Source: Planctomycetota bacterium (GTDB taxonomy: Bacteria; Planctomycetota; Planctomycetia; Pirellulales; Pirellulaceae). Taken from it: a stretch of 64,000 bases of DNA. Position numbers and translations under genes: made by a program. Below the pieces are notes generated by a model. The model ran no database searches and was not told where the DNA came from. It saw only the letters and a list, made by a program, of their open reading frames with translations. This document shows positions 1 through 64,000 of this stretch, piece after piece (positions within the stretch are counted from its first letter, which is position 1; each line of letters begins with the position of its first letter). The stretch spans positions 32,395 through 96,394 of the forward strand of contig JAPLNI010000026.1 in assembly GCA_026692865.1 (NCBI GenBank), read 5' to 3'.

Positions 1-1
1 C

Positions 2-952
2 CTCGCGCAAGTTAAACAAGCCTACGAGATGTCTCGTTCGCATGAGTTCGCTGGTCCGATCGTTCATGCCGCTTTTCAACATGCTAGCTTGGTTGCAAAG
101 CGAGTTACCAACGAAACGGAAATTCATTCCCGACGAATTAGCGTCCCAAGCGTTGCGATCAGCGAAGTCGCAGCAGAGTTCTTCGAACGATTCGATGACA
201 AGGATATCTTGATTATCGGTACCGGTGAAATGGGTGAAGAAGCTCTTCGATACCTTCAAGATGCAGGAGCCGTCCGCGTGCGACTGATTAATCGCACTAC
301 CGAAAACGCACGTGCGCTCGCAGCAAAATTTGAGAAAGAATATCAGGGTGCTTTGCAAGTCTCTGTCGAACTTTGGGACAACCTACCGATCCGATTGATG
401 ACGGCCGACTTGGTGATCAGCACCACCTCCGCGACAGAACCGATTATGACGTTGGCTACTTACAAGTCGCTTCACGCTCAAAGGAAGAAGCAAGGAACAC
501 AGCTGATCTTGGATCTCGCTGTCCCACGCGATTTTGAAGAGCCGATCGGGAACTTGTCGAATGTGTACCTGTACTCTGTTGACGACCTCCAGGCCGCTTG
601 CGATCGCAACGTGGACTTCCGACGCCAGCAGTGGCCGCTTGCACGGAAAATCATCTCCGAGGAAACGTCTCGGTTCCTGGGCGACCTTCATCACCGTCAC
701 GCAGGTCCTACCATCGCAGCACTTCGCGCTCAAGCAAACCAAATCAAACAGCAAGAATTGGATCGCTTGAAAAACAGATTGCTGGCCCAAGGCGTTCACG
801 ATGAATCGCTCGACGAGATCTCTCAATCCTTTGAGCGACTAGTTAATAAGATTCTCCATCCGCCACTTCAGTCACTTCGCGAAGAAAGCACTGGAGAACA
901 ACAAGCAACGTTACTCATGGCTCTTAAGCGACTGTTTAATATCAAAGAATAA
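2..952 (+). CDS. hemA: Glutamyl-tRNA reductase, 5' end cut by window edge
   Basis: The enzyme reduces glutamyl-tRNA to glutamate-1-semialdehyde with NADPH, the first committed step of C5 tetrapyrrole synthesis. The frame is open from base 2, before the first ATG at 29, and reads LAQVKQAYEMS, the family's conserved 'GQVKQAY' region, so the true start and the catalytic-Cys domain lie upstream of the window. The visible 316 residues contain the NADPH-binding Rossmann motif IIGTGEMGEEALRYL, the NRTTENARALA strand, the DLAVPRDFEEPIG segment and a C-terminal helical dimerisation region. The gene ends 370 bp before metF, with no continuing operon visible. Family assignment is firm. Confidence 0.95.
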   Translation, partial: LAQVKQAYEMSRSHEFAGPIVHAAFQHASLVAKRVTNETEIHSRRISVPSVAISEVAAEFFERFDDKDILIIGTGEMGEEALRYLQDAGAVRVRLINRTTENARALAAKFEKEYQGALQVSVELWDNLPIRLMTADLVISTTSATEPIMTLATYKSLHAQRKKQGTQLILDLAVPRDFEEPIGNLSNVYLYSVDDLQAACDRNVDFRRQQWPLARKIISEETSRFLGDLHHRHAGPTIAALRAQANQIKQQELDRLKNRLLAQGVHDESLDEISQSFERLVNKILHPPLQSLREESTGEQQATLLMALKRLFNIKE

Positions 953-1017
953 GTCATAGCTCTCAACAATTATGTAAGGGCGTAAACATCACACCCGTTG
1001 CTTGTCTTGATGGAATA

Positions 1018-1100
1018 ACGGAGCCGACAACGCAAAGCAACGGTGCTGACTTTGCCGCAGTTCGTTGGGTAGCACCGAAGAAAATTGCATACGGATCCGG
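1018..1100 (+). repeat. Family A palindromic repeat, decayed 83-bp copy (A0)
   Basis: This lies in the hemA-metF intergenic region (953-1321), which holds no gene I can support. The left arm keeps GAGCCGA..CGC..AGC.ACGG and the right end keeps GCATACGGATCCGGAAAA. The right end resembles the ends of the copies at 3131 and 8747, including the following A-rich stretch and TTTCA. The span is 83 bp, identical to those two copies. Many substitutions break the hairpins, so I read it as an old copy no longer under constraint. Confidence 0.6.
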
Positions 1101-1321
1101 AAAACGCCATTTTTCACGCCCGGTCTGAGCCAGCAGAAAGAACTGAACCGCAAGCAAAATCGATACTGGTTGCGGTGAATTTTGCGATGAAAACGGGGTT
1201 TATGCTTTGATGAGACTAGTCGTTTTGTTATTCTAGAAGAACGAGACTGTTAGTGACTGAAAAGTAGTACACGCAATTCGGCGAACATTTTGAATTTATG
1301 GAGTAGAGGTAGAGGGTTCTC

Positions 1322-2191
1322 ATGAGTTTAACGAAGTACTTTGACGGATCGAGTCGCGGGCTTTCTTTCGAACTTTTCCCACCGAAAACCGAAGAAGGCA
1401 TTCCTGCACTTCTGGATACTGTTGGCGAACTCACCCATTACGCACCTGATTTTTACACTTGTACATACGGAGCAGGCGGATCGACTCAGAATCGCACGAT
1501 GCAAGTAGCATCAAGCGTCAAGCAACGATTCCATGTCCCCGTCGCAAGCCATCTCACCTGCGTCGGATCTACCGTCGACCAGCTTCGTGCTTACCTCCAG
1601 AATGCATGGGACAACGGAGTCGAACACATTGTTGCTCTTCGCGGTGATCCACCCAAGGGTGAAACATCATTCACAGCGATTGAAGGTGGACTTCGATACG
1701 CAAACGAATTGGTCGAGCTTATCAAACGCGAGTTTCCTCAATTCGGAATCGCAGTCGCAGGCTACCCCGAGACGCACCAAGAAGCACCAAGCTTTGAAGT
1801 CGATCTTGAGAATCTCAAACGCAAAGTCGACGCTGGTGCGGATATCATCGTGACGCAACTCTTCTATCAAAACGAAGATTTCTTCCGCTTCTGTGACGCG
1901 TGCGAAAAGATCGGGATCGATATCCCAATTGTTCCCGGCATCATGCCTGTTACCAATCTGGCTCAGATCAAACGCATCACCTCAATGTGCAAAGCCGCAC
2001 TGCCAATTAGCTTCCTGGATAAGTTGGCTGAAAGCGATGACGCTCAGTGGCAATTCGGTGTTGGTGTAGAGTTCGCTCAGAATCAAGTTCGAGAACTCCT
2101 GGACCAAGGTGTTCCCGGCATGCACTTCTATGTTCTCAACAAGTTCCAAGCGACCGCTGCTGTCTTAGACGCAGTCGAGTACGTGTCGTAG
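1322..2191 (+). CDS. metF: 5,10-methylenetetrahydrofolate reductase
   Basis: It reduces 5,10-methylene-THF to 5-methyl-THF using FAD and NAD(P)H, supplying methyl groups for methionine synthesis. The 289-residue length is normal for bacterial MetF. Visible motifs are FELFPPKTEEG near residue 17 (with the conserved acidic residue of the FFPPK motif), CTYGAGGS, HLTCVGST, LRGDPPKG (folate/FAD site) and GIMPVTN. ATG 1322 is chosen because FxFFPPK sits where expected. It stands alone downstream of hemA, and pxpB follows 32 bp after its stop, so co-transcription is possible although the pathways are unrelated. Confidence 0.96.
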   Translation: MSLTKYFDGSSRGLSFELFPPKTEEGIPALLDTVGELTHYAPDFYTCTYGAGGSTQNRTMQVASSVKQRFHVPVASHLTCVGSTVDQLRAYLQNAWDNGVEHIVALRGDPPKGETSFTAIEGGLRYANELVELIKREFPQFGIAVAGYPETHQEAPSFEVDLENLKRKVDAGADIIVTQLFYQNEDFFRFCDACEKIGIDIPIVPGIMPVTNLAQIKRITSMCKAALPISFLDKLAESDDAQWQFGVGVEFAQNQVRELLDQGVPGMHFYVLNKFQATAAVLDAVEYVS

Positions 2192-2223
2192 CAATACTTT
2201 TACCAGAGGGAGTCATCGCAAGC

Positions 2224-2967
2224 ATGGGTGATGCTCCGTTCTCAGTGGAAACACTAGGCGATCAAGCTATGCTCGTTCGCTTCGCCAGCGAGTCAACGCG
2301 AAAATGTTTCGACCGCATTCGTTACTTCGAGCAGGCTGTTAAACGCTTGTCGATTTCGGGTGTCATCGAACTCGTCCCGGCATACACCTCATTGGCTGTG
2401 TATTACAACCCGCTAGTGATTGCCGAGTTTGAACTAAGGCAACGCTTACTTAAGATTACGCTTACTGAATCTATAACGGGTGACGCTGTAGGAGCTGATA
2501 GTGAGACAATTGAAGCCAGTTCTAGTCGCGAAATCATAGTACCGGTTTGTTACGATCGCGAGTTTGGAGAAGACTTGGCTTATGTGGCTCAGGTGCATGG
2601 ATTGACCATAGAGGAAGTAGTCGCGATTCACACTTCGGCTTGTTACTTCGTGCACATGATCGGGTTCTTGCCAGGCTTTCCCTATCTCGGTGGGTTGTCT
2701 CACCGAATAGCAACACCTCGCAAAGAGTCACCACGAACCTTTATCGCAGCCGGTTCAGTTGGTATCGCAGGCACTCAGACCGGAGTCTACCCAATTGATT
2801 CTCCTGGAGGTTGGCAAATCATCGGACGTTCCCCTTGGCAGTTCTTTGATCCATCAGCAGCAACTCCCTGCCGAATACAGGCTGGTGACACGGTGAAGTT
2901 CAATGCGATCACACGCAATGAATTCGGAATCATTCACAAGCAATGCATGGTTCGAAATGGCTCTTGA
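2224..2967 (+). CDS. pxpB: 5-oxoprolinase subunit B (PxpB/KipI, allophanate hydrolase subunit 1 family)
   Basis: With PxpA and PxpC this protein forms the prokaryotic ATP-dependent 5-oxoprolinase that opens 5-oxoproline to glutamate. The predicted product has 247 residues. The hallmark motifs GFLPGFPYLGGL and AGSVGIAGTQTGVYP followed by SPGGWQIIGR are present. The frame stays open upstream to 2047, but homology begins at MGDAPFSVETLGDQAMLVRF, so ATG 2224 is preferred. It overlaps pxpC by 11 bp, implying translational coupling. I see no pxpA (LamB/YcsF) gene in the window. Confidence 0.93.
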   Translation: MGDAPFSVETLGDQAMLVRFASESTRKCFDRIRYFEQAVKRLSISGVIELVPAYTSLAVYYNPLVIAEFELRQRLLKITLTESITGDAVGADSETIEASSSREIIVPVCYDREFGEDLAYVAQVHGLTIEEVVAIHTSACYFVHMIGFLPGFPYLGGLSHRIATPRKESPRTFIAAGSVGIAGTQTGVYPIDSPGGWQIIGRSPWQFFDPSAATPCRIQAGDTVKFNAITRNEFGIIHKQCMVRNGS

Positions 2968-4195
2968 AATCATTAGGCCAGGAATGTTGACGACGATCCA
3001 AGATCGTGGACGATTTGGATATCGCCGAGATGGAGTTGTAGTCGCCGGTGCGATGGACGAGTGGGCTCTGCGTATCGCAAACTTACTCGTCGGCAATTTG
3101 AATTCCCGGTCCGAGTCTGGCCAAATAAAACCTGAGCCGATGGCGCTAGCCACGGGTTTCGACGTTGCCACAATTTACCAGACCGCACCCGAGGCTAGCG
3201 CCTACGGCTCAGGAAGAGTGTCCCTTTCATCACTCCAGTCCGAGTCACTGTCGCGCTCGCCGAATGTCGAGTCTCCGGCGATCGAGTTTTTTTTGGTCGG
3301 GCCAACCATCGATTTTCATCAGGACGCGATCTTCGCAATCTATGGAGGCTGCTGGAATGCGTCGCTGGGCGGTAAACCTGTTCGATGCGGAACGCCTTAT
3401 CGTGCTAGAGTTGGTCAACGGCTCGAAATTCGTGAGGCCACCGCTGGGGCGTGGGGCTACCTTGCGGTCAATGGTGTTTTCGATACCCCAAAAGTTCTTG
3501 GAAGCCGAAGCACTCACTCGCGATCGAGAATGGGTGGCTTTGAAGGACGTGCGCTGAAAGCAGGAGACCAGATAGGGTTTAAGTCGAACTGTACAGCACT
3601 GACATTTACTGCGAATGTTTCCTGTCGCTATGTACCATGGACTGACAGTGTCTACGGAAATTCTCGCGATGGTAATGAGCTCGATGGCGGTCAACAAAGT
3701 GACTCGCAAAACCAATCACTCGCTTCAACGATTCGGTTTGTTCGTGGATCGCATTGGGGGATGCTCGACGCAAGCAATCAAGAGACCGTGACCAACAGTA
3801 AGTGGATCATCAGCAAAAAATCCGATCGCATGGGGTATCGACTTGAGAAGCCTAGCGAATCTTCGTTATCGCAGCGCGTTGAATCTGATCGCTTGCAACT
3901 TGCAAGTCCGTTTGAGATGCTCTCGGAGCCAAACACAATTGGAACAATCCAGCTCCCCTCGGGCGGCGATCCAATCATTCTCATGTCCGATGCAGCAACA
4001 ACAGGTGGCTACCCACGCCTTGGTCATGTTGCACATGTAGATCTACCGCGACTTGCTCAACAACGCCCAGGAACAGCCATTCAATTGCAAGTCATTTCGT
4101 TAGCTCAAGCCCATCAACTCGCCATTGAGCGCGAACGACAGTGGCGAAGATTACTCTATGGAGTTCGCCATGAGCCCTGGTGTGCTTTGGTATAG
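2957..4195 (+). CDS. pxpC: 5-oxoprolinase subunit C (PxpC/KipA) with an in-frame palindromic-repeat insertion
   Basis: This is the partner of PxpB (biotin-dependent-carboxylase-like domain, allophanate hydrolase subunit 2 family), predicted at 412 residues. ATG 2957 gives the canonical start MALEIIRPGMLTTIQDRGRFGY; an earlier in-frame codon at 2903 would add 18 unconserved residues inside pxpB. Later motifs are YGGCWNASLGGKPV and TGGYPRLGHV. Family members run almost directly from NLLVGN to the LVGPTI strand. Here about 60 extra residues intervene, and the family A repeat at 3131-3213 encodes residues 59-86 of them (EPMALATGF...AYGSG). No stop or frameshift is introduced, so the protein is probably still made. 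Function follows from the family; tolerance of the insertion is inference. Confidence 0.92.
   Translation: MALEIIRPGMLTTIQDRGRFGYRRDGVVVAGAMDEWALRIANLLVGNLNSRSESGQIKPEPMALATGFDVATIYQTAPEASAYGSGRVSLSSLQSESLSRSPNVESPAIEFFLVGPTIDFHQDAIFAIYGGCWNASLGGKPVRCGTPYRARVGQRLEIREATAGAWGYLAVNGVFDTPKVLGSRSTHSRSRMGGFEGRALKAGDQIGFKSNCTALTFTANVSCRYVPWTDSVYGNSRDGNELDGGQQSDSQNQSLASTIRFVRGSHWGMLDASNQETVTNSKWIISKKSDRMGYRLEKPSESSLSQRVESDRLQLASPFEMLSEPNTIGTIQLPSGGDPIILMSDAATTGGYPRLGHVAHVDLPRLAQQRPGTAIQLQVISLAQAHQLAIERERQWRRLLYGVRHEPWCALV
3131..3213 (+). repeat. Family A palindromic repeat inside pxpC (A1, 83 bp)
   Basis: This is a pair of inverted arms of about 26 bp. The left arm and the reverse complement of the right arm both start CCTGAGCCG and continue GGCGCTAGCC. 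Each arm folds as CCG-n-xGGC-GCTA-GCCx'-CGG with one bulged base. The covarying pair is T:A in the left arm and A:T in the right. It is read in frame by pxpC as PEPMALATGF ... ASAYGSG. Similarity with the copies at 1018 and 8747 continues for about 20 bp beyond the right arm. Confidence 0.9.
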
Positions 4196-4540
4196 TCATT
4201 ATTGATTGTTTCCAAGACGCATCACTTTGAGTCCATCCTGCCTTGCTGTGAAGCAACTCGAGTTATTGCCGTGATCGTTGGACAATTTTGCCAGGCGCAA
4301 GTTACCACTCAAGTCGCCCGAGCATCCTCAGGAGCCGTGAATCACTTTCCGATAATCCAAGCCATTGATCTTGCAAGTGCAACCGAGCAACTGAGAGATC
4401 TTAGCTTTCAACTAATCGCAATCGCCCCGCAATCACAATCCGATGTTTGCTATAAGCCACTCGCAGCGCCACTCGCATTCGGCAGAGTGTTCGGAATCGA
4501 GGACGTGTACGATCGAATACGAAACCGTGCGAACGAATAG
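4196..4540 (+). pseudogene. Truncated duplicate of the TrmH/SpoU methyltransferase domain
   Basis: The region encodes SILPCCEATRVIAVIVGQF and FPIIQAIDLASATEQLRDL, nearly the same as the segment of the intact methyltransferase gene at about 8866-9145. DNA identity is high over roughly 280 bp, including runs such as GCAAGTTACCACTCAAGTCG. The copy lacks the N-terminal half and loses similarity after about 4474, before the SAM-binding motifs of the SPOUT knot. It then runs on for 22 unrelated codons to a stop. An open frame persists from 4202 to 4540, but without the SAM site it cannot be a working methyltransferase. It begins within a few bases of the pxpC stop and does not contain the family A repeat. 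Confidence 0.85.
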
Positions 4541-4738
4541 AAGTAAGGGTCAAAAAAGAACGAAATTGTTCTCGAAACTTGCGTCGTGTTGCAGTGTTCT
4601 TAGGGAAACCTCACTTTTCGGCGCAGACTTTCCGTATTGAAAGCTGCTAAAACAATCTTTTCAGATACTTTTCCGGCCGGGCCCTCGTAGACGGAGGCTC
4701 GGAATTCTCTTTGTTGACGTATTCTAGATTTACATCTT

Positions 4739-6208
4739 ATGACCTTCTCGATTGCGATTATTGGCGGTGGTCCTGGTGGCTTGATGACCGCGTATCAGTT
4801 ACAGAAACGATGTTCTTTCCCGATTGAAGTGACGATTTACGAGGCTGGCCCAAGGCTTGGCGGCAAGATTCAATCGAAGCAGTTTTCGCTTCTTCCGGCC
4901 CCTTATGAAGCGGGTGCAGCGGAGCTTTATGATTATTCGGCGGTCGGTGAAGACCCATTGCGAGAGCTCATTGACGAGCTTGGGCTCAAGGTCAATCCGA
5001 TGAATTCCTCGTCGGTTTTTTCGTCTGTGATTTTGGATAATCATGTTTTACGAGACGTGGACGACACGCGTCTTGCATTCTCCGAGGAAACTTGGGCCGC
5101 GTTGAAGGACTTTGATCAACGTGCGAGATCATGGATGAACCCGCAAGATTACTACGATTCGGATTGGACAGAGCACGCGACAGATCCGATGCTCACGGAG
5201 AAGTTTGCATCTATCCTTGCGACAGTGCCTGATGAGACGGCAAGACGTTACCTGCAAACACTCTTGCACAGTGATCTGGCAACTGAGCCGCATCAAACGA
5301 GTGCTCATTATGGTTTACAAAATTATTTGATGAATCATCCGGAGTACATGAGCCTTTATACAATCGAAGGTGGAATCGAGAATTTCCCCAAAAAACTCGC
5401 CTCCAGGATTTCCGCTGAAATACTTTTGGAGGAATCGGTCGTTCGGGTTGAACTCACTGAAGATGATTCTTTAAGAGTCACTTCGCGTTCTGATAGCGTA
5501 CTAGAAACAGAAGATTATGACTATGTTGTTGTGGCGTTGCCTAACAACTGGATACCGGCAATTCAATGGGGTGGGGAACTGCTCGCCGATGCCATGCACC
5601 GGCATCACGTTCATTACGATTATCCAGCACACTATCTTCGAGTCACGATGCTCTTTAAAGAGCCGTTCTGGCGCTCCGAACTTCAAGACTCCTACTTTAT
5701 GTTGGATGCTTTTGGTGGCTGTTGCTTGTATGATGAATCTTCGCGCAATGGACACCAAGAATCTGGCGTACTAGGTTGGCTTTTAGCGGGTGAAGCGGCG
5801 ATGACGATGAGTAACTATTCAGATGAGGATTTGATGCCGCTCATTCTCGATTCGTTACCGGAGTCCCTTCGACATGGTTGTGAGTTGTTTCTCGAGGGAC
5901 GAGTACATCGTTGGATCAGCGCGGTCAATGGGCTACCCGGTGGACTACCACCAGAAGACATGGATTCGCGGCATATTCCGGAGCCGATACGGCACCCGAA
6001 CTTGTTTGTTGTTGGCGATTACCTTTTCGATTCGACCCTCAACGGTGTTTTGGATTCGGCGGACTATGTTGCCGAGTGGTTAGTAGAAGACATGGAAGAC
6101 GAGCTCGCAGTCCAAAGCGATGCGTCGACCGCTCTCGGGGCAGCCGCATTTCCTCTTGTAAACATCGATTCGAATCTCGCACAAAAGCTTGAAAGAGATA
6201 ACTTATGA
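4739..6208 (+). CDS. FAD-dependent amine-oxidase/protoporphyrinogen-oxidase-like protein
   Basis: The product has 489 residues. The N-terminus is a textbook FAD-binding Rossmann fold: IAIIGGGPGGLMTAYQLQ followed by the second motif EAGPRLGGKI. Near the C-terminus, NLFVVGDYLFDSTLNGVLDSA is the FAD-closing motif of the amine oxidase / phytoene desaturase superfamily. The substrate cannot be told from sequence. The following gene overlaps its stop by 4 bp (ATGA), and a membrane acyltransferase follows, so this enzyme heads a three-gene operon. hemA is 4 kb away, but I see no specific evidence that this is HemY. Confidence 0.85.
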   Translation: MTFSIAIIGGGPGGLMTAYQLQKRCSFPIEVTIYEAGPRLGGKIQSKQFSLLPAPYEAGAAELYDYSAVGEDPLRELIDELGLKVNPMNSSSVFSSVILDNHVLRDVDDTRLAFSEETWAALKDFDQRARSWMNPQDYYDSDWTEHATDPMLTEKFASILATVPDETARRYLQTLLHSDLATEPHQTSAHYGLQNYLMNHPEYMSLYTIEGGIENFPKKLASRISAEILLEESVVRVELTEDDSLRVTSRSDSVLETEDYDYVVVALPNNWIPAIQWGGELLADAMHRHHVHYDYPAHYLRVTMLFKEPFWRSELQDSYFMLDAFGGCCLYDESSRNGHQESGVLGWLLAGEAAMTMSNYSDEDLMPLILDSLPESLRHGCELFLEGRVHRWISAVNGLPGGLPPEDMDSRHIPEPIRHPNLFVVGDYLFDSTLNGVLDSADYVAEWLVEDMEDELAVQSDASTALGAAAFPLVNIDSNLAQKLERDNL

Positions 6209-7089
6209 CGATTCAAGCAATCACCGTCGACGAGAATGTAAATTTGACATTATCCGATGAGCCAATTGCGATTCGAATTCGATTCGTTAACGAGCTCGAC
6301 GATCCTGCCTCGGCATCGATGAAATTCTTGGATCCAACTCTGTGTTATGCGGTGTCTAGTTCGTGCTTACTATCCGATGCTCCTGGACCGAATGCATTGG
6401 ATGTTCTTGTATGGCCACTTTCGATAAAGCCTCCACCAACACTTTTGTCTTCGAAGAGAAACTCAACCGACGTCGCTGAAAAGCCGAACGAATGGTTCGA
6501 CGCCGTTGTTGACGAATCTCGTTTGCCTTCGATTGTGGTGAAGATGCGCGGGGCGGAGGTGACATGGCGTCCTGGGCGGGCGTTGCTGCAATGCGAGCCA
6601 GAACAGACTGCGTCCTTACTGAAAGCAATCATCGATTTTAACTACTTCGAGAATGAGCTTCGAAAAATCGAATCCGAGATTGCGGCCGGTTGGGCCGATT
6701 TGGAGGTCGACAAACGACTTGCTTATCAAGTAACCCCGTCCGATTTAGAGTGTAGTGAAATCGTCGGGCGACGTATCGACCAGACTCTGCAGCGGCGGAT
6801 TCGTCATGCCAGGATCGAGCCACATCTGTACGCGCCAAACCTGCAGCTAACTTTAGCAGGACAGAAGGTCGGCGAGGAACTGCGAGAAAAGGCTAATATC
6901 GAAGATCGCTCTGAAACCGTTGATAGCCAGATGGAAGTCTTTGAACATGTTTATGAAATGGGCAGCCAGCGAATGGGTGAATTCAGAGATTCACGACAAG
7001 GTCACACGCTAGAATGGGTAATCATCATTCTTTTGGGTTCCGAAGTCATTTTGCTGATCGCTGATATGCTCTGGCAATTAGAAACGTAA
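6205..7089 (+). CDS. RMD1/DUF155-family protein with C-terminal membrane anchor
   Basis: The product has 294 residues and a 4-bp overlap with the upstream oxidoreductase. The central part (about 130-250) is charged and helical. It ends in a pattern typical of the RMD1/YagE (DUF155) family: helices, then SRQGHTLEWVIIILLGSEVI forming a single membrane span at about 270-290, and a very short tail. Yeast RMD1 is linked to sporulation and a mitochondrial relative (RMND1) to mitoribosome anchoring; the bacterial role is unknown. The N-terminal 120 residues are weakly conserved to my eye. Assignment rests mainly on the C-terminal signature. Confidence 0.6.
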   Translation: MTIQAITVDENVNLTLSDEPIAIRIRFVNELDDPASASMKFLDPTLCYAVSSSCLLSDAPGPNALDVLVWPLSIKPPPTLLSSKRNSTDVAEKPNEWFDAVVDESRLPSIVVKMRGAEVTWRPGRALLQCEPEQTASLLKAIIDFNYFENELRKIESEIAAGWADLEVDKRLAYQVTPSDLECSEIVGRRIDQTLQRRIRHARIEPHLYAPNLQLTLAGQKVGEELREKANIEDRSETVDSQMEVFEHVYEMGSQRMGEFRDSRQGHTLEWVIIILLGSEVILLIADMLWQLET

Positions 7090-7097
7090 AGTGCTTC

Positions 7098-8207
7098 ATG
7101 CGTTTCTCCTCGATCGATGTTTTGCGGATGGTTGCGATCTTTGTGATGGTCATCGTCCATTTTGCGGAGAACTTGTCGGGAGTTGTCGTGCCGATAACTG
7201 GCTTTGGAGCTCCCCTTTTTGTCTTTCTTTCAGGACTCAGCTATCGACTGTGGGTCCACGGACTTGAGGCAACTGGTACTCGCGACGAGGAAATTTCGAA
7301 GCGTTCTATTCGTCGTGGATTGTTCATCTTTGGATGTGGCTTTGCGTTCAATCTGATTGTTTGGCTTCCAGAGGATTTGTTTAACTGGGACGTGTTGACG
7401 TTCATTGGTTTTTCGATGTTGGTCCTCAATGGAATGCGTCGACTACCTTTGGCGATTCCGATTCTTGTTACCGTGTTATCAATTTTGATCAGCCCAATTC
7501 TGCGAGGAGTTTTCGACTATCCCGCGTACTGGGTGAACCACTACTTCGAATATGACCTTACCCTGTCTGACGTGTTGATCGGTTTTTTGGCGACGGGTTA
7601 CTTCCCTATTTTTCCTTGGATTGCCTATTCACTAACTGGGCTATCGGTCGGTTCGTGGGTACTGCGGCCATCACGGAGCTTGAACATTGAAGATAAAGCG
7701 ATCTTGGAGAAGCAGATCACGTCGAAGATCATAGGTCTCGGCGCATCGTTGATCGTAGCCTCTGGACTCCTGCTGATAGCTCGACCGTATCTGCCTGCCC
7801 CAATATCCAATCGACTTTTCGGCGGGTGGACGATGTTTCCTCCTTCGACTGAATACGTGATTGCTACGATCGGTTGGGCTTTGATTGTCTTCAGGATCAC
7901 ACATCTGTTGATTGATCGCCCAATCATTTCGCCTCAAGTCAAAGGATTTCTGAATATTGCAAAGTCCTTCAGCCGGTACTCGCTTACCATTTATGTGCTA
8001 CACCACTTGTTCCACCTTTGGCCGATGTGGATCTACGCGATTGTAAATGGAGAAGAGCCAACATTCTACTGGCAGAAAATGATGCCAGTCACTTATTCGA
8101 TACCGTTGGCTTTCTTGTTTTTAATCGGTTGCTATTTCATTCTTCGAAAGCTCGGCCCCGATAGGCGTTGGGGGATTGAGGGCTGGATGCGATGGCTGTG
8201 TGACTAA
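7098..8207 (+). CDS. Polytopic membrane acyltransferase, HGSNAT/DUF1624 or YeiB-like
   Basis: The product has 369 residues with about ten hydrophobic spans. It opens with MRFSSIDVLRMVAIFVMVIV followed by H, matching the 'R..aiDllRG.ai..Mv.vH' signature of heparan-alpha-glucosaminide N-acetyltransferase and related membrane acyltransferases. It has GAPLFVFLSGLSYRLW next and a HHLFHLWPMW motif near the end. It probably transfers an acyl group to a sugar at the membrane; the acceptor is unknown. It starts 8 bp after the RMD1-like gene and completes the three-gene operon. Confidence 0.75.
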   Translation: MRFSSIDVLRMVAIFVMVIVHFAENLSGVVVPITGFGAPLFVFLSGLSYRLWVHGLEATGTRDEEISKRSIRRGLFIFGCGFAFNLIVWLPEDLFNWDVLTFIGFSMLVLNGMRRLPLAIPILVTVLSILISPILRGVFDYPAYWVNHYFEYDLTLSDVLIGFLATGYFPIFPWIAYSLTGLSVGSWVLRPSRSLNIEDKAILEKQITSKIIGLGASLIVASGLLLIARPYLPAPISNRLFGGWTMFPPSTEYVIATIGWALIVFRITHLLIDRPIISPQVKGFLNIAKSFSRYSLTIYVLHHLFHLWPMWIYAIVNGEEPTFYWQKMMPVTYSIPLAFLFLIGCYFILRKLGPDRRWGIEGWMRWLCD

Positions 8208-8365
8208 TAAAGCCTTGATTTAGGTCTAGATTGACTTGCGATCGATTGAGTTGCGACGATGATAAGTTGATAGAAATTTTTTTTGACAGCAGGTTTGAAT
8301 TTGTATTGAGCAATCATTGACTTGATTTCTTATTTGCAGTCTCTCGATAGCAGTACGTCCAACCT

Positions 8366-9313
8366 ATGGCGAAGCATAACAGCAAGAAAATCCGTCGAAC
8401 GAATCCATCGGGTAGTCATCAAATCAATTGGCTATGGGGACAAGAATCTGTCCTAGAAACGCTCCGCGCGGAACGATGGCGAGTCTATGAGTTGTTCTTG
8501 ACCGCAGAAGTATCTCACCAGCATAGAGAACTTTTAAAGGCCAAACAAAAGATAAAACGAAAGCCCAATCAGAAGACTAGCGAGAACACCAGTGAGACAG
8601 TCGATGAGAAGCACAGCATCGAAATCGAAATTGTTTCTGCTGCAAAACTGGAAGAATTAGCCAAGACCACCGAGCACGAGGGAATCGTTGCGAGAGTTTC
8701 GAAGTATCCTTACGAGTCGCTGGAGATACTAGAGTCCGTGAGGACAACTGAGCCGATGGCGCTAGCCACAGGTTTCGTCTCGTCTACAGTTTCCGACATA
8801 ACACCTGAAGCAATCGCCTACGGTTCAGGAAAAACACCCTTTTCATTGCCCCATCCCTTGGTGGTGGTAATCGATCGAGTCCAAGACGCGTTCACTTTTG
8901 CGTCCATTCTGCGTTGCTGTGAAGCCGCTCGAGTCAGTGCCGTGATCGTCGGACAATTTTGCCAAGCGCAAGTTACCACTCAAGTCGCCCGAGCATCCTC
9001 GGGTGCCGTAAATCACTTTCCGATAATCCAAGCGGATGACCTTGCAAGTGCAACCCAGCAACTGAAAGACCTCGGCTTTCAACTGATCGCAATCGACCCA
9101 CAATCGCAATTTGATGTTTGCGATAAGCCACTCGCATTGCCACTCGCAGTTGTTCTCGCGAGCGACACTCTTGGGCTCGATCCGAAGATCCTAGAAATCT
9201 GCGATCATCGAGTTCGCATCCCCACCCTCGGAAAAACAAACCCTCTCCTCTCCGCAGTCGCCGCCGGTATCCTGCTCTACGAAACACGCAGACAACAACG
9301 TGGAGTGATCTAA
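8366..9313 (+). CDS. TrmH/RlmB-type SPOUT RNA 2'-O-methyltransferase with in-frame repeat insertion
   Basis: The product has 315 residues. The N-terminal substrate-binding domain (INWLWGQESVLETL; HEGIVARVSKYPYESLE) is followed by the SpoU knot: VVVIDRVQDAFTFASILRCC (motif 1), VVLASDTLGLDPKILEICD (motif 2) and VRIPTLGKTNPLLSAVAAGI (motif 3). It likely methylates a ribose in 23S rRNA or tRNA. Between residues 128 and 155 the family A repeat adds EPMALATGF ... AIAYGSGK exactly in the linker joining the two domains, a tolerant place. Motif 2 has 'SDTLGLDP' where many homologues have 'GSEGxGL', and motif 3 has Leu-Gly-Lys-Thr where 'IPMxGxxxSLNVS' is usual, so catalytic competence is likely but slightly atypical. 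A duplicated fragment lies at 4196. Confidence 0.85.
   Translation: MAKHNSKKIRRTNPSGSHQINWLWGQESVLETLRAERWRVYELFLTAEVSHQHRELLKAKQKIKRKPNQKTSENTSETVDEKHSIEIEIVSAAKLEELAKTTEHEGIVARVSKYPYESLEILESVRTTEPMALATGFVSSTVSDITPEAIAYGSGKTPFSLPHPLVVVIDRVQDAFTFASILRCCEAARVSAVIVGQFCQAQVTTQVARASSGAVNHFPIIQADDLASATQQLKDLGFQLIAIDPQSQFDVCDKPLALPLAVVLASDTLGLDPKILEICDHRVRIPTLGKTNPLLSAVAAGILLYETRRQQRGVI
8747..8829 (+). repeat. Family A palindromic repeat inside the TrmH gene (A2, 83 bp)
   Basis: The left arm is CTGAGCCGATGGCGCTAGCC. The right arm is more diverged; its reverse complement begins CCTGAACCGTAGGCGATTGC. The hairpin pair is T:A on the left and A:T on the right. It has the same 83-bp length and the same reading frame as the pxpC copy, coding EPMALATGF ... 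AIAYGSGK. The A-rich and TTTTCA sequence after it matches the copies at 1018 and 3131, so the mobile unit probably extends about 20 bp past the palindrome. Confidence 0.88.
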
Positions 9314-10075
9314 TGCAATCGCCAGGCATGGAAGCACCAATTTAAAACCTGCAGATTGTAGTCCTAAGTCGGGCGATATCCGTTATGCCGGGCTGTTAAA
9401 AATTCGTTGTTGACATGGCATTTTGACACTTCACTTATGTTTCCTTCCCTCTGTGATGCACCCGCACCCTTTACGCGACGAGCAGCAATAATTCGAGCTG
9501 GCCAGATTGTCGACTTTCGCTACGCGAAAGATCCCTGTGATCGCGTCCTTCGCGGATAGGCTATGAATTTTTACTGCTTTGATACCAGACGATTTAATTG
9601 ATGGTGGGCTTGTGCTCCGCAAAAGTTCGTTATCGGGCGATACCTTCGCAGAGCGAAAGGCGACCGTAGAAACCAAGCCAAAGATGATTATCGCATTTTC
9701 ATTGGCCCACGGCTTGGACGCTTTCTCGAGGTATAACTCTCGCAAAAGAAGAGTTGCGCAAAGCCAGTTTTTTAGAAGATCAGGTCGAGTCCGATTGGTC
9801 AATTGCGCACCAGGGTACAAACCACCGTGGGGTCTGTTTTCATCAGGCCACTCACGCGACTTCTGCCCGTCTTCGTTTGAAATTCACTTAATCTTAATGA
9901 ATTTGACGATTCAGGTTTAGAAAGGAATCGTTTCAATAAAGTTTTTATTATACCATGCGGCCCTACCTTCTTTCACAATTAGGGTCCAGCGAGTAAACAA
10001 TGATCCATCCGTGGATGTCTTCTTGGGGTGATCGGGTACCGAAAACGCTTGTTAAAACGGCAGGGAGAACGAGAA
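9314..10075. other. 760-bp region without a supportable gene
   Basis: Open frames exist on both strands (9431-9820 minus, 9579-9920 plus), but neither product shows a recognisable motif, a signal sequence or ordered composition. They overlap the inverted hairpin pair at 9509-9664. Positions 9911-9955 are AT-rich (TTTAGAAAGG ... TTTTTATTATACC) and could hold promoter elements for the DUF1559 gene, but I cannot define boxes with confidence. Confidence 0.5.
9509..9664. repeat. Inverted pair of CTTTCG-stem hairpins (family C)
   Basis: GTCGACTTTCGCTACGCGAA at 9509 (plus strand) matches GTCGCCTTTCGCTCTGCGAA on the minus strand at 9664-9640. Each arm is itself a hairpin, CTTTCG..CGAAAG on the left and a slightly imperfect one on the right. 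They are 107 bp apart in inverted orientation. This resembles the paired-hairpin architecture of families A and B but with an unrelated sequence. Only one pair is present in the window. Confidence 0.5.
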
Positions 10076-11107
10076 ATGGTTATGAAAAGCGAAAGACTTC
10101 GAAGTCGTCTTTCTCATGGATTTACGTTGGTTGAACTTCTTGTTGTTATTGCGATCATCGGTATTCTCGCTGGACTATTACTGCCAGCGATTCAACAGGC
10201 TCGCGAAGCCGCGCGTCGAATGTCTTGCAGCAGCAACATGCGGCAGTTTGGTATTGCTCTTACCAATTACGAGTACACCTACAAGATTCTTCCACCAAGT
10301 CGAATTTCGCTCTCAGGACCTACTTTCGAGCAGTCATGGACCTCGATGATTCTTCCGTTTATCGAACAAATGAGGGCCGCAGCGAGTTACGACAAGAACG
10401 TGAACTGGTACGCACGGGTTAACGATCCGTTTACGACATCCCAGATATCGCTTTTTCGCTGCCCATCCACGGATTCTCGTCGGTCTCGCCCGCCACAGAA
10501 CTTGTATACCGCCATTACCGCTGGTACACGTCCTGCTGACATGCCTGTTTGGGGTTACTGTGATTACGCTTCGATCAATGCAGTTCGAAACTCTTCATTC
10601 GTCGTTGCGGGCTTGCCATCACTGCAGCTACGCGAAGTTTTAGGGGCTCTTGGAAGAGGGCCGGATGGTGTTCTGCTTGCAGCCATCACCGATGGATTAT
10701 CGAACACTGCGTTTCTCGCAGAAGATGCTGGTCGCCCAATCGTCTTTGTAAGTGGTGCGAGAATAAACAATCCAAGAGTCGGTAACATCGCTTTTGGTAC
10801 TTCTTTCACAGCCGATGGTTGGGGATGGGCTGATATCAACGGTGGAATGAGCATCGACGGTGCAAATCGTAATGGTTTGCAGAACAACAACACTGGTCAA
10901 GTTGGGGCGTTTACTCCAGTCACTCCCGTCGGGAACTGCTTTATCAACTGCACCAATGACTCGGAGATTTACGCCTTCCACGTTGGCGGGACACACGTTG
11001 TCTTGGGTGATGCTTCGATTCAGTTTTTAAGCTCGGGTATGGATCCACAAGTATTCATTTCACTGATGACTCCAGCTCAAAATGACGACGCGACCGGCTA
11101 CCAATAG
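10076..11107 (+). CDS. DUF1559 pseudopilin-like protein with type IV prepilin signal
   Basis: The product has 343 residues. It starts with a short basic leader and then [18 protein letters not shown], the classical prepilin peptidase site (G^FTLVE) and hydrophobic helix. The family pattern then follows: [20 protein letters not shown] and [14 protein letters not shown]. The C-terminal 'H-X9-DG' motif appears as [13 protein letters not shown], with DA instead of DG. These proteins are greatly expanded in planctomycetes and are presumed pseudopilin-like envelope proteins; precise roles are unknown. ATG 10076 sits behind AGGGAGA at 10062-10068; a GTG further upstream (10028) would add an unlikely basic extension, and ATG 10082 is also possible. 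Confidence 0.88.
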
Positions 11108-11138
11108 GATGTAGACCAGTCTCTCGTTAAGGTTGCTT

Positions 11139-14100
11139 CTATTCCCAATCGAGTGGGGCTAACCAGGTTTGCTTGAGGTGCGACCAGGGTAGGTCTACAA
11201 GTACTTGAGGTCCGCTACGCATCACGACGCGATCTTCCGGCGTGACGACACCAAGCTTCGTGCAAGCGATGTCTTGAAAGGTCTTTTGAAAAGCAGCCGC
11301 ATTCTCGGGCGTTACTTCGCAAATGAAACGGCTATTCGATTCTGAGAACAGAAGCGTTGCAGGGTTCACGAACATCAACTCGGCAGCGGTCGATACGTCG
11401 ATATCAATCCCCAGCTCTCCTGCAAATGCCATCTCTGCGAGCGATACAGCCAGACCGCCTTCACTCAAGTCGTGGCAAGATCGAATCAGCCCTGAATGAA
11501 TTGCGGCGTGGACTGCGTGAAACAATCGCATGGCTAATTGCGGATCGACTTGAGGAATGTCTCCCCCCTTTAGTCCCAGGACCATCGTTGCATGGGAGCC
11601 AGCCATTTCATCTTTTGTGACACCCAACACGTACAGAAAATTACCCGCTCGCTTGAGGTCCATCGTCACGCATCGTGAGACGTCCTCAATCTGGCCCATC
11701 GCACTAATCAGCAGAGACGCGGGAATCGCGATCGACTGCTTTTTACCGGAGTTATCGATCCAAGCGAATTCGTTGTTGAGGCTGTCCTTGCCGGAGACGA
11801 ACGGGGTCTTCCAAGCAACTGCCAAATCATGACAAGCGATCGCAGCACGCGTTAACGAACCGAGAGTCTCTGGACGGTCAGTATTGCCCCAGCAGAAGTT
11901 ATCAAGGATGGCAATCCGCTTCGGATCGGCTCCCACAGCGACTGCGTTTCGTACCGCTTCATCGATCGCAGAAGTTGCCATCGCGTACGGATCATAGTCG
12001 CCCATGCGTGGATTCATCCCGCATGACAAGACAATCCCTTTCATCGAGGTCAATCGCGGTCTGACAACCGCGGCATCGCTAGGACCATCGCACTTCGGTC
12101 CAACAAGTGGTTTGACAACACTGCCTCCCTGCACTTCGTGATCATATTGTCGAATGATCCAGTGCTTACTCGCAACGTTTGGTAATGCGAGAATCTTTTC
12201 AAGGGTCGATTCGAATTGCGATTGGGTACTCAAGTCGAATTCGAGCTTGGGAATCGACAATTGCTTGTAAGTTGCTTTACGAACTACCGGCGGACGGCCT
12301 TCGTGCAAGAACTGCATCGACACGCAACCGACTTCTTGGCCATCGTACATCAGTCGCAGCATGCCCGTCGGTGTGAATGTTCCGATGATAGCTGTTTCGA
12401 CCCCTTCGCTGTTGCAAAGGGCTTTGAAGGCATCCCATTTGTCAGGCGACACGGCCAGCACCATGCGCTCTTGAGCTTCACTGATCCAGATCTCGGTGTG
12501 GCTGAGTCCGTCGTACTTCAGGGGAGCTTTCTCAAGCCATACTTCAGCACCCATCGATTCACCCATCTCGCCGACAGCACTGCTGAAGCCACCTGCACCG
12601 CAATCGGTCACGGCAGTGTACAGCCCCGCATCGCGAGCTTGCATTAACACATCCAGCACCATCTTCTCAGTGATCGCGTTGCCGATTTGAACCGAGCCTC
12701 CCGAGATCGACTCGCTCTCTTCCGTTAGCTCCACGCTACTAAAGGTTGCCCCGTGAATTCCATCGCGACCCGTACGACCACCCATCGTGACAATGTAGTC
12801 GCCCGGAAGTGGTGCCTTCTCTACTTTGTCTACAGGAAGCAAACCCACATTGCCGCAGTACACCAACGGATTGCCCAGATAGCGATCATCGAAGAAGACC
12901 GCGCCATTGACTGTTGGTATTCCCATTCGATTGCCGTAGTCGCGCACACCAGCCACGACACCTTTCATAACGCGTCGCGGATGTAGAACGCCCGGCGGCA
13001 ATGTGTTGGGATCTGCATCTGGGGAAGCAAAGCAAAATACATCCGTACTACAAATCGGCTTGGCACCCAAACCGGTTCCCAGTGGATCGCGAATGACTCC
13101 ACCAAGGCCCGTGTTCGCTCCACCGTACGGTTCGATTGCAGAAGGATGGTTATGCGTCTCGACCTTGAACACGACGTGATAGTCATTATCAAAAGTCACA
13201 ACACCCGCGTTGTCTTTAAACACGCTGACGCACCAGTCGTCCTTACCCAGTTCGGCGCGGATCTTTTGCGTTGCTGCGAAGATCGTCTCCTTGAGCATGC
13301 TCTTGAACTGACGTGTTCCGTTTTCGTCTTGGTATTCGATGCGACCGCCGAGTGTTTTATGGCTGCAGTGTTCAGACCATGTTTGAGCAACCGTTTCCAG
13401 CTCGATCTCGGTTGGCTCTCGACCAAGCGTTTTGAAATGTGCTTGAACCGTTTGCATCTCCGTCAGCGAAAGGTAAAGCTGCCCGGACTTGCTCAGCTTC
13501 TCTAGCTCCGGATCGGAGAGCTTACTGAGTGGAACGTGAATGACGTTCAACTGGTAGGGAGACCCGAACTGCAATTCCTTCAAAGGAAGCGGTCCAACAA
13601 AGAACTGTTCGATCGACGGGTTGTGAAGCACCTTCTGACACAGTCGATCGAGCTGGTTTGCAGAGATACCGGAGATCCAATACTTGCGAACCGTGCGGAC
13701 TGCTTCCGGATGGAGCTTGAGATCGTTCAAGGCCTTCTGAGTGCTCAGCGCCGTTGGGTCCATCACGCCTGGCTTCGGCATGACTTGAACAAGTACGGTA
13801 CCTGAACCGACAGTCCCTGAGCCGATGGCGTTAGCCACGGGTTCCCCCCGTTCACTGGAAGTGCGATTACGGGGGGAACCCGCGGCTAGCGCCGACGGCT
13901 CAGCGTTTCTAGGGGCGACTAAGGATTCGGAGCCTATTTTCGCGATGACTGTTCGCTCGGTGATTGGGTCAGCAAGAAGCCTGATTGCTGATGCTTGAGC
14001 CGATTGTGAATCCAGGTCCCCTTGAATCAGAAATCCATGGGCCGCTTCGACAATCATGCTGTCGCTGATCCCGAGCTCCCGAGCTTCGGTCATCACGTCG

Positions 14101-14159
14101 CTACCAAGCAAATCAGGTTGACCATCAACCGGATGAATGTCGATTTCCCAAAGCGTCAC
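11139..14159 (-). CDS. purL: Phosphoribosylformylglycinamidine synthase, large PurL without glutaminase domain, with repeat insertion
   Basis: It catalyses the ATP-dependent amidation of FGAR to FGAM in purine synthesis. The product has 1006 residues with a GTG start at 14159 (VTLWEIDIHP). The N-terminal ~200 residues look like two PurS-like segments. The catalytic core follows: EPTEIELETVAQTWSEHCSH, FKVETHNHPSAIEPYGGAN, GGRTGRDGIHGATFSS, and SGKDSLNNEF near 790. It lacks the C-terminal GATase domain, so a separate PurQ is expected elsewhere; purM is at 40822 but not linked. The family A repeat at 13816-13904 adds residues of the type EPSALAAG...VANAIGSG at about 86-115, between the two PurS-like segments. 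The start overlaps tyrA's end by 35 bp. Confidence 0.95.
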   Translation of the reverse strand: MTLWEIDIHPVDGQPDLLGSDVMTEARELGISDSMIVEAAHGFLIQGDLDSQSAQASAIRLLADPITERTVIAKIGSESLVAPRNAEPSALAAGSPRNRTSSERGEPVANAIGSGTVGSGTVLVQVMPKPGVMDPTALSTQKALNDLKLHPEAVRTVRKYWISGISANQLDRLCQKVLHNPSIEQFFVGPLPLKELQFGSPYQLNVIHVPLSKLSDPELEKLSKSGQLYLSLTEMQTVQAHFKTLGREPTEIELETVAQTWSEHCSHKTLGGRIEYQDENGTRQFKSMLKETIFAATQKIRAELGKDDWCVSVFKDNAGVVTFDNDYHVVFKVETHNHPSAIEPYGGANTGLGGVIRDPLGTGLGAKPICSTDVFCFASPDADPNTLPPGVLHPRRVMKGVVAGVRDYGNRMGIPTVNGAVFFDDRYLGNPLVYCGNVGLLPVDKVEKAPLPGDYIVTMGGRTGRDGIHGATFSSVELTEESESISGGSVQIGNAITEKMVLDVLMQARDAGLYTAVTDCGAGGFSSAVGEMGESMGAEVWLEKAPLKYDGLSHTEIWISEAQERMVLAVSPDKWDAFKALCNSEGVETAIIGTFTPTGMLRLMYDGQEVGCVSMQFLHEGRPPVVRKATYKQLSIPKLEFDLSTQSQFESTLEKILALPNVASKHWIIRQYDHEVQGGSVVKPLVGPKCDGPSDAAVVRPRLTSMKGIVLSCGMNPRMGDYDPYAMATSAIDEAVRNAVAVGADPKRIAILDNFCWGNTDRPETLGSLTRAAIACHDLAVAWKTPFVSGKDSLNNEFAWIDNSGKKQSIAIPASLLISAMGQIEDVSRCVTMDLKRAGNFLYVLGVTKDEMAGSHATMVLGLKGGDIPQVDPQLAMRLFHAVHAAIHSGLIRSCHDLSEGGLAVSLAEMAFAGELGIDIDVSTAAELMFVNPATLLFSESNSRFICEVTPENAAAFQKTFQDIACTKLGVVTPEDRVVMRSGPQVLVDLPWSHLKQTWLAPLDWE
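13816..13904 (-). repeat. Family A palindromic repeat inside purL (A3, 89 bp)
   Basis: The inverted arms extend to about 34 bp because the match continues past the hairpin through GGGTTCCCCCCG on both sides. The hairpin pair is T:A in the left arm (loop GTTA) and C:G in the right arm (loop GCTA). purL, on the minus strand, reads it as AEPSALAAGS ... GEPVANAIGSG, the same frame used in the other four genes. A partial extra CCTGAACCGACAG lies just before it at 13801. Confidence 0.9.
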
Positions 14160-14991
14160 GGATCTTTTTTCCTACGTTCAAAAGCTGTTCGATCTTGTCA
14201 AAGTCCCGCGCTCGGAGCGCTTCGGACCAATCGCCCAAGATTGTGGCAAAGTTATCGATAGCGTGTAAGACAGGGCCGTGGTTTTCTTCCAATATCTGTC
14301 GCCATACAATCGGCGACCCGGACGCAATTCGTGTTGAATCGGCCCAACCGGTTCCCGTCATCGATAACCAATTCCTCGGAGTCGCGCCGGCAAGGATCGA
14401 TGCTACGACGTGTGGAAGGTGGCTTGTCGTCGCTAGGATTGAATCATGATCGGCTGCCGATATCTCTTGAACGAATGCTCCGAGCGACCTCCAGAAGGCA
14501 CTTACATTCTCAACGTGCTTCACTGCGTTGTTGGGAGAGGATGTCATCAGCACCAGCTTTCCCTCCAGTAGGTCTGCTGTCGCCGACCCCACGCCGCTTT
14601 TCTCGCTGCCAGCGATCGGATGCGAGCCCACGAAACAAAGTTCAGCCGCATGCCCTCCTAATCGGGTCATGATCTCCGATTTGGTGCTACCCACATCGGT
14701 GATTGTCGCATCGGTCCCAATTTTTTTGACGATTTGTTCGACGACAGGGACAATCTCAAGAACCGGAGTGCACACAATGATCAGATCAGATCCGACCAGC
14801 TTTTGCGGCCAATCCTCGGCATCACGGAGCACGTAAGAATCAATCGCCCCTTTTGCGAGAGCCGCTTCCAGTCGTTCAGGATTGCGACCAATCCCGATGA
14901 CTTCCGTTGCGAGTTTTGCCTGCTTAAGCCGCAAGCCTATCGAGCCCCCGAGCAGCCCAACGCCAACGATTGAAACTCGCTGCCAAACCAT
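14125..14991 (-). CDS. tyrA: Prephenate/arogenate dehydrogenase
   Basis: It oxidatively decarboxylates prephenate (or arogenate) on the way to tyrosine. The product has 288 residues. The NAD-binding fold SIVGVGLLGGSIGLRLKQA opens the protein. ITDVGSTKSEI and FVGSHPIAGSEKSGVGSATA are the standard TyrA substrate-site motifs, and ATTSHLPHVVASIL follows. ATG 14991 (MVWQRVSIVG) is preferred over the longer frame to 15042 because the Rossmann strand should be near the N-terminus. Its 3' end overlaps the purL start, so the two form a pair transcribed tyrA then purL. Confidence 0.92.
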   Translation of the reverse strand: MVWQRVSIVGVGLLGGSIGLRLKQAKLATEVIGIGRNPERLEAALAKGAIDSYVLRDAEDWPQKLVGSDLIIVCTPVLEIVPVVEQIVKKIGTDATITDVGSTKSEIMTRLGGHAAELCFVGSHPIAGSEKSGVGSATADLLEGKLVLMTSSPNNAVKHVENVSAFWRSLGAFVQEISAADHDSILATTSHLPHVVASILAGATPRNWLSMTGTGWADSTRIASGSPIVWRQILEENHGPVLHAIDNFATILGDWSEALRARDFDKIEQLLNVGKKIRDALGNRHSSG

Positions 14992-15071
14992 GGTGATTCC
15001 GTAATCCCGGGAAGCGGTTGGGAGCAAGCCCACCGGCGCCAATGCCGTTATAAAAAAGGGCTTTGTTCTAT

Positions 15072-15105
15072 AAACAAAAAATTAGCAAGTGAAAACACTT
15101 GCTAA
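15072..15105 (-). terminator. Intrinsic terminator of the rpsM-rplQ operon
   Basis: A perfect 10-bp stem, TTAGCAAGTG / CACTTGCTAA (15082-15105), has an AAAA/TTTT loop. On the minus strand it is followed by TTTTTTGTTTA. It sits 45 bp after the rplQ stop codon, where the operon should end, and separates it from tyrA. Confidence 0.85.
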
Positions 15106-15150
15106 ACTGATACGGTTCGGACTAAGCCGCGAGTTTCCGTCAAAATGCGA

Positions 15151-15726
15151 TTACGAAGCACTCTCAGCAAACGCTGGCTTCTCAGCCTTTTGCTTAACGC
15201 GGTCGTTTTGTCCGACGAACTCGAGGATCGCACGGGTTCCCCCGTCGCCAAGACGAGGCTTTGCGAGACGCAGAATTCGTGTGTATCCGCCTGGACGATC
15301 AACGAATCGTGGAGCAATCTTTTCGAACAAGATCGCGGTTGCTTGTTTGTCGCGGATCATCGAGATAACTCGACGACGAGCGGTAACGCCAGGAGCACGA
15401 GCTGCACACCACTTGGCCCAATTCTCGCTTTTTCGCCAAGCCTTGTAAGCTTCTGTGTTGCGTTCAGCAGTTGTTCCGAATTCTTTTGCCGCCTCATCGC
15501 TTGCGACGGACTTTGCAGCGATCGTTACGCACTTTTCAACCATCGAGCGAACTTCCTTCGCCTTTTCGATCGTTGTGATGATGCGTCCCTTCACCTTGGG
15601 AATGTTTGCTTCGCCTTCGTAGGTGTCTCGTTCTGTAAGAAACAGAGCCGCACAAAGGTTAGCAAAAAGGGCTTTACGATGGCTTGGGGAGCGTCCTAGC
15701 ACTCGCCCGCGTCGCATATGTCGCAT
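15151..15726 (-). CDS. rplQ: 50S ribosomal protein L17, with long C-terminal extension
   Basis: The N-terminus MRHMRRGRVLGRSPSHRKAL is the invariant L17 start, and LFLTERDTYEGEANIPKVKG follows. TRILRLAKPRLGDGGTRAIL is the conserved L17 ending. The product has 191 residues against about 120-130 in E. coli. The extra length is an insertion around residues 70-125 (EFGTTAERNTEAYKAWRKSE and onward) plus a short tail. Last gene of the operon, directly followed by the intrinsic terminator. Confidence 0.97.
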   Translation of the reverse strand: MRHMRRGRVLGRSPSHRKALFANLCAALFLTERDTYEGEANIPKVKGRIITTIEKAKEVRSMVEKCVTIAAKSVASDEAAKEFGTTAERNTEAYKAWRKSENWAKWCAARAPGVTARRRVISMIRDKQATAILFEKIAPRFVDRPGGYTRILRLAKPRLGDGGTRAILEFVGQNDRVKQKAEKPAFAESAS

Positions 15727-15829
15727 GATTCAATCCAAAAATACTAAATTGTGACTTAACTAAATTCTACTGCTTGACGCATTTCCTGATGAATCTGTCG
15801 CGTTTCCACGGCCGATTCATTCAATATCA

Positions 15830-16822
15830 TTATCTTTGAACCGATGGCACTCGCATGCCCAGGTGGAGATTCATTGCTGTGAGTCGCTCGCGGACTTCAG
15901 CCAAAGTGGTTTCACCAAAGTTTCGGACTTCTAAAAGTTGGTCTTCAGTTCGAATGACCAAGTCGCGAAGCGTTCGGATACCTTCGGCTTCGAGGCAATT
16001 ATTGGCTCGTACCGAAAGCTTCAAATCGGCGATCGTCATATTCAAGCGGCTTTCCAGTTGAGCTTCAGCAGAACCAGGGCCACCACGCGAGGTGGCGAAG
16101 ACTTGCTTGCCAAGTTCTGCGTACTGAACGAACGGGTTGAGGTGCTTGCGAAGGATCTTCGTTGCTTCGACAAGGGCCATTTCTGGGCCAACCGAACCGT
16201 CTGTGTAGATCTCAATAATCAATCGATCGAAGTTCGTCTTCTGACCAACACGAGTTTCTTCCACTTCGTAACGAACGCGAGTTACAGGTGAATAAACCGC
16301 ATCGACAGGGATGATTCCAATTTCGTGATCGCCAGTGCTATGTTCAGTCGCAGGAACATAGCCGCGTCCGTTTTCAACAACCATTTCCATCATGAAAGGA
16401 ACATCGGAAGTCAAAGTAGCGAGGACGCAATCTTTGTTAATAATTTCTACGTCGGCATCAGTTTCGACGTTTGCACCGGTGATAACACCGGCTTTGTTCG
16501 CTTCCACAGTGATAACGCGAGTCGATTCGCTATGGTTTTTCACAACAAGACTCTTTACGTTCAAGACGATTTCGGTGACGTCTTCTAGAACACCTTCGAT
16601 TGAAGAGAACTCGTGCTGTGCGCCGCGAATCTTGATTTGCGTGACAGCACTTCCTTCAAGCGACGAGAGCAATACACGACGAAGGCTGTTACCAATCGTT
16701 GCGCCGAAGCCTCGTTCGAAAGGTTCTGCAGTGAACTTGCCGTAATTAGCACTCAGTGAAGCACGATCGACAGTCACTGCACTTGGCAGCTCCAAACCTC
16801 GCCAACGAACATGCATACTCAT
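15830..16822 (-). CDS. rpoA: RNA polymerase alpha subunit
   Basis: The product has 330 residues, a normal length. The N-terminal dimerisation domain shows [20 protein letters not shown] and [20 protein letters not shown] with [12 protein letters not shown]. The C-terminal helix-hairpin-helix domain shows [20 protein letters not shown] and [13 protein letters not shown], the region that binds UP elements and activators. It lies between rpsK and rplQ as in most bacteria; rpsD, often present here, is absent. Confidence 0.98.
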
Positions 16823-16931
16823 AAAAACAAATCCAAATTAGTGTTGTGTAAAACGGTTCTTTTCGCTCGACGGTTTTCGAGCCACTGGTACCCCGAAGCG
16901 ACAGGCGTTGCGACGGCGGAGAAATCCTAAA

Positions 16932-17345
16932 CTAGACTCGACGCTTCTTGCGAGGTCGGCATCCGTTGTGAGGAATTGGAGTTGTGTCTTGAATCAGCTT
17001 GACGGTGATTCCAGCAGTTTGAAGAGCGGTGATTGCACTTTCGCGTCCGGAACCAGGTCCTTTGACTCGGACTTCCAATTCCTTCACGCCATACTTAGCC
17101 GCCTTTTCAGCAGCTTGTTGAGCCGCTACTTGGCCGGCGAACGGGGTGCTCTTTCGCGAGCCCTTGAAACCACAAGTTCCACCGCTCGCCCAGCAAAGCG
17201 TATCGCCTTTGCCGTCAGTGATGGTGACGTGCGTATTATTGAACGTTGATTTGATGAACGCGATGCCGTTGGTTACGTTCCGACGGACACGGCGACGCTT
17301 ATTTGCGTTCGCTGCGTTGTTATTACTGCTTCCAGCTTTCGCCAC
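16932..17345 (-). CDS. rpsK: 30S ribosomal protein S11
   Basis: The product has 137 residues, starting GTG ([19 protein letters not shown]). Conserved S11 segments are visible: [40 protein letters not shown] and [18 protein letters not shown] at the C-terminus. It is a platform protein of the 30S subunit. The gene lies about 140 bp after rpsM and 110 bp before rpoA, wider gaps than usual for this operon. Confidence 0.98.
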
Positions 17346-17486
17346 GATTTAACTGCCTTCAGTGATGACTCTCGACATGCCAAGCTATTAGCCTTGCATG
17401 CCATATCTTACTAGTGATTTAAGCGACTGCTCGAAACAACCAATTGAATTCGAGCGAATGACAAACAGACAACCAAACGCCAAAGA

Positions 17487-17870
17487 CTATTTCAAGTCCT
17501 TAACGCCCTTCTTACCGGCAACCGTCTTTCTCGGACCCTTACGAGTTCGCGCGTTGGTTCGCGTGCGTTGACCGCGAACTGGAAGACCAGCTCGGTGTCG
17601 CATCCCGCGATAGCACTTGATTTCTCGAAGACGATGAATGTTTTGACCGACTTGGCGGCGAAGAGGACCTTCGACCGTATAATCGCGTTCTGCCAACGAG
17701 GCCAGACGGCTCAATTCGTCTTCATCCAGATCCCGAGCCTTTTTGGTCGGGTCGATCTGGGTCTTGACGCACAACTCTCGTGCTGTGTGAGAACCAATTC
17801 CGTATAAATATGTTAGCGATATCTGAATTTGTTTATCATTCGGGATATCAACCCCTAGCAAACGCGGCAT
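17487..17870 (-). CDS. rpsM: 30S ribosomal protein S13
   Basis: The product has 127 residues. It starts MPRLLGVDIPNDKQIQISLT and contains YLYGIGSHTARELC, VGQNIHRLREIKCYRGMRHR and GLPVRGQRTRTNARTRKGPR, all standard S13 elements. It is the head protein of the 30S subunit contacting tRNA and S19. First gene of the S13-S11-alpha-L17 cluster in this window. Confidence 0.98.
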   Translation of the reverse strand: MPRLLGVDIPNDKQIQISLTYLYGIGSHTARELCVKTQIDPTKKARDLDEDELSRLASLAERDYTVEGPLRRQVGQNIHRLREIKCYRGMRHRAGLPVRGQRTRTNARTRKGPRKTVAGKKGVKDLK

Positions 17871-18244
17871 GAAGCCGTCTCCTCAATCAAAACATCGTAA
17901 TATGACATAAGCTGGGCTCTCTTTGGACAAATGCCGAGACCAAGCTTGCTCTTTAGCGAGCCGCGTAGTGTAGCCGGTAAACGGTCGACCTTGCAAGGCT
18001 TGTTGCGATACGGATTTTGAATTTCTATGTCGCGACCCAATTTTCGCCTCTTTTTCCGGGGGTTCCCATTTTCTCTCGGTTGAATTGACGCTAGTTCGAG
18101 GAACTCGAAGGACGATTTTGGTTGCGATTCCATCTGCCACTAGTCTGGATACCCCTAGTCCGGTTAAAACTTGAGGATCTCTCAAGTTAGGGCGTTCAAG
18201 CGATCGCACTCCGTTTTACAAAATGACAGGAAAACTATCTCATT
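17871..18244. other. 374-bp intergenic region ahead of rpsM
   Basis: This is the upstream region of the ribosomal-protein operon (minus) and of the CaMKII-association-like gene (plus). I looked for rpmJ (L36), which often precedes rpsM, and found no frame with its Cys4 zinc pattern. Minus-strand open frames at 17855-18209 have no conserved features. A leader for autoregulation is plausible, but I cannot define a structure. Confidence 0.4.
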
Positions 18245-18640
18245 ATGTCGATTGATTCAGATCGTGACCAGGTTTTGGAACTGACGCAAAAGCTTCTTAT
18301 GGCCGCCACCAGCGGCGACTGGGAGACGTATGTTGAACTTTGCGACCCTTCACTCACTGCATTTGAGCCCGAGGCGGTTGGAAATTTGGTCGATGGACTC
18401 GATTTTCATCATTTCTACTTCAAGCTGCCCGGTGGCGGAGATTCCCCGATCCAATCCACGATCGTTGCACCGCACATCAGAATCATGGGCGATGTAGCAG
18501 TAATCGCATACGTGAGGCTAACTCAAAAGCTTCGTGATGGAGCACCTATCACCGCCGCAATGGAAGAAACCCGGATCTGGCAACGTTCGGGTGGCTCTTG
18601 GAAGCACGTCCACTTTCACCGGTCGCCGACTGGTCGATAA
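18245..18640 (+). CDS. CaMKII-association-domain / SnoaL-like protein (NTF2 fold)
   Basis: The product has 131 residues. The sequence pattern is typical of the calcium/calmodulin-dependent kinase II association domain family within the NTF2-like superfamily: GDWETYVELCDPSLTAFEPE, VDGLDFHHFYF, then APHIRIMGDVAVIAYVRL and TRIWQRSGGSWKHVHFHRS. Bacterial members are small stand-alone oligomers of unknown ligand. There is no kinase nearby. ATG 18245 gives the expected start. Confidence 0.85.
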   Translation: MSIDSDRDQVLELTQKLLMAATSGDWETYVELCDPSLTAFEPEAVGNLVDGLDFHHFYFKLPGGGDSPIQSTIVAPHIRIMGDVAVIAYVRLTQKLRDGAPITAAMEETRIWQRSGGSWKHVHFHRSPTGR

Positions 18641-18681
18641 AGGCTTATACTTAGACCGACTGGAAAACCCAACTGGCGGAT

Positions 18682-19008
18682 TTAGTTGATGAGTGTTTGC
18701 AATTTTGCCAGAACTTCGGCAAGTACCTCCGCGTCGACCCGCCCTTTCAATTTTGCCTTGCGAACCCGCCAATCCATGCTTTTAACTTGATCCGCCAGCA
18801 CTACACTCGGTGTTTTGCCTGGAACGATCACTTCAAAGGGGTATCCTTTGGTCTGGCTGGTTAGCGGACAAAGAACACAAAGCAAGGTCTTCGCATTGTA
18901 GGCCTTTGGCGAGAGAACCAGAGCAGGCCGATGCTGTGCTTGCTCGCGTCCAGCTTGCGGATCAAAGTTGATCCAAATCAAGTCACCTCGGTCTGGGATG
19001 AAAGTCAT
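18682..19008 (-). CDS. mazF: MazF/PemK-family toxin (endoribonuclease)
   Basis: The product has 108 residues. FIPDRGDLIWINFDPQAGRE followed by QAQHRPALVLSP is the family's N-terminal signature ('GDIvwvdfdPq.G.EqaG.RPalVlS'). LLCVLCPLTSQTKGYPFEV and VVLADQVKSMDWR follow, including the conserved Thr/Ser and the D-Q segment. It likely cleaves single-stranded mRNA at short sites when free of antitoxin. It overlaps mazE by 4 bp, the usual antitoxin-first arrangement. Confidence 0.92.
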   Translation of the reverse strand: MTFIPDRGDLIWINFDPQAGREQAQHRPALVLSPKAYNAKTLLCVLCPLTSQTKGYPFEVIVPGKTPSVVLADQVKSMDWRVRKAKLKGRVDAEVLAEVLAKLQTLIN

Positions 19009-19250
19009 TCGATAACGACCTCAGCACCAACCGCTTTGCCTTCAGTGCATTCCGAGTGCAAGTTCTCAGGTGTGATCTGGCTCAGCAATTCGTCCAGCTT
19101 TAGTTTGCCGGTTCGCGGCGTGATCACCATTCTATTTCGGCGCAAGTCTAGGTCAGCCATGTTTCCGGGCCCAATTCCTAAGGCTTCAGCAACCTTGCTC
19201 GGAATTCGAAGCGCGATGCTGTTACCCCACTTTGAAAACTGGACTTCCAT
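19005..19250 (-). CDS. mazE: MazE/AbrB-type antitoxin
   Basis: The product has 81 residues. MEVQFSKWGNSIALRIPSKV is the swapped-hairpin AbrB DNA-binding fold ('KWGNS.aiRiP') and LGIGPGNMADLDL completes it. The acidic tail should wrap the MazF dimer. ATG 19250 is preferred over the longer frame to 19289 because the fold begins there. By family precedent the MazEF complex represses its own promoter, which would lie at 19251-19320; TATATCCAATGAGTATAC there (19295-19312) is a loosely palindromic candidate operator. Confidence 0.92.
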   Translation of the reverse strand: MEVQFSKWGNSIALRIPSKVAEALGIGPGNMADLDLRRNRMVITPRTGKLKLDELLSQITPENLHSECTEGKAVGAEVVIE

Positions 19251-19512
19251 AAACGTTACCTGAAAATCTATCGCGACGACAATGTGCAAGTTGTATATCC
19301 AATGAGTATACGCCTTTCCGCCGCAAGAAGCAAATTAATGACGTTTGCTTGGCCGTTTGGTCGGGCTGTTCAATTATGCCTGAGACCATGAACCCAAAAT
19401 CGGTTCCGATTTTTCCTTGAGTGCAGGTTGTACGGATTCCGATACTAGCTTCTGAGACTCGTCAGTTTTGTTTTCTCAGTCTGGCCCAATGTGGCTTTTG
19501 GGGGAAGTGTTC

Positions 19513-19842
19513 ATGCTTCGGTTATTTGCGCTCTCGGTCTTGTGCGTCGTTGCAGCACAGTCATTCGACATTTCAGCAGCCTCGGCACAGCAACCTCAAG
19601 CCTACGGGCAAGCATGGGGAAACAACCAGGGAGCTCGCGATTTCAATCGCTTCCAGCATTACCCCTATGTCTACTACCCACAAAATTTCTACGGAAGCGA
19701 ATACTTCCGCAGTAGCGATAGCTTGTACTACCGTTATCCGCAAGAAATGCAGATACCCGTCTACAATCGTCAGTGGCACAACTACTACCCAGAGAAGCAA
19801 CGCTACCACTGGGGCCACCAATTCATCTTGGACGTTTTCTAA
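19513..19842 (+). CDS. Small secreted Tyr/Gln-rich planctomycete protein
   Basis: The product has 109 residues. It has a clear signal peptide (MLRLFALSVLCVVAAQSF, then a cleavage region SAASAQQ). The mature part is rich in Tyr, Gln, Asn and aromatic residues (NRFQHYPYVYYPQNFYGSEY; WHNYYPEKQRYHWGHQF). I recall similar planctomycete proteins carrying the label 'calmodulin-binding protein', but nothing in the sequence supports that function. The frame is open from 19468, but the signal peptide fixes ATG 19513. Convergent with czcA, separated by a family A repeat. Confidence 0.75.
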   Translation: MLRLFALSVLCVVAAQSFDISAASAQQPQAYGQAWGNNQGARDFNRFQHYPYVYYPQNFYGSEYFRSSDSLYYRYPQEMQIPVYNRQWHNYYPEKQRYHWGHQFILDVF

Positions 19843-19874
19843 AGATAAGCCTCTATGTCCTTCGAACGATGAAT

Positions 19875-19976
19875 CCTGAACCGTGGGTGCTAGCCACGGG
19901 TGGCGCGCGGCGGTTGATGCTTAAGTTTTCACAAACTTTATCAGAGGGAACCCGGGGCTATCGCCCACGGCTCAGG
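19875..19976 (+). repeat. Family A palindromic repeat, intergenic 102-bp copy (A4)
   Basis: The left arm is CCTGAACCGTGGGTGCTAGC and the right arm's reverse complement begins CCTGAGCCGTGGGCGATAGC. The right arm's variable pair is G:C; the left arm has a G/A mismatch. It lies between two convergent genes, 18 bp past the czcA stop, where the hairpins could help end transcription. Its centre matches the 102-bp copy at 52676 in the opposite orientation. Confidence 0.85.
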
Positions 19977-19993
19977 TATTTGTAGTACGTTCA

Positions 19994-22900
19994 TCAGGTT
20001 AGTCTACGGCCCAACCGCTGATATATCAGCGGTAGGATCAATGTTGTGAGCATGGTCGATGTAATCAGACCGCCTATGACCACCGTTGCCAGAGGTCGCT
20101 GGATCTCTGCTCCATCTCCATGAGAAACAGCCATCGGCAAAAATCCGAGCGCAGCAACCGAAGCGGTCATCAGGATCGGTCGCATCCGTGTCATCGCCGT
20201 TTCCAATGTGATCGTCTCGATATCGAACAAACCGAGTGCTCGCATGTTCTCAGCAGCACTAACCCAAACCAAGCTATTGAGCACAGCGATCCCAAGCAAG
20301 GCGATGAAGCCAACGCCGGCTGAAATGCTAAAAGGCAGCCCACGCAGTGCTAACGAGAAAACTCCACCTGATAGAGCGACCGGTATCGCGAGGAAAATGA
20401 TCGCGGTGAGCTTCCAAGATTGAAACGTTGCGTGAATGAGAACAGTCACGAGCATTAGCACTAGCGGCGTGATCAGAGCAAGTCTTAACGAGGCTGTCTG
20501 GAGGTTTTCATAAGTTCCTCCCCAACGCACTTCGTAACCAGGTGGAAGTTTGACTTGGTTTTCCACTTGCTTCTGCGCCTCAGCAACAAAGCTTGCCGTG
20601 TCGCGACCGCGCACGTTGGCGGATACGTAAGTTCTCCGATGCCCCATTTCGTGCTCGATCGCCGGCGGAGTGTTCCCAAGTTCGATCTTGGCAACATCCT
20701 GCATCAAGATTGTTTTACCGCTTCGGGTGCGAATAGGCATCATACGAATTCTTTGAACATCGTCACGCCAATCGTCTGGCATTCGAATCACAATCGGGTG
20801 GCGGACTCGTCCTTCATAAGCCACTCCGACATCAATTTGACCGATGGCTTCGATATTCTGCATGATCGTCGTAGCATCTAGCCCGTATCTTCCTACCGCT
20901 TGATGATCGATCTCAACTCGAAGCGTTGTCAAATTTGCCTGTGAGTCCGGCTTCACATCCGCTGCACCTCGCACCGATTGAATGACCGTTGTGATTTCTT
21001 TCGAGAGTCGTGAAAGCTCGTCGATGTCTTCCCCGTAAATTAAGGCAGCGACATCAGACTTCACACCGGCAACTAATTCGTTGACTCGCATCTCAATTGG
21101 TTGAGTGAATCCAAACGCAACACCCGGAATAGACGCAGTAAGTTGTTCATTGAGCTGCTCAATAAGCTTCTCTCGAGTCATTCCGTTTTTCCAAGTGTCT
21201 TTTGGATGCAAGATGACCCAGACGTCCGTTTGATGCACGCCCATGATGTCGTTCGCAATTTCTGGACGGCCTGTTTTGCAAAAAACCGTGTGAACCTCTG
21301 GATAGCCGAGCACAATCTTCTCGATCGCTTTTGTCATAGGTTGTGACCCTTCCAGAGAAGCGCTCGGCAGTCGCAAGGCCTCGATCAATAAATCTCCCTC
21401 TTCCAATCTTGGCATAAATTCGGCACCAAGTCGCATTGCGACAGGTATTGCCGCGACAGTGATCGCCAACGCTAATCCCATGCTCCACACCGGCAAACGC
21501 ATCGCCAATTTCAGAGTGGGCCGATAGATCGAAAGAAGAATTCGCACCAGCCAGCTGGGATCAGCCGAAATATTCTTGGGGAGAAAAAGTGTTGACAGCG
21601 CTGGCATGACCGTCATCGACACGACGAGTGATCCGCCAAGTGCGAGTAGCAAGGTCAATGCCATTGGGCGAAACAGTTTTCCTTCACTCCCTTCCAAAAA
21701 CAACAGCGGAACAAAAACTACCGCGATAATCAACTCACCGAATACCGTTGGTTTTCGAACTTCATAAGCGGCATCAGCGATCAACTGAGGCCGGTCTTTT
21801 CTTACGGCAATTTTTTCACCTGAGCCGTCGGCGCTAGCCGCGGGTATCGTTCCATCAGCTGAAATATTGCCCAGTGCGTCACCCGTGGCTAGCGCCATCG
21901 GCTCAGGGGCTTTTGCACTACCCGTGGCATGTGCCATCGGTTCAGAGAGGCGGTGAATACAGTTTTCAATCGTGATTACCGATGAATCGACGATCATTCC
22001 AAAGTCGATCGCTCCAAGACTCATGAGCGATGCTGATATACCTAGCCCCCACATCGCATTGGTCGCAAATAGCATCGAAAGCGGAATTGCCATCGCAGTA
22101 ATCAGCCCCGCGCGAATGCTTCCCAAGAACACAAACAAAACGCTCACAACCAGGATCGCTCCTTCCAGTAAGTTCTTTGCAACTGTATGGATAGCGCGAT
22201 CGATTAATCCTTCACGATCATAAATGACTTCGATCTCGACACCTTTCGGCAATGTTGATTGAATCTCAGCTAGTCGATCCTTGACTCGTTGCACCACAAG
22301 TCGCGAATTCTCTCCAACGAGCATCATCGCCATCCCAATGACTGCTTCACCGCGACCATCACGTGACGCAGCGCCTTGCCGGAGCAGGGCCCCTTCAACC
22401 ACGCTTGCAACATCACGCACAAGTACCGGCGATCCTTCATCAGCACTTCTTAAAACCACATTTCGAATATCATCCAGCGATCTCAACATCGATTCACCTT
22501 GGATATAGCGTTGCTGACCACCCGCAATCATGTAGCCTCCGCTCACGGCAAGGTTATTCCGCTGGACCGCTTGTGCGATTTCTTCCAAAGTGAAATTCAA
22601 CTCGAGCATACGATTGGGATCGGGTTGAATACTGTAACACTTGAAGTAGCCGCCGTGGCTGTTGACTTCCGTTACGCCCTCGACAGTTTTCAGGCGTGGC
22701 GCGATGTCCCATTCCAGCATCGTTCGCAACTGAGTGGGCGTAAAACCACCACCCCGGACTTCGAATTGAATTACTTCACCAAGTGCAGTGGTGAGCGGTC
22801 CCAACTGTGGTCTGGAGATGTGCGACGGTAGATCGTCGGAAGCACCATCCAATCGTTGACTGATCAGTTGGCGAGCCCAATAGAGGTCCGTTCCCTCTTT

Positions 22901-23191
22901 AAACACCACGGTAATAAGAGAAATCCCAAGCCGCGAGATACTCCGCGTTTCTATTGAATTAGGCAAGCCTGAGAGCTGTAATTCGATTGGTTGTGTGATA
23001 TACCGCTCGACTTCAATCGGTGACAGCGACCCTGCCGACGTTACGACTTGCACTTGGACATTCGTCAAGTCAGGAATAGCATCCAGCGGTAGTCGCATCG
23101 CATTAAAGGCACCTGACACGGCAACCGCGGAAGCCACTAAGCACACCATCCAAGGGTGACGCGCCGAGCTTTCGATAATTTTGCGCATCAT
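19994..23191 (-). CDS. czcA: RND heavy-metal efflux pump, CzcA/CusA family, with repeat insertion
   Basis: This is the inner-membrane proton-driven pump of a tripartite metal efflux system. The product has 1065 residues with 12 predicted membrane spans in two sets (spans 1 and 7 each followed by a large periplasmic domain). GAIDFGMIVDSSVITIENCI is the span-4 region with the proton-relay Asp residues of HME-RND pumps. The RPQLIADAAYEVRKPTVFGE loop is also typical. ATG 23191 (MMRKIIESSARHPWMV) starts 4 bp after czcB stops. Between residues 416 and 458, in the cytoplasmic loop after span 4, one and a half family A units add EPMAHATG ... EPMALATG ... ASADGSG in frame. Metal specificity (Co/Zn/Cd versus Cu/Ag) is not decidable here. 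Confidence 0.93.
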   Translation of the reverse strand: MMRKIIESSARHPWMVCLVASAVAVSGAFNAMRLPLDAIPDLTNVQVQVVTSAGSLSPIEVERYITQPIELQLSGLPNSIETRSISRLGISLITVVFKEGTDLYWARQLISQRLDGASDDLPSHISRPQLGPLTTALGEVIQFEVRGGGFTPTQLRTMLEWDIAPRLKTVEGVTEVNSHGGYFKCYSIQPDPNRMLELNFTLEEIAQAVQRNNLAVSGGYMIAGGQQRYIQGESMLRSLDDIRNVVLRSADEGSPVLVRDVASVVEGALLRQGAASRDGRGEAVIGMAMMLVGENSRLVVQRVKDRLAEIQSTLPKGVEIEVIYDREGLIDRAIHTVAKNLLEGAILVVSVLFVFLGSIRAGLITAMAIPLSMLFATNAMWGLGISASLMSLGAIDFGMIVDSSVITIENCIHRLSEPMAHATGSAKAPEPMALATGDALGNISADGTIPAASADGSGEKIAVRKDRPQLIADAAYEVRKPTVFGELIIAVVFVPLLFLEGSEGKLFRPMALTLLLALGGSLVVSMTVMPALSTLFLPKNISADPSWLVRILLSIYRPTLKLAMRLPVWSMGLALAITVAAIPVAMRLGAEFMPRLEEGDLLIEALRLPSASLEGSQPMTKAIEKIVLGYPEVHTVFCKTGRPEIANDIMGVHQTDVWVILHPKDTWKNGMTREKLIEQLNEQLTASIPGVAFGFTQPIEMRVNELVAGVKSDVAALIYGEDIDELSRLSKEITTVIQSVRGAADVKPDSQANLTTLRVEIDHQAVGRYGLDATTIMQNIEAIGQIDVGVAYEGRVRHPIVIRMPDDWRDDVQRIRMMPIRTRSGKTILMQDVAKIELGNTPPAIEHEMGHRRTYVSANVRGRDTASFVAEAQKQVENQVKLPPGYEVRWGGTYENLQTASLRLALITPLVLMLVTVLIHATFQSWKLTAIIFLAIPVALSGGVFSLALRGLPFSISAGVGFIALLGIAVLNSLVWVSAAENMRALGLFDIETITLETAMTRMRPILMTASVAALGFLPMAVSHGDGAEIQRPLATVVIGGLITSTMLTTLILPLIYQRLGRRLT
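21819..21945 (-). repeat. Family A palindromic repeat inside czcA: 89-bp pair plus an extra half (A5)
   Basis: The pair at 21819-21907 has a left arm with C:G and a right arm with T:A as the variable hairpin pair. A further single half-unit at 21920-21945 has CTGAACCGATGGCACATGCC as reverse complement. The pair's centre (TCGTTCCATCAGC...) matches that in czcB, so the two are close relatives. Read on the minus strand, all three halves stay in the common repeat frame. Confidence 0.9.
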
Positions 23192-23195
23192 TTTG

Positions 23196-24875
23196 TTATT
23201 CCCTCTCCAAGAAGGCTTCGCTAGCCAGTTCAAAAACGCGATTCAGTATCACTCGATCATCGACGCGAAGACCACTTAATACCTCGATGCGATCCTTCGA
23301 TCGTCGCCCAGTTCCAATCGCGACAACTTCGAATTGGTTTTGTGTGTGTGCCGCCTCATACCCTGATCCGTTCCCTGAGCCGTCGGCGCTAGCCGCGGGT
23401 TTCGTTCCATCAGCGGTAAATTTATTCCTGGCGTCGCCCGTGGCTAGCGCAATCGGCTCAGGGGGCGTGTGCTCGCTTAACGTCGCCCGCAGCACATAAT
23501 CCACACCGTCGTTTGAGAAAACAGCGGAGGCAGGAAGTGACTGAGACAACTCGCCTTTTCTAGGGAGCAATCTTGCGATCATTCCAGGACGCAGCTTTAA
23601 ACTCGTGTTCGAAATAGAGGCCGTCATTTGGATCCCACCTGAGTTCTCACTGACTCGTCCGCCGATCATTTGAATGGTCGCTTCGAGCCGCCCTTCGTTC
23701 TCTAAGCCAAGCACTTCCGCTTGAACCGTATCCCCCTTTTTCGTGCTAAGAAGATCCCAGTCTTGCTGTCTCAGGTCACCGACTAACCAAAGGCTGGATG
23801 TGTCAGCAACAAGCAATAGATTTTCGCCCGCCGTGGCACGTTCACCATTGGCGAAATACCTTTCTAGAACGACCCCAGAACCTGGTGAGCGATGGACGAA
23901 TTGATCAGAAGCTCCACCGGAAGCGAGTCCTACTTGCTCAAGCTCGGACCAATTCATACTTGTCCCGGGTCGAATACCAAGATACTTCCGCAACTCGGCA
24001 GTTTGATTTTCCAATTCACCCTGCGCCGCGGCTTGTTCCGCTTCGGCTTGTAAGATTGCTTGTCGTATGTCGAACTGCGATTGCTCGATGGCTCCTTGCA
24101 GAAGTGCCTTGGCTGCTTCACGTTCGCTCTCGCGTTCGATGATCGATTTGCTCGAAAGAATTCCTTTGTCTGCAAATTGCGATGACTGGCTGAGCAATCT
24201 TTCTGCGGACCGATATCGAGCGAACGCAGCGATTATTTTTGCACCATAATCAGCGGTCGGTTGTTCTGTTCGTAGTTCCTCTAACGACTTCCCAGATTCA
24301 ACACTCGCAAGAATTCTCGCGACGAGCTTGGTTACTTCGTCGCTAACGTTGCGATGCCAAGCAAGTGAATCCTTGGCTCGATCTGCAAGGATTTTCTGGC
24401 GAACTAAATTGCTCCGCAACAAGGAAACTGGTGACGAAGAAAGCCTTATCAAAGGCTCACCAGCGTCCACCCACATCCCAAGCGGAACAAGTAATTCCTC
24501 GACAATTAGGTCGCTCGGAGCTGTTACTAGATAGTGTTTGCCAGGATCAAGATCTAGCTTTGCTTGAACCACTCGCTGCTCGTCCCAAGGCGCGACTGTT
24601 ATTGTGCCGATCGAGATGCCCATGGCGGATTGCCGCTGCGCGGATACTGTGATTGATTGATTTGTGTCTAGCGCTTTAGATGCGTCGACAGATTGTTCAC
24701 CAGTAGTCTTGGATGTTGATGAACGCAAATCAGTCGAGGAATCTTTTGCGAGCGATCCCCAACGCCACCAAGAAAGCAACGCAAGGACTCCAATGAAAAG
24801 TCCAAGAAGCAAAATCCATCGCTGATTCGCGAAAGTTGAATGAGAAGTGGTCGCTGGCGGGGTGGTCATGTTCAT
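23196..24875 (-). CDS. czcB: RND efflux membrane-fusion protein, CzcB/CusB family, with repeat insertion
   Basis: This is the periplasmic adaptor linking CzcA to an outer-membrane channel. The product has 559 residues. There is an N-terminal membrane anchor (QRWILLLGLFIGVLALLSWW), a barrel-sandwich/lipoyl half (DLIVEELLVPLGMWVDAGEP), a long helical hairpin (about 160-310, Glu/Gln/Ala-rich), a second lipoyl half (GSGVVLERYFANGERATAGE) and a beta-barrel. RIEVLSGLRVDDRVILN is the usual C-terminal segment. The family A repeat encodes residues 472-501 (EPIALATG...ASADGSG) in the membrane-proximal domain. No czcC outer-membrane gene is adjacent. Confidence 0.9.
   Translation of the reverse strand: MNMTTPPATTSHSTFANQRWILLLGLFIGVLALLSWWRWGSLAKDSSTDLRSSTSKTTGEQSVDASKALDTNQSITVSAQRQSAMGISIGTITVAPWDEQRVVQAKLDLDPGKHYLVTAPSDLIVEELLVPLGMWVDAGEPLIRLSSSPVSLLRSNLVRQKILADRAKDSLAWHRNVSDEVTKLVARILASVESGKSLEELRTEQPTADYGAKIIAAFARYRSAERLLSQSSQFADKGILSSKSIIERESEREAAKALLQGAIEQSQFDIRQAILQAEAEQAAAQGELENQTAELRKYLGIRPGTSMNWSELEQVGLASGGASDQFVHRSPGSGVVLERYFANGERATAGENLLLVADTSSLWLVGDLRQQDWDLLSTKKGDTVQAEVLGLENEGRLEATIQMIGGRVSENSGGIQMTASISNTSLKLRPGMIARLLPRKGELSQSLPASAVFSNDGVDYVLRATLSEHTPPEPIALATGDARNKFTADGTKPAASADGSGNGSGYEAAHTQNQFEVVAIGTGRRSKDRIEVLSGLRVDDRVILNRVFELASEAFLERE
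23374..23462 (-). repeat. Family A palindromic repeat inside czcB (A6, 89 bp)
   Basis: The left arm is CCTGAGCCGTCGGCGCTAGC with C:G as variable pair. The right arm has T:A and one stem mismatch (TGC for GGC). The central TTCGTTCCATCAGCGG... resembles the copy in czcA. The frame used on the minus strand is PEPIALATGD ... AASADGSG. The plus strand is also open in the mirror frame (EPSALAAGF ... ASAIGSG). Confidence 0.9.
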
Positions 24876-25118
24876 TCGGAATCAGCTAGGTTGGAATTGA
24901 GGTCGAAGCGGACTCGGGTAAGCACCGATTTCGCGATTACGATCTGGAGTGTGAGACTTATCCAATGCGAATAGACTAGAGTAAGATAGACTGCGTATTT
25001 TGTAGCGGAACGTCCAGCAAAGATTGAGATTTGCCTTTTACAAGTTCCGTGCGATCACTTTTGCTGATGTCTAGCCGCGAAATCAGCACTCGACGAAAAG
25101 TGACTTCTCACAGGCGTT

Positions 25119-25607
25119 TCAGAGAAGCAACCGAGAAGAATCTGCGCAGTAGCAACTGCGTGACTTCGATTGTCGAGCGAGAGAACTCGAACGATAAGAT
25201 GTTGCAAGATTATGAATGTCAAGCTCAGCACGATTGATGTGCGAGAGCCAAACGAGAAAGCAAGTGTCGAGACCGTAGCATCGCAAGACATCGACTCGGC
25301 GTTCCACCCCGATCGCCGTAACATTACCTATAATGTCGAGATGCGCAGATGATAGAGTCCCAGCAGGTTCGTCAGCAAAATGAAAACAAACCCAATGAAT
25401 GTGCCAGGATTTACCATCATCCTCATTGTCTGTCGCTTCTATAAGGTCGTGCGAGCAATCGCACAAATGAAGCTGCAATACACGTCCCGTTTGTGGTGTT
25501 CCCATTTCGAACCCATGGCAATGCGTCACCGGCAGCGGCACACCAGCTAGCAAAAAAACTAGCCATGCGACGAACATCGGGCGAACGAATTGGGAGCGGT
25601 GGGGCAT
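25119..25607 (-). CDS. Cys/His-rich exported protein upstream of czcBA
   Basis: The product has 162 residues. The N-terminus (FVAWLVFLLAGVPLPVTHCH) looks like a signal peptide or single span. The region just after it is unusually rich in potential metal ligands: THCHGFE, LHLCDCSHD and SWHIHWVCFHF. It lies 244 bp upstream of czcB on the same strand, so a periplasmic metal-binding accessory role is an attractive inference. I do not recognise the family. The last third (after about residue 110) has no obvious order, so the true stop or frame is less certain. Confidence 0.5.
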   Translation of the reverse strand: MPHRSQFVRPMFVAWLVFLLAGVPLPVTHCHGFEMGTPQTGRVLQLHLCDCSHDLIEATDNEDDGKSWHIHWVCFHFADEPAGTLSSAHLDIIGNVTAIGVERRVDVLRCYGLDTCFLVWLSHINRAELDIHNLATSYRSSSLARQSKSRSCYCADSSRLLL

Positions 25608-25819
25608 CTTTCAGAGCATTCCAACTGACAAAGACAATCTGACGTACAAAACGTCCTTAAAATTCTAGTTTACTCGAAAAGCCGGACGAATGCAATTTTA
25701 ACCGATGATCGACTTTGTATCTGCAATTCACATCCCAATGCAACCGATTGTGGTTCGACAATTAATTCAATTGCTTCACAAGTCAAACGAGAAAGCGTCC
25801 TCCTTTTGCCGGCCATACG

Positions 25820-26470
25820 TTAAGCAATGGCTCGTCCCAAATCGCGGATCGCCAAAAGTGGGTTGATGATCACTTCTTGACGGCCTTCATCTAGCACAGC
25901 TTCCGGTAACGCGATTCGCAACCTTTTGAAAGCTTTCGCCGAGGTTGCACTTGGTAGCATCAAGCATTCCGCTTGCTCAAGCCCTTCAAGCTCCGCAGCA
26001 GCCTCATCGCTCATCTCGCTACATCGGGAGAGATCCAAGACACGTAGGTTTTTGAGTCTAAGAAGCTTTGACGCTTCTTGAACGCTCAATGCCTGCTCTG
26101 GCCATACAACACAAAGAATCTGCTCGCAGGCAATCTTCGAAAATGGTTGGCTTTGTGCCGTCTGGCTGTCGATAGACGCGTTCGCAGAAACGAAGAGTAC
26201 CTCCGTGGCTTTCGTAGGGTGTACTACGACTCGGTTGCCGATTTGCTTCCAATGAAACAAATCTTGCGTATTGCTTTGACGCACTCTTCCTCTCAACAGC
26301 AAACCACCAAACCCAAGAAGCATGACAAGGAGTCCGCCCTTGTGGATAGAGATGCCAAGATCTTCCCACTCGTTGCTACCGCTTGAAATAAACGCCGCCC
26401 CGATCGCACCAATGAGTGATCCGAGAATGCAAAGCGAAAGCAGAATTTTTAGCCGACGAGTCGATCGCAT
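25820..26470 (-). CDS. Two-span membrane protein with leucine-rich-repeat-like domain
   Basis: The product has 216 residues. Two hydrophobic spans (about 10-30, LSLCILGSLIGAIGAAF; about 46-63, LLVMLLGFGGLLL) precede a soluble domain. LLRLKNLRVLDLSRCSEMSD and AAAELEGLEQAECLMLPSAT resemble a short leucine-rich repeat of the LxxLxxLDLSxC type found in planctomycete proteins. Function is unknown. It lies about 210 bp upstream of the Cys/His-rich gene on the same strand. Confidence 0.6.
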   Translation of the reverse strand: MRSTRRLKILLSLCILGSLIGAIGAAFISSGSNEWEDLGISIHKGGLLVMLLGFGGLLLRGRVRQSNTQDLFHWKQIGNRVVVHPTKATEVLFVSANASIDSQTAQSQPFSKIACEQILCVVWPEQALSVQEASKLLRLKNLRVLDLSRCSEMSDEAAAELEGLEQAECLMLPSATSAKAFKRLRIALPEAVLDEGRQEVIINPLLAIRDLGRAIA

Positions 26471-26721
26471 ATTTTGTAATGAGATAAGATTTGTGACTCA
26501 GGATTAATACCAGAGCCGCCACTTCGCAGTATATCCTAAACAGCCATTTCGAAATAAACAACTTCGTGAAATGCAACCTATAATTAAAACATCCATGTCT
26601 AGGTCGACCCTTACATCTCCATTGATGGTTGCTACACGAATCGATAAACTTACTTGGAGAGTAGGCGGATGGTTACTTTTGGATGTCGAAGTAAGTTTTG
26701 AATGTGACAAGGTTGTTTTGA

Positions 26722-28062
26722 ATGATAAGCACGGACGCAAGGAGTAAAAAGCAGCTTCAATTAGCTACCGAATTAATTGATTATTTACGCCCTAGGATGA
26801 ATACGCCTATATCCATTCGCCTTTGGGATGGATCTTTGGTTCCGATGGGTGAAAACGTAGAGCCCGGTTTAGAGATTTCAATTTCCGGACCGGGTGTCAT
26901 TGGAGCATTTCTTCGGCGTCCGACGGCTGACACACTGCTTCGACTCTATGCCCGCGGTGCGATTGGCTATTCAGGTGCAGACCTTCTGACTTTAATTGAG
27001 AAGGCTCGTATCAAGAACAGTCGCAAGAAAGCAAGAAAGCTACCCATCGGGCTTATGCTCCGATTTGCGACTAGCTTTTTGCTTTCACGTGGCGAGTCCA
27101 CCAAAATCGAGCATGAATACGAGGGAGACGAAACCGGTTTGCGTCGTTTGGCAGGCGAGAATTCAGACTTCATTCAATTTCATTACGACGTTAGCAACGA
27201 CTTCTATAAGCTGTTTCTTGACAAGCAAATGCTTTACTCGTGTGCATACTTTCACACTTGGGAAGATTCGCTTGAACAAGCCCAACTCAATAAGCTAGAT
27301 ATGATATGCCGTAAGCTGCAACTCAAGCCAGGCGACCGCCACTTGGACATCGGTTGCGGTTGGGGAGCACTTATTTGCCACGCGGCAAAACATTACGGAG
27401 CCAAATCGCACGGCATCACCCTTTCCAAAGAGCAATATGCACTCACCCAACAAAGGATCATCGATGAAGGGCTTCAGAATTTAGTAACAGTCGAGCTAAT
27501 CGATTATCAAAATCTCGTAGGTTCTTTCGATAAGATTTCTAGCGTCGGAATGGTCGAGCATGTCGGTATCAATAATATGCTGGGATACATGACAAAGGTC
27601 CGGTCGCTGTTACGAGATCGAGGGATATTTTTAAATCATGGAATTACTCGACCAGGAAAAATGTCTGACAAGCAGTTCCGGAAAATGTCTTCTGAACGGC
27701 AGTTGCTAGCCAAGTACATTTTCCCCGGTGGTGAACTCGATCACCTAGGCCACATGATTCAATGTATGGAGTCAGCTGGGTTTGATGTTCACGATGTGGA
27801 GGGCTGGCGTGATCATTACTCGATGACTTGTCGACGATGGGCACAGCGATTGGAAGCGAATCGCGATGCGGCGATAAAGATAGTTGGACCTGAAAAATTT
27901 CGGATGTGGACACTTTACCTAACAGGTTGTGTATTTGCGTTGGGTGATGGTGGGGCACGTATCTACCAAACGGTCGCAACCCAACACTCATCTCGCGGGC
28001 TATCCGGTATGCCTTGTACCCGAGAGCATCTCTACAAAAAACCGACACCACTCGTGGACTAG
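26722..28062 (+). CDS. cfa: Cyclopropane-fatty-acyl-phospholipid synthase family protein
   Basis: It is a SAM-dependent methyltransferase acting on unsaturated acyl chains of membrane phospholipids. The product has 446 residues. The N-terminal lipid-binding part is followed by FHYDVSNDFYKLFLDKQMLY with SCAYF, the invariant active-site region. LDIGCGWGALICHAAKHYGA is SAM motif I, GITLSKEQ follows, and MVEHVGINN contains the catalytic Glu-His. The C-terminal MWTLYLTGCVFALGDGGARI matches the family. Monocistronic. Confidence 0.9.
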   Translation: MISTDARSKKQLQLATELIDYLRPRMNTPISIRLWDGSLVPMGENVEPGLEISISGPGVIGAFLRRPTADTLLRLYARGAIGYSGADLLTLIEKARIKNSRKKARKLPIGLMLRFATSFLLSRGESTKIEHEYEGDETGLRRLAGENSDFIQFHYDVSNDFYKLFLDKQMLYSCAYFHTWEDSLEQAQLNKLDMICRKLQLKPGDRHLDIGCGWGALICHAAKHYGAKSHGITLSKEQYALTQQRIIDEGLQNLVTVELIDYQNLVGSFDKISSVGMVEHVGINNMLGYMTKVRSLLRDRGIFLNHGITRPGKMSDKQFRKMSSERQLLAKYIFPGGELDHLGHMIQCMESAGFDVHDVEGWRDHYSMTCRRWAQRLEANRDAAIKIVGPEKFRMWTLYLTGCVFALGDGGARIYQTVATQHSSRGLSGMPCTREHLYKKPTPLVD

Positions 28063-28209
28063 TATTCGTAGCGTAATTTGCCGACATCTTTTATGACGCG
28101 TACTGGCTCAAAAAAATCAAAAGCGGGAATGGTTCACATCGCGATGAGTGAACCTGATTCATAGTAACGCACGCCAGATTTATGGCCCCATAAAATGTAA
28201 CGTTCCCGT

Positions 28210-29133
28210 ATGTCATGGATTCTATTAAGCCTACTTTCTGCGATGTTGTTGGGGTTATATGACATTGCGAAGAAGTCAGCCGTAGAAGAGAACGCGGTTG
28301 CTCCGGTGCTTTTGTTGAACGTGATTACTGGAGCGATTTGCTGTATTCCGCTGGTTATTGCTTCGCGACTGGCTTCACACGGAGGAGGACTACTGTGGCT
28401 ACGTGAATCGATTTGGTTTGTGCAGCCTCTTGCAACTTATGAGCATGTGCTTGTTTCGTTAAAGTCGTTGCTGGTGGGTCTTTCGTGGATGCTATCGTTT
28501 GTTGCTCTTCGGAGTTTGCCTATCTCGATTGCTTCTCCGATTCGTGCGACTAGTCCGGTTTGGACGGTCTTGATTGCAGTGCTTTGGATGGGTGAGCGAC
28601 CTGAGCCGACGCAATGGTTTGGTATGTCGGTTGTTTTCGTTGCGTTCATTGCTTTTACGCGAGTTGGTAAATCAGAGGGGATTCACTTCCATCGAGATCG
28701 TGGTGTGGGACTTCTGGTCGCAGCGACTCTGCTGGGTTCCTGTAGTGCGATGTACGACAAGTACCTTTTGCAATCGGTTGGTTTATCGCCAGCGACGCTG
28801 CAAGCTTGGTTTGCAATCTACTTGGTGCCGGTAATGATGCCGTGGTTCGTCTGGTGGTATCTGTCAGAGCGAAGGAGCCACCCGTTTTCATGGCGTTGGT
28901 CCATTCCTTTGATCGCTCTTTTTCTTCTGGCTGCTGATTTCTGCTACTTCACCGCAATCAGTTACCCTGAGGCGTTGATCTCGATCATCTCGCCGCTTCG
29001 TCGAGCGTCGATCATCATCGCCTTTCTCGCAGGGATTCTATTGCTTGGTGAAAAGAACTGGAAGAGTAAAGCTATTTGTATCGGGTTGCTGTTGGTCGGC
29101 GTTTGCTTGATGGGGTGGGGCCGGTCGGGATAG
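28210..29133 (+). CDS. EamA/DMT-superfamily membrane transporter
   Basis: The product has 307 residues with about ten hydrophobic spans in two EamA halves. Typical features are SLRSLPISIASPIRATSPVW in the first half and ISYPEALISIISPLRRASII in the second, both the conserved 'a...pl.sp.rr' of DMT permeases. Substrate unknown. The region 29134-29401 after it holds no gene I can support. Confidence 0.85.
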   Translation: MSWILLSLLSAMLLGLYDIAKKSAVEENAVAPVLLLNVITGAICCIPLVIASRLASHGGGLLWLRESIWFVQPLATYEHVLVSLKSLLVGLSWMLSFVALRSLPISIASPIRATSPVWTVLIAVLWMGERPEPTQWFGMSVVFVAFIAFTRVGKSEGIHFHRDRGVGLLVAATLLGSCSAMYDKYLLQSVGLSPATLQAWFAIYLVPVMMPWFVWWYLSERRSHPFSWRWSIPLIALFLLAADFCYFTAISYPEALISIISPLRRASIIIAFLAGILLLGEKNWKSKAICIGLLLVGVCLMGWGRSG

Positions 29134-29401
29134 CAAGGGATCGTTGAGCCCACGCGTTACGAATTGAACGTATGTTTCCGCGTTTTCCGTTATCGCTGGC
29201 GTCCGTATTTCGCTATTTCGTGCCTGTCGAAAAAGCAAACTCGTTCGAACTGCAATCTTAAGACCGACGAATAATTTTTTTCGATAAGACATAGTCGATT
29301 CCAAGATTCTCCAGAGCTCAACGAATAACCATGTAAATAACCCATAAGACCTGTTTTGATACGGGTTCGGGATTTTCGCTTCTACTCGGGAGATATTAGA
29401 A

Positions 29402-30214
29402 ATGCTTAAGAAATTGGTGCTTGGGGCGTTGTTAGTGGGCGGTGCGTCGACGGCCTTGGTGGGGACTTCCGGTTTCAGCTATGTCCGCACTGGGTTTTCG
29501 TCGATTCGTGACGGAATCAAAGATCAAATACCGATCGAGCTGGAGATTCGACGTGCTCGCGATATGATTTCCAATCTAAAACCAGAGATTACTGGAAATC
29601 TTCAACTGATCGCGAGAGAGGAAGTGGAAGTCTCGCGATTGGTGAAGGAAGTAGAACGAAAGCAACAGCATTTGGAGAAAGCCAAGCGTGATATGCTTCG
29701 GCTAAAAAAAGACGTTGGCGATTGCACGGAATCAGACTCTGACGAGAAGCTCGTCTATGCTGGAAGGAAGTATTCGTTGAGCCAGGTTCGAGAGGACTTG
29801 AACATGCGATTCAAGCAGTATCAAACACAAGAAGCCACGGCTGACAAGCTTTCCAAGATTCTTGTAGCTCGAGAAAAGAATCTCGACGCATCCCGCCGCA
29901 AGCTTGATGAGATGCTTGCCGCAAAGCGACAGCTCGAAATCGAAGTTGAAAACTTGCAAGCGAGACTCACAATGGTTCAGGTTGCCGAAACAGCCGGCTC
30001 GTTTACTTTGAATGACTCCAGCCTCAGCCAAACGCGACAACTTCTCGATGACATTGCGACGCGTATCGACGTTGCGGAAAAAGTATCTGATAACGAAGGT
30101 GTGCTGCAAGGAGCGATCCCGCTGGACGAGGCCGCCCCATCGGATATCGTAGATCAGATCAGTAGCTACTTCGAAGTAGATGATCTAAGTGTCGAATCAG
30201 TCGCCAAAAAGTAA
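29402..30214 (+). CDS. Membrane-anchored coiled-coil protein of planctomycete type
   Basis: The product has 270 residues. An N-terminal signal or anchor (LVLGALLVGGASTALVGTSG) is followed by FSYVRTGFSSIRDGIKDQIP and then long heptad-rich coiled coil (about 45-110 and 125-190, many Lys/Glu/Arg). The tail is acidic. It vaguely recalls PspA-like organisation but has no PspA signature that I can name. An FHA-like protein and a kinase follow directly, so it may be part of an envelope signalling module. The FHA-like gene's start lies 13 bp after its stop. Confidence 0.7.
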   Translation: MLKKLVLGALLVGGASTALVGTSGFSYVRTGFSSIRDGIKDQIPIELEIRRARDMISNLKPEITGNLQLIAREEVEVSRLVKEVERKQQHLEKAKRDMLRLKKDVGDCTESDSDEKLVYAGRKYSLSQVREDLNMRFKQYQTQEATADKLSKILVAREKNLDASRRKLDEMLAAKRQLEIEVENLQARLTMVQVAETAGSFTLNDSSLSQTRQLLDDIATRIDVAEKVSDNEGVLQGAIPLDEAAPSDIVDQISSYFEVDDLSVESVAKK

Positions 30215-30227
30215 ACGTGTCTCCAAT

Positions 30228-30812
30228 ATGCAAAACCGAAACACGCTTTGGATTGATGGGGTTGGTGGCTATGGAGTTTACGATCAATTCGAAGTTGTTT
30301 TCGGGGGACGCGGTAGTGCTCCCGAGGCGATTGAGATCACAAGTGACATTCCCAAACAGTCATTTAGCATTTGCTACATGGGTGACGACTATCTAATTGA
30401 GCCATGCGACCACTCGAAAGTCGAAGTGAATGGTACGTCGATTGGAGAAGCGTGTGTGCTAGTACACGGCGATGAAATTCGTATCGGTGGTTCGGTAGCA
30501 CTGACATTCGCAAAGCCAAGTCCTCTAAGTGATACAGCAGTTCTTAGGCTGACCAGTCGTCACCGGTGGCATGAGTCGATTGACGGCGTAATTTTGTTTC
30601 GCCGGATTTGCGTGTTGGGGCCGAGCTCCGCGGCGCATGTGAACTGCAAATACTGGAACTCGAACTTGACGTTGTATCGTCAAGAAAATGCGTGGCGGTA
30701 TCGAGTGCAATCAAACGAGCCCTTTTCGAGTGGATCGAGTAATTCACCAAGCCTTCCAATGGTGATGAACGAACGAATTCTAGGGGACAATTTTTCAATT
30801 ACGATAACTTAG
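30228..30812 (+). CDS. FHA-like domain protein
   Basis: The product has 194 residues. The stretch IEPCDHSKVEVNGTSIGEAC followed by VLVHGDEIRIGGSVALTF reads like the second half of an FHA fold (N-G-.. then L.dGD.I.iG...l.F). A second similar beta-rich part runs to the C-terminus (LGPSSAAHVN). FHA domains bind phosphothreonine, and the kinase gene follows 179 bp downstream, so partnership is likely but inferred. The frame is open from 30189; ATG 30228 (MQNRNTLWIDG) avoids overlapping the upstream gene. Confidence 0.6.
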   Translation: MQNRNTLWIDGVGGYGVYDQFEVVFGGRGSAPEAIEITSDIPKQSFSICYMGDDYLIEPCDHSKVEVNGTSIGEACVLVHGDEIRIGGSVALTFAKPSPLSDTAVLRLTSRHRWHESIDGVILFRRICVLGPSSAAHVNCKYWNSNLTLYRQENAWRYRVQSNEPFSSGSSNSPSLPMVMNERILGDNFSITIT

Positions 30813-30991
30813 CTTTTGCTTGAAGATTGGGCTAAACCTTACTCAGAGTAACCAGATTAAACATCCGACTCAGCAAAACTATTCGGGAGAAATGGGGCTT
30901 CGAATCCAGATTGACGACGATATCGTTTCATCCTCACAGGTTTGCGTTTTTCGGGCACTCACTTAATTGAAATCGCTTCTTGCGAACGGCT

Positions 30992-33175
30992 ATGACTACT
31001 ACAATCTATCAATCGGCCTGCAAAGCAATGGTCACAGATCCAGGGGTGAATGCAATTGAATCGGACGCGATTCTTCGGAGAACTTCAATGAACTTCAAAT
31101 ACGGAACTGGCGAACGACCGCTCGAGGGGTACTCGATTCGGCGTGGTCTAGGGATCGGTGGGTTCGGTGAAGTTTATCTCGCGGTTACGGACGCGGGGAA
31201 AGAAGTTGCGATCAAGCAAGTGCGTCGAAATCTTGATGTGGAGCTGCGTGGGGCATCCCAATGCCTGAATCTTCGTCATCCAAATCTCGTTGATCTACTC
31301 GACATTCGTCAAAGCGAATCGGACTTCGGTTGGATCATCATGGAGTATGTTCCGGGGAAGAGTCTTCGTGAACTGCTGGATGAGTCACCTGATGGCTTAT
31401 CGCAAGAGGACGTAATGACCATCTTTGGTCAGCTGGGTGCCGGAGTTCACTATCTACACGAACAAGGCATCGTGCATCGTGACCTCAAACCTGCGAATGT
31501 GTTTATCGAGAATGGCTTGGTCAAGATTGGCGACTACGGACTAGCTAAGTTTATTTCCAAATCGCAGCGTGGCGGCCAGACTGAGAGTGTTGGAACGTTC
31601 CACTATATGGCTCCCGAGATTGGCAATGGCCAGTATGGTAAAGAGATCGACATTTACTCGCTGGGTATTTTGCTTTTTGAAATGCTCACTGGAAGCGTTC
31701 CTTTCGATGGCGAATCTCCACAGGAAATTATTTTAAAGCACCTCGCCTCACTTCCTGATTTATCCTTGGTGCCGCTTGGTTATAGAGACACCATCGCGAG
31801 AGCACTCCACAAGGACCCACAGTCTCGATTTCATTCGGTCGCTGATATGTTGAGCTCGCTGAACATTGCGATAGACCGCAGCGGAATGGCGGTTCAGCCT
31901 CAGAAGAACCTTGAAGCAAATCAATCGCCGTTACCAAGTTGGGATGCGATCAAGCGACATTTTGGAGTTTTAACGCCAGTGGCGAAAACGTCGTCAGCAT
32001 CAAGACCAACATCAAAACCAGCAGCAAAATCAGCAACGAGTCGCTCGCCAATTGTGACCGCTGCGTCGAAGTATTCCGGTTTGCGACCGGTGCGTTATGC
32101 GCAGGAACCGATCGCGAATGCAGTGCTTGGGATGTTTGCGGAGATTCAACGGTGGTTTGGTCAGATACCGCATAACTCGCCTTGGTACGGAGCCGCCTTG
32201 GCTATCGTCATTGTGATTGTCGTTGCACGTGGCGTAGCAGTTTTGCCTTTCATTGCAACTTTATTGCTTTGTTACATCCCGTACTTTATTGTTTGGTCGT
32301 TGGTAAGTTCTTATCAACCTCAGGGCGTATCCGAACAAAATGTCGTACTGAAGCCGGCAGTTCGAATGGTATCGCTTCCTATTGATCGCGTCCCTGATTT
32401 AGTCGATCACAGTGTTCCCGAAGCGATGTCGCCTTTTCCCAATGTTTATAAACCAGTCGCGGCACCTACAAGCAGTCGGAAACAGTTTCGGAATTTTGCT
32501 CAATGGCAATCTCACAAACGAGCCCAACTTGCCCAGAAGTCTACAATCGATTTTTGGATTGAATGGACGTGGTCAATTGTGTCCTCCACGACAATCGTCA
32601 GCATCTTGTCCGTCGTCGGTTATTTGATTGCGATTGCGGTCGCACCGACGCGGGTGGATACGTCACATTTTATCTCGGCGGGAACATGGACCGCCGTCAT
32701 GACATTGATTATGACATGGACCGTATTATTTATTGGAAAGCGTTGGGAGCGTCGCGATGAAGATGGGCTTATGTTCCGATTTACGTTGTTGACTGTCGGG
32801 CTTGGGGTCGGTGCGATTGGATATGGTTTGAGCGAATTTCTGCAAGTCCCCTGGGGCAATGTGACTTATTTCCAGAGAGACTCGGAACCGAGGACGTGGC
32901 CTCGTTTTCATAGCGGCCTCGCACCCCTGTTGCCTGCCTTCATGGCTTACTTTGCAATGCTGATGGGGCTTGTGAAATGGTGGCGGCAATCGGACAGCCT
33001 CCGTAAGCATCGCTTCAGTGTTTTCAGCGTGTTATGGGGAATACTGGCTGCGGTCATTCTCAGCGGTTTCGTTTTCTTTCCAACTCCTTGGTGTTTGATT
33101 GTCGCAGGAGCAACCTCGCTTGCCTTACAAATGTCGACACCCTGGATCGATTCAAAACTGGAACGATTTTCATGA
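30992..33175 (+). CDS. PknB-like serine/threonine protein kinase with polytopic membrane tail
   Basis: The product has 727 residues. The kinase domain occupies about residues 45-290: GLGIGGFGEVYLAV (glycine loop), VAIKQV (Lys), HRDLKPANVF (catalytic loop), KIGDYGLAKF (DYG in place of DFG), YMAPEIG and DIYSLGILLFEMLTGSVPF. A linker rich in Ser/Ala/Lys follows, then about seven hydrophobic spans (first near 399-437, others 527-720). All catalytic residues are present, so it should be active; DYG is seen in other planctomycete kinases as far as I recall. The frame extends to a TTG at 30980, but ATG 30992 is more plausible. It overlaps the next gene by 4 bp (ATGA). Confidence 0.93.
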   Translation: MTTTIYQSACKAMVTDPGVNAIESDAILRRTSMNFKYGTGERPLEGYSIRRGLGIGGFGEVYLAVTDAGKEVAIKQVRRNLDVELRGASQCLNLRHPNLVDLLDIRQSESDFGWIIMEYVPGKSLRELLDESPDGLSQEDVMTIFGQLGAGVHYLHEQGIVHRDLKPANVFIENGLVKIGDYGLAKFISKSQRGGQTESVGTFHYMAPEIGNGQYGKEIDIYSLGILLFEMLTGSVPFDGESPQEIILKHLASLPDLSLVPLGYRDTIARALHKDPQSRFHSVADMLSSLNIAIDRSGMAVQPQKNLEANQSPLPSWDAIKRHFGVLTPVAKTSSASRPTSKPAAKSATSRSPIVTAASKYSGLRPVRYAQEPIANAVLGMFAEIQRWFGQIPHNSPWYGAALAIVIVIVVARGVAVLPFIATLLLCYIPYFIVWSLVSSYQPQGVSEQNVVLKPAVRMVSLPIDRVPDLVDHSVPEAMSPFPNVYKPVAAPTSSRKQFRNFAQWQSHKRAQLAQKSTIDFWIEWTWSIVSSTTIVSILSVVGYLIAIAVAPTRVDTSHFISAGTWTAVMTLIMTWTVLFIGKRWERRDEDGLMFRFTLLTVGLGVGAIGYGLSEFLQVPWGNVTYFQRDSEPRTWPRFHSGLAPLLPAFMAYFAMLMGLVKWWRQSDSLRKHRFSVFSVLWGILAAVILSGFVFFPTPWCLIVAGATSLALQMSTPWIDSKLERFS

Positions 33176-33822
33176 GATCGAACATAATTGCTACACTTCG
33201 GCGCAGCGTTTTGTTTTCTGCAGTAGTTCTTGCGGGCTTACTGCCCTTAGATTTGGCTGTTGTAACTGCTGATGAGAAGGCTTTTGAAAAAGCTGTTGTT
33301 GATTCACCAGAAGTTACCAACGATCAAGGCTCTCCTCTTCCCAAGTCAGTTCCATTGTATTCCGATGACAAACCTGATTGGGTTGCGGCTCCGGATGTGC
33401 TTGATGGCAATGTACATCGAGTGACGTTCACGACAGAATTGCTAGAGTCGGAGGAAGCGTGCCGAGCGCAAGTAGATAAAATCATTCTCGATGCGGCGAG
33501 ACAGTATGTGAATCAACACGTCATCGACGAACCGATTGCGCAGAAACTTAGTGGGTTAACTGCGTCCTGGGTACGCGAAAACTGGTTGGTACCCAATCGA
33601 GAATGGGTTGCCGTTTTGGAGCGACCTTCGGGAACTTATCATCAGTTATGGGGGCAATTGGAGATTTTTCCTGAGGATCGTCAGCAAGTCACTGCCTGGT
33701 ATCACGATTTGGAGATTCGTCGACGAAGCCTGCTTTGCTTATTCTTGAGCTTAAGCGTTGGAGGGCTTGCTGGGGTTACAAACATGGGTCTGCGATTCTG
33801 GAAGCACCGCACGCGAACGTAA
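33172..33822 (+). CDS. Exported protein with C-terminal membrane span, coupled to the kinase
   Basis: The product has 216 residues. The signal peptide (SVLFSAVVLAGLLPLDLAVV) is followed by a soluble domain containing HRVTFTTELLESEEACRAQV and a SWVRENWLVPNREWV segment. A single span near the C-terminus (LLCLFLSLSVGGLAGVTNMG) precedes a basic tail. I do not recognise the family. The ATGA overlap with the kinase implies coupled translation and a shared function. Confidence 0.7.
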   Translation: MRSNIIATLRRSVLFSAVVLAGLLPLDLAVVTADEKAFEKAVVDSPEVTNDQGSPLPKSVPLYSDDKPDWVAAPDVLDGNVHRVTFTTELLESEEACRAQVDKIILDAARQYVNQHVIDEPIAQKLSGLTASWVRENWLVPNREWVAVLERPSGTYHQLWGQLEIFPEDRQQVTAWYHDLEIRRRSLLCLFLSLSVGGLAGVTNMGLRFWKHRTRT

Positions 33823-33902
33823 AGAGGCTCTTTTTTTGGGCCTACCCAGGCGTGGATTGCACGAAAAAGGTCTCTGACAAAGCTACGGAAATGATGTGTC
33901 GG

Positions 33903-33960
33903 CGGACAGTCGCTACTTTGTCGATTTGATTTGTTCGCACAGACAGCTGTCTGCTGTCCG
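33903..33960 (+). promoter_or_regulatory. Nested palindrome upstream of ribF
   Basis: A perfect 14-bp palindrome, CAGACAGCTGTCTG (33940-33953), is followed immediately by CTGTCCG, whose complement CGGACAG lies at 33903-33909. The centre is about 70 bp before the ribF start codon. It could be a repressor operator or form a leader hairpin. No FMN riboswitch consensus is visible. Confidence 0.35.
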
Positions 33961-34017
33961 AGTACAATCTCGCCATCGGTATATTCTTCAGTATGTTCGC
34001 TTGTTTGATTGGTTGTA

Positions 34018-34953
34018 ATGGCATTGTTGGTACGAGGGTTAGATTCTGTTCCGCAAGAAGCTTGCGGTGGTGCAATTGCGATTGGCAACTTTGACGGGAT
34101 CCATCTTGGGCATCGTCAATTGGTTCGTTTGCTTATCGACCAATCGCAGCGAGTTGGAGGGCCATCGGTGATCCTTACCTTTGATCCCCCTCCGATCAAG
34201 CTGTTGCGACCCGATATGCTTCCCCCTGCACTGACGTGGATGGAGCGACGAGCGGAGATTCTTTTCCATCTGGGAATCGACTACGTCATCATTATCGAGA
34301 CAACTCACGAGCTACTAGAGTTATCGGCCGAGGATTTTTACAAGCAGATCCTGGTAGATCAATTAAATGCCAAAAGCATTATCGAAGGGCCCAATTTCCA
34401 TTTTGGAAAAGATCGACGCGGAGATATCGAACTGCTCGACGAACTTTGCCAACAGCATGGCGTTCATCTGACGATCGCTGATGGACAATCTTCCGCTGGG
34501 CATTGGGTATCGAGTTCACGCATTCGGACTTTGATTGATTCGGGGGACATTCGTGAGGCGAATAAGTTGCTGCTGGAACCTTACCGGCTTCATGGTCGCG
34601 TTGTTCAAGGGGCCGCTCGCGGGCGAACGATTGGCTTTCCTACAGCAAACTTAGGAAACATCGACGTGTTGGTTCCGCCTCATGGAGTTTATGCTGGTGG
34701 AGTCACGCTTGGGCAAACGAACTATCCAGCGGCGATCCATATTGGGCCGAATCCTACTTTTGCCGAGAACGCTACGAAAGTCGAAGTCTTTGTAATCGGT
34801 TTTTCTGGTGATCTGTATGCAACGATGTTGGAAGTCGAATTGCTCGAGCAGATTCGAGGCGTCAAGAAATTTGATGGAGTCGAACAATTGGTGGCCCAGT
34901 TGAAAGTCGACGTGGAAAAAGCTCGACAGATTCACCAAGCGAATTTTGTGTAG
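34018..34953 (+). CDS. ribF: Bifunctional riboflavin kinase / FAD synthetase
   Basis: It phosphorylates riboflavin to FMN and adenylylates it to FAD. The product has 311 residues. The N-terminal nucleotidyltransferase domain shows AIGNFDGIHLGHRQLVRLLI and TFDPPPIKLL. GPNFHFGKDRRGD and SSSRIRTLIDSGDI follow. The C-terminal kinase domain shows GRTIGFPTANL and PHGVYAGGV with IHIGPNPTF. ATG 34018 is chosen; a TTG three codons earlier is the only in-frame alternative. An AsmA-like gene starts 23 bp downstream. Confidence 0.95.
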   Translation: MALLVRGLDSVPQEACGGAIAIGNFDGIHLGHRQLVRLLIDQSQRVGGPSVILTFDPPPIKLLRPDMLPPALTWMERRAEILFHLGIDYVIIIETTHELLELSAEDFYKQILVDQLNAKSIIEGPNFHFGKDRRGDIELLDELCQQHGVHLTIADGQSSAGHWVSSSRIRTLIDSGDIREANKLLLEPYRLHGRVVQGAARGRTIGFPTANLGNIDVLVPPHGVYAGGVTLGQTNYPAAIHIGPNPTFAENATKVEVFVIGFSGDLYATMLEVELLEQIRGVKKFDGVEQLVAQLKVDVEKARQIHQANFV

Positions 34954-34976
34954 CTCTTGGTCATAAGGACAGTCAG

Positions 34977-36431
34977 ATGAGTCTCGTCAATAATCGCAGC
35001 GGAAAGATTCGCCGATACCTAGCGTTATCGCTTGTCGTGTTACCGATCATTTTTCTTACGATGCTTCCGACGATTGCATCGATGCGGTGGGTTTATGCAA
35101 GGCTATTGAACCAAGTTGCAGTGCAAGGCTTCGACTTGGATATTGAATCGGTGAAGCTAAGTTGGTTTTCGCCTTTGCGATTAGACGGGCTGAAACTGCG
35201 GGAGACGAATAAGCCTAATGCGTTTCTGGCGATTCAGACCATCAAGACAGATCAGGGGCTGTTGAGTTATCTGTGGAATGGGCTGCGAGCCGCTCGCATT
35301 GATCTTGTTTCTCCCAGGATCGATGTGGAGTGGATTGACGATCAAACCAATCTACAACGACTGGTCGCAGCGATTGAAGGTCGCATTGGTACGAGTGACC
35401 AAGCCGAGCCAACCAAGTCGCTTCGTTCGTTGCAAGTACAACTGGTCGTGGATGATTTGCAAGTAATGCTGAACTCCGATAAAGAGCCCTCTTCGTTAGT
35501 GGCCCTGAAGGGTATTCATCTGGATGGGACTTACACTCGCAATGCAGATGGTTCGTTTGTGCATCTGGAGCCAACGAAGATACTTTCGGAAACGGAACTA
35601 ACGCCCGAGTTGATGCGATTGGGCATGGGCTACGCAATTCCGCTGCTTGCAAAATCAGCCTGGTTTCAGGGCCGCGTGTCATTGGAAACAGGTGTGATTG
35701 ATATCCCAATCGATTCTCCGTTACAGTCGAAGGGGACTGCAATCATTACCTTGCATGAAGCCAAAAGTGGTCCGACGGAACCAGAAATAAAGCGACTGTT
35801 GGACATCCTTGCGAGGTTTCGTGGAACCGACAGCGTTTATGAATTGGTCTTTATCGACAACTCTAAGATCGAGATCGAGGTCGCTGATCAAAAGGTCTCG
35901 CACAAGGGGCTCGAGTTTGGCTTTCCAAGAATTGACCCCAGACTTCAACTGTCGAGTGCTGGGAGTGTTGAATTGGTGACACGAGCACTCGATTTAATCG
36001 TTAATGTTCCTATTCCGTTGGAGCAATTAGCAAGTCGCGAGAAGGTTCGAGAGTTGGGCGTGCCGACGATTGGCGTTGCTGTGCGTGGAACGTTGGATAA
36101 GCCTCAAGTAGATATATCAGCAATGCGTGGCGAGTCGGCAGATCTAATTGCTTTGGTGCGACAACAGCTTGGCAGTGAAGCACCCGCCTTTAGTGCGGCA
36201 CTTGGCGCAGTCGAAGGAATAGCCGGTGGGGAAGCCGATGTTGCAATCGGAGCCGCTGTCGATTTGATTCGCGAGATCCAACGCCGCCGCAAAGCCAGTC
36301 GCGAAAGCCAAGCTAATCGAGACAGCCAAGCCAACCCTGAAGGTACTAATCCCGAAGCTGCAGCCTCCGCTGCACCTGGTGCACAACCAATCCGTGATGC
36401 TCTACGAAATCGTTTACGACGCGATCCTTAG
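34977..36431 (+). CDS. AsmA/TamB-like envelope protein
   Basis: The product has 484 residues. An N-terminal membrane anchor (YLALSLVVLPIIFLTMLPTI) precedes a periplasmic domain opening with FDLDIESVKLSWFSPLRLDG, which matches the 'i.i....lswf.pl.l.gl.l' start of AsmA/DUF748-type lipid-transfer proteins. The C-terminus becomes Ala/Arg/Gln/Asn-rich (residues about 440-484). AsmA-like proteins form hydrophobic grooves that move lipid between membranes; a similar role here is inferred. Weakly similar in layout to the gene at 39204. Confidence 0.6.
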   Translation: MSLVNNRSGKIRRYLALSLVVLPIIFLTMLPTIASMRWVYARLLNQVAVQGFDLDIESVKLSWFSPLRLDGLKLRETNKPNAFLAIQTIKTDQGLLSYLWNGLRAARIDLVSPRIDVEWIDDQTNLQRLVAAIEGRIGTSDQAEPTKSLRSLQVQLVVDDLQVMLNSDKEPSSLVALKGIHLDGTYTRNADGSFVHLEPTKILSETELTPELMRLGMGYAIPLLAKSAWFQGRVSLETGVIDIPIDSPLQSKGTAIITLHEAKSGPTEPEIKRLLDILARFRGTDSVYELVFIDNSKIEIEVADQKVSHKGLEFGFPRIDPRLQLSSAGSVELVTRALDLIVNVPIPLEQLASREKVRELGVPTIGVAVRGTLDKPQVDISAMRGESADLIALVRQQLGSEAPAFSAALGAVEGIAGGEADVAIGAAVDLIREIQRRRKASRESQANRDSQANPEGTNPEAAASAAPGAQPIRDALRNRLRRDP

Positions 36432-36634
36432 TTTGCATTTATCATTCGCAATTCCGCGCCACAGCATCAATTGCGACGAACCAGGACATTCTTATTAGTA
36501 GCTCGTTCGTGGCTTGGGTAGGGGAAACTCATCTTGTGGCGAGTAGGGGGTTCCGAGTACTAGGGTGGTCTGGGGAGATTCTGCTTGCACCTAGATGAAT
36601 TACCGTTGAGAATCGCTTTGCCTCGGCGAGGATA

Positions 36635-37240
36635 ATGACAATGAACCAATCCAATCCCATTTCCGGTTTTCGGGAGTTGTCTCGCAACGGATTCTCGCCG
36701 ATTTTGCTCGGTAGTATGACATTCCTTACAAGCTTTTTTACGGGGTGTTGTTCAACTCCGCAGACCTATCCAACTCCCTACGGTTCTGCGTTTCCGGCCA
36801 ACAATATGCAAGGGATGCCGATCAATTCGGGAGTCTATGCACCGCCATCGATCAATTCGGCTGCGATGCCGCCAGGTTATACTGCAGGGACTGTTCCTCA
36901 AGGCTTTACCGTGACGCCGCCCCAGGGAACTATCCAGGGCACTATTCCAATGGGTACTGTGCCAATGGGTACTGTGCCAACGGGTACTGTGCCAACGGGA
37001 TCAGTACCAATGGGGGCGGTACCTCAATCGCAAGCCTTACCAGCTGGTACAATGCAGCCAACCAATCCGGCGCTTCCTCCGTTTGGCGCACCAACCTCAT
37101 CGTTTCCACCCGGCTATCCACCAACGGGATACCCACCAACGGGATACCCACCAACGGGTTATCCACAAACGGGTTATCCTCAAGGGGTACCGATGAACAC
37201 GATGATTCCGCCATCGCAGCCCTATTTATTCGGTCGATAA
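36635..37240 (+). CDS. Repeat-rich putative lipoprotein
   Basis: The product has 201 residues. A hydrophobic segment ending SFFTGCC is a plausible lipobox. The mature part is almost entirely low-complexity Pro/Gly/Thr/Tyr, with two arrays of pentapeptides: GTVPM/GTVPT (about residues 98-128) and PPTGY/PQTGY (about 158-182). The second type resembles PPxGY spacer segments of adhesive or cell-surface proteins. Function unknown. The alternative ATG at 36641 shifts the start by two codons only. Confidence 0.65.
   Translation: MTMNQSNPISGFRELSRNGFSPILLGSMTFLTSFFTGCCSTPQTYPTPYGSAFPANNMQGMPINSGVYAPPSINSAAMPPGYTAGTVPQGFTVTPPQGTIQGTIPMGTVPMGTVPTGTVPTGSVPMGAVPQSQALPAGTMQPTNPALPPFGAPTSSFPPGYPPTGYPPTGYPPTGYPQTGYPQGVPMNTMIPPSQPYLFGR
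36926..37021 (+). repeat. 15-bp tandem repeat encoding GTVPM/GTVPT
   Basis: About six units of GGTACTGTGCCAAYG (15 bp), degenerating at both ends, encode the pentapeptide GTVP(M/T). The central units are nearly identical, so length change by slippage is expected. Open frames on other strands here are products of the repeat. Confidence 0.85.
37106..37183 (+). repeat. 15-bp tandem repeat encoding PPTGY
   Basis: About five units of CCACCAACGGGATAY (15 bp), with minor variants, encode PPTGY then PQTGY. This is the second independent array in the same lipoprotein gene. Confidence 0.85.
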
Positions 37241-37246
37241 AACAAA

Positions 37247-38113
37247 ATGATTGAATGCGAGAACATCAAAAAGTCCGTCATTCAAAATCATTACGACGTT
37301 AGCACTCTCTTTTATCGGCTACTTTGGGGACAGCATATTCATCATGGGTTCTGGAACGCTGACGAGTCCTCTTCGGTCGCGCAGATTCAACTAACGCAAC
37401 AACTTGCAAAGCTGGCTGGCATTCAACGTGGTTCCGTAGTTTATGACATTGGTTGCGGCATGGGTGGGTCAAGTCGTTGGCTTGCGAAGAATCTGGATTG
37501 CCATGTGACAGGCGTTACGCTGAGCCCCTTCCAGCGATTCTGGGCAGCAACCGAATCTCGCGTAGGGCGCTACGAAACGCGGCCAAAATTTCTTAGGGCG
37601 GATGCCGAAGTTATCGATTTTCCAGATCAGTCGGCCAACGCTGTCTGGAGTATCGAGTGCACAGAACATTTGTTTGATAAGCCTGCATTTTTTGCCAGAG
37701 CAGCACGCTGGATAAAGCCCGGCGGTTGCTTCGCTCTTTGTGCTTGGTTAGCCGGTGAATCGCCGATGACGGACACTCAGAAAGCAGAAGCGATCAAAGT
37801 TTGCGAAGGAATGTTTTGTCCATCCCTTGGAAGTCAGTCCGACTACGTTAGCTGGTTTGAAAAGGCGGGGCTAGAAGTCCGAGTGAAGACAATTTGCACG
37901 GACCAAGTAAAGCAAACTTGGGAAATCTGTCGCAAACGCGTTGAACGAACCGGGGTGCGTTATCTCGCGAAAGTGCTTGGTAAGAATCACGTCCTGTTCT
38001 TAGATCATTTCGATGCGATTCTCAATGCGTACGATTCAGGTGCGATGGAATATGGGATGTTTGTTGCGGTAAAACCAGATTCCACTGATAGCTCAATTTC
38101 CGCTACACCCTAA
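37247..38113 (+). CDS. SAM-dependent methyltransferase, tocopherol/sterol C-methyltransferase type
   Basis: The product has 288 residues. IQNHYDVSTLFYRLLWGQHI with HHGFW is the N-terminal signature of gamma-tocopherol/MPBQ/sterol C-methyltransferase-like enzymes. VVYDIGCGMGGSSRWLAKNL is SAM motif I, GVTLSPFQ motif II, and WSIECTEHLFDKPAFFARAA with the following KPGG motif III. It probably methylates an isoprenoid or quinone; the exact substrate is unknown. It starts 6 bp after the lipoprotein gene. Confidence 0.85.
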   Translation: MIECENIKKSVIQNHYDVSTLFYRLLWGQHIHHGFWNADESSSVAQIQLTQQLAKLAGIQRGSVVYDIGCGMGGSSRWLAKNLDCHVTGVTLSPFQRFWAATESRVGRYETRPKFLRADAEVIDFPDQSANAVWSIECTEHLFDKPAFFARAARWIKPGGCFALCAWLAGESPMTDTQKAEAIKVCEGMFCPSLGSQSDYVSWFEKAGLEVRVKTICTDQVKQTWEICRKRVERTGVRYLAKVLGKNHVLFLDHFDAILNAYDSGAMEYGMFVAVKPDSTDSSISATP

Positions 38114-38154
38114 TCGATGCGAACAATGGGATTGATCGAGCCTAACCTCTCATT

Positions 38155-38937
38155 CTATTCCTTGGGCCGGTTCACTGGCGGTGCGACAGCAACTCGGGGC
38201 GCTGTCGCTCCAGGGATACGACGGCGAATGGGTGCAAAGGCGTGTTGAGCCGCATACGCCGATTCGACAACCAATTGATCAATTCGGTTTCTGAGAATCG
38301 CAAACGCAGCAAGTGCAGGAATCGCAATAAGGAGACCGGCGACCGTTGTTACCAGGGCTGAGTAGATCCCTTGAGCCAATTCCCCTGCACCCGCTGCTCC
38401 TTGCGAAAGAGCGACTTGTCGGAACGCGACAATCATCCCGCTAACCGTCCCCAAAAGGCCAAGCATCGGCGCGAGATTACCCAGTACTGCCAAGTATTCG
38501 ATCTTGCGATAGAGCCGAGCGGCTTGTTGGCCGGTCGAATCTTCTAAGGCCTTCTCAACAGCAGGCCAACCGAATTCAACTTCTGCAATTCCGCTTGCGA
38601 TGATGAATGCGACAGGCGAAGGTCGATCGCGGCAGAGTTGGTCGGCCTCTTTGAGTTTGGCTTGCGAGAGCAACAATCGGACGCTTTCGATGAAATCCGG
38701 CGGCGCGATGTCTTGACGTCGAAGAGCTAACGACTGGTCAACGATCAAGTAAACCGTCACCAGCGACAGTGCTATCAGTGCAGACATGATAGCGATGCCA
38801 AGGATGCCGCCGCTGAAAATGATACTCCAGATGCTCTCCTCGGCCGGTGGTGGCACCTGAGCCAGCAAGAATGGGCAGAACATCCATTGGTTTGTTGCGA
38901 CAATATCGTCCGTCATTGCTTCGTTGAACTTTCCCAT
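38155..38937 (-). CDS. exbB: MotA/TolQ/ExbB proton-channel family protein
   Basis: The product has 260 residues. It has an N-terminal span (IIFSGGILGIAIMSALIALS), a cytoplasmic domain, then the paired spans YLAVLGNLAPMLGLLGTVSG and GIYSALVTTVAGLLIAIPAL, typical ExbB/TolQ signatures. These channels use proton flow to energise TonB- or Tol-type machinery with an ExbD/TolR partner, which is not adjacent here. ATG 38937 is preferred to the in-frame TTG 6 bp upstream. Convergent with the methyltransferase gene. Confidence 0.9.
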   Translation of the reverse strand: MGKFNEAMTDDIVATNQWMFCPFLLAQVPPPAEESIWSIIFSGGILGIAIMSALIALSLVTVYLIVDQSLALRRQDIAPPDFIESVRLLLSQAKLKEADQLCRDRPSPVAFIIASGIAEVEFGWPAVEKALEDSTGQQAARLYRKIEYLAVLGNLAPMLGLLGTVSGMIVAFRQVALSQGAAGAGELAQGIYSALVTTVAGLLIAIPALAAFAILRNRIDQLVVESAYAAQHAFAPIRRRIPGATAPRVAVAPPVNRPKE

Positions 38938-39203
38938 TTTCAAATTGATAAATCGATAGCACTCATTCCATCGCTTCGGAAAATCATACCAAGTCTAGAA
39001 GCCTAGGGATGAAGCCACTCGTTTTGCATTTTTAATCGATGATCAAGGCTTCGAGCGGTTGACGTATAAGCCAGCAATCCAAGTCCGATTTCTATTCTTT
39101 CGAACGATTCATCTTGCATGACGACACGCAAAAAAGCTATCTACAAGAGGTAGTGCAAGCTATCGACACGAGACCATCTCCTTAGGATCGCGACGAAAAC
39201 CAA

Positions 39204-40640
39204 ATGCTACCTGCGCGGTGGGCAAAAAGATTAAAAATGCAGGAAAGCGCCCAACGCAGTTGGTGCCGCTTGGGGTTTGTCGTTTTCGCGGGGCTGCCCA
39301 CGGCATTGACGCTCGCATGGTGTTTGTGGAGCTTGAGTCCGTTCTCGCAGATGGTCGCAAAGTCCGCATGGGAAACCCAAATCGCTGGAGTGTTGGGGGT
39401 ATCGGTTCAAATCGATCAAGTCCATGTGATCGCTCCCAATCGATATCGCCTTCGCGGCCTTCGACTTACTCATCCTGAAACGAAACAGCTTATTGTTACT
39501 CTCGATCAAACCGATCTTGTAAAAAGCACAATCGGGAGTCGCCAGGAGTGGTTAATGCTGCTGAAGAAGGGTTGTCTAGCTGTTGAGCCGTTGCGGTTTT
39601 TGGTATCACAGATTCACGAACGTTGGTTATGCCAACCACAGCAAAACTATCCGCGATTTCATTGCATAGCTGACGACGTATCCGTATTCAAAAACGAGGT
39701 CCTGGTACTCGAGAATGTTCATTGGGAGTCGCAGTTCGTAGGGCGTTCGGATTTATCAACGCTTGAATGTTCGGCTAGTTGGAAACGTTCATCTGAAACA
39801 GCTCGTAATGTCCCCGATCCCTCCAAAGCGTTTGCGGAATCAACGACGGAGGAACCGCTCACGATCGTGGCCATTCGGCAGCATACGCTTGAGGAGCCGT
39901 TGACAACTTGGCGGCTGCGAACCTCAGAATACGCAATACCCGAAGCGATTATTGCGTCGCTCTGTAGGGAACGCATAACCATTGGAAATAACGCATCTAT
40001 CAAAGGGGCTTTCGAATCACAGCAAACACGATTCGATTGGAATCTGCTGATGGATTCGGTACAAGTTGAAAATGTAACTTGGGATCAAGTGACTTCATCC
40101 CTTCCGTTTCGCTTGCTTGGAACAGGACATGTCAGCATCGCGAGCGCTTATCTCCTTAACGGACAAATCCAAAGTGCCGATGCAACAGTCAACGCTCTCA
40201 GTGGTAGCATCAGCCGTACGTGGTTAGCAAACTCGCAACAGGAATTCGGCACGCTCATACAGCCAGACATACTCAAGGGAGCCATCACGATGGTTCCATT
40301 CGAAGCGATGAGTGCAAAAATCGACATAGATTCGAGCGGACTCAAAATCACGGGAGGCATACCGGATGTCAACGGCAAGTACATGAACAGTATCATCGCC
40401 GACGGTCGTGGCGGGATTGTCTATGAGCCGAGCGAATCCAAAGTCCCTTGGCAGTCGATCACCCGATGGCTGACTTATGATCCTTTTGCATCTACGATCG
40501 AATCTCAATCGTCGCTGGATCCGAAAACGGACAGTTCCGTTCAGCAAGCCTCTCATCAATCGCCTAGCCGCACCGCAAGTATTGGACGCTGGTTAACAAC
40601 CGTCCTACCTGTTGATACCTCTGCCGTCCAAAGAAGATAG
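39204..40640 (+). CDS. Membrane-anchored protein, possibly AsmA-like
   Basis: The product has 478 residues. An N-terminal span (FVVFAGLPTALTLAWCLWSL) is followed by a region reading VLGVSVQIDQVHVIAPNRYR then LRGLRLTHPET, which parallels the start of AsmA-like proteins. The rest is beta-rich without motifs I recognise, and it ends in a Ser/Gln-rich tail. It stands alone on the plus strand; a family B repeat begins 50 bp after its stop. Confidence 0.55.
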   Translation: MLPARWAKRLKMQESAQRSWCRLGFVVFAGLPTALTLAWCLWSLSPFSQMVAKSAWETQIAGVLGVSVQIDQVHVIAPNRYRLRGLRLTHPETKQLIVTLDQTDLVKSTIGSRQEWLMLLKKGCLAVEPLRFLVSQIHERWLCQPQQNYPRFHCIADDVSVFKNEVLVLENVHWESQFVGRSDLSTLECSASWKRSSETARNVPDPSKAFAESTTEEPLTIVAIRQHTLEEPLTTWRLRTSEYAIPEAIIASLCRERITIGNNASIKGAFESQQTRFDWNLLMDSVQVENVTWDQVTSSLPFRLLGTGHVSIASAYLLNGQIQSADATVNALSGSISRTWLANSQQEFGTLIQPDILKGAITMVPFEAMSAKIDIDSSGLKITGGIPDVNGKYMNSIIADGRGGIVYEPSESKVPWQSITRWLTYDPFASTIESQSSLDPKTDSSVQQASHQSPSRTASIGRWLTTVLPVDTSAVQRR

Positions 40641-40689
40641 GACTATCAGTTTAGAGCTTCGAAACAATTCAAAACTGGGGTTCGGGCTC

Positions 40690-40772
40690 GTAGCAGATGT
40701 CGTAAGGCATCTGAATGATAAAGTTATTGTAATTGCTTCCACCGACTTCGGAATTCTTACGAATTCCGCTAC
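40690..40772 (+). repeat. Family B REPIN-like repeat, copy 1 (83 bp)
   Basis: The left unit is GTAGC then CAGATGTC-GTAA-GGCATCTG. The right unit, read on the minus strand, is GTAGC then GGAATTC-GTAA-GAATTCC (8 bp counting the flanking C:G). The two stems have different sequences yet both pair, with GTAA loops. TTTGGACAG lies 20 bp downstream (40785), as in the other copies. It lies between convergent genes, 50 bp before the purM stop. Confidence 0.88.
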
Positions 40773-40821
40773 CCTAGAATCCAATTTGGACAGAGCACTT
40801 GGTCGGCACAGGAAATTGAAG

Positions 40822-41880
40822 CTATTTCCAGCGACTTTTTCCGGTCCCTAGTGCCGCTTCTCCAACAACCCAGCAGCGATATCCTTCGTCGCGGATCATC
40901 TTTTGGATGCTCTCGGAATAGTAGCCGCTTACCATCAGCACCATTCCCAAACCCATGTTGAATACGTTATCCATTTCAGGTTGCGGGATGTTTCCTAGTT
41001 TCGCAAGCCAAGGAAAGACTGCAGGGACTTCCCAAGTTCCGCGTTCGAAGACTAAGTCGACGTTGTCCGGCAAGATTCGCTCGGTGTTTTCCAGCAGTCC
41101 GCCGCCAGTAATGTGAGCGATTCCATGCAGCACGCTTTTGACGCGATAGTGCCCCATAATTCTTCGAATGACACGTGTGTAAATGTAAGTTGGTTTCAGC
41201 AGTGCGTCGCCAACGGTCGTGCCTAGTTCGGGAACATGTGATTCGATTTCCAGCCCCGCTTTCTCGAAGACCACCTTGCGGACAAGGCTGTATCCGTTGC
41301 TGTGAAAGCCCGAGGATTCGATACCAATCAGGACATCGCCCGGTTGGATTGCTTTGCCTGTTACTAAGTGCTTCTTCTCTACTACACCCACACAGAATCC
41401 GGCGAGATCATAATCATCGCCTTGATATAGGTCGGGCATGATTGCCGTCTCGCCGCCCAAGAGGCTGCAATCGGCATCCACGCAACCATCAGAGACTCCC
41501 TTGACGATGGTTTCTAAGAGTGGTGGGTTGTCGCGAGACATGGCCACATAGTCCAAGAAGAACAACGGTTCGGCGCCAGTGCAAAGGCAGTCGTTAACGC
41601 ACATTGCGACAAGATCGATACCAACCGTGTCGTGTCGATTGGCTTTCAGCGCGACCTTTAGCTTCGTTCCCACTCCATCGGTCCCGGAGACCAGGATAGG
41701 TTCTTTGTAGTTCCTCGAAAAAAGCGAGTTTGCAAAGTCGAGTGCATATAAACCAGCGAATCCGCCATCGTTTTTTATGACGCGCGGACTAAAGGTTCGG
41801 TGCATGAGTTTCGGCAGTCGCTTCATGGACTGCTCGTAAAGTTCTAGGTCGACGCCGCTGTCTTTGTAGGTGGTTGTCAT
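40822..41880 (-). CDS. purM: Phosphoribosylformylglycinamidine cyclo-ligase (AIR synthetase)
   Basis: It makes aminoimidazole ribotide from FGAM, the step after PurL. The product has 352 residues. YKDSGVDLELYEQSMKRL at the start, PILVSGTDGVGTKLKVAL, DTVGIDLVAMCVNDCLCTGA, LGGETAIMPDLY and HGIAHITGGGLLENTERILP are all conserved PurM segments. ATG 41880 gives the canonical N-terminus; an in-frame extension to 41937 is unconserved. Not linked to purL (11-14 kb). Confidence 0.96.
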   Translation of the reverse strand: MTTTYKDSGVDLELYEQSMKRLPKLMHRTFSPRVIKNDGGFAGLYALDFANSLFSRNYKEPILVSGTDGVGTKLKVALKANRHDTVGIDLVAMCVNDCLCTGAEPLFFLDYVAMSRDNPPLLETIVKGVSDGCVDADCSLLGGETAIMPDLYQGDDYDLAGFCVGVVEKKHLVTGKAIQPGDVLIGIESSGFHSNGYSLVRKVVFEKAGLEIESHVPELGTTVGDALLKPTYIYTRVIRRIMGHYRVKSVLHGIAHITGGGLLENTERILPDNVDLVFERGTWEVPAVFPWLAKLGNIPQPEMDNVFNMGLGMVLMVSGYYSESIQKMIRDEGYRCWVVGEAALGTGKSRWK

Positions 41881-41971
41881 CAGTTGGTGATCGAGGAGGT
41901 GCAGATCGTAATTCGCCCACATTATGCTATCGATCAATCAGATCCGAAAGCACGCAACTCCAAAAGGACGC

Positions 41972-43633
41972 TTACTTTTCGAAATACGCCGCCAAAAGCT
42001 CTTCGAGTCGCTTCCCTCGTGCGTGAATATGAACCACTTTTCCTTCTCGATCAAGCAACAGCATGAACGGGATCGCGGTGATCGAGAGCTTTTGCGATAG
42101 CGGGTTTGCGAAACCTTCGAGCGATTTGTCCATCGATCGCAAGTGAATCCATGGGAGGGATTCCTTTACCAAAAATGTAGAAACATCGTCTTCTGCGTCG
42201 TCTAAATTGACACCAATAATCTCGAAGCCTTTGTCCTGGTACTTTTTGTAGAGCTCGCGTAGATTCGGAAATTCTGCTCGGCAGGGTCCGCACCAAGTCG
42301 CCCAGAAGTCGACTAGCGTGATTTTCCCAGCGATTGCCGACGCCTCGAATTCCTTACCGGTTAGAAGTACTTTCTGACCCGAAAAATCGAGCGGCTGACC
42401 GATCAATGCGATACGCTTCTTAAAGCCCTCGATGACTGGCTTGGCCTCTGCGATCAATTGCGGTGCCTTCAAAAGTGCAAAGTTCTCTTCGATCGTTGCC
42501 ATGACTGCCGATGCGTGTTCCAAATTGCCCGTGTATTCGATGTTGGAAACGTTGCTAAGCAACCATGCGATTGTCCATTGAGTTGGCGATCGTTTGACCA
42601 TCGCATCAAGCGTTGACTTGACTCGTTCGCCGGGGATTTCAGGATTACCAAGCGATTCGTTAAGGAGCTTCATCTCTTCAGAATCATTCACATCAAGCGA
42701 CCAAGCCTGCATCGCCATCGACGGGTCCGCGTTGTCGCGGAAAGCGACAATGATTTTCTCTTTTGCAGTCGCGAATGCCGCCGTTTGGCTTTGCTGATCA
42801 AGGACCTTTAGCGTTTGAAGAGAGATACGCATATCAGGTTGTTGAAGCGGTTCGGTGGTATTGAGCATCTGATCCAATTGAGCAACTACTGCTGTCGAAT
42901 CCGTTAGTCCTGCCATGATGTCCGACAAGGAAAAGCCAAGGAGTACTACATTGGCTTGGTGAGCGAGAGTTGGATTTTGGATCTCTTTCTTCTGCGTTGC
43001 CAAGACACGTAACTTGGAACCAGCAGCCGCATCCCCGAGTCCTGCTGCGTGTGCAAGGGCTTCCAACTTGGCAACGATTGCAAGCTCAGCTTCTTTCGGA
43101 GCAGTCGCTACCGCTGCCAAGCCTTCCGAAGCAGCCAACTTCATATCGCTGAGCTGACGAGCTTGTCGGAGGGCTTCTTCTTGAGGAAGATCCGGGCTCC
43201 CGACGGCTCGCATCAATTCTCGCATCGATTTATCAATCATCGACAAGTGAGCGATCCAGTCCTTCGCTTCGCTTCCCTCCTTTGGAATTGTGAGTGCGGT
43301 GTAGTCGAGTCCTGTTTTCTTATCGGAAGTTGATGTGGGATTTTCGGCGGTAGACGCCGATGATGGAGCATTGTCCTTTTTCGCGAGTGACTGATCGGCT
43401 AAAACTGCGGCTGCCCCGGTTGTGACAGAATCGCTCGGCTTGTTATCTAGTTCAGCGGATACTACCGGTTGGTTGGGTTTGTCCGCGGTACTGGTGCTTG
43501 CCGAATCGCATCCGGAAAGGCTAACCGTTGCAGCAACGGTTGCTGTCATCGCTGCGATCGTTTTACATGAGGGACTCACGGCAATCCATCGACGCATCGA
43601 ATTCATACTGAACGCATTCATTTTTTCCACCAT
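41972..43633 (-). CDS. TlpA-like thioredoxin-fold lipoprotein with helical N-terminal region
   Basis: The product has 553 residues. A signal peptide with lipobox LSGC (about residue 40) is followed by a Ser/Thr/Asp linker. A long helical domain of unknown type fills about 90-410. The C-terminal TlpA/redoxin domain reads ITLVDFWATWCGPCRAEFPN, with the CxxC, then GFEIIGVNLDD and the cis-Pro segment ITAIPFMLLLDREG. It probably acts as a membrane-tethered thiol-disulphide reductase. The start could also be ATG 43621 or 43606. Domain layout is common in planctomycetes. Confidence 0.85.
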   Translation of the reverse strand: MVEKMNAFSMNSMRRWIAVSPSCKTIAAMTATVAATVSLSGCDSASTSTADKPNQPVVSAELDNKPSDSVTTGAAAVLADQSLAKKDNAPSSASTAENPTSTSDKKTGLDYTALTIPKEGSEAKDWIAHLSMIDKSMRELMRAVGSPDLPQEEALRQARQLSDMKLAASEGLAAVATAPKEAELAIVAKLEALAHAAGLGDAAAGSKLRVLATQKKEIQNPTLAHQANVVLLGFSLSDIMAGLTDSTAVVAQLDQMLNTTEPLQQPDMRISLQTLKVLDQQSQTAAFATAKEKIIVAFRDNADPSMAMQAWSLDVNDSEEMKLLNESLGNPEIPGERVKSTLDAMVKRSPTQWTIAWLLSNVSNIEYTGNLEHASAVMATIEENFALLKAPQLIAEAKPVIEGFKKRIALIGQPLDFSGQKVLLTGKEFEASAIAGKITLVDFWATWCGPCRAEFPNLRELYKKYQDKGFEIIGVNLDDAEDDVSTFLVKESLPWIHLRSMDKSLEGFANPLSQKLSITAIPFMLLLDREGKVVHIHARGKRLEELLAAYFEK

Positions 43634-43815
43634 TAATAAAGCAAGGTTCTAGTGCTGAAGACGTTACCGCAAACAACAGCCATACACGAGTTCAAGCTGA
43701 TCACCGAAAATTGTATTACCAACGGGCACCACAAGTTGAAGGTGTTCTATAAAAGCTGCGATATCGTATTTTGCTTAATGTCTTGATTGCGAGTATGACA
43801 CGAGCGCATTAAGAG

Positions 43816-44334
43816 CTACAGCAGCCCCTTCAAAGCGGCCATCGCACCGGCATAGTCAGGCTCGGAAGTAACTTCTGGAACTATCTGTGCGTAAGCTACT
43901 TTGCCATTTGCGTCGAGTACATAAACGGCTCGTGCAAGGAGTTTGAGTTCGTCGATCATGACGCCCCATGCTTGGCCAAAGCTTCCGTTTTGATAATCAC
44001 TTCCGACCTTCAAACCCTTGATGTCTTCAGCACCGCAGAAGCGATTCATCGCAAATGGAAGATCACGGCTAACAGTAACAGCATTGATTTTGCCTTCCAT
44101 GCTTCCAAGTTCCGTATTGAACTTTTTCGTTTGAATAGCACATATGCCTGTATCAAGAGATGGAACAATGCTAACCAGCGTCGGTTTGCCCTTGAGATCG
44201 CCGAGTGTCCATGCCTTCAAACCGCCTTCGAAATAGTGAATGGCGAAATCGGGTGCTGTTTGTCCCACTTTGAGCTCGTCCCCCAAAAGAGTCATCGGGG
44301 TGCCTTTAAACGTGATTGCAGCAGATCGTGTCAT
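43816..44334 (-). CDS. tpx: Thiol peroxidase (Tpx-type atypical 2-Cys peroxiredoxin)
   Basis: It reduces peroxides using thioredoxin. The product has 172 residues. FKGTPMTLLGDELKVGQTAP at the start and SIVPSLDTGICAIQTKKFN contain the PSLDTxxC peroxidatic cysteine. RDLPFAMNRFCGAEDI carries the resolving cysteine. ARAVYVLDANGKVAYAQIVP and EVTSEPDY complete the family pattern. Monocistronic between the redoxin and the zinc-ribbon gene. Confidence 0.95.
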   Translation of the reverse strand: MTRSAAITFKGTPMTLLGDELKVGQTAPDFAIHYFEGGLKAWTLGDLKGKPTLVSIVPSLDTGICAIQTKKFNTELGSMEGKINAVTVSRDLPFAMNRFCGAEDIKGLKVGSDYQNGSFGQAWGVMIDELKLLARAVYVLDANGKVAYAQIVPEVTSEPDYAGAMAALKGLL

Positions 44335-44537
44335 ATTGTTTGAAATCTTTCTTACGGATTTTTAAGGTGCGGTAAAGGGATCGCTAAGCGGAAGTCATTC
44401 ATCGGAACGAACGACTCCATTGTTTACACAGTTTACCAGTTCAAGCCAAACGAACTATCCCAGATAGAGCATTGCGTGGGCAAGTCTCGCCGAGCCTGAC
44501 ACCATGCGACTGAAGAATAGAGAAGATTTTTGGACGC

Positions 44538-45245
44538 TTATCGTCCTTCGGGTGGATAGATCAAGCAGCCGCAGCTGGTGCAGACGACGGGCTCTTGCAT
44601 GAGCAGTCGATCGATCGTGCGTGGCGACAGACTTGTGTTACAACCGCCACAAGAGTTGCCTTCCAGTACAGCCAACGCTTCTTCCTGGCGAAGAGCAACC
44701 AGACGTCGGTAAGTACCTGCCAGGTCTCCTTCGAGTCTCGCTTCGGTTGCCGCCAAATCTTCAGTTATTCGTGCCAAGTCGGCTTCCAATGAAACTCGAC
44801 GAGCCTCCGTGTTGGCGGCTACTTTTTCCGATTCGGACTTATTTTGTTTGCAGCGAAGCTCAAAATCGGGCGTTGCTGCGACGAGGCTGTCGATCGTCTC
44901 AAGCAACTCCAGAATCTCGTCCGACAAGACCGCGTTGGCTTGCGTGTCGGCTGCGATCTGGTCCTTGAGGGCTTGGTATTCGCGGTCCGTTTTGCACATA
45001 TTCATCTTGCCTTCAACGCTGAAGATTTTGGCTTCGCGTTCACGCAATTGAAGTTGCTTGCGATCGGCATCCATACGTGTTTTCTTAATCAGCTCGCGAT
45101 GTGTGTGCTCGTCAGCAATAGCTGTTTCGTAGTGCGTTTGAGCAATCTTCACCATTCGTGGGCCTCGCTCGAGCTGGCTGCGAATATCGGCTTGCTGAAC
45201 CAAGATACGATGCAACCTGCGGAGAATTTCGATCACTTCACTCAT
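44538..45245 (-). CDS. Coiled-coil zinc-ribbon protein (DUF164/CdsZ type)
   Basis: The product has 235 residues. There is a long antiparallel coiled coil (about 1-190) containing GKMNMCKTDREYQALKDQIA, the conserved 'K.n.EY.aL..Ei' part. A C4 zinc ribbon at the C-terminus, SCGGCNTSLSPRTIDRLLMQ with VVCTSCGCLIY, completes it. Family members are reported to bind RNA or act as scaffold factors. The frame is open to 45323, but ATG 45245 (MSEVIEILRRLHRILVQQ) matches family starts. Confidence 0.85.
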   Translation of the reverse strand: MSEVIEILRRLHRILVQQADIRSQLERGPRMVKIAQTHYETAIADEHTHRELIKKTRMDADRKQLQLREREAKIFSVEGKMNMCKTDREYQALKDQIAADTQANAVLSDEILELLETIDSLVAATPDFELRCKQNKSESEKVAANTEARRVSLEADLARITEDLAATEARLEGDLAGTYRRLVALRQEEALAVLEGNSCGGCNTSLSPRTIDRLLMQEPVVCTSCGCLIYPPEGR

Positions 45246-45518
45246 TATTATCCGCGAATCTGCACTGTTGTGAGAAAGCTCAACCGAGAAGGCTCGATCG
45301 AGAAAGAACAAATCCTTATCCAAGACGTTTTACCATGAGTTCCAAGTATAGTCGGGATCTCTGGAAACGAAAGGACGCTTGCCCTTTGGGTCCCAGTTCA
45401 AATCGGACCTCGACGCCGTCAAACACCAGTAGGATGGGACCAAAGTCCCGTCCGAACGTTTGTTTAGATATAAGTCGTTCGGATAAGTGGCCCCAAACAA
45501 CGGGTTAGCGGGCCCAAG

Positions 45519-47276
45519 TCACTGCGGTATCGGGCGGAAGCCTTGGATTCTTCCTCGCGGAGCAAGCCCCTCGACGTCGACAGGAAGTTCCAGGCGATGT
45601 GCTCCGATGTTTCCCGCTTGATCGAAAGCTTCGATTTGCAGGTAGACTCGCGCTGGCAAGTTTGGATCGGCTCGCCAAACGTAACGTCCCGAATTTTCGT
45701 AGCCACTGACGATCGTTGTCCAAGGACCGGTCGGGACTTCGCTGTACGAAAGTTTAATGGGTCGATCGCTGAACTGTTCGTCTTGAGCACTAAATTCGAT
45801 GACCATCGCACCGCTTTCGTTGCCTCGACCGTATACGGCTGATACTAAACGAGCCGAAGGGAGTTTCGTATCTACAAAAATCCATGCGTCAGCATTATCA
45901 CCGTTGCGAGGTCGATTGGCAGTCATACCGTTCGCTCCAACCAGCACCATCCGAAAACCAAAGAGCCCCTCGGTTTCAACCGAAATATCAAAAGGCGTTT
46001 TTCCATCCGGGTCGGTTCCCCACAACTCCCAAATTTGTCCTTCGTCGATGGTTCCCCACAGTTCGACCGCTGCTACTTGCGAGCCCCCGTGTTGGTCTAC
46101 CGCATAGTCCAAACTAAAGGCCTTCGAACTGCTATGGTAAGGTTTCTGCTCGATCGAACGCGTGGTACCAGTAGGCGCTCTCGCAGGTGATGGAACTGGT
46201 AAGGCGATTGGTGTTTGTTGTGGTTTGTTGGATGATTGCACATTATCGCCAGAGAGTCCGCCCAAAAACAGAGGCGACGCATTCGAATCTTGCGAAGCTG
46301 CGATCGAAGGCAACGACCCAAGGCCATCGCTTCGTGCGTCAACAGAAGCATTTGTGCTGATGAGTGTATCTTTGGTAATCGATTGGAACTGATAGCCGTT
46401 TGATTTTGACGTCGGTACACTGGTGCTTGTTTGCGAAGGAACTGCCGTAATCGGTGGACCTGCTATGGGCCCGCTGCCCAGTCTTGCAACCGAGGTGCTT
46501 CCTTGTGGTCCAGTGACCTGTGCGCTACTAATATTTGTCTTGCTGGATTGCGAACTGTTACTAAAGGGGCTTGTCGGAGGGGAGTTCCTGCCGCTTGCTA
46601 ATTGCATGCCTGTGGGGGCAGTTGCCGTGCGAGGAAGTTGAGGCAATCGAGTCACATCAGACTCGTTCCCAGCCGCGTCTTTGGCGACTAAGCGGACGAC
46701 CAACTGCCTAACCGTACTTGAAACGTTCAGCATACCGCGGCCGCTCAACTCAGTCGAACTCTTGCGGTTCGTATCGAAACTCGCAGCAATCCAACTACCT
46801 GTAAACTCGGTCTGATACTCGAGTCGGATCGATTCGATTCGCGGATTGGTCTCGATGATTGCGAAGCTTGCAACCAATTGCCCTTTCGCATCGGTGTCAA
46901 CTTCTAAAGTTAATTCGGGACTGGTCGTGTCCACTAAGACTCGTAGCGGTTTTGCTCCAGGGTCAAAGGCTTGTCCCAGGTTGTCGATCGTCTTGATTCG
47001 GAAAAGATACAGCCCATCCCCCTGGGAAGTGAAGCGAAACTGCCGGGCCCGAACTCCATCGCGAGCATAAGGAAGCCAAGTCATCCCTTCGTCGGTCGAG
47101 ATCTCTAGAAGAACTGCCGAAGGCTGCGATCCATCAGTATCAATATGAAAAGGGATCGTGAACTCGTTCTTTGACCAATAAATCGTTTCGGGTTGCTCGC
47201 CAAATGCAACGGTTGCACACAAATGTGATGACGCACACCAAAAGAAGAATGCAAAAGCTTTGAGTCGATTGTTCAC
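45519..47276 (-). CDS. Secreted Ig/fibronectin-like multidomain protein
   Basis: The product has 585 residues with a GTG start at 47276 and signal peptide (FAFFFWCASSHLCATVAFGE). An N-terminal beta-sandwich contains FRIKTIDNLGQAFDPGAKPL and LVDTTSPELTLEVD. A Ser/Thr/Pro-rich linker of about 130 residues follows. A C-terminal module repeats the pattern: WIFVDTKLPSARLVSAVYGR, then WRADPNLPARVYLQIEAFDQ and AGNIG. The repeated 'D.t.P...l......v.D.aGN' motif is typical of Ig-like/FN3 domains. Role unknown. The 45246-45518 gap after it holds a small hairpin (GGGAC-CAAA-GTCCC) but no gene. Confidence 0.65.
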   Translation of the reverse strand: MNNRLKAFAFFFWCASSHLCATVAFGEQPETIYWSKNEFTIPFHIDTDGSQPSAVLLEISTDEGMTWLPYARDGVRARQFRFTSQGDGLYLFRIKTIDNLGQAFDPGAKPLRVLVDTTSPELTLEVDTDAKGQLVASFAIIETNPRIESIRLEYQTEFTGSWIAASFDTNRKSSTELSGRGMLNVSSTVRQLVVRLVAKDAAGNESDVTRLPQLPRTATAPTGMQLASGRNSPPTSPFSNSSQSSKTNISSAQVTGPQGSTSVARLGSGPIAGPPITAVPSQTSTSVPTSKSNGYQFQSITKDTLISTNASVDARSDGLGSLPSIAASQDSNASPLFLGGLSGDNVQSSNKPQQTPIALPVPSPARAPTGTTRSIEQKPYHSSSKAFSLDYAVDQHGGSQVAAVELWGTIDEGQIWELWGTDPDGKTPFDISVETEGLFGFRMVLVGANGMTANRPRNGDNADAWIFVDTKLPSARLVSAVYGRGNESGAMVIEFSAQDEQFSDRPIKLSYSEVPTGPWTTIVSGYENSGRYVWRADPNLPARVYLQIEAFDQAGNIGAHRLELPVDVEGLAPRGRIQGFRPIPQ

Positions 47277-47678
47277 TGCCGCAAGTCCGCCCTCAGTAAA
47301 AAGAGGCCTCAGCGATCCTACACTCTTTTGCTATCGACCAACCTGGTTGCCAATGATTGACGAATTCAACGCAGACCTTTCATCTTCCGCAAACTAACAA
47401 ATGCAACGCGTCGAAAAGATTACCGTCGAGCCTTCATTTAGCAACATAAGCCGATCTTTAAGAAGTTTGGATGAATATCGACTAACGCTTGGAGATCATA
47501 GGTTCTGATTGAAATCAATGCAGTAAGCATCCAAATTTCAGGTCCAAGTAGATCGCCGGCCGCAACTGTCAGTTGGTGTTAAAAAAGGGAAACACGGCTG
47601 ACTGCACATAGCAGATGCTTTTTGGTTACACTTGACGTATTGCTCGCCTATTTACCCCCTCCCAGTTAATGGATCATT
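47277..47678. other. 400-bp divergent intergenic region
   Basis: This sits between the Ig-like gene (minus) and the DUF1080 gene (plus), so both promoters should lie here. I see no coding frame and no family A or B repeat. A short TTGAC-containing stretch at 47631-47641 could be a -35 element, but no matching -10 is clear. Confidence 0.35.
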
Positions 47679-48395
47679 ATGCGCAATCTACTGAATCGAC
47701 TTTGCATTGTTGTGACCGCACTCTCCGCTTTCGGCCTCGGCGCTTGGACCCAAGCCGAAGATGCAATAAAACCGCTTAACACGCTTTCGTCCGATGAAAT
47801 CGCAGCAGGATGGAAACCGCTGTTCGATGGAAAATCGACTGAAGGTTGGCGGAACTACAAGAAAGATTCGGTCAACGCAGGATGGAAAGTCGTCGATGGT
47901 GCACTGGTTCGCAGCGAAAAAGGGGCTGGTGACTTAATCTCGAAGAATCAATACGGATCTTTCGAACTACGAATCGATTTCAAGATTAGTCCTGAAGGCA
48001 ATAGCGGCATCATTTATCATCTCAACGAAGACAACAATTCGCCTTGGCAGTCGGGGCCTGAAATTCAAATCCAGGACAACTTAGCAGGACATGATCCGCA
48101 AAAGTGTGGATGGCTATACCAGCTTTACCCAGCCACGGTCGATGCCACCAAACCAGCGGGCGAGTGGAACACGTTGCAGATTCTGATCACTCCAGAAAAA
48201 TGTGTTCACACGATGAATGGTGTGAAGTACTGCGAATACGTAAAGGGAAGTAAGGACTGGGACGAAAAAGTAGCAGCCAGCAAGTTCTCCAAGTTCAAAG
48301 GCTTTGGAAAACCAACCTCAGGTTTCATCTGTCTTCAAGATCATAATGACCTGGTCTCTTATCGAAACATCTATATTCGCGAACTTGATAAGTAA
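47679..48395 (+). CDS. Secreted DUF1080 (3-keto-disaccharide hydrolase fold) protein
   Basis: The product has 238 residues. The signal peptide (MRNLLNRLCIVVTALSAFGL) is followed by a jelly-roll domain: AAGWKPLFDGKSTEGWRNYK is the family's opening, GDLISKNQYGSFELRIDFKI and SPEGNSGIIYHL its core, and PSGPEIQIQD-like SGPEIQIQDN the substrate-side motif. GFICLQDHNDLVSYRNIYIR ends it. DUF1080 proteins are greatly expanded in planctomycetes, and some cleave 3-keto-glycosides. Substrate here is unknown. Confidence 0.92.
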   Translation: MRNLLNRLCIVVTALSAFGLGAWTQAEDAIKPLNTLSSDEIAAGWKPLFDGKSTEGWRNYKKDSVNAGWKVVDGALVRSEKGAGDLISKNQYGSFELRIDFKISPEGNSGIIYHLNEDNNSPWQSGPEIQIQDNLAGHDPQKCGWLYQLYPATVDATKPAGEWNTLQILITPEKCVHTMNGVKYCEYVKGSKDWDEKVAASKFSKFKGFGKPTSGFICLQDHNDLVSYRNIYIRELDK

Positions 48396-48401
48396 GCGAA
48401 C

Positions 48402-50099
48402 CTAGTTTAACGGCAAACGAAACGCGGCGGCTTCTCGATCATTACGAACCACGAGGATGTCGCCGGCCAGGGCAATGTTGTTCCAAGTCTTGCTAGAAAG
48501 TGCTTCAAATTTGGTGAGCTCTTGATGCGAATCAGATGACGCGTGAACCAGCACCACTTCACCCGACTCGGCTAGTATCAGCAGCTTATCTTGAACAAGC
48601 AGCATCTTTCCGTGCCCGTATCTGCCACGCTTCCACGTTTGCTGGCCATTCTTTAAATCGATGCATGCGAGAATGCCGTTGTCGAATCCATATGCGTGGT
48701 TTGCATAGACCACAAAGTTTGAAAGCTTCGATTTGAGTTGCTTCGATTCCCAGAGCACCTCTGAAAACCATTGATCATTGGCTCGTGTGATTTTTAGTAG
48801 CGCCGTACCTTTGTCATATCCAGATGAAATCAGCACTTTCGCCCATATGTTTCCCATTGAATCGGTACCTGTCGCGTCATCAATCTGGTCTTCCGAAAGT
48901 ACCATCGGTTGTGCAACGTTAACTCGCGAGTCCCCCTGAGTCACCCAAGGTTGCAGCCACAAACTTTCGCCCAGCTCATTGTAGCTTTGAAGGCCTGCGC
49001 CATTGAAGCTGAGGATTTGATTATGGCCGCAAAGACTTACCGCGACCGGCGATGAATACGAGGCAGGGTCGTCTCCAGATCGCCAAACTTCGCTTCCTGT
49101 TTTGGCATCGAATGCAATCGCCGAGCCGCCTTTGCCTGCACCAGGGGTTACGACTACCAATCCATTATGAACAAGCGGTGAACCAGACATGCCGAACAGA
49201 AGATTTTGACTTGCTGGATCATCAAATACCGATTGCTTCCAAATAAGTTTACCAGACTTGAAATCGATACATGTAAGAACGCCAGTCGCTCCAAAGGAAT
49301 AGACTCGGCCATCATGAATACTCGGTGTCGTTCGCGGTCCATCACCATGTTCATGATTGAATCGAAGCTTTTCGCCGTGACTCCATAATTCTGATCCAGT
49401 TCGCACGTCATAGCAGACCACGCATTCCTGATCGTCTCGTTGTTCAAGATTGACTGCAGCATTTCCAACAATCGCAAAACTCGACCAGCCAAGCCCAACA
49501 GGATGCCGCCATAATAGCTGGGGCGGCTTTTCATCCCAGTTAGCCGGTAGCGAAAATCGATCGATCTGCGCTGTACGTCCTTTGCCAAGTAGTTCTGGAA
49601 AATCGGAGTCCGTGCCTTGAAAAAGATCCTCGGCGACAACACTCAAGTCCTTTGTTGTCCGTGAAGTCAAATAAGTTTTGATCTTGTCTTCTGCCTTAGG
49701 AGTCCACACCCATGCATAGCGTGGAGTTCGATTACCAAAGTAGTCATCGACACGCACAAGATTTGCAAATCCTAAGTATGCCACTATCACCAACGCACCG
49801 ATCATCAAAATTTGTCTACCGCTAGGACGGAAGTGAAAAATTGCGATCATTCCAGCAATGATGGCTGCAAGCTGGACGGCTAGATAAAAGCACATTCCAT
49901 CAAGTCCGATGAAAAGCAGACGTGTTCGTTCTTCTTGTGCCCAGTTGTAGAGGCCGATCGTAAAGTTTGCCCCAAACCATAATCCAAATACGATCAGCGA
50001 AACCTTCAAAAGCGACAACCGCTTCTTGCTCCGCTGGATCGGTTCGCCGCCAGACTGATCATCGTTGGTATTATCGGGTATTTGCTCGGAAAAAGTCAT
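48402..50099 (-). CDS. PQQ-like beta-propeller membrane protein (BamB/YfgL-like repeats)
   Basis: The product has 565 residues. Three N-terminal spans (about 26-50, 62-85, 90-110) are followed by an eight-bladed-type propeller. Repeated blade motifs are visible: CYDVRTGSELWSHGEKLRF, CIDFKSGKLIWKQSVF, AFDAKTGSEVWRSGDDPASY and CIDLKNGQQTWKRGRYG. No quinoprotein catalytic residues are evident, so a structural or scaffold role is likely. ATG 50099 is preferred over an upstream TTG. Convergent with the DUF1080 gene, 6 bp apart. Confidence 0.82.
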   Translation of the reverse strand: MTFSEQIPDNTNDDQSGGEPIQRSKKRLSLLKVSLIVFGLWFGANFTIGLYNWAQEERTRLLFIGLDGMCFYLAVQLAAIIAGMIAIFHFRPSGRQILMIGALVIVAYLGFANLVRVDDYFGNRTPRYAWVWTPKAEDKIKTYLTSRTTKDLSVVAEDLFQGTDSDFPELLGKGRTAQIDRFSLPANWDEKPPQLLWRHPVGLGWSSFAIVGNAAVNLEQRDDQECVVCYDVRTGSELWSHGEKLRFNHEHGDGPRTTPSIHDGRVYSFGATGVLTCIDFKSGKLIWKQSVFDDPASQNLLFGMSGSPLVHNGLVVVTPGAGKGGSAIAFDAKTGSEVWRSGDDPASYSSPVAVSLCGHNQILSFNGAGLQSYNELGESLWLQPWVTQGDSRVNVAQPMVLSEDQIDDATGTDSMGNIWAKVLISSGYDKGTALLKITRANDQWFSEVLWESKQLKSKLSNFVVYANHAYGFDNGILACIDLKNGQQTWKRGRYGHGKMLLVQDKLLILAESGEVVLVHASSDSHQELTKFEALSSKTWNNIALAGDILVVRNDREAAAFRLPLN

Positions 50100-50280
50100 G
50101 AGCGATATCAATCGAAGATGGAACGAAAAAATATTGACTTCGAAAGATACACCTCGATTGGGAGTTTAAAGCGATTGGTGACGCCACGCGTTCGACGAAA
50201 AGTCTGTGCGAAGGCGACCTTGACGTTCGTGCCGATTCTAACGAACGGACGGAAGGTTCAATCTGGCCTAAAACGCAAAA

Positions 50281-50628
50281 CTAGATTGCTTCTGACCCGC
50301 GTTCGCCGGTTCGGATACGAATGCAGTCGTCCATTGGAAGGACGAAGATCTTGCCATCTCCGATTTCGCCTTTCTCGCCCGTCTTGGCACCCTTCAAGAT
50401 GGCCTGGATGGTAGGCTCGACGAACTCCTCGTTGACTGCGATTTGCAATTGGACTTTTCGAAGCAGGTTGATGGCAAAATCGGGTCCACGATAAGAAGAC
50501 GCCTGCCCTTTTTGCCTGCCAAATCCTTGGCAGTCCACAACCGTTAATCGAAAGACTTCGACTTCGGTGAGTGCTTCCTTGACCGCTTCTAGGCGGCTGG
50601 GTTGAACAATAGCGATTATCAATTTCAT
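50281..50628 (-). CDS. glnB: PII nitrogen-regulatory protein with Phe at the uridylylation site
   Basis: The product has 115 residues. MKLIIAIVQPSRLEAVKEAL opens the fold, and FGRQKGQASSYRGPDFAINL is the T-loop. GEIGDGKIFVLPMDDCIRIR is the C-terminal signature. By direct count Tyr46 is present but residue 51, the Tyr uridylylated by GlnD in proteobacteria, is Phe, so that modification is impossible. The gene follows argF by 17 bp in an argB-argF-glnB order, which suggests that this PII senses 2-oxoglutarate/ATP and controls N-acetylglutamate kinase. No amtB adjoins it. Confidence 0.93.
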   Translation of the reverse strand: MKLIIAIVQPSRLEAVKEALTEVEVFRLTVVDCQGFGRQKGQASSYRGPDFAINLLRKVQLQIAVNEEFVEPTIQAILKGAKTGEKGEIGDGKIFVLPMDDCIRIRTGERGSEAI

Positions 50629-50644
50629 CGCGAGACTGCCATTC

Positions 50645-51592
50645 TCAATTGAGTTGTAATTGACTTCGGTTCAGCTGTTTGTTTTCTACTGCCAGCCATG
50701 CCAGCAGCCCCTTTTGAAGGTGCATTCTATTTCCAGCTTGTGGAATCACCAAACTTTGATCGGACTCGATCACTTGGTGCGTAATTTCTTCACCACGATG
50801 AGCCGGTAAGCAGTGGAGTACTTTACAGTGGTTGGGTGCGTGGGCCATCAATTCGCCGTTGACTTGAAACGCAGCGAAATCCTTCTGCCGCTCTTTGGCT
50901 TCATCTTCCTGTCCCATGCTGGTCCAAACATCTGTGTAGACAAAGTCAGCACCACTCAACATGGCTTTTGCGTCCGTTGACTGAGCCGCATCCAAATCAT
51001 CGCAGTCGGCAGCGACCTGATCTAACCACTCTTGTTCGATCTGGTAATCGGTAGGGCCTAAGAGTCGAAACTTCATTCCAGCGAGCCCGCATGCGTGGAG
51101 TACCGAGCGGGCAACATTATTTCCATCGCCAACGAACGTCAACTGCTTGCCTGTGAGATCACCCACTGCTTCGCGCATCGTCATGACATCGGCCATCGCT
51201 TGGCACGGGTGCGCTCGATCTGTCAAACCGTTAATGATTGGAATGCAATTGAATGAGGCAAGCTCGACAACCGTATCGTGCGAAAATGTGCGACACACCA
51301 CATACTGACAGTATTCACCGAGGACTCGGATAAAATCGCTAGCTGTTTCACGTTGTTGCCATCCCACGTCTTGCGTGAGGTACAACGGAGTTCCGCCAAG
51401 TTGTGTGACACCCGCTTCGAAGCTGACGCGAGTTCTCAAGCTCGGCTTTTCAAACAGAAGTGCGAGTGTTTGCCCTGGGAGAAGCGGCTCACGGTAGCCC
51501 TCAGCCCATCGGGTCTTCAAATGCCGCGCGATCTTTTCAATGTCGTGAAATTCTTCGCTCGTCAGATCGAATAGTGTTAGTAAATGTCTCAT
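50645..51592 (-). CDS. argF: Ornithine carbamoyltransferase
   Basis: It forms citrulline from ornithine and carbamoyl phosphate. The product has 315 residues. LLFEKPSLRTRVSFEAGVTQ is the carbamoyl-phosphate site (SLRTR in place of the commoner STRTR). CRTFSHD, the HPCQAMADVMTMREA segment and HCLPAHRGEEITHQV are the other signatures. It lies between argB (6 bp upstream) and glnB. Confidence 0.95.
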   Translation of the reverse strand: MRHLLTLFDLTSEEFHDIEKIARHLKTRWAEGYREPLLPGQTLALLFEKPSLRTRVSFEAGVTQLGGTPLYLTQDVGWQQRETASDFIRVLGEYCQYVVCRTFSHDTVVELASFNCIPIINGLTDRAHPCQAMADVMTMREAVGDLTGKQLTFVGDGNNVARSVLHACGLAGMKFRLLGPTDYQIEQEWLDQVAADCDDLDAAQSTDAKAMLSGADFVYTDVWTSMGQEDEAKERQKDFAAFQVNGELMAHAPNHCKVLHCLPAHRGEEITHQVIESDQSLVIPQAGNRMHLQKGLLAWLAVENKQLNRSQLQLN

Positions 51593-51598
51593 AGAAGC

Positions 51599-52513
51599 TT
51601 ACCTATCGCGTCTTGCAACTATCTCCGTTCCAACACCAGCCGTGGTGAAGATCTCTAAAAGCAATGAGTGCCTTAACCGTCCGTCGACAATGTGTACTTT
51701 TTTGACTCCACGCCGAAGAGTCGCGAGGCATGCTTCGACCTTTGGGATCATGCCACCGACAATGACACCGGACTGAATTAATTCTTCCGCTTCGTCTGCG
51801 GTCAGCGAGTGAATCACGCTGTTGGGATCATCTTTATCGCGTCGGACTCCATTGACATCGCTGACGTAGATAAGTTTTTCTGCGCCCAAAGATTCTGCAA
51901 CTGCCATCGCCGCCGTATCTGCGTTGACGTTGTACTTTTGGCCATTCTCATCGATCGCCATCGAAGGGATCACCGGAATCTGTTCGGTGTAGGTCATCGA
52001 TTCTATTGTCTGTCGATCCACTCGAGTGACATTACCGACGAACCCCAAGTCGATCGGAGCTTGCCCAGCCTCTTCAAGCATTAACTTTTCACCAAAAAGT
52101 ACTTGGGTGGTTTTGAAGTTGAAGTTCATGGCCCGTCCGCCAAGTCGTTCAATTTCTGCAGTCAGAGATTCATTTACGTCACCGGCGAGGACTTTTTCCA
52201 CAATTTCGAGCGTCTTGGCATCGGTCACACGTCGGCCTTTGACCCATACCGGTTCAATCTTAGCTTCTTCCATCGCTTTGTTGATTGACGGTCCGCCTCC
52301 GTGAACGATTACCGGTCGCATCCCAACCGATTCCATAAAGATGACATCCAGTAAAATATGGTGCATCGACTGCGTATCATCCATCAATGAGCCACCAAGT
52401 TTGATGACCGTAGTTTTGCCACGAAATCGCCGGATCCACCCCATCGCTTCGATGAGTGTATCGGCTTTGGCAATAGCTCGAATGGCCGCCTCGTTTGCTG
52501 TCGGTTGGTTCAT
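51599..52513 (-). CDS. argB: Acetylglutamate kinase, arginine-sensitive type
   Basis: It phosphorylates N-acetylglutamate, usually the controlled step of arginine synthesis. The product has 304 residues. An N-terminal helix ([20 protein letters not shown]) precedes the kinase core; this helix is characteristic of hexameric arginine-inhibited enzymes, the type also bound by PII. Core motifs are [28 protein letters not shown] and [18 protein letters not shown] 52513 is chosen; a 12-residue upstream extension is unconserved. First gene of argB-argF-glnB. Confidence 0.96.
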
Positions 52514-52675
52514 GAAAAATGGCTGTTCAACAGAAAACGCCCAGCACAAGCCACTTCGGAAATCGGGGCTAGCTGGGCGTGGGAAAACCCCAGATTTTAG
52601 TTGAAGAGAGCCTACTTTGTCAACCTAGCAGAACAAATCGCTCTTCTAGGCAACAAGCGGGGCGGTGTTACTTCT

Positions 52676-52805
52676 ACCGAGCCGAGAACGCTAGCTCCGG
52701 GTTCCCCCCGGTAAGCTTTCTATCAATTCAAAATTTAAATCGCCCGCGTCACCCGTGGCTAGCGCCATCGGCTCAGGGCATCCTTAGCTAACGCCAGCGG
52801 CTCAA
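52676..52805 (+). repeat. Family A palindromic repeat, intergenic 102-bp pair plus a third half (A7)
   Basis: The pair at 52676-52777 has a degenerate left arm (GAGCCGAGAACGCTAGCTCC, variable pair G:C) and a clean right arm (T:A). A third half-unit ends at 52805, with TTGAGCCGCTGGCGTTAGC as reverse complement (T:A). Its right end lies 33 bp past the nadB stop, and it separates nadB from argB; it could act as a 3' hairpin for nadB. Confidence 0.85.
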
Positions 52806-52838
52806 TTTTGCGGCAGCCAAAAACAGTGAGGGAAACTG

Positions 52839-54509
52839 CTACAAAATCAGATGCCTGAGCCATTTTTCGTTGTTTGGCTGGGGGAAATCGACTCGATAGT
52901 GGACGCCCCGAGACTCTTCCCGCGTGATCGCAAAGGAAGTCATCATCAGCCCCACAGTCAGCAGATTTTGCAGCTCCCAACCTTCGATCGAGTCAAACGA
53001 CTGCGATAGCACAAAGCTCGATAAGTGTTTCGTCGACTGGAGCGCCTCTGTCAGTCGATTCGCCTTTCGCTCGACTCCCACATTTCGCCACATCACGCTT
53101 CGCAGCGAGTTACGTATGTCGGCGATATCGATGCTGTCAGGAGCATGTCGAGTGCTGCAGCTCTGTATAGGTAGAACGCGAGGCTCGCTGCTGGGATCAC
53201 TTGCTGAGGCCAGTGCCGCCTTCGAAGCCGACTGACCTGCCGCAGCACCGTAGACTAGCCCTTCGAGCAAGCTGTTGGACGCAAGTCGATTGGCACCATG
53301 CAGCCCACTACTGGTGACTTCACCAGCAGCCCACAATCCTGGCAAAGATGTAGCACCGGCAATGTCAACGGTGGCTCCTCCAACCATGTAGTGTGCGCCA
53401 GGTCTCACCGGGATATTATCTCGAGTAATATCCAGTTCAAAACCTCGGCAGACAGCGTCGATGCTTGGAAATCGCTTGCGGACATGGATCGGATCAAGAT
53501 GCTTCAACGTAAGATACACGCACGGGCTTTGTGTAATCTCCATCTGCCGAACAATCGATTGGCTAACGATATCTCGCGGTGCCAGTTCAAGTCGTTTGTC
53601 GTAGTCGCCCATGAATCGATAGCCTTTGGAGTCAACCAGGTAAGCTCCCTCGCCACGTATGGCTTCCGTAATCAGCGTTCGCGACGATCCAGCGATATAA
53701 AGCACCGTCGGATGGAACTGCATGAATTCCATATCGCGCATCTGTGCCCCAGCGCGAAACGACAACGCGTGCCCATCACCGGTCGCAACACGAGGATTTG
53801 TCGATTCACGAAAGACTTGTCCACAACCACCCGTCGAAAGAATCGTTTCCTTAGCCCACACCAACATCGGATCAGCACCGTTACGCGAGAGCACAGCTCC
53901 AACGCAACGTCCCTCATGTGTCAATAAATCGATCGTGAAAGTCGATTCCCAAATGTCTATGTTGGGCATACTTCGCGTGCGCTGCATCATGGCTCTCATG
54001 ATTTCTTTTCCAGTTGCATCGCCAAGAGCGTGAATGATTCGTTGATGCGAATGACCACCTTCGCGACCTAAGATCAACGAACCATCATGCGAATCAAATT
54101 GCGTTCCCCATGCCATCAGTTCAGCGACACGCTTGGGTGCATCCCGGACTACCATTTCAACAACATCCGTGTCGCACAGGGAACCACCCGCAACGAGCGT
54201 GTCGGCAACGTGATTATCAAAGCGGTCTTCAGGATCCCATACGCTCGCGATACCGCCTTGAGCATACGCGCTATTGGATTCCTCTAGCTTATCCTTGGTC
54301 ACCACAATTGTTTGAAGAGCCGGATCGATTTCATGAGCGGCTCGAAGGCCTGCTAAGCCTCCACCAATAATCAAAACATCGGTGAAGTAATGAGTCATTC
54401 GCTTCGTATTTATCGGGACCAGATAACGTGGGACCATATCCCGCCAGTCCGCTTCGATCTGAAGTTCAGGCAGAAGTTCGGGTGTTACAAGCGTCTTGGA
54501 GTCAAGCAT
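52839..54509 (-). CDS. nadB: L-aspartate oxidase
   Basis: The FAD enzyme oxidises aspartate to iminoaspartate, the first step of de novo NAD synthesis. The product has 556 residues. TDVLIIGGGLAGLRAAHEID is the FAD fold and NSAYAQGGIASVWDPEDRF the active-site region. EGGHSHQRIIHALGDATGKE and HYMVGGATVDIAGATSLPGL with WAAGEVTSSGLHGANRLASN are strong signatures. ATG 54509 keeps the MVPRYLVPINT segment that I recall precedes the FAD fold in relatives; starting at 54398 is the alternative. No nadA or nadC nearby. Confidence 0.95.
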   Translation of the reverse strand: MLDSKTLVTPELLPELQIEADWRDMVPRYLVPINTKRMTHYFTDVLIIGGGLAGLRAAHEIDPALQTIVVTKDKLEESNSAYAQGGIASVWDPEDRFDNHVADTLVAGGSLCDTDVVEMVVRDAPKRVAELMAWGTQFDSHDGSLILGREGGHSHQRIIHALGDATGKEIMRAMMQRTRSMPNIDIWESTFTIDLLTHEGRCVGAVLSRNGADPMLVWAKETILSTGGCGQVFRESTNPRVATGDGHALSFRAGAQMRDMEFMQFHPTVLYIAGSSRTLITEAIRGEGAYLVDSKGYRFMGDYDKRLELAPRDIVSQSIVRQMEITQSPCVYLTLKHLDPIHVRKRFPSIDAVCRGFELDITRDNIPVRPGAHYMVGGATVDIAGATSLPGLWAAGEVTSSGLHGANRLASNSLLEGLVYGAAAGQSASKAALASASDPSSEPRVLPIQSCSTRHAPDSIDIADIRNSLRSVMWRNVGVERKANRLTEALQSTKHLSSFVLSQSFDSIEGWELQNLLTVGLMMTSFAITREESRGVHYRVDFPQPNNEKWLRHLIL

Positions 54510-54607
54510 TGGGAAACAGCTCGTTGGGAATGGATGAGGCCACGCATTTTTTCATGTGTCTCACCGAGACCTGTGGCTAAATTTTCGACATCTGAAGAGA
54601 GACGATG

Positions 54608-55060
54608 CTACGCGGACGGGACGACTGTTGCTGCGGCTTTGGGTGGGGCATTTGAGAGAGGAATCTCGCGGCCGTCGTACTTTCGGATAATTATGGTGTC
54701 TAGGTTAAACTCTGGTCGCTGGGAGGTTACTTGGTCAACGATCAATTGCCCTTTATCTTTACTCCCAACGACTTCGAACAAGATCACGTCTGGATTACCG
54801 TTTTCCAGTGTCGCTGAATAACTCATCGAACAACTTTGAAGCTCGCCAAGTTCAGCTTCGATGACTGGATGACCTTTCAGTTGTCGCTGTAGGTCAGCTC
54901 CCAAATAGTTTGGAGCTACCGACGCAAACATAAACACCAGACTGCTAATGATTAAAAATAAAACCGCCGCAACAATCCCGATTCGACGGATCATGGCATT
55001 TTGCGAGCCAAATGTCGATTTGCTGGAGGTGGTTTGGGAGTCTGAGGTAGAGTCGTTCAT
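54608..55060 (-). CDS. Single-span membrane protein, COA1-like
   Basis: The product has 150 residues. A cytoplasmic Ser/Thr-rich N-terminus is followed by one span (IGIVAAVLFLIISSLVFMFA). The outer domain then has LKGHPVIEAELGELQSCSMS and DVILFEVVGSKDKGQLIV, the pattern of small COA1/cytochrome-oxidase-assembly-like proteins. A Pro/Ala-rich tail ends it. Function is inferred only weakly. Confidence 0.55.
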   Translation of the reverse strand: MNDSTSDSQTTSSKSTFGSQNAMIRRIGIVAAVLFLIISSLVFMFASVAPNYLGADLQRQLKGHPVIEAELGELQSCSMSYSATLENGNPDVILFEVVGSKDKGQLIVDQVTSQRPEFNLDTIIIRKYDGREIPLSNAPPKAAATVVPSA

Positions 55061-55304
55061 TGTTTTTTATTCGGGACGCTGAAGGATTAAAAAGAGTCTG
55101 CTAGTAAACTAGCTTGTTGGATACAAATTGATTTAAGGAAAGCTCTGAAAGTAAACTATCGCGACAAGGCTTTCTTACAGTGGAGTCGGCTTTCCCGCAC
55201 GCCTCCATTTCGATAGGAGTCTAGACTTTATTATATACGGAAGTCATCTACAGGGGCGAATCGGCGGGATATAACGTGCAGGTTCTATTTTTAAACCAAC
55301 AGTC

Positions 55305-55877
55305 TTACATTAAGGAACCACCACTCGAGGAAGACAACTCAGATCTCGGCTCAAGTGTTTTCACAAATTCCTGAACAACCTTGCGCAGATAAATTTCTGG
55401 ATGAACGTGAGGTCGCACTTCAAGTAGACGCTGCTGAGCTAGCTCGGGTTTCATGTGGCGGTATTTGACCAGCCAGCACAAAACGATCGTCGCACTTCTG
55501 GCGCGACCTGCCTTGCAATGCACGTAAACTTTCGACGGAGTTGAAGCGGTTGGTCGCAATCGAGCTTGAATGTATTCAACGCCCTGGATGACCTGCTTGA
55601 GCGTCGGCGCTTGGAAGTCTGTCGTCGGTAGCCAGAGTTGATCGATCGAGTGCTTCTCGTATAAGTCAACTGGCCCGCGATATTCCTCGCACATATTGAC
55701 CACAGCGTTAACACGCATCTGTGCAAAATTCGCAACATCGCGACGCAGCGGCCGCGCCCCCAGCAAAAGCCCCGGCTCCACCTCATCCCACCAATTCCGT
55801 GCCTTCAAAACACGGCCCAGAAGCAAATTCCAAGCGTACGTGGGCAGAAAAACAAGTCGTGCAAGTTGTGGGTTCAA
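55305..55877 (-). CDS. Dual-specificity phosphatase, PTPMT1-like
   Basis: The product has 190 residues. NWWDEVEPGLLLGARPLRRD is the PTPMT1 opening, NMCEEYRGPVDLYEK follows, and YVHCKAGRARSATIVLCWLV carries the CX5R catalytic loop (Cys-Lys-Ala-Gly-Arg-Ala-Arg). PTPMT1 relatives dephosphorylate phosphatidylglycerophosphate, so a role in phospholipid synthesis is plausible. The start is TTG at 55877; no in-frame ATG is available that retains the N-terminal helix. Confidence 0.85.
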   Translation of the reverse strand: MNPQLARLVFLPTYAWNLLLGRVLKARNWWDEVEPGLLLGARPLRRDVANFAQMRVNAVVNMCEEYRGPVDLYEKHSIDQLWLPTTDFQAPTLKQVIQGVEYIQARLRPTASTPSKVYVHCKAGRARSATIVLCWLVKYRHMKPELAQQRLLEVRPHVHPEIYLRKVVQEFVKTLEPRSELSSSSGGSLM

Positions 55878-56033
55878 AATGCCAGCGATAATTAGGTAGA
55901 TGTTGCAAAAATGAAAAGCCCGTGAAAGCCAATAAAAGAAACTGCTTCGCTCTTGAATTCACTGACTTGACGAGATTATATTATGATATCGGGTTGCGTG
56001 ACGCACACGCAACAGGGTCGTTTCAGTGCCGCA

Positions 56034-56084
56034 ATGATCCATTCTTGGCTCAAGCGTGATGGTTGCGGTCGGATTCGTTTTTGA
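56034..56084 (+). CDS. Possible 16-residue peptide in the structured RNA
   Basis: ATG ATC CAT TCT TGG CTC ... TGA encodes MIHSWLKRDGCGRIRF. No SD precedes it, and its stop overlaps the SD of the next small ORF by a base or two, which would allow coupling. Support is only positional. Confidence 0.25.
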   Translation: MIHSWLKRDGCGRIRF

Positions 56085-56098
56085 GAGGAGGTGATTAG

Positions 56099-56140
56099 GT
56101 GAATAGTTTCTTTACCGGCCAATGGGGTGGCGATTCTTAG
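56099..56140 (+). CDS. Possible 13-residue peptide with near-perfect Shine-Dalgarno
   Basis: GTG AAT AGT TTC TTT ACC GGC ... TAG encodes MNSFFTGQWGGDS. AGGAGG ends 7 nt before the GTG (56086-56091), and the surrounding GAGGAGGTGATTAG closely matches the full anti-SD complement. Such a strong site is unusual compared with other starts in this window. The same bases can pair with the downstream CTAACCTCCTTTC (56189-56201), which would mask the site. Confidence 0.4.
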   Translation: MNSFFTGQWGGDS

Positions 56141-56225
56141 AACGCCGGCGGGCTGTCTAAGGTTACAGCCGTCACTCCAACTCGTAGGCTAACCTCCTTT
56201 CGAGCTCCTACGAGAGACTTAGTCG

Positions 56226-56264
56226 CCCGGGTCTGCGTGTTATATCTCAGACCCGGGTTTTTTT
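56226..56264 (+). terminator. Intrinsic terminator of the structured RNA
   Basis: A perfect 10-bp GC-rich stem, CCCGGGTCTG / CAGACCCGGG, has a 12-nt loop and seven T residues immediately after. It is the clearest terminator in the window and marks the 3' end of the plus-strand RNA. Confidence 0.92.
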
Positions 56265-56400
56265 ATGGACAGGGAGCAGGTAGGCAGTTGGCAGATTGCT
56301 TTCGATGAGCGGCGTCGGCTTAGGCATATCAGCTCTGTCGTCGGCTAAATGCGTACAGTTGAAAGCACAACTCGATGGCGTTCGCCGAAAAGTGTTGAGT

Positions 56401-58080
56401 TTACTCGTCGGTTACGCAGCCTTCGGAGGCGCTCTTAACATTCTTGATGTACTTGTAGAGCGTTCCGCGAGTTGCCTTCAGTGGAGGAGCGACCCACGCA
56501 GAGAGTCGCTTTGCCATCTCTTCATCGCTGACAGCAACGGCTAGCAAGTTTCTGTTCGCATCCAACGTCACGATGTCACCATCTTGAACTAAAGCAATCG
56601 GCCCACCGACCTGGGCTTCGGGCGTAACGTGTCCAACGATGAATCCGTGACTACCGCCCGAAAAACGCCCGTCGGTTATCAGGGCAACGTCGGCTCCCAT
56701 ACCGGCTCCCATAATGGCCGATGTGGGTGTCAGCATCTCCGGCATCCCCGGTCCTCCCTTGGGGCCTTCATATCGAATAATGATGACGTCTCCTTTTTGA
56801 ATTTGACCGTCTTCAAGTGACTTGATCATCAATTCTTCACTGTCAAAACAACGTGCTGGACCGGAGAACTCCAGCCCTTCTTTGCCAGTGATCTTAGCAA
56901 CCGAACCCTCCGGAGCCAAATTCCCACGAAGGATCTGAATGTGACCAGTTTCTTTAATCGGCGATTCGATCGGCTGGACGATTTTTTGACCAGGCTTCAG
57001 CCCAGGAAGATCCGCAAGATTTTCTGCCAGCGTCTTGCCCGTACACGTTAAGCAAGATCCGTCGAGAAGACCTTTGCTGAGCAGGTACTTCATCACAGCT
57101 GGCGTACCACCAATCGAATGTAAGTCTTCTTGGACAAATTTACCACTCGGCTTAAGGTCCGCCAAAAACGGGATTCGATTGCTAACGCTTTGGATGTCAT
57201 CCAAAGTGAGCGGGATGTCAACACTACGCGCCATGGCAATCAAATGCAGTACCGCGTTGGTGCTACCACCAAGGGCAATAACAACGACCATCGCGTTCTC
57301 GAAAGCGGCCCGAGTCATGATGTCGCGAGGCTTGATATCCAGCTTCATCAAATTCAAGACGGCTGCAGCAGCGCGATGACACTCATCTTTCTTGGCGGGA
57401 TCTTCGGCTGGAATCGAAGCAGAATAAGGCAACGACATCCCCAAGGCCTCGATCGCTGAAGCCATAGTATTCGCAGTATACATTCCACCGCATGCACCCG
57501 CGCCGGGGCACGAGTTCTTTACGATTTCCGAGCGTGTCTTTTCGTCGATACGACCCGCGATGTATTCACCGTAACATTGGAAAGCCGAAACAATATCCAG
57601 GCTCGTTCCATTCCACTTACCAGCACGAATCGTTCCGCCATAAACCATCAATGCAGGTCGATTCAACCGGCCCATCGCAATCAAACATCCGGGCATGTTC
57701 TTATCGCATCCGGGCAAAGCGATCAGCGCATCGTACCATTGTGCTCCCATGATGGTCTCGATCGAATCGGCAATCAAATCACGCGACTGAAGCGAGAACG
57801 ACATCCCTTCGGTCCCCATCGAAATACCATCGCTCACACCAATCGTGTTGAATCGCATTCCAACCAGCCCGATTTCAACAACCGCCTTTTTTACCTCGGC
57901 AGCCAAATCGAGAAGGTGCATATTGCATGTGTTTCCCTCGTACCAAACGCTACCGATACCGACTTGCCCTTTATTCATGTCTTCGACCGTCATCCCCGTG
58001 CCGTAGAGCATCGCTTGCGAGGCGCCTTGGCTTTTGGGTTGAGTAATGCGGGAGCTGATTGGATTCAAGGGCTTATTCAT
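56401..58080 (-). CDS. ilvD: Dihydroxy-acid dehydratase
   Basis: It dehydrates dihydroxy acids to the 2-keto precursors of valine, leucine and isoleucine. The product has 559 residues. [20 protein letters not shown] and [20 protein letters not shown] contain iron-sulphur cysteines, and [20 protein letters not shown] a third. [19 protein letters not shown] and [20 protein letters not shown] are further signatures. ATG 58080 ([15 protein letters not shown]) is chosen; the frame is open a further 51 residues upstream without family features. Confidence 0.96.
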
Positions 58081-58276
58081 GATTGCTTTTTTAAACAAAT
58101 TCGCGTGAAATCGAACGGTAAACTGCCGATGGCTGGACGCAACAATCGGAGTGTTATTTAGACAGTATCTAGTGTAAAGCGATTTTGCGGAATCCAACAG
58201 GACCCCCTGAAACCGACGATTTTGCCTCGCCACCCTGCCGACCCTTCATAACATTGTCTGCATAACAAACAGGCAA

Positions 58277-59002
58277 TTAAATCAACTCATTCATCATCGA
58301 CAATCCGATCGGTTCGCGTGACGCGAATGGTTCTCCGTAGCGTACTCCGATCGCCTTTCCCCAAAATTCTGATTCGCTTTTCATCCGCTCCAAAAAGCTA
58401 GGCGATACCGATTCTTTTCCGGTGACGAATTGACTTTTGTAAGCTGCTACCGCTGTGAGTTTGGATTCCCATTGATCGGTGATATCGATGATGAACGCGG
58501 GTTGCGGAACCAGTTTCAGATGAACGCAGTAGTAATAAAAAATTCGTGCAGGATGAAAAGGCTCGCCTGCCATCTCCGTCTTCGATAGCTTGCTCCAAAA
58601 TCGAGCCGCCTCAATCATCTGCGTTGCCGCGACGTGATCCGGGTGAGCGTCCTCCCAGTAAGGCGCAAAAAGCCATCGCGGGCGCGTGATGCGAAATACT
58701 TCGGCGAGTGCTTGCCGGTTCTTGATGGTGGCTTCGAGATAACGGTTTCGCATACCAAGATTCCATCGCCACTTCAGTCCCAGCGATTCGGTCGCAACCT
58801 TCGTTTCATTTTCGCGAATCTCGAGTGAACCATGTGGAGTCGGTTCGCCAGTGGTGAGGTCCAATACACCAACATTCCAACCCTTGGCGATGAGTTTCGC
58901 GATCGTTCCGCCCATCCCTAGCTCGGCATCATCCGGATGAGGAGCAATCACTAAAGCATCCAAGCTTCTATCAGAACTTGGGCATTGATCAATCGAATTC
59001 AT
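58277..59002 (-). CDS. PIG-L/LmbE deacetylase, BshB1-like
   Basis: The product has 241 residues. ALVIAPHPDDAELGMGGTIA is the zinc-binding AHPDD motif. TTGEPTPHGSLEIRENE and LGMRNRYLEAT match the bacillithiol N-acetylglucosaminyl-malate deacetylase BshB1, and PYWEDAHPDHVAA supplies the third metal ligand. AAYKSQFV near the end is also BshB1-like. Bacillithiol itself is not established here, as no bshA or bshC is nearby, so another GlcNAc-type substrate is possible. ATG 59002 is used; an upstream TTG is in frame. Confidence 0.85.
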   Translation of the reverse strand: MNSIDQCPSSDRSLDALVIAPHPDDAELGMGGTIAKLIAKGWNVGVLDLTTGEPTPHGSLEIRENETKVATESLGLKWRWNLGMRNRYLEATIKNRQALAEVFRITRPRWLFAPYWEDAHPDHVAATQMIEAARFWSKLSKTEMAGEPFHPARIFYYYCVHLKLVPQPAFIIDITDQWESKLTAVAAYKSQFVTGKESVSPSFLERMKSESEFWGKAIGVRYGEPFASREPIGLSMMNELI

Positions 59003-59112
59003 AATGGACGACTTATTCAAAGGACAAAAATTCTATCCGCAATATCTTTAATGGCCGCAATAACATGATGCGAGCAGACTCGCTTGCACAAACGTGTGCA
59101 AGCGATCAAAAG

Positions 59113-59676
59113 CTATTTGTATTCCGTGAGCAATCTTTCGAGCGAATCCATTGGCAGCCCCACCACGTTGGACGCAGATCCTTCGATCAAGTGAATCCAA
59201 GGGGGACCGTCTTGGAAACCAAACGCACCCGACTTACCGACCCAAAGATCTGTGTCCAAGTAATCTTCGATATCACTATCCGGAATTGCGTCCATGTGTA
59301 AACGCGACACCTCCACCGTAACACTTCGTTTTGCCGAAGTCTTTTCCCATACGCACAGACCGCTGTACACCGCATGAGGCTTGCCGCGAAGCCGATGTAG
59401 CATTTCACGGGCATGATCTCGATTCTCGGGTTTACCAAGTATAATCCCGACGCATTCCGCAACCGTATCGCAAGCTATTACAAGCCCGGAATCAATTTTC
59501 TGAATGACGTTGGCCGCTTTCTGGTAAGCCAATCTTGCGACCATCTCAGGAGGAGTCTCGCGCGAGCATACTCCGCATTCGGCAGTCGGGTCAGGCTCGA
59601 CGACTTCAAACTCGTAGCCCGCTTCATCCATCAATTCGCGTCGTCGCGGTGACGAGCTTGCCAGGATCAATTTCAT
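59113..59676 (-). CDS. maf: Maf-family nucleotide pyrophosphatase
   Basis: It hydrolyses non-canonical or canonical (d)NTPs (dTTP/UTP or methylated nucleotides) to monophosphates. The product has 187 residues. MKLILASSSPRRRELMDEAG is the invariant start and VIACDTVAECVGIILGKP the catalytic-Asp region. KSGAFGFQDGPPWIHLIEGS and ASNVVGLPMDSLERLL end the family. ATG 59676 places SSSPRR correctly; an upstream open frame to 59802 is unconserved. Confidence 0.93.
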   Translation of the reverse strand: MKLILASSSPRRRELMDEAGYEFEVVEPDPTAECGVCSRETPPEMVARLAYQKAANVIQKIDSGLVIACDTVAECVGIILGKPENRDHAREMLHRLRGKPHAVYSGLCVWEKTSAKRSVTVEVSRLHMDAIPDSDIEDYLDTDLWVGKSGAFGFQDGPPWIHLIEGSASNVVGLPMDSLERLLTEYK

Positions 59677-59765
59677 ACCAACAAATTCCTGAATCTCCCA
59701 GCGAAAGAGTTTGTAGAACTCGATTCGCGAAGAACAAAAAAACTTTCGCAATTTACAATTAATCC

Positions 59766-59848
59766 GTAGCAGATGTCGTAAGAGATCTGAACGCGAAAGC
59801 AATTACTAACATCAACTCCGACATCTGAATTCCTACGAATCCAGCTAC
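59766..59848 (+). repeat. Family B REPIN-like repeat, copy 2 (83 bp)
   Basis: The left unit is GTAGC then CAGATGTC-GTAA-GAGATCTG, with one mismatch in the 8-bp stem. The right unit on the minus strand is GTAGC then TGGATTC-GTAG-GAATTCA (counting the flanking C:G, 8 bp with a wobble). TTTGGACAG follows at 59860. It lies between dnaB and maf, 56 bp past the dnaB stop. Confidence 0.86.
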
Positions 59849-59904
59849 ATCAAATTTCGTTTGGACAGCGGGGCGTTAACCTCGAATCAAATTAAACAAC
59901 CACA

Positions 59905-61398
59905 TTAATAACCACCGGGGGACGAAACACTAGCATAGTCTACAAAGTCGGCAGCGTGTTCAGGAGCTTTGTTCGAGAATCGAGTGAAATCGCTTTCCCA
60001 AACAAGCTCCACATCATCGATAGGACCGTTTCGTTGTTTCGCGATAATCAGCTTCGCTTGACCACGGACTGCGTCACGTTCTTCGCCTCGAGCGTGATAA
60101 TCGTCTCGATGCACAAACATGACAACGTCAGCATCTTGCTCGATCGCACCGGACTCTCGCAAATGACTCAACTTTGGCGTATGGTCTTTTCCTTCCTCTG
60201 ATTGACGATTTAGCTGTGCCAAACAAAGCACAGGGACTTTCAATTCGCGAGCCATCATTTTCAGGCGACGAGCAATCTTCGCAACCTGCTCTTGCCGAGG
60301 ATCTTTCGAATTGTCAGGTTCAATAAGTTGCAAGTAATCGATCACCATCAGCCCTAGCCGACGTCCATTGGGTTTCTTGAGTTCTTGTTGCGTAATACGT
60401 CGCGCAACAGCCGCAATCTCACTGACAGTCCGGCTCGGAGCATCGTCGATGTAGAGTGGCGCGTTGCTAAGCTGGATGGCATTCTGGACCAATCGTTGTC
60501 GGTCTTCTTGACTGATAGTTCCGTTTCGCAGTCGCTGGCTGTTGACGCGAGCGACCGAGCAAAGCAGACGGTCGGCCAATTCGATTGCACCCATTTCTAA
60601 GCTCACGAAAAGCGTGGGCGCATTCTCCTTCATTGAGACTTGTTCGGCGATGTTCATTGCGAGCGCCGTTTTACCCATACCAGGTCGAGCTGCAAGGATC
60701 AGAAGCTCGCCATCATGAAAGCCTCCGGTGAGGTTATCAAAATCGGTGAAGTGCGTCATAACTCCGTCTTGTAGCTGCTCACCCTTCATACGCGCGTTGA
60801 TACGTGCCATCGCATTCTTGAGAACATCACTGATCACTGTCGCCGAATTCGCGCTGCGTTCATCTTGAATCTGCATGATCCGCGCCTCGGCTTGCGAGAC
60901 AAGATCTTTAGGCTCTTGAGCGTCTTCATAAGCGTCGCGAAGAATGGTGGTCGATGCTTCTATCAGTCGCCGCAAGGTTGACTTGTTTCGAACGATATTT
61001 GCGTAATAAACCGCGTGTGCTGCGTTGGGAACGCTGTTGGCTAGCTTCGCCAAATAAGCGGCTCCACCAATCATCTCAAAGTCGCCCGCATCTTTGAGTC
61101 GACTTACAAGAAGAGTGACGTCAATTTTTTGCCCGACCGTATGCATCTCGTGAACGTGATGATAGAGCTTGCGATGTGCGTCATCGTAAAAATCATCTTC
61201 ACGAATGACCATCGTTAAATCATTGCACACGTCTGGATTTAACAGAAGGCTTCCCAAAACGCCCATCTCGGCGGCTAGGTCAAATGGAGGCGATCGTTCT
61301 AAAATGTCGACCGGACGCTTGGGCTCTTTTCCTTTTCGAAATTCGCGATTCCCATCCTTACCATTATCTTTGCGCCCCGACTGCGATTCAAAAGCCAT
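59905..61398 (-). CDS. dnaB: Replicative DNA helicase
   Basis: The hexameric 5'-3' helicase that opens the replication fork. The product has 497 residues. The N-terminal domain begins PPFDLAAEMGVLGSLLLNPD. The RecA-like domain has ILAARPGMGKTALAMNIAEQ (Walker A), VSLEMGAIELADRLLCSVAR, LMVIDYLQLIEPDNSKDPRQ (Walker B) and LAQLNRQSEEGKDHTPKLSH. SGAIEQDADVVMFVHRD closes it. ATG 61398 follows a short unconserved open region reaching 61446. No intein is present. Confidence 0.97.
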   Translation of the reverse strand: MAFESQSGRKDNGKDGNREFRKGKEPKRPVDILERSPPFDLAAEMGVLGSLLLNPDVCNDLTMVIREDDFYDDAHRKLYHHVHEMHTVGQKIDVTLLVSRLKDAGDFEMIGGAAYLAKLANSVPNAAHAVYYANIVRNKSTLRRLIEASTTILRDAYEDAQEPKDLVSQAEARIMQIQDERSANSATVISDVLKNAMARINARMKGEQLQDGVMTHFTDFDNLTGGFHDGELLILAARPGMGKTALAMNIAEQVSMKENAPTLFVSLEMGAIELADRLLCSVARVNSQRLRNGTISQEDRQRLVQNAIQLSNAPLYIDDAPSRTVSEIAAVARRITQQELKKPNGRRLGLMVIDYLQLIEPDNSKDPRQEQVAKIARRLKMMARELKVPVLCLAQLNRQSEEGKDHTPKLSHLRESGAIEQDADVVMFVHRDDYHARGEERDAVRGQAKLIIAKQRNGPIDDVELVWESDFTRFSNKAPEHAADFVDYASVSSPGGY

Positions 61399-61683
61399 CG
61401 ATGAGTCCCTTTTCGATCTGCGAGATCGCGAGCAAACGAATTGCACGCTGTGACAAGTTTGAGGTGTTGCAGCAGTCTAAAACTGCGTCCTCTGGGAGTA
61501 TACCAAGACGTCACGGAATCGAATCGATGTCTAGATTTAGTAGCTCCCGGAGTTCCGAGGTACAATTTTTAGAAAAATCTTGACAGCTTTTTGGGATTGA
61601 CGTCGCCTCGATGGAAATAGTTTTTGTTTTGAGCCTGAGGGGCTTGAGTGCTTCGTTCAGATGAAAAACGGGCCTTGATACTC

Positions 61684-61766
61684 GTATCAGATGTCATAAG
61701 ACATCTGAAAACATCAGCTTTTGCAGTAGCTATCATCGACAGCTGAATTATTACAAATTCAGTTAC
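61684..61766 (+). repeat. Family B REPIN-like repeat, copy 3 (83 bp)
   Basis: The left unit is GTATC-headed, with a perfect 8-bp stem CAGATGTC-ATAA-GACATCTG. The right unit on the minus strand is GTAA-headed, with stem CTGAATT/AATTCAG and loop GTAA. TTTGGACAA follows at 61779. It has the same 83-bp length as the other two but more head and loop drift. Confidence 0.85.
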
Positions 61767-61840
61767 TCCAATTTTCATTTTGGACAACGCACCAACCGAT
61801 TTCCAACGACTATCCACTCGCTCGTGCAGGAACGTTTACC

Positions 61841-61865
61841 AACGCGGCTAGCGCCGGCGGCTCAG
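61841..61865 (-). repeat. Lone family A half-unit (A8)
   Basis: The reverse complement begins CTGAGCCGCCGGCGCTAGCC, with C:G as the variable hairpin pair and C as the bulge. No partner arm is seen within 120 bp on either side, so it is a singleton REP-type unit, 79 bp from family B copy 3. Confidence 0.75.
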
Positions 61866-62092
61866 AATTCATCAGGTCAGTTGATCTTTGGCCAGATTGA
61901 CGGTCTGCTAAAGTCGCGTGGAGTGAACGCATCAGAAACGTCGCGAAAGCGGATTTCGCGAATCAATCTCGCGACGAAACCCATTTTGCCAGCGTAGTCA
62001 GTTTGACAGCCGAGTTCATTCCCCACTACAAAGTGTCGGCGTATAGATTGAATTTCCAACAATTTTCTTTTGTTCAAAGATCTCACAACTTG

Positions 62093-62524
62093 ATGGCCTC
62101 GGACTCTCCTGACAGCATTCCCGGCGATTCGAATCGATTCGATTTTGCACCTATCTCGCAGTTAATCGGATTTCAAGTTGACCCGCCCAAGGCAGATTTG
62201 CTTGGCGAATGTACGGTGAGGCTTCCCGTCGATAGTCGTTTGCACAATCCGATGGGCCGTGTACATGGAGGCGTCCTGGCCGCTCTTGCGGATGCTTCTA
62301 TGGGAATCGCATTCGGCAGGACATTAGATGCCGAGCAAGATTTTTCGACTATTGATCTCCACATTCATTTCATGCGACCAGTGCGCGGCAAAGGATTGGT
62401 CGCTCATTCCACCGTTCGCCAACGAGGTCTTCGTGTGGGCTTTGTCACTTGCGACATTCAAGATGATCGTGGCCGATTGGTGGCATCGGCGACTTGCTCG
62501 TGTACTGTTCTCGACAAAATTTAG
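62093..62524 (+). CDS. PaaI-type hotdog-fold acyl-CoA thioesterase
   Basis: The product has 143 residues. NPMGRVHGGVLAALADASMG is the hotdog active-site segment (H-G-G with the following Asp). TIDLHIHFMRPVRGKGLVAH and GLRVGFVTCDIQDDRGRLVA complete the fold. It probably hydrolyses an aromatic or medium-chain acyl-CoA. ATG 62093 (MASDSPDSIPG) is chosen; the open frame extends 30 residues upstream. Confidence 0.88.
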   Translation: MASDSPDSIPGDSNRFDFAPISQLIGFQVDPPKADLLGECTVRLPVDSRLHNPMGRVHGGVLAALADASMGIAFGRTLDAEQDFSTIDLHIHFMRPVRGKGLVAHSTVRQRGLRVGFVTCDIQDDRGRLVASATCSCTVLDKI

Positions 62525-62740
62525 TTTCTCTTGTGCTAAACTCTGCAGCTTGCCTGGTCGAAAGCTCGCATTCGAACCGTTGACAACATGCTGGAGAGTC
62601 TGGGTCACGCCGGTAAGAGGCTCTAAAGATTCCGGTATTTTGCGGTGAAGCACATCCCTAGCCGTAGCCGAAATCTATTGATACATGAGTCATATTGCCC
62701 AGGAGGAACTCAAGCAGTGTTTTCGTTTTTTTATTCTGCT

Positions 62741-63769
62741 ATGTCGCGATGTAAGTTTTCGAATCAAACGAAGCTTTCATTTGCAATTACCACCTTCATC
62801 GCTTCGATCACATTTTGCACTACAGCCAGTGGGCAAAACTGGGCAGCCAAAATGTTCGAAACAACCACGCACGATTTTGGATCGGTGAGTAGAAACGCAA
62901 AAACAGAGTTTGCATTTGTTCTCGAGAACATCTATGAAGAAGACCTCCACATCGCAAGCGTGCGTAGCAGTTGCGGTTGCACCAAACCAGTTATTGGGAA
63001 TTCGTCGTTAAAGACTTGGGAGAAAAGTGAAATCACAGCCCAATTCAACACGCGATCATTCATTGGCCACAAGAATGCAGCCATCACAGTTACTTTTGAT
63101 CGCCCTTACTACGCGGAAGTGCAACTGCTGGTCAAAGGGCACATTCGGTCCGATATTGTGACCGAACCCGGTGAGATTGCCTTTGGTGAAATCGAATCGG
63201 CAACGAAGCGTGAGATACCTGTGCGTATTTCTTATGCTGGACGTGGCGATTGGCAGATCGTTGACGTACGAGGCAAAAACGACTACCTGTCCGTTCGAAT
63301 GGATCCACCGCAGCGGCGCGGCAACTTGGTCACATACGTTTTAAACGTGGCTCTTTCGGAGAAGGCTCCGGTTGGCGAGCTGCATGATGAGCTTGTGGTG
63401 GTAACCAACGATTCTGTAGATAATGAGTTCACTTTGCCGCTTTTGGGTCGCGTTGTTCCGCCGATTACGGTTGCACCAGCCTTGATTGGGCTGGGTGATG
63501 TGACAGCTGGTCAAACCAAACAACAACGCTTTGTCGTCAAAGGTAGTAAGCCTTTTAAGATTGTAGACGTAACTTGTCCAGACAGTCGCTTTCAATTTAA
63601 ACCCGATGTCGAATCCAAGGCAGTTCACGTTGTCCCTTTCGAGTTCATTACAGCAGCTTCTGAGGATGAACAACAACTTGGCGATTTCAAGCAAACCGTG
63701 TTGGTCAAAACCGACTTGGGAGAAGCTTTTGTCGCGGAGTGTGCTGTGAGTGGAAAATTGATTCACTAG
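62741..63769 (+). CDS. Secreted DUF1573 protein
   Basis: The product has 342 residues. The signal peptide (LSFAITTFIASITFCTTASG) is followed by the DUF1573 domain: HDFGSVSRNAKTEFAFVLEN and IASVRSSCGCTKPVIG, with the family's Cys-Gly-Cys. A second and third immunoglobulin-like repeat follow, with the KREIPVRISYAGRGDWQIVD and PALIGLGDVTAGQTKQQRFV segments. Usually in the envelope; function unknown. ATG 62741 is chosen because the signal peptide then sits near the N-terminus. Confidence 0.85.
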   Translation: MSRCKFSNQTKLSFAITTFIASITFCTTASGQNWAAKMFETTTHDFGSVSRNAKTEFAFVLENIYEEDLHIASVRSSCGCTKPVIGNSSLKTWEKSEITAQFNTRSFIGHKNAAITVTFDRPYYAEVQLLVKGHIRSDIVTEPGEIAFGEIESATKREIPVRISYAGRGDWQIVDVRGKNDYLSVRMDPPQRRGNLVTYVLNVALSEKAPVGELHDELVVVTNDSVDNEFTLPLLGRVVPPITVAPALIGLGDVTAGQTKQQRFVVKGSKPFKIVDVTCPDSRFQFKPDVESKAVHVVPFEFITAASEDEQQLGDFKQTVLVKTDLGEAFVAECAVSGKLIH

Positions 63770-63844
63770 TGCTTGCCTGTTGCACAAGCGGCGTCTCCAC
63801 TTTTTGGTTTCGCTGAATCACCAGGCCTTACCAAAAGGATTTGG

Positions 63845-64000
63845 ATGAATACTGCATCGAATTGGCCGATGGGCTCAACTCTCGCGCAGCTCAATCTTGA
63901 ACTTCAGACCACGCCGCTTGCGGTTTCAAAAGTCAGCGGTGACAAAACCAGGGCAGGCCTTACTGCGGGCTTGAAGATCGTTTCATCGCAAAGCGCTTTC
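63845..64000 (+). CDS. 5' part of an unrecognised gene, cut by the window end
   Basis: The frame from ATG 63845 is open to the end, 52 codons, starting MNTASNWPMGSTLAQLNLEL then QTTPLAVSKVSGD. It follows the DUF1573 gene by 75 bp on the same strand. There is no signal peptide or motif that I can name in this short piece. Confidence 0.45.
   Translation, partial: MNTASNWPMGSTLAQLNLELQTTPLAVSKVSGDKTRAGLTAGLKIVSSQSAF

Follow-up and report, generated by a model that had tools for sequence, protein, structure and literature searches.

What would an RNA do that carries a strong Shine-Dalgarno (SD) sequence, a reading frame of 13 codons and a terminator, and that is followed by no gene? The question is raised by a locus in a 64-kb stretch of planctomycete DNA (hereafter the window), where the original prediction had seen a structured RNA with a loop copying the 3′ tail of 16S rRNA. 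All of the predicted parts are present where they had been placed (Table 1): hairpins, SD, 13-codon frame, terminator and the loop ACCTCCTTTC. The accompanying claim that no gene follows also held: both flanking genes, for a dual-specificity phosphatase and ilvD, lie on the − strand, no + strand gene is found close downstream, and the sole listed + ORF (56296-56544) overlaps the opposite-strand ilvD. A 150-aa ORF adjoining the phosphatase gene (54608-55060, − strand) had no Pfam match at E ≤ 0.001.

Table 1. Features of the RNA locus (window coordinates)
Feature	Position	Strand	Basis or remark
Unnamed RNA family member	55993-56264	+	about 270 nt
Promoter-like site TTCACT, 18 nt, TATGAT	55958-55987	+	promoter scan
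H1, 5′ hairpin GTTGCGTG-ACGCA-CACGCAAC	55993-56013	+	fold, relatives
H1b, second 5′ hairpin	56028-56069	+	predicted from fold alone
Extended SD AGGAGGTGAT, 10 nt complementary to 16S tail	56086-56095	+	sequence, alignments
Mini-ORF (MNSFFTGQWGGDS), GTG start at 56099, 13 codons plus TAG	56099-56140	+	
P1 5′ strand GGGGTGGC, within ORF	56124-56131	+	partner 56171-56178
Stem CTTAGA/TCTAAG including stop codon, enclosing H2 GCC-GGCG-GGC	56136-56161	+	H2 loop 56147-56150
P1 3′ strand GTCACTCC	56171-56178	+	fold, covariation
H3 hairpin, loop with ACCTCCTTTC at 56192-56201	56181-56214	+	lineage-specific
Intrinsic terminator: G+C-rich 10-bp stem, then T run	56226-56264	+	sequence, fold

The locus and its parts

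A 284-nt stretch at this locus folded better than 200 of 200 shuffled sequences (z −3.72), and in the minimum-energy fold predicted for the window the SD is paired with the anti-SD loop of H3. A terminator scan listed none at the locus, though a terminator-like stem and T run are present; the scan probably missed it because of a loop longer than 8 nt, and the terminator was also read by eye in printed homologue copies. The locus stands above chance level because homologues and covariation exist (see below), and we regard it as virtually certain that the RNA family is real. As far as sequence can tell, it looks like an uncatalogued free-standing small RNA gene of the Planctomycetota.

The comparison with known families supports the view that the RNA is uncatalogued. 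Rfam 15 gave no match in the window at gathering score, the best sub-threshold match within 55880-56400 reaching 15.5 bits against a cut-off of 49.5, and on the loci of 20 relatives it gave tRNA only. No description of the mini-ORF RNA turned up in the literature searched; the Rfam comparison proposed with the original prediction produced no match, and the name 'Rhopi-1' given there was not found in the literature searched. By its table line, the Rhodopirellula-1 motif (Weinberg et al. 2010, PMC2864571) is likewise a candidate structured RNA from Planctomycetes; the line reads '? y ?; Proteobacteria, Planctomycetes', without Rfam accession, and its 'y' is taken to mean cis-regulatory.

The upstream parts recur in the relatives described below (n = 117-119 for these counts, loci at contig ends being excluded). 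A promoter-like TTG...−10-like signal was found in 75 of 117 copies from the class of the source genome (9.2 expected from shuffles), and a hairpin of the H1 type, having an ACG loop, in 92 of 117 copies within the class, where 2.1 are expected, and in 13 of 22 from outside it, where 0.7 are expected. Several outside-class copies (e.g. L342, L354, L356, L357 and L359) have a GACG loop in both H1 and H2, as if a single protein bound the 5′ and the post-stop hairpin.

Spread through the Planctomycetota

A DNA search of 60 genomes, the source genome included, gave matches in nine genomes at E ≤ 0.01, at ten places; a 23-base match lying away from SD and ORF (L009) was treated as chance and excluded. 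A sequence model built from eight sequences (R1) found nearly always one match per genome, in 161 of 199 genomes of the taxonomic family and 178 of 396 of the order (both at E ≤ 0.01) and in 110 of 248 of the class (E ≤ 0.001). The remaining 38 family, 218 order and 138 class genomes gave no R1 match; divergence, assembly gaps and scoring limits may account for some of them and true absence for others. Two R1 matches each were seen in genomes G065, G070, G108 and G138; in G138 each lies at a contig end, and the pair may be an assembly duplicate.

A first R1 search across the phylum matched 22 of 294 genomes, 20 of them in the class. With a structural model (R2), 77 of 294 phylum genomes matched at E ≤ 0.05, with a single place in each, and 53 of 294 at E ≤ 0.001, of which 33 lie outside the class. 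The 20 unrelated genomes used as a control were those matching a DNA pattern scan, taken as chance and therefore a non-random draw; R2 matched none of them at E ≤ 0.001 and two at E ≤ 0.05 (best 0.015). The E-values of a third model (R3) were unreliable, since 13 of the 20 unrelated genomes matched at E ≤ 0.05 with a best score of 30.8 bits, and its 223 of 292 phylum genomes at E ≤ 0.01, many with two or three matches, were not relied on; at 35 bits or more, above the control best, it matched 95 of 292 phylum genomes, among which 63 lie outside the class. Among the matches listed by the contig pattern scan, planctomycetes were mixed with chance matches in other phyla: R2 confirmed seven planctomycete records (63-88 bits) and gave nothing above 9.9 bits for five records of other groups. 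Named carriers are Rhodopirellula maiorica, R. rubra, Bythopirellula polymerisocia, Adhaeretor mobilis, Candidatus Laterigemmans baculatus, Planctomycetes bacterium CA13 and one Rubripirellula MAG. Judged by these models, the RNA family is spread through the Planctomycetota, further taxonomic families included, and the motif search in related genomes suggested with the original prediction has thus led to a widespread family; most genomes outside the class remained unmatched, and distant copies escape the models.

The 140 copies that we read comprise the window, 79 others, 40 from other taxonomic families, of which two fall outside the class, and a further 20 outside-class copies selected among R2 matches of E ≤ 0.0021. 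No use was made of L118, a 100-base filler region.

We inspected 80 loci with flanks of up to 3 kb on both sides; the most frequent neighbour cluster occurred at seven of them, all of one taxonomic family. The lack of a conserved neighbour speaks for a trans-acting or housekeeping RNA rather than a leader. An ORF, hairpins and a terminator are the usual anatomy of a leader-peptide attenuator acting on a downstream gene, and in one locus the start of uppP (BacA) lies about 0.26 kb past the start of the core; as the next gene in the window is on the opposite strand and the downstream cluster reaches at most 7 of 80 loci, we give this explanation almost no credence, and the attenuator was rejected because no same-direction downstream gene is conserved.

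Two kinds of neighbour recur locally. Of the 10 loci of family f7, 6 (6 of 80 overall) have an opposite-strand RtcB RNA ligase cluster gene upstream (L103, 759-2156, − strand; L104, L105, L106, L107 and L129; Pfam checked on L103). RtcB re-ligates 16S 3′ ends, and its presence may be linked to the anti-SD tail or may simply reflect local synteny. Six of 80 loci have a BacA/UppP-cluster gene 0.3-2.2 kb downstream (L120, 1922-2812, − strand; L087, 3287-5393, + strand; L066, L067, L090 and L123; Pfam checked for L120 and L087), and an undecaprenyl-phosphate translocase-like (VCA0040-like) gene is near five loci, a set that overlaps the BacA/UppP loci.

Conserved fold, reading frame and SD

The core of the family, as it emerges from comparison of the copies, is a fold wrapped around the end of a short reading frame. 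H2 is a hairpin just past the stop codon, with a GGCG or GACG loop in most copies, and P1 pairs the 3′ part of the frame with RNA past H2. We aligned the window with 45 of 91 listed loci chosen by eye for spread (46 rows; 100 of 120 copies had parsed), and we aligned 31 of 35 listed loci phylum-wide (31 rows; L358, L064, L109 and L058 omitted, L349 re-cut). In the 46 rows, 92.5% of the P1 and H2 cells are paired (94.6% for P1 alone), compared with 27-60% in slid versions. Changes on both sides occur at 10 of 13 pairs of P1 and H2, with a shuffle mean of 4.3 and none of 500 shuffles as high, and at 7 of 7 pairs of H2; in the 31 phylum-wide rows 5 of 5 H2 pairs covary, with 27 double-changed cells compared with 7.7. 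P1 is weaker when sequences are taken singly, reaching p ≤ 0.05 in only 26 of 118 copies of the class and 8 of 22 outside. The structure is, on the evidence of these alignments, under selection.

The frame is conserved with the fold. Among 120 copies, the start codon is GTG in 94, TTG in 24 and ATG in 2, and the stop codon is TAG in 49, TGA in 42 and TAA in 29; the frame, taken by the parser from the first start yielding at least 8 codons, has 13 codons in 77 copies, 14 in 21 and mostly 9-15 (L050 is an outlier for which an alternative start was picked). In 118 of 120 copies the closing base of the H2 loop lies 4-11 nt past the stop; each of the other two frames gives 10 of 120. Defined more strictly, the H2 loop starts 5-12 nt past the stop in 112 of 118 class copies and 4-12 nt past it in 20 of 22 outside. 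The exchange of three stop codons at one place argues for translation, and the frame is very probably translated. Homologues, covariation and stop position thus all agree with the original proposal of a structured RNA with a strong SD and a tiny ORF.

If the frame is translated, its product could be the output of the locus. A micropeptide gene, in which the RNA fold merely regulates synthesis of the short product, would fit the recognisable consensus M(E/D/N)YxCTSQRGGxx found in much of the class, where length changes are in-frame and codons 8-10 of the 13-codon frames encode Q in 61, R in 71 and G in 79 of 83. However, in other parts of the phylum the peptides diverge (MCSSDNQRRLA, MIDCTSRSGLR, MSDCTKGLHS and MMIVRGSIRRWVR), whereas the SD, the stop position and the post-stop hairpin remain. 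Further, the uniform codons include those that overlap P1 (codons 9-11), and third bases are uniform as well (Ser-7 is AGC in 57 of 59 and Gly-10 is GGT in 73 of 79), which points to conservation at the nucleotide level. We therefore consider a micropeptide gene unlikely. Because the stop position is kept while the peptides drift, the act of translation seems to be selected more than its product: the passage and stopping of a ribosome would be what is conserved, and the peptide less so.

The SD is the third constant element. AGGAGGTGAT has a single exact copy in the window, and at one mismatch there are 3 copies compared with 2.7 expected; as this number is near expectation, the SD alone is unsurprising. 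The 16S 3′ tail of the source genome reads GGATCACCTCCTTTCT, and contiguous complementarity of 10-16 nt to the 16S tail is found in 122 of 140 copies (102 of 118 in the class and 20 of 22 outside), the window having 10; AAAGGAGGTGATC is present in 43 of 140. The SD is near-invariant in both the 46- and the 31-row alignment, and the start codon lies 6-7 nt past GGAGG in 115 of 120 copies. This very strong SD is joined almost exclusively to weak starts, GTG or TTG in 118 of 120 copies. Planctomycetes are listed, based on one species, among the phyla with small fractions of SD genes (PMC5397173), and a long conserved SD is odd in a phylum that reportedly has few such genes.

The anti-SD loop and a possible role at the ribosome

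The loop of H3 in the window equals ten bases of the organism's own 16S tail and is complementary to the SD. In the window, the fold with the SD masked has a predicted energy of −110.9 kcal/mol and the fold with the SD open −103.1 kcal/mol, the masked fold being lower by 7.8. Of 120 copies, 34 contain the motif GATCACC in the 3′ region (0.7 expected; reversed and complementary control words gave 0), and none of the 22 copies outside the class does. By partition function, 47 of 118 class copies and 3 of 22 others have an SD core predicted to pair with the 3′ region (P > 0.5); the complementarity of H3 to its own SD exceeds that of shuffled regions in only 34 of 118 copies. Against its own 3′ region a copy's own SD scores 18.27 compared with 17.32 for swapped SDs (permutation p 0.0002, with relatedness uncontrolled), and nine copies with a GTGTT SD score below average for their own partner (16.2 compared with 16.96). 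An earlier test of SD and 3′ region, which used a badly placed fixed window, gave 10 of 120 copies at p < 0.05 (Fisher p 0.025).

These results bear on the proposal that the RNA switches between an open and a masked SD. Type I toxin mRNAs and RNA thermometers form a class of SD-masked mRNAs, and the mini-ORF RNA resembles them in having an anti-SD segment able to pair with the SD; it differs in that masking is lineage-restricted and the product is a short, polar, drifting peptide. A cis latch serving mainly to open or mask the SD in response to temperature, ions, a ligand or the ribosome level would account for the fold of the window, for the excess of GATCACC and, with relatedness uncontrolled, for the advantage of own over swapped SDs, but masking is predicted for a part of the class and few copies outside it, beyond the conserved core, and the GTGTT copies run counter to it. 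Such a latch is quite unlikely to be the general function. For the window and some of the class copies masking is plausible, though not for the family at large; the stems are kept in relatives, whereas the loop, which the original prediction had made central to its switch, is found in only part of the class and, as far as the compared copies tell, is a class-level add-on outside the conserved core.

The frequent reproduction of GATCACC in H3 also fits a mimic or antisense of the 16S 3′ end in ribosome assembly, in which the SD would cover the tail or the H3 loop (GGAUCACC) would bind a tail-reading factor such as Era. Era is described as recognising GAUCA after helix 45, plus the following CCUCC (PMC10582724). 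The motif is nevertheless absent from all 22 copies outside the class, no helix 45 mimic was seen, no assembly gene is among the conserved neighbours, and the conservation of start and stop would be left unexplained. We regard this role as improbable.

Which known RNA comes nearest? tmRNA (RF00023) is likewise a widespread RNA with its own short reading frame that engages the ribosome, but the mini-ORF RNA differs in having an SD and a start codon. It is not tmRNA: there was no RF00023 match in the window, ARAGORN found none at 55000-57000, and the true tmRNA of the source genome lies on another contig (9 of 13 genomes searched score above the RF00023 cut-off). Functionally, the CreT RNAs of CRISPR-associated CreTA modules come nearest: they depend on a strong SD and a mini-ORF and not on the peptide (PMC10097628). 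The mini-ORF RNA shares the strong SD and the conserved mini-ORF, but differs in being phylum-wide, nearly always single-copy and about 270 nt long, with covarying stems and a post-stop hairpin. That it is itself a toxin RNA, either CreT-like or of type I, whose antidote went unseen would agree with the peptide-independent action described for CreT RNAs, which likewise combine a strong SD and a mini-ORF (PMC10097628); its wide, nearly always single-copy spread in varying gene contexts is unlike that of addiction modules and, as the peptides are by eye non-hydrophobic, makes this reading very improbable. A type I toxin mRNA finds no support in the peptides, which are by eye polar and rich in Cys, Ser, Gln and Arg, with no small hydrophobic peptide among them.

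We put at about 45% the probability that the RNA acts by engaging ribosomes, its fold being toggled by translation; transcription, translation and a downstream effect of the RNA are here what we infer. The SD would bind a 30S subunit through 10-16 nt of the 16S 3′ tail, initiation would take place at a weak GTG or TTG, and 9-15 codons would be translated up to a stop just ahead of the conserved hairpin. The P1/H2 stem is predicted to take in the 3′ part of the frame (in the window, the stop codon too); passage of a ribosome would open the RNA and absence of ribosomes would close it. The RNA would thus sense ribosomes and perhaps hold them, and its fold would report how free initiation is. In part of the class copies there may be an added lock, the loop that mimics the 16S tail and masks the SD.

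Because the RNA failed the defining tests that were applied for Rfam families, for tmRNA, for attenuators and for mRNAs of type I toxins, this may be a new class of RNA, with a mechanism that may be of a known type. A bolder form of the ribosome-engaging reading, to which we give a small chance, is that the Planctomycetota possess a mini-mRNA made for ribosomes, an essential or near-essential RNA that catches 30S subunits by the greater part of their 16S tail, offers a token frame and stops them at a hairpin, and so tests, counts or parks ribosomes. If this is true, it would stand beside tmRNA as a second widespread bacterial RNA with a built-in reading frame. Overall, a nearly always single-copy RNA that has been retained across many lineages of a large phylum probably has an important role, and it would separate translation as a signal from translation for a product.
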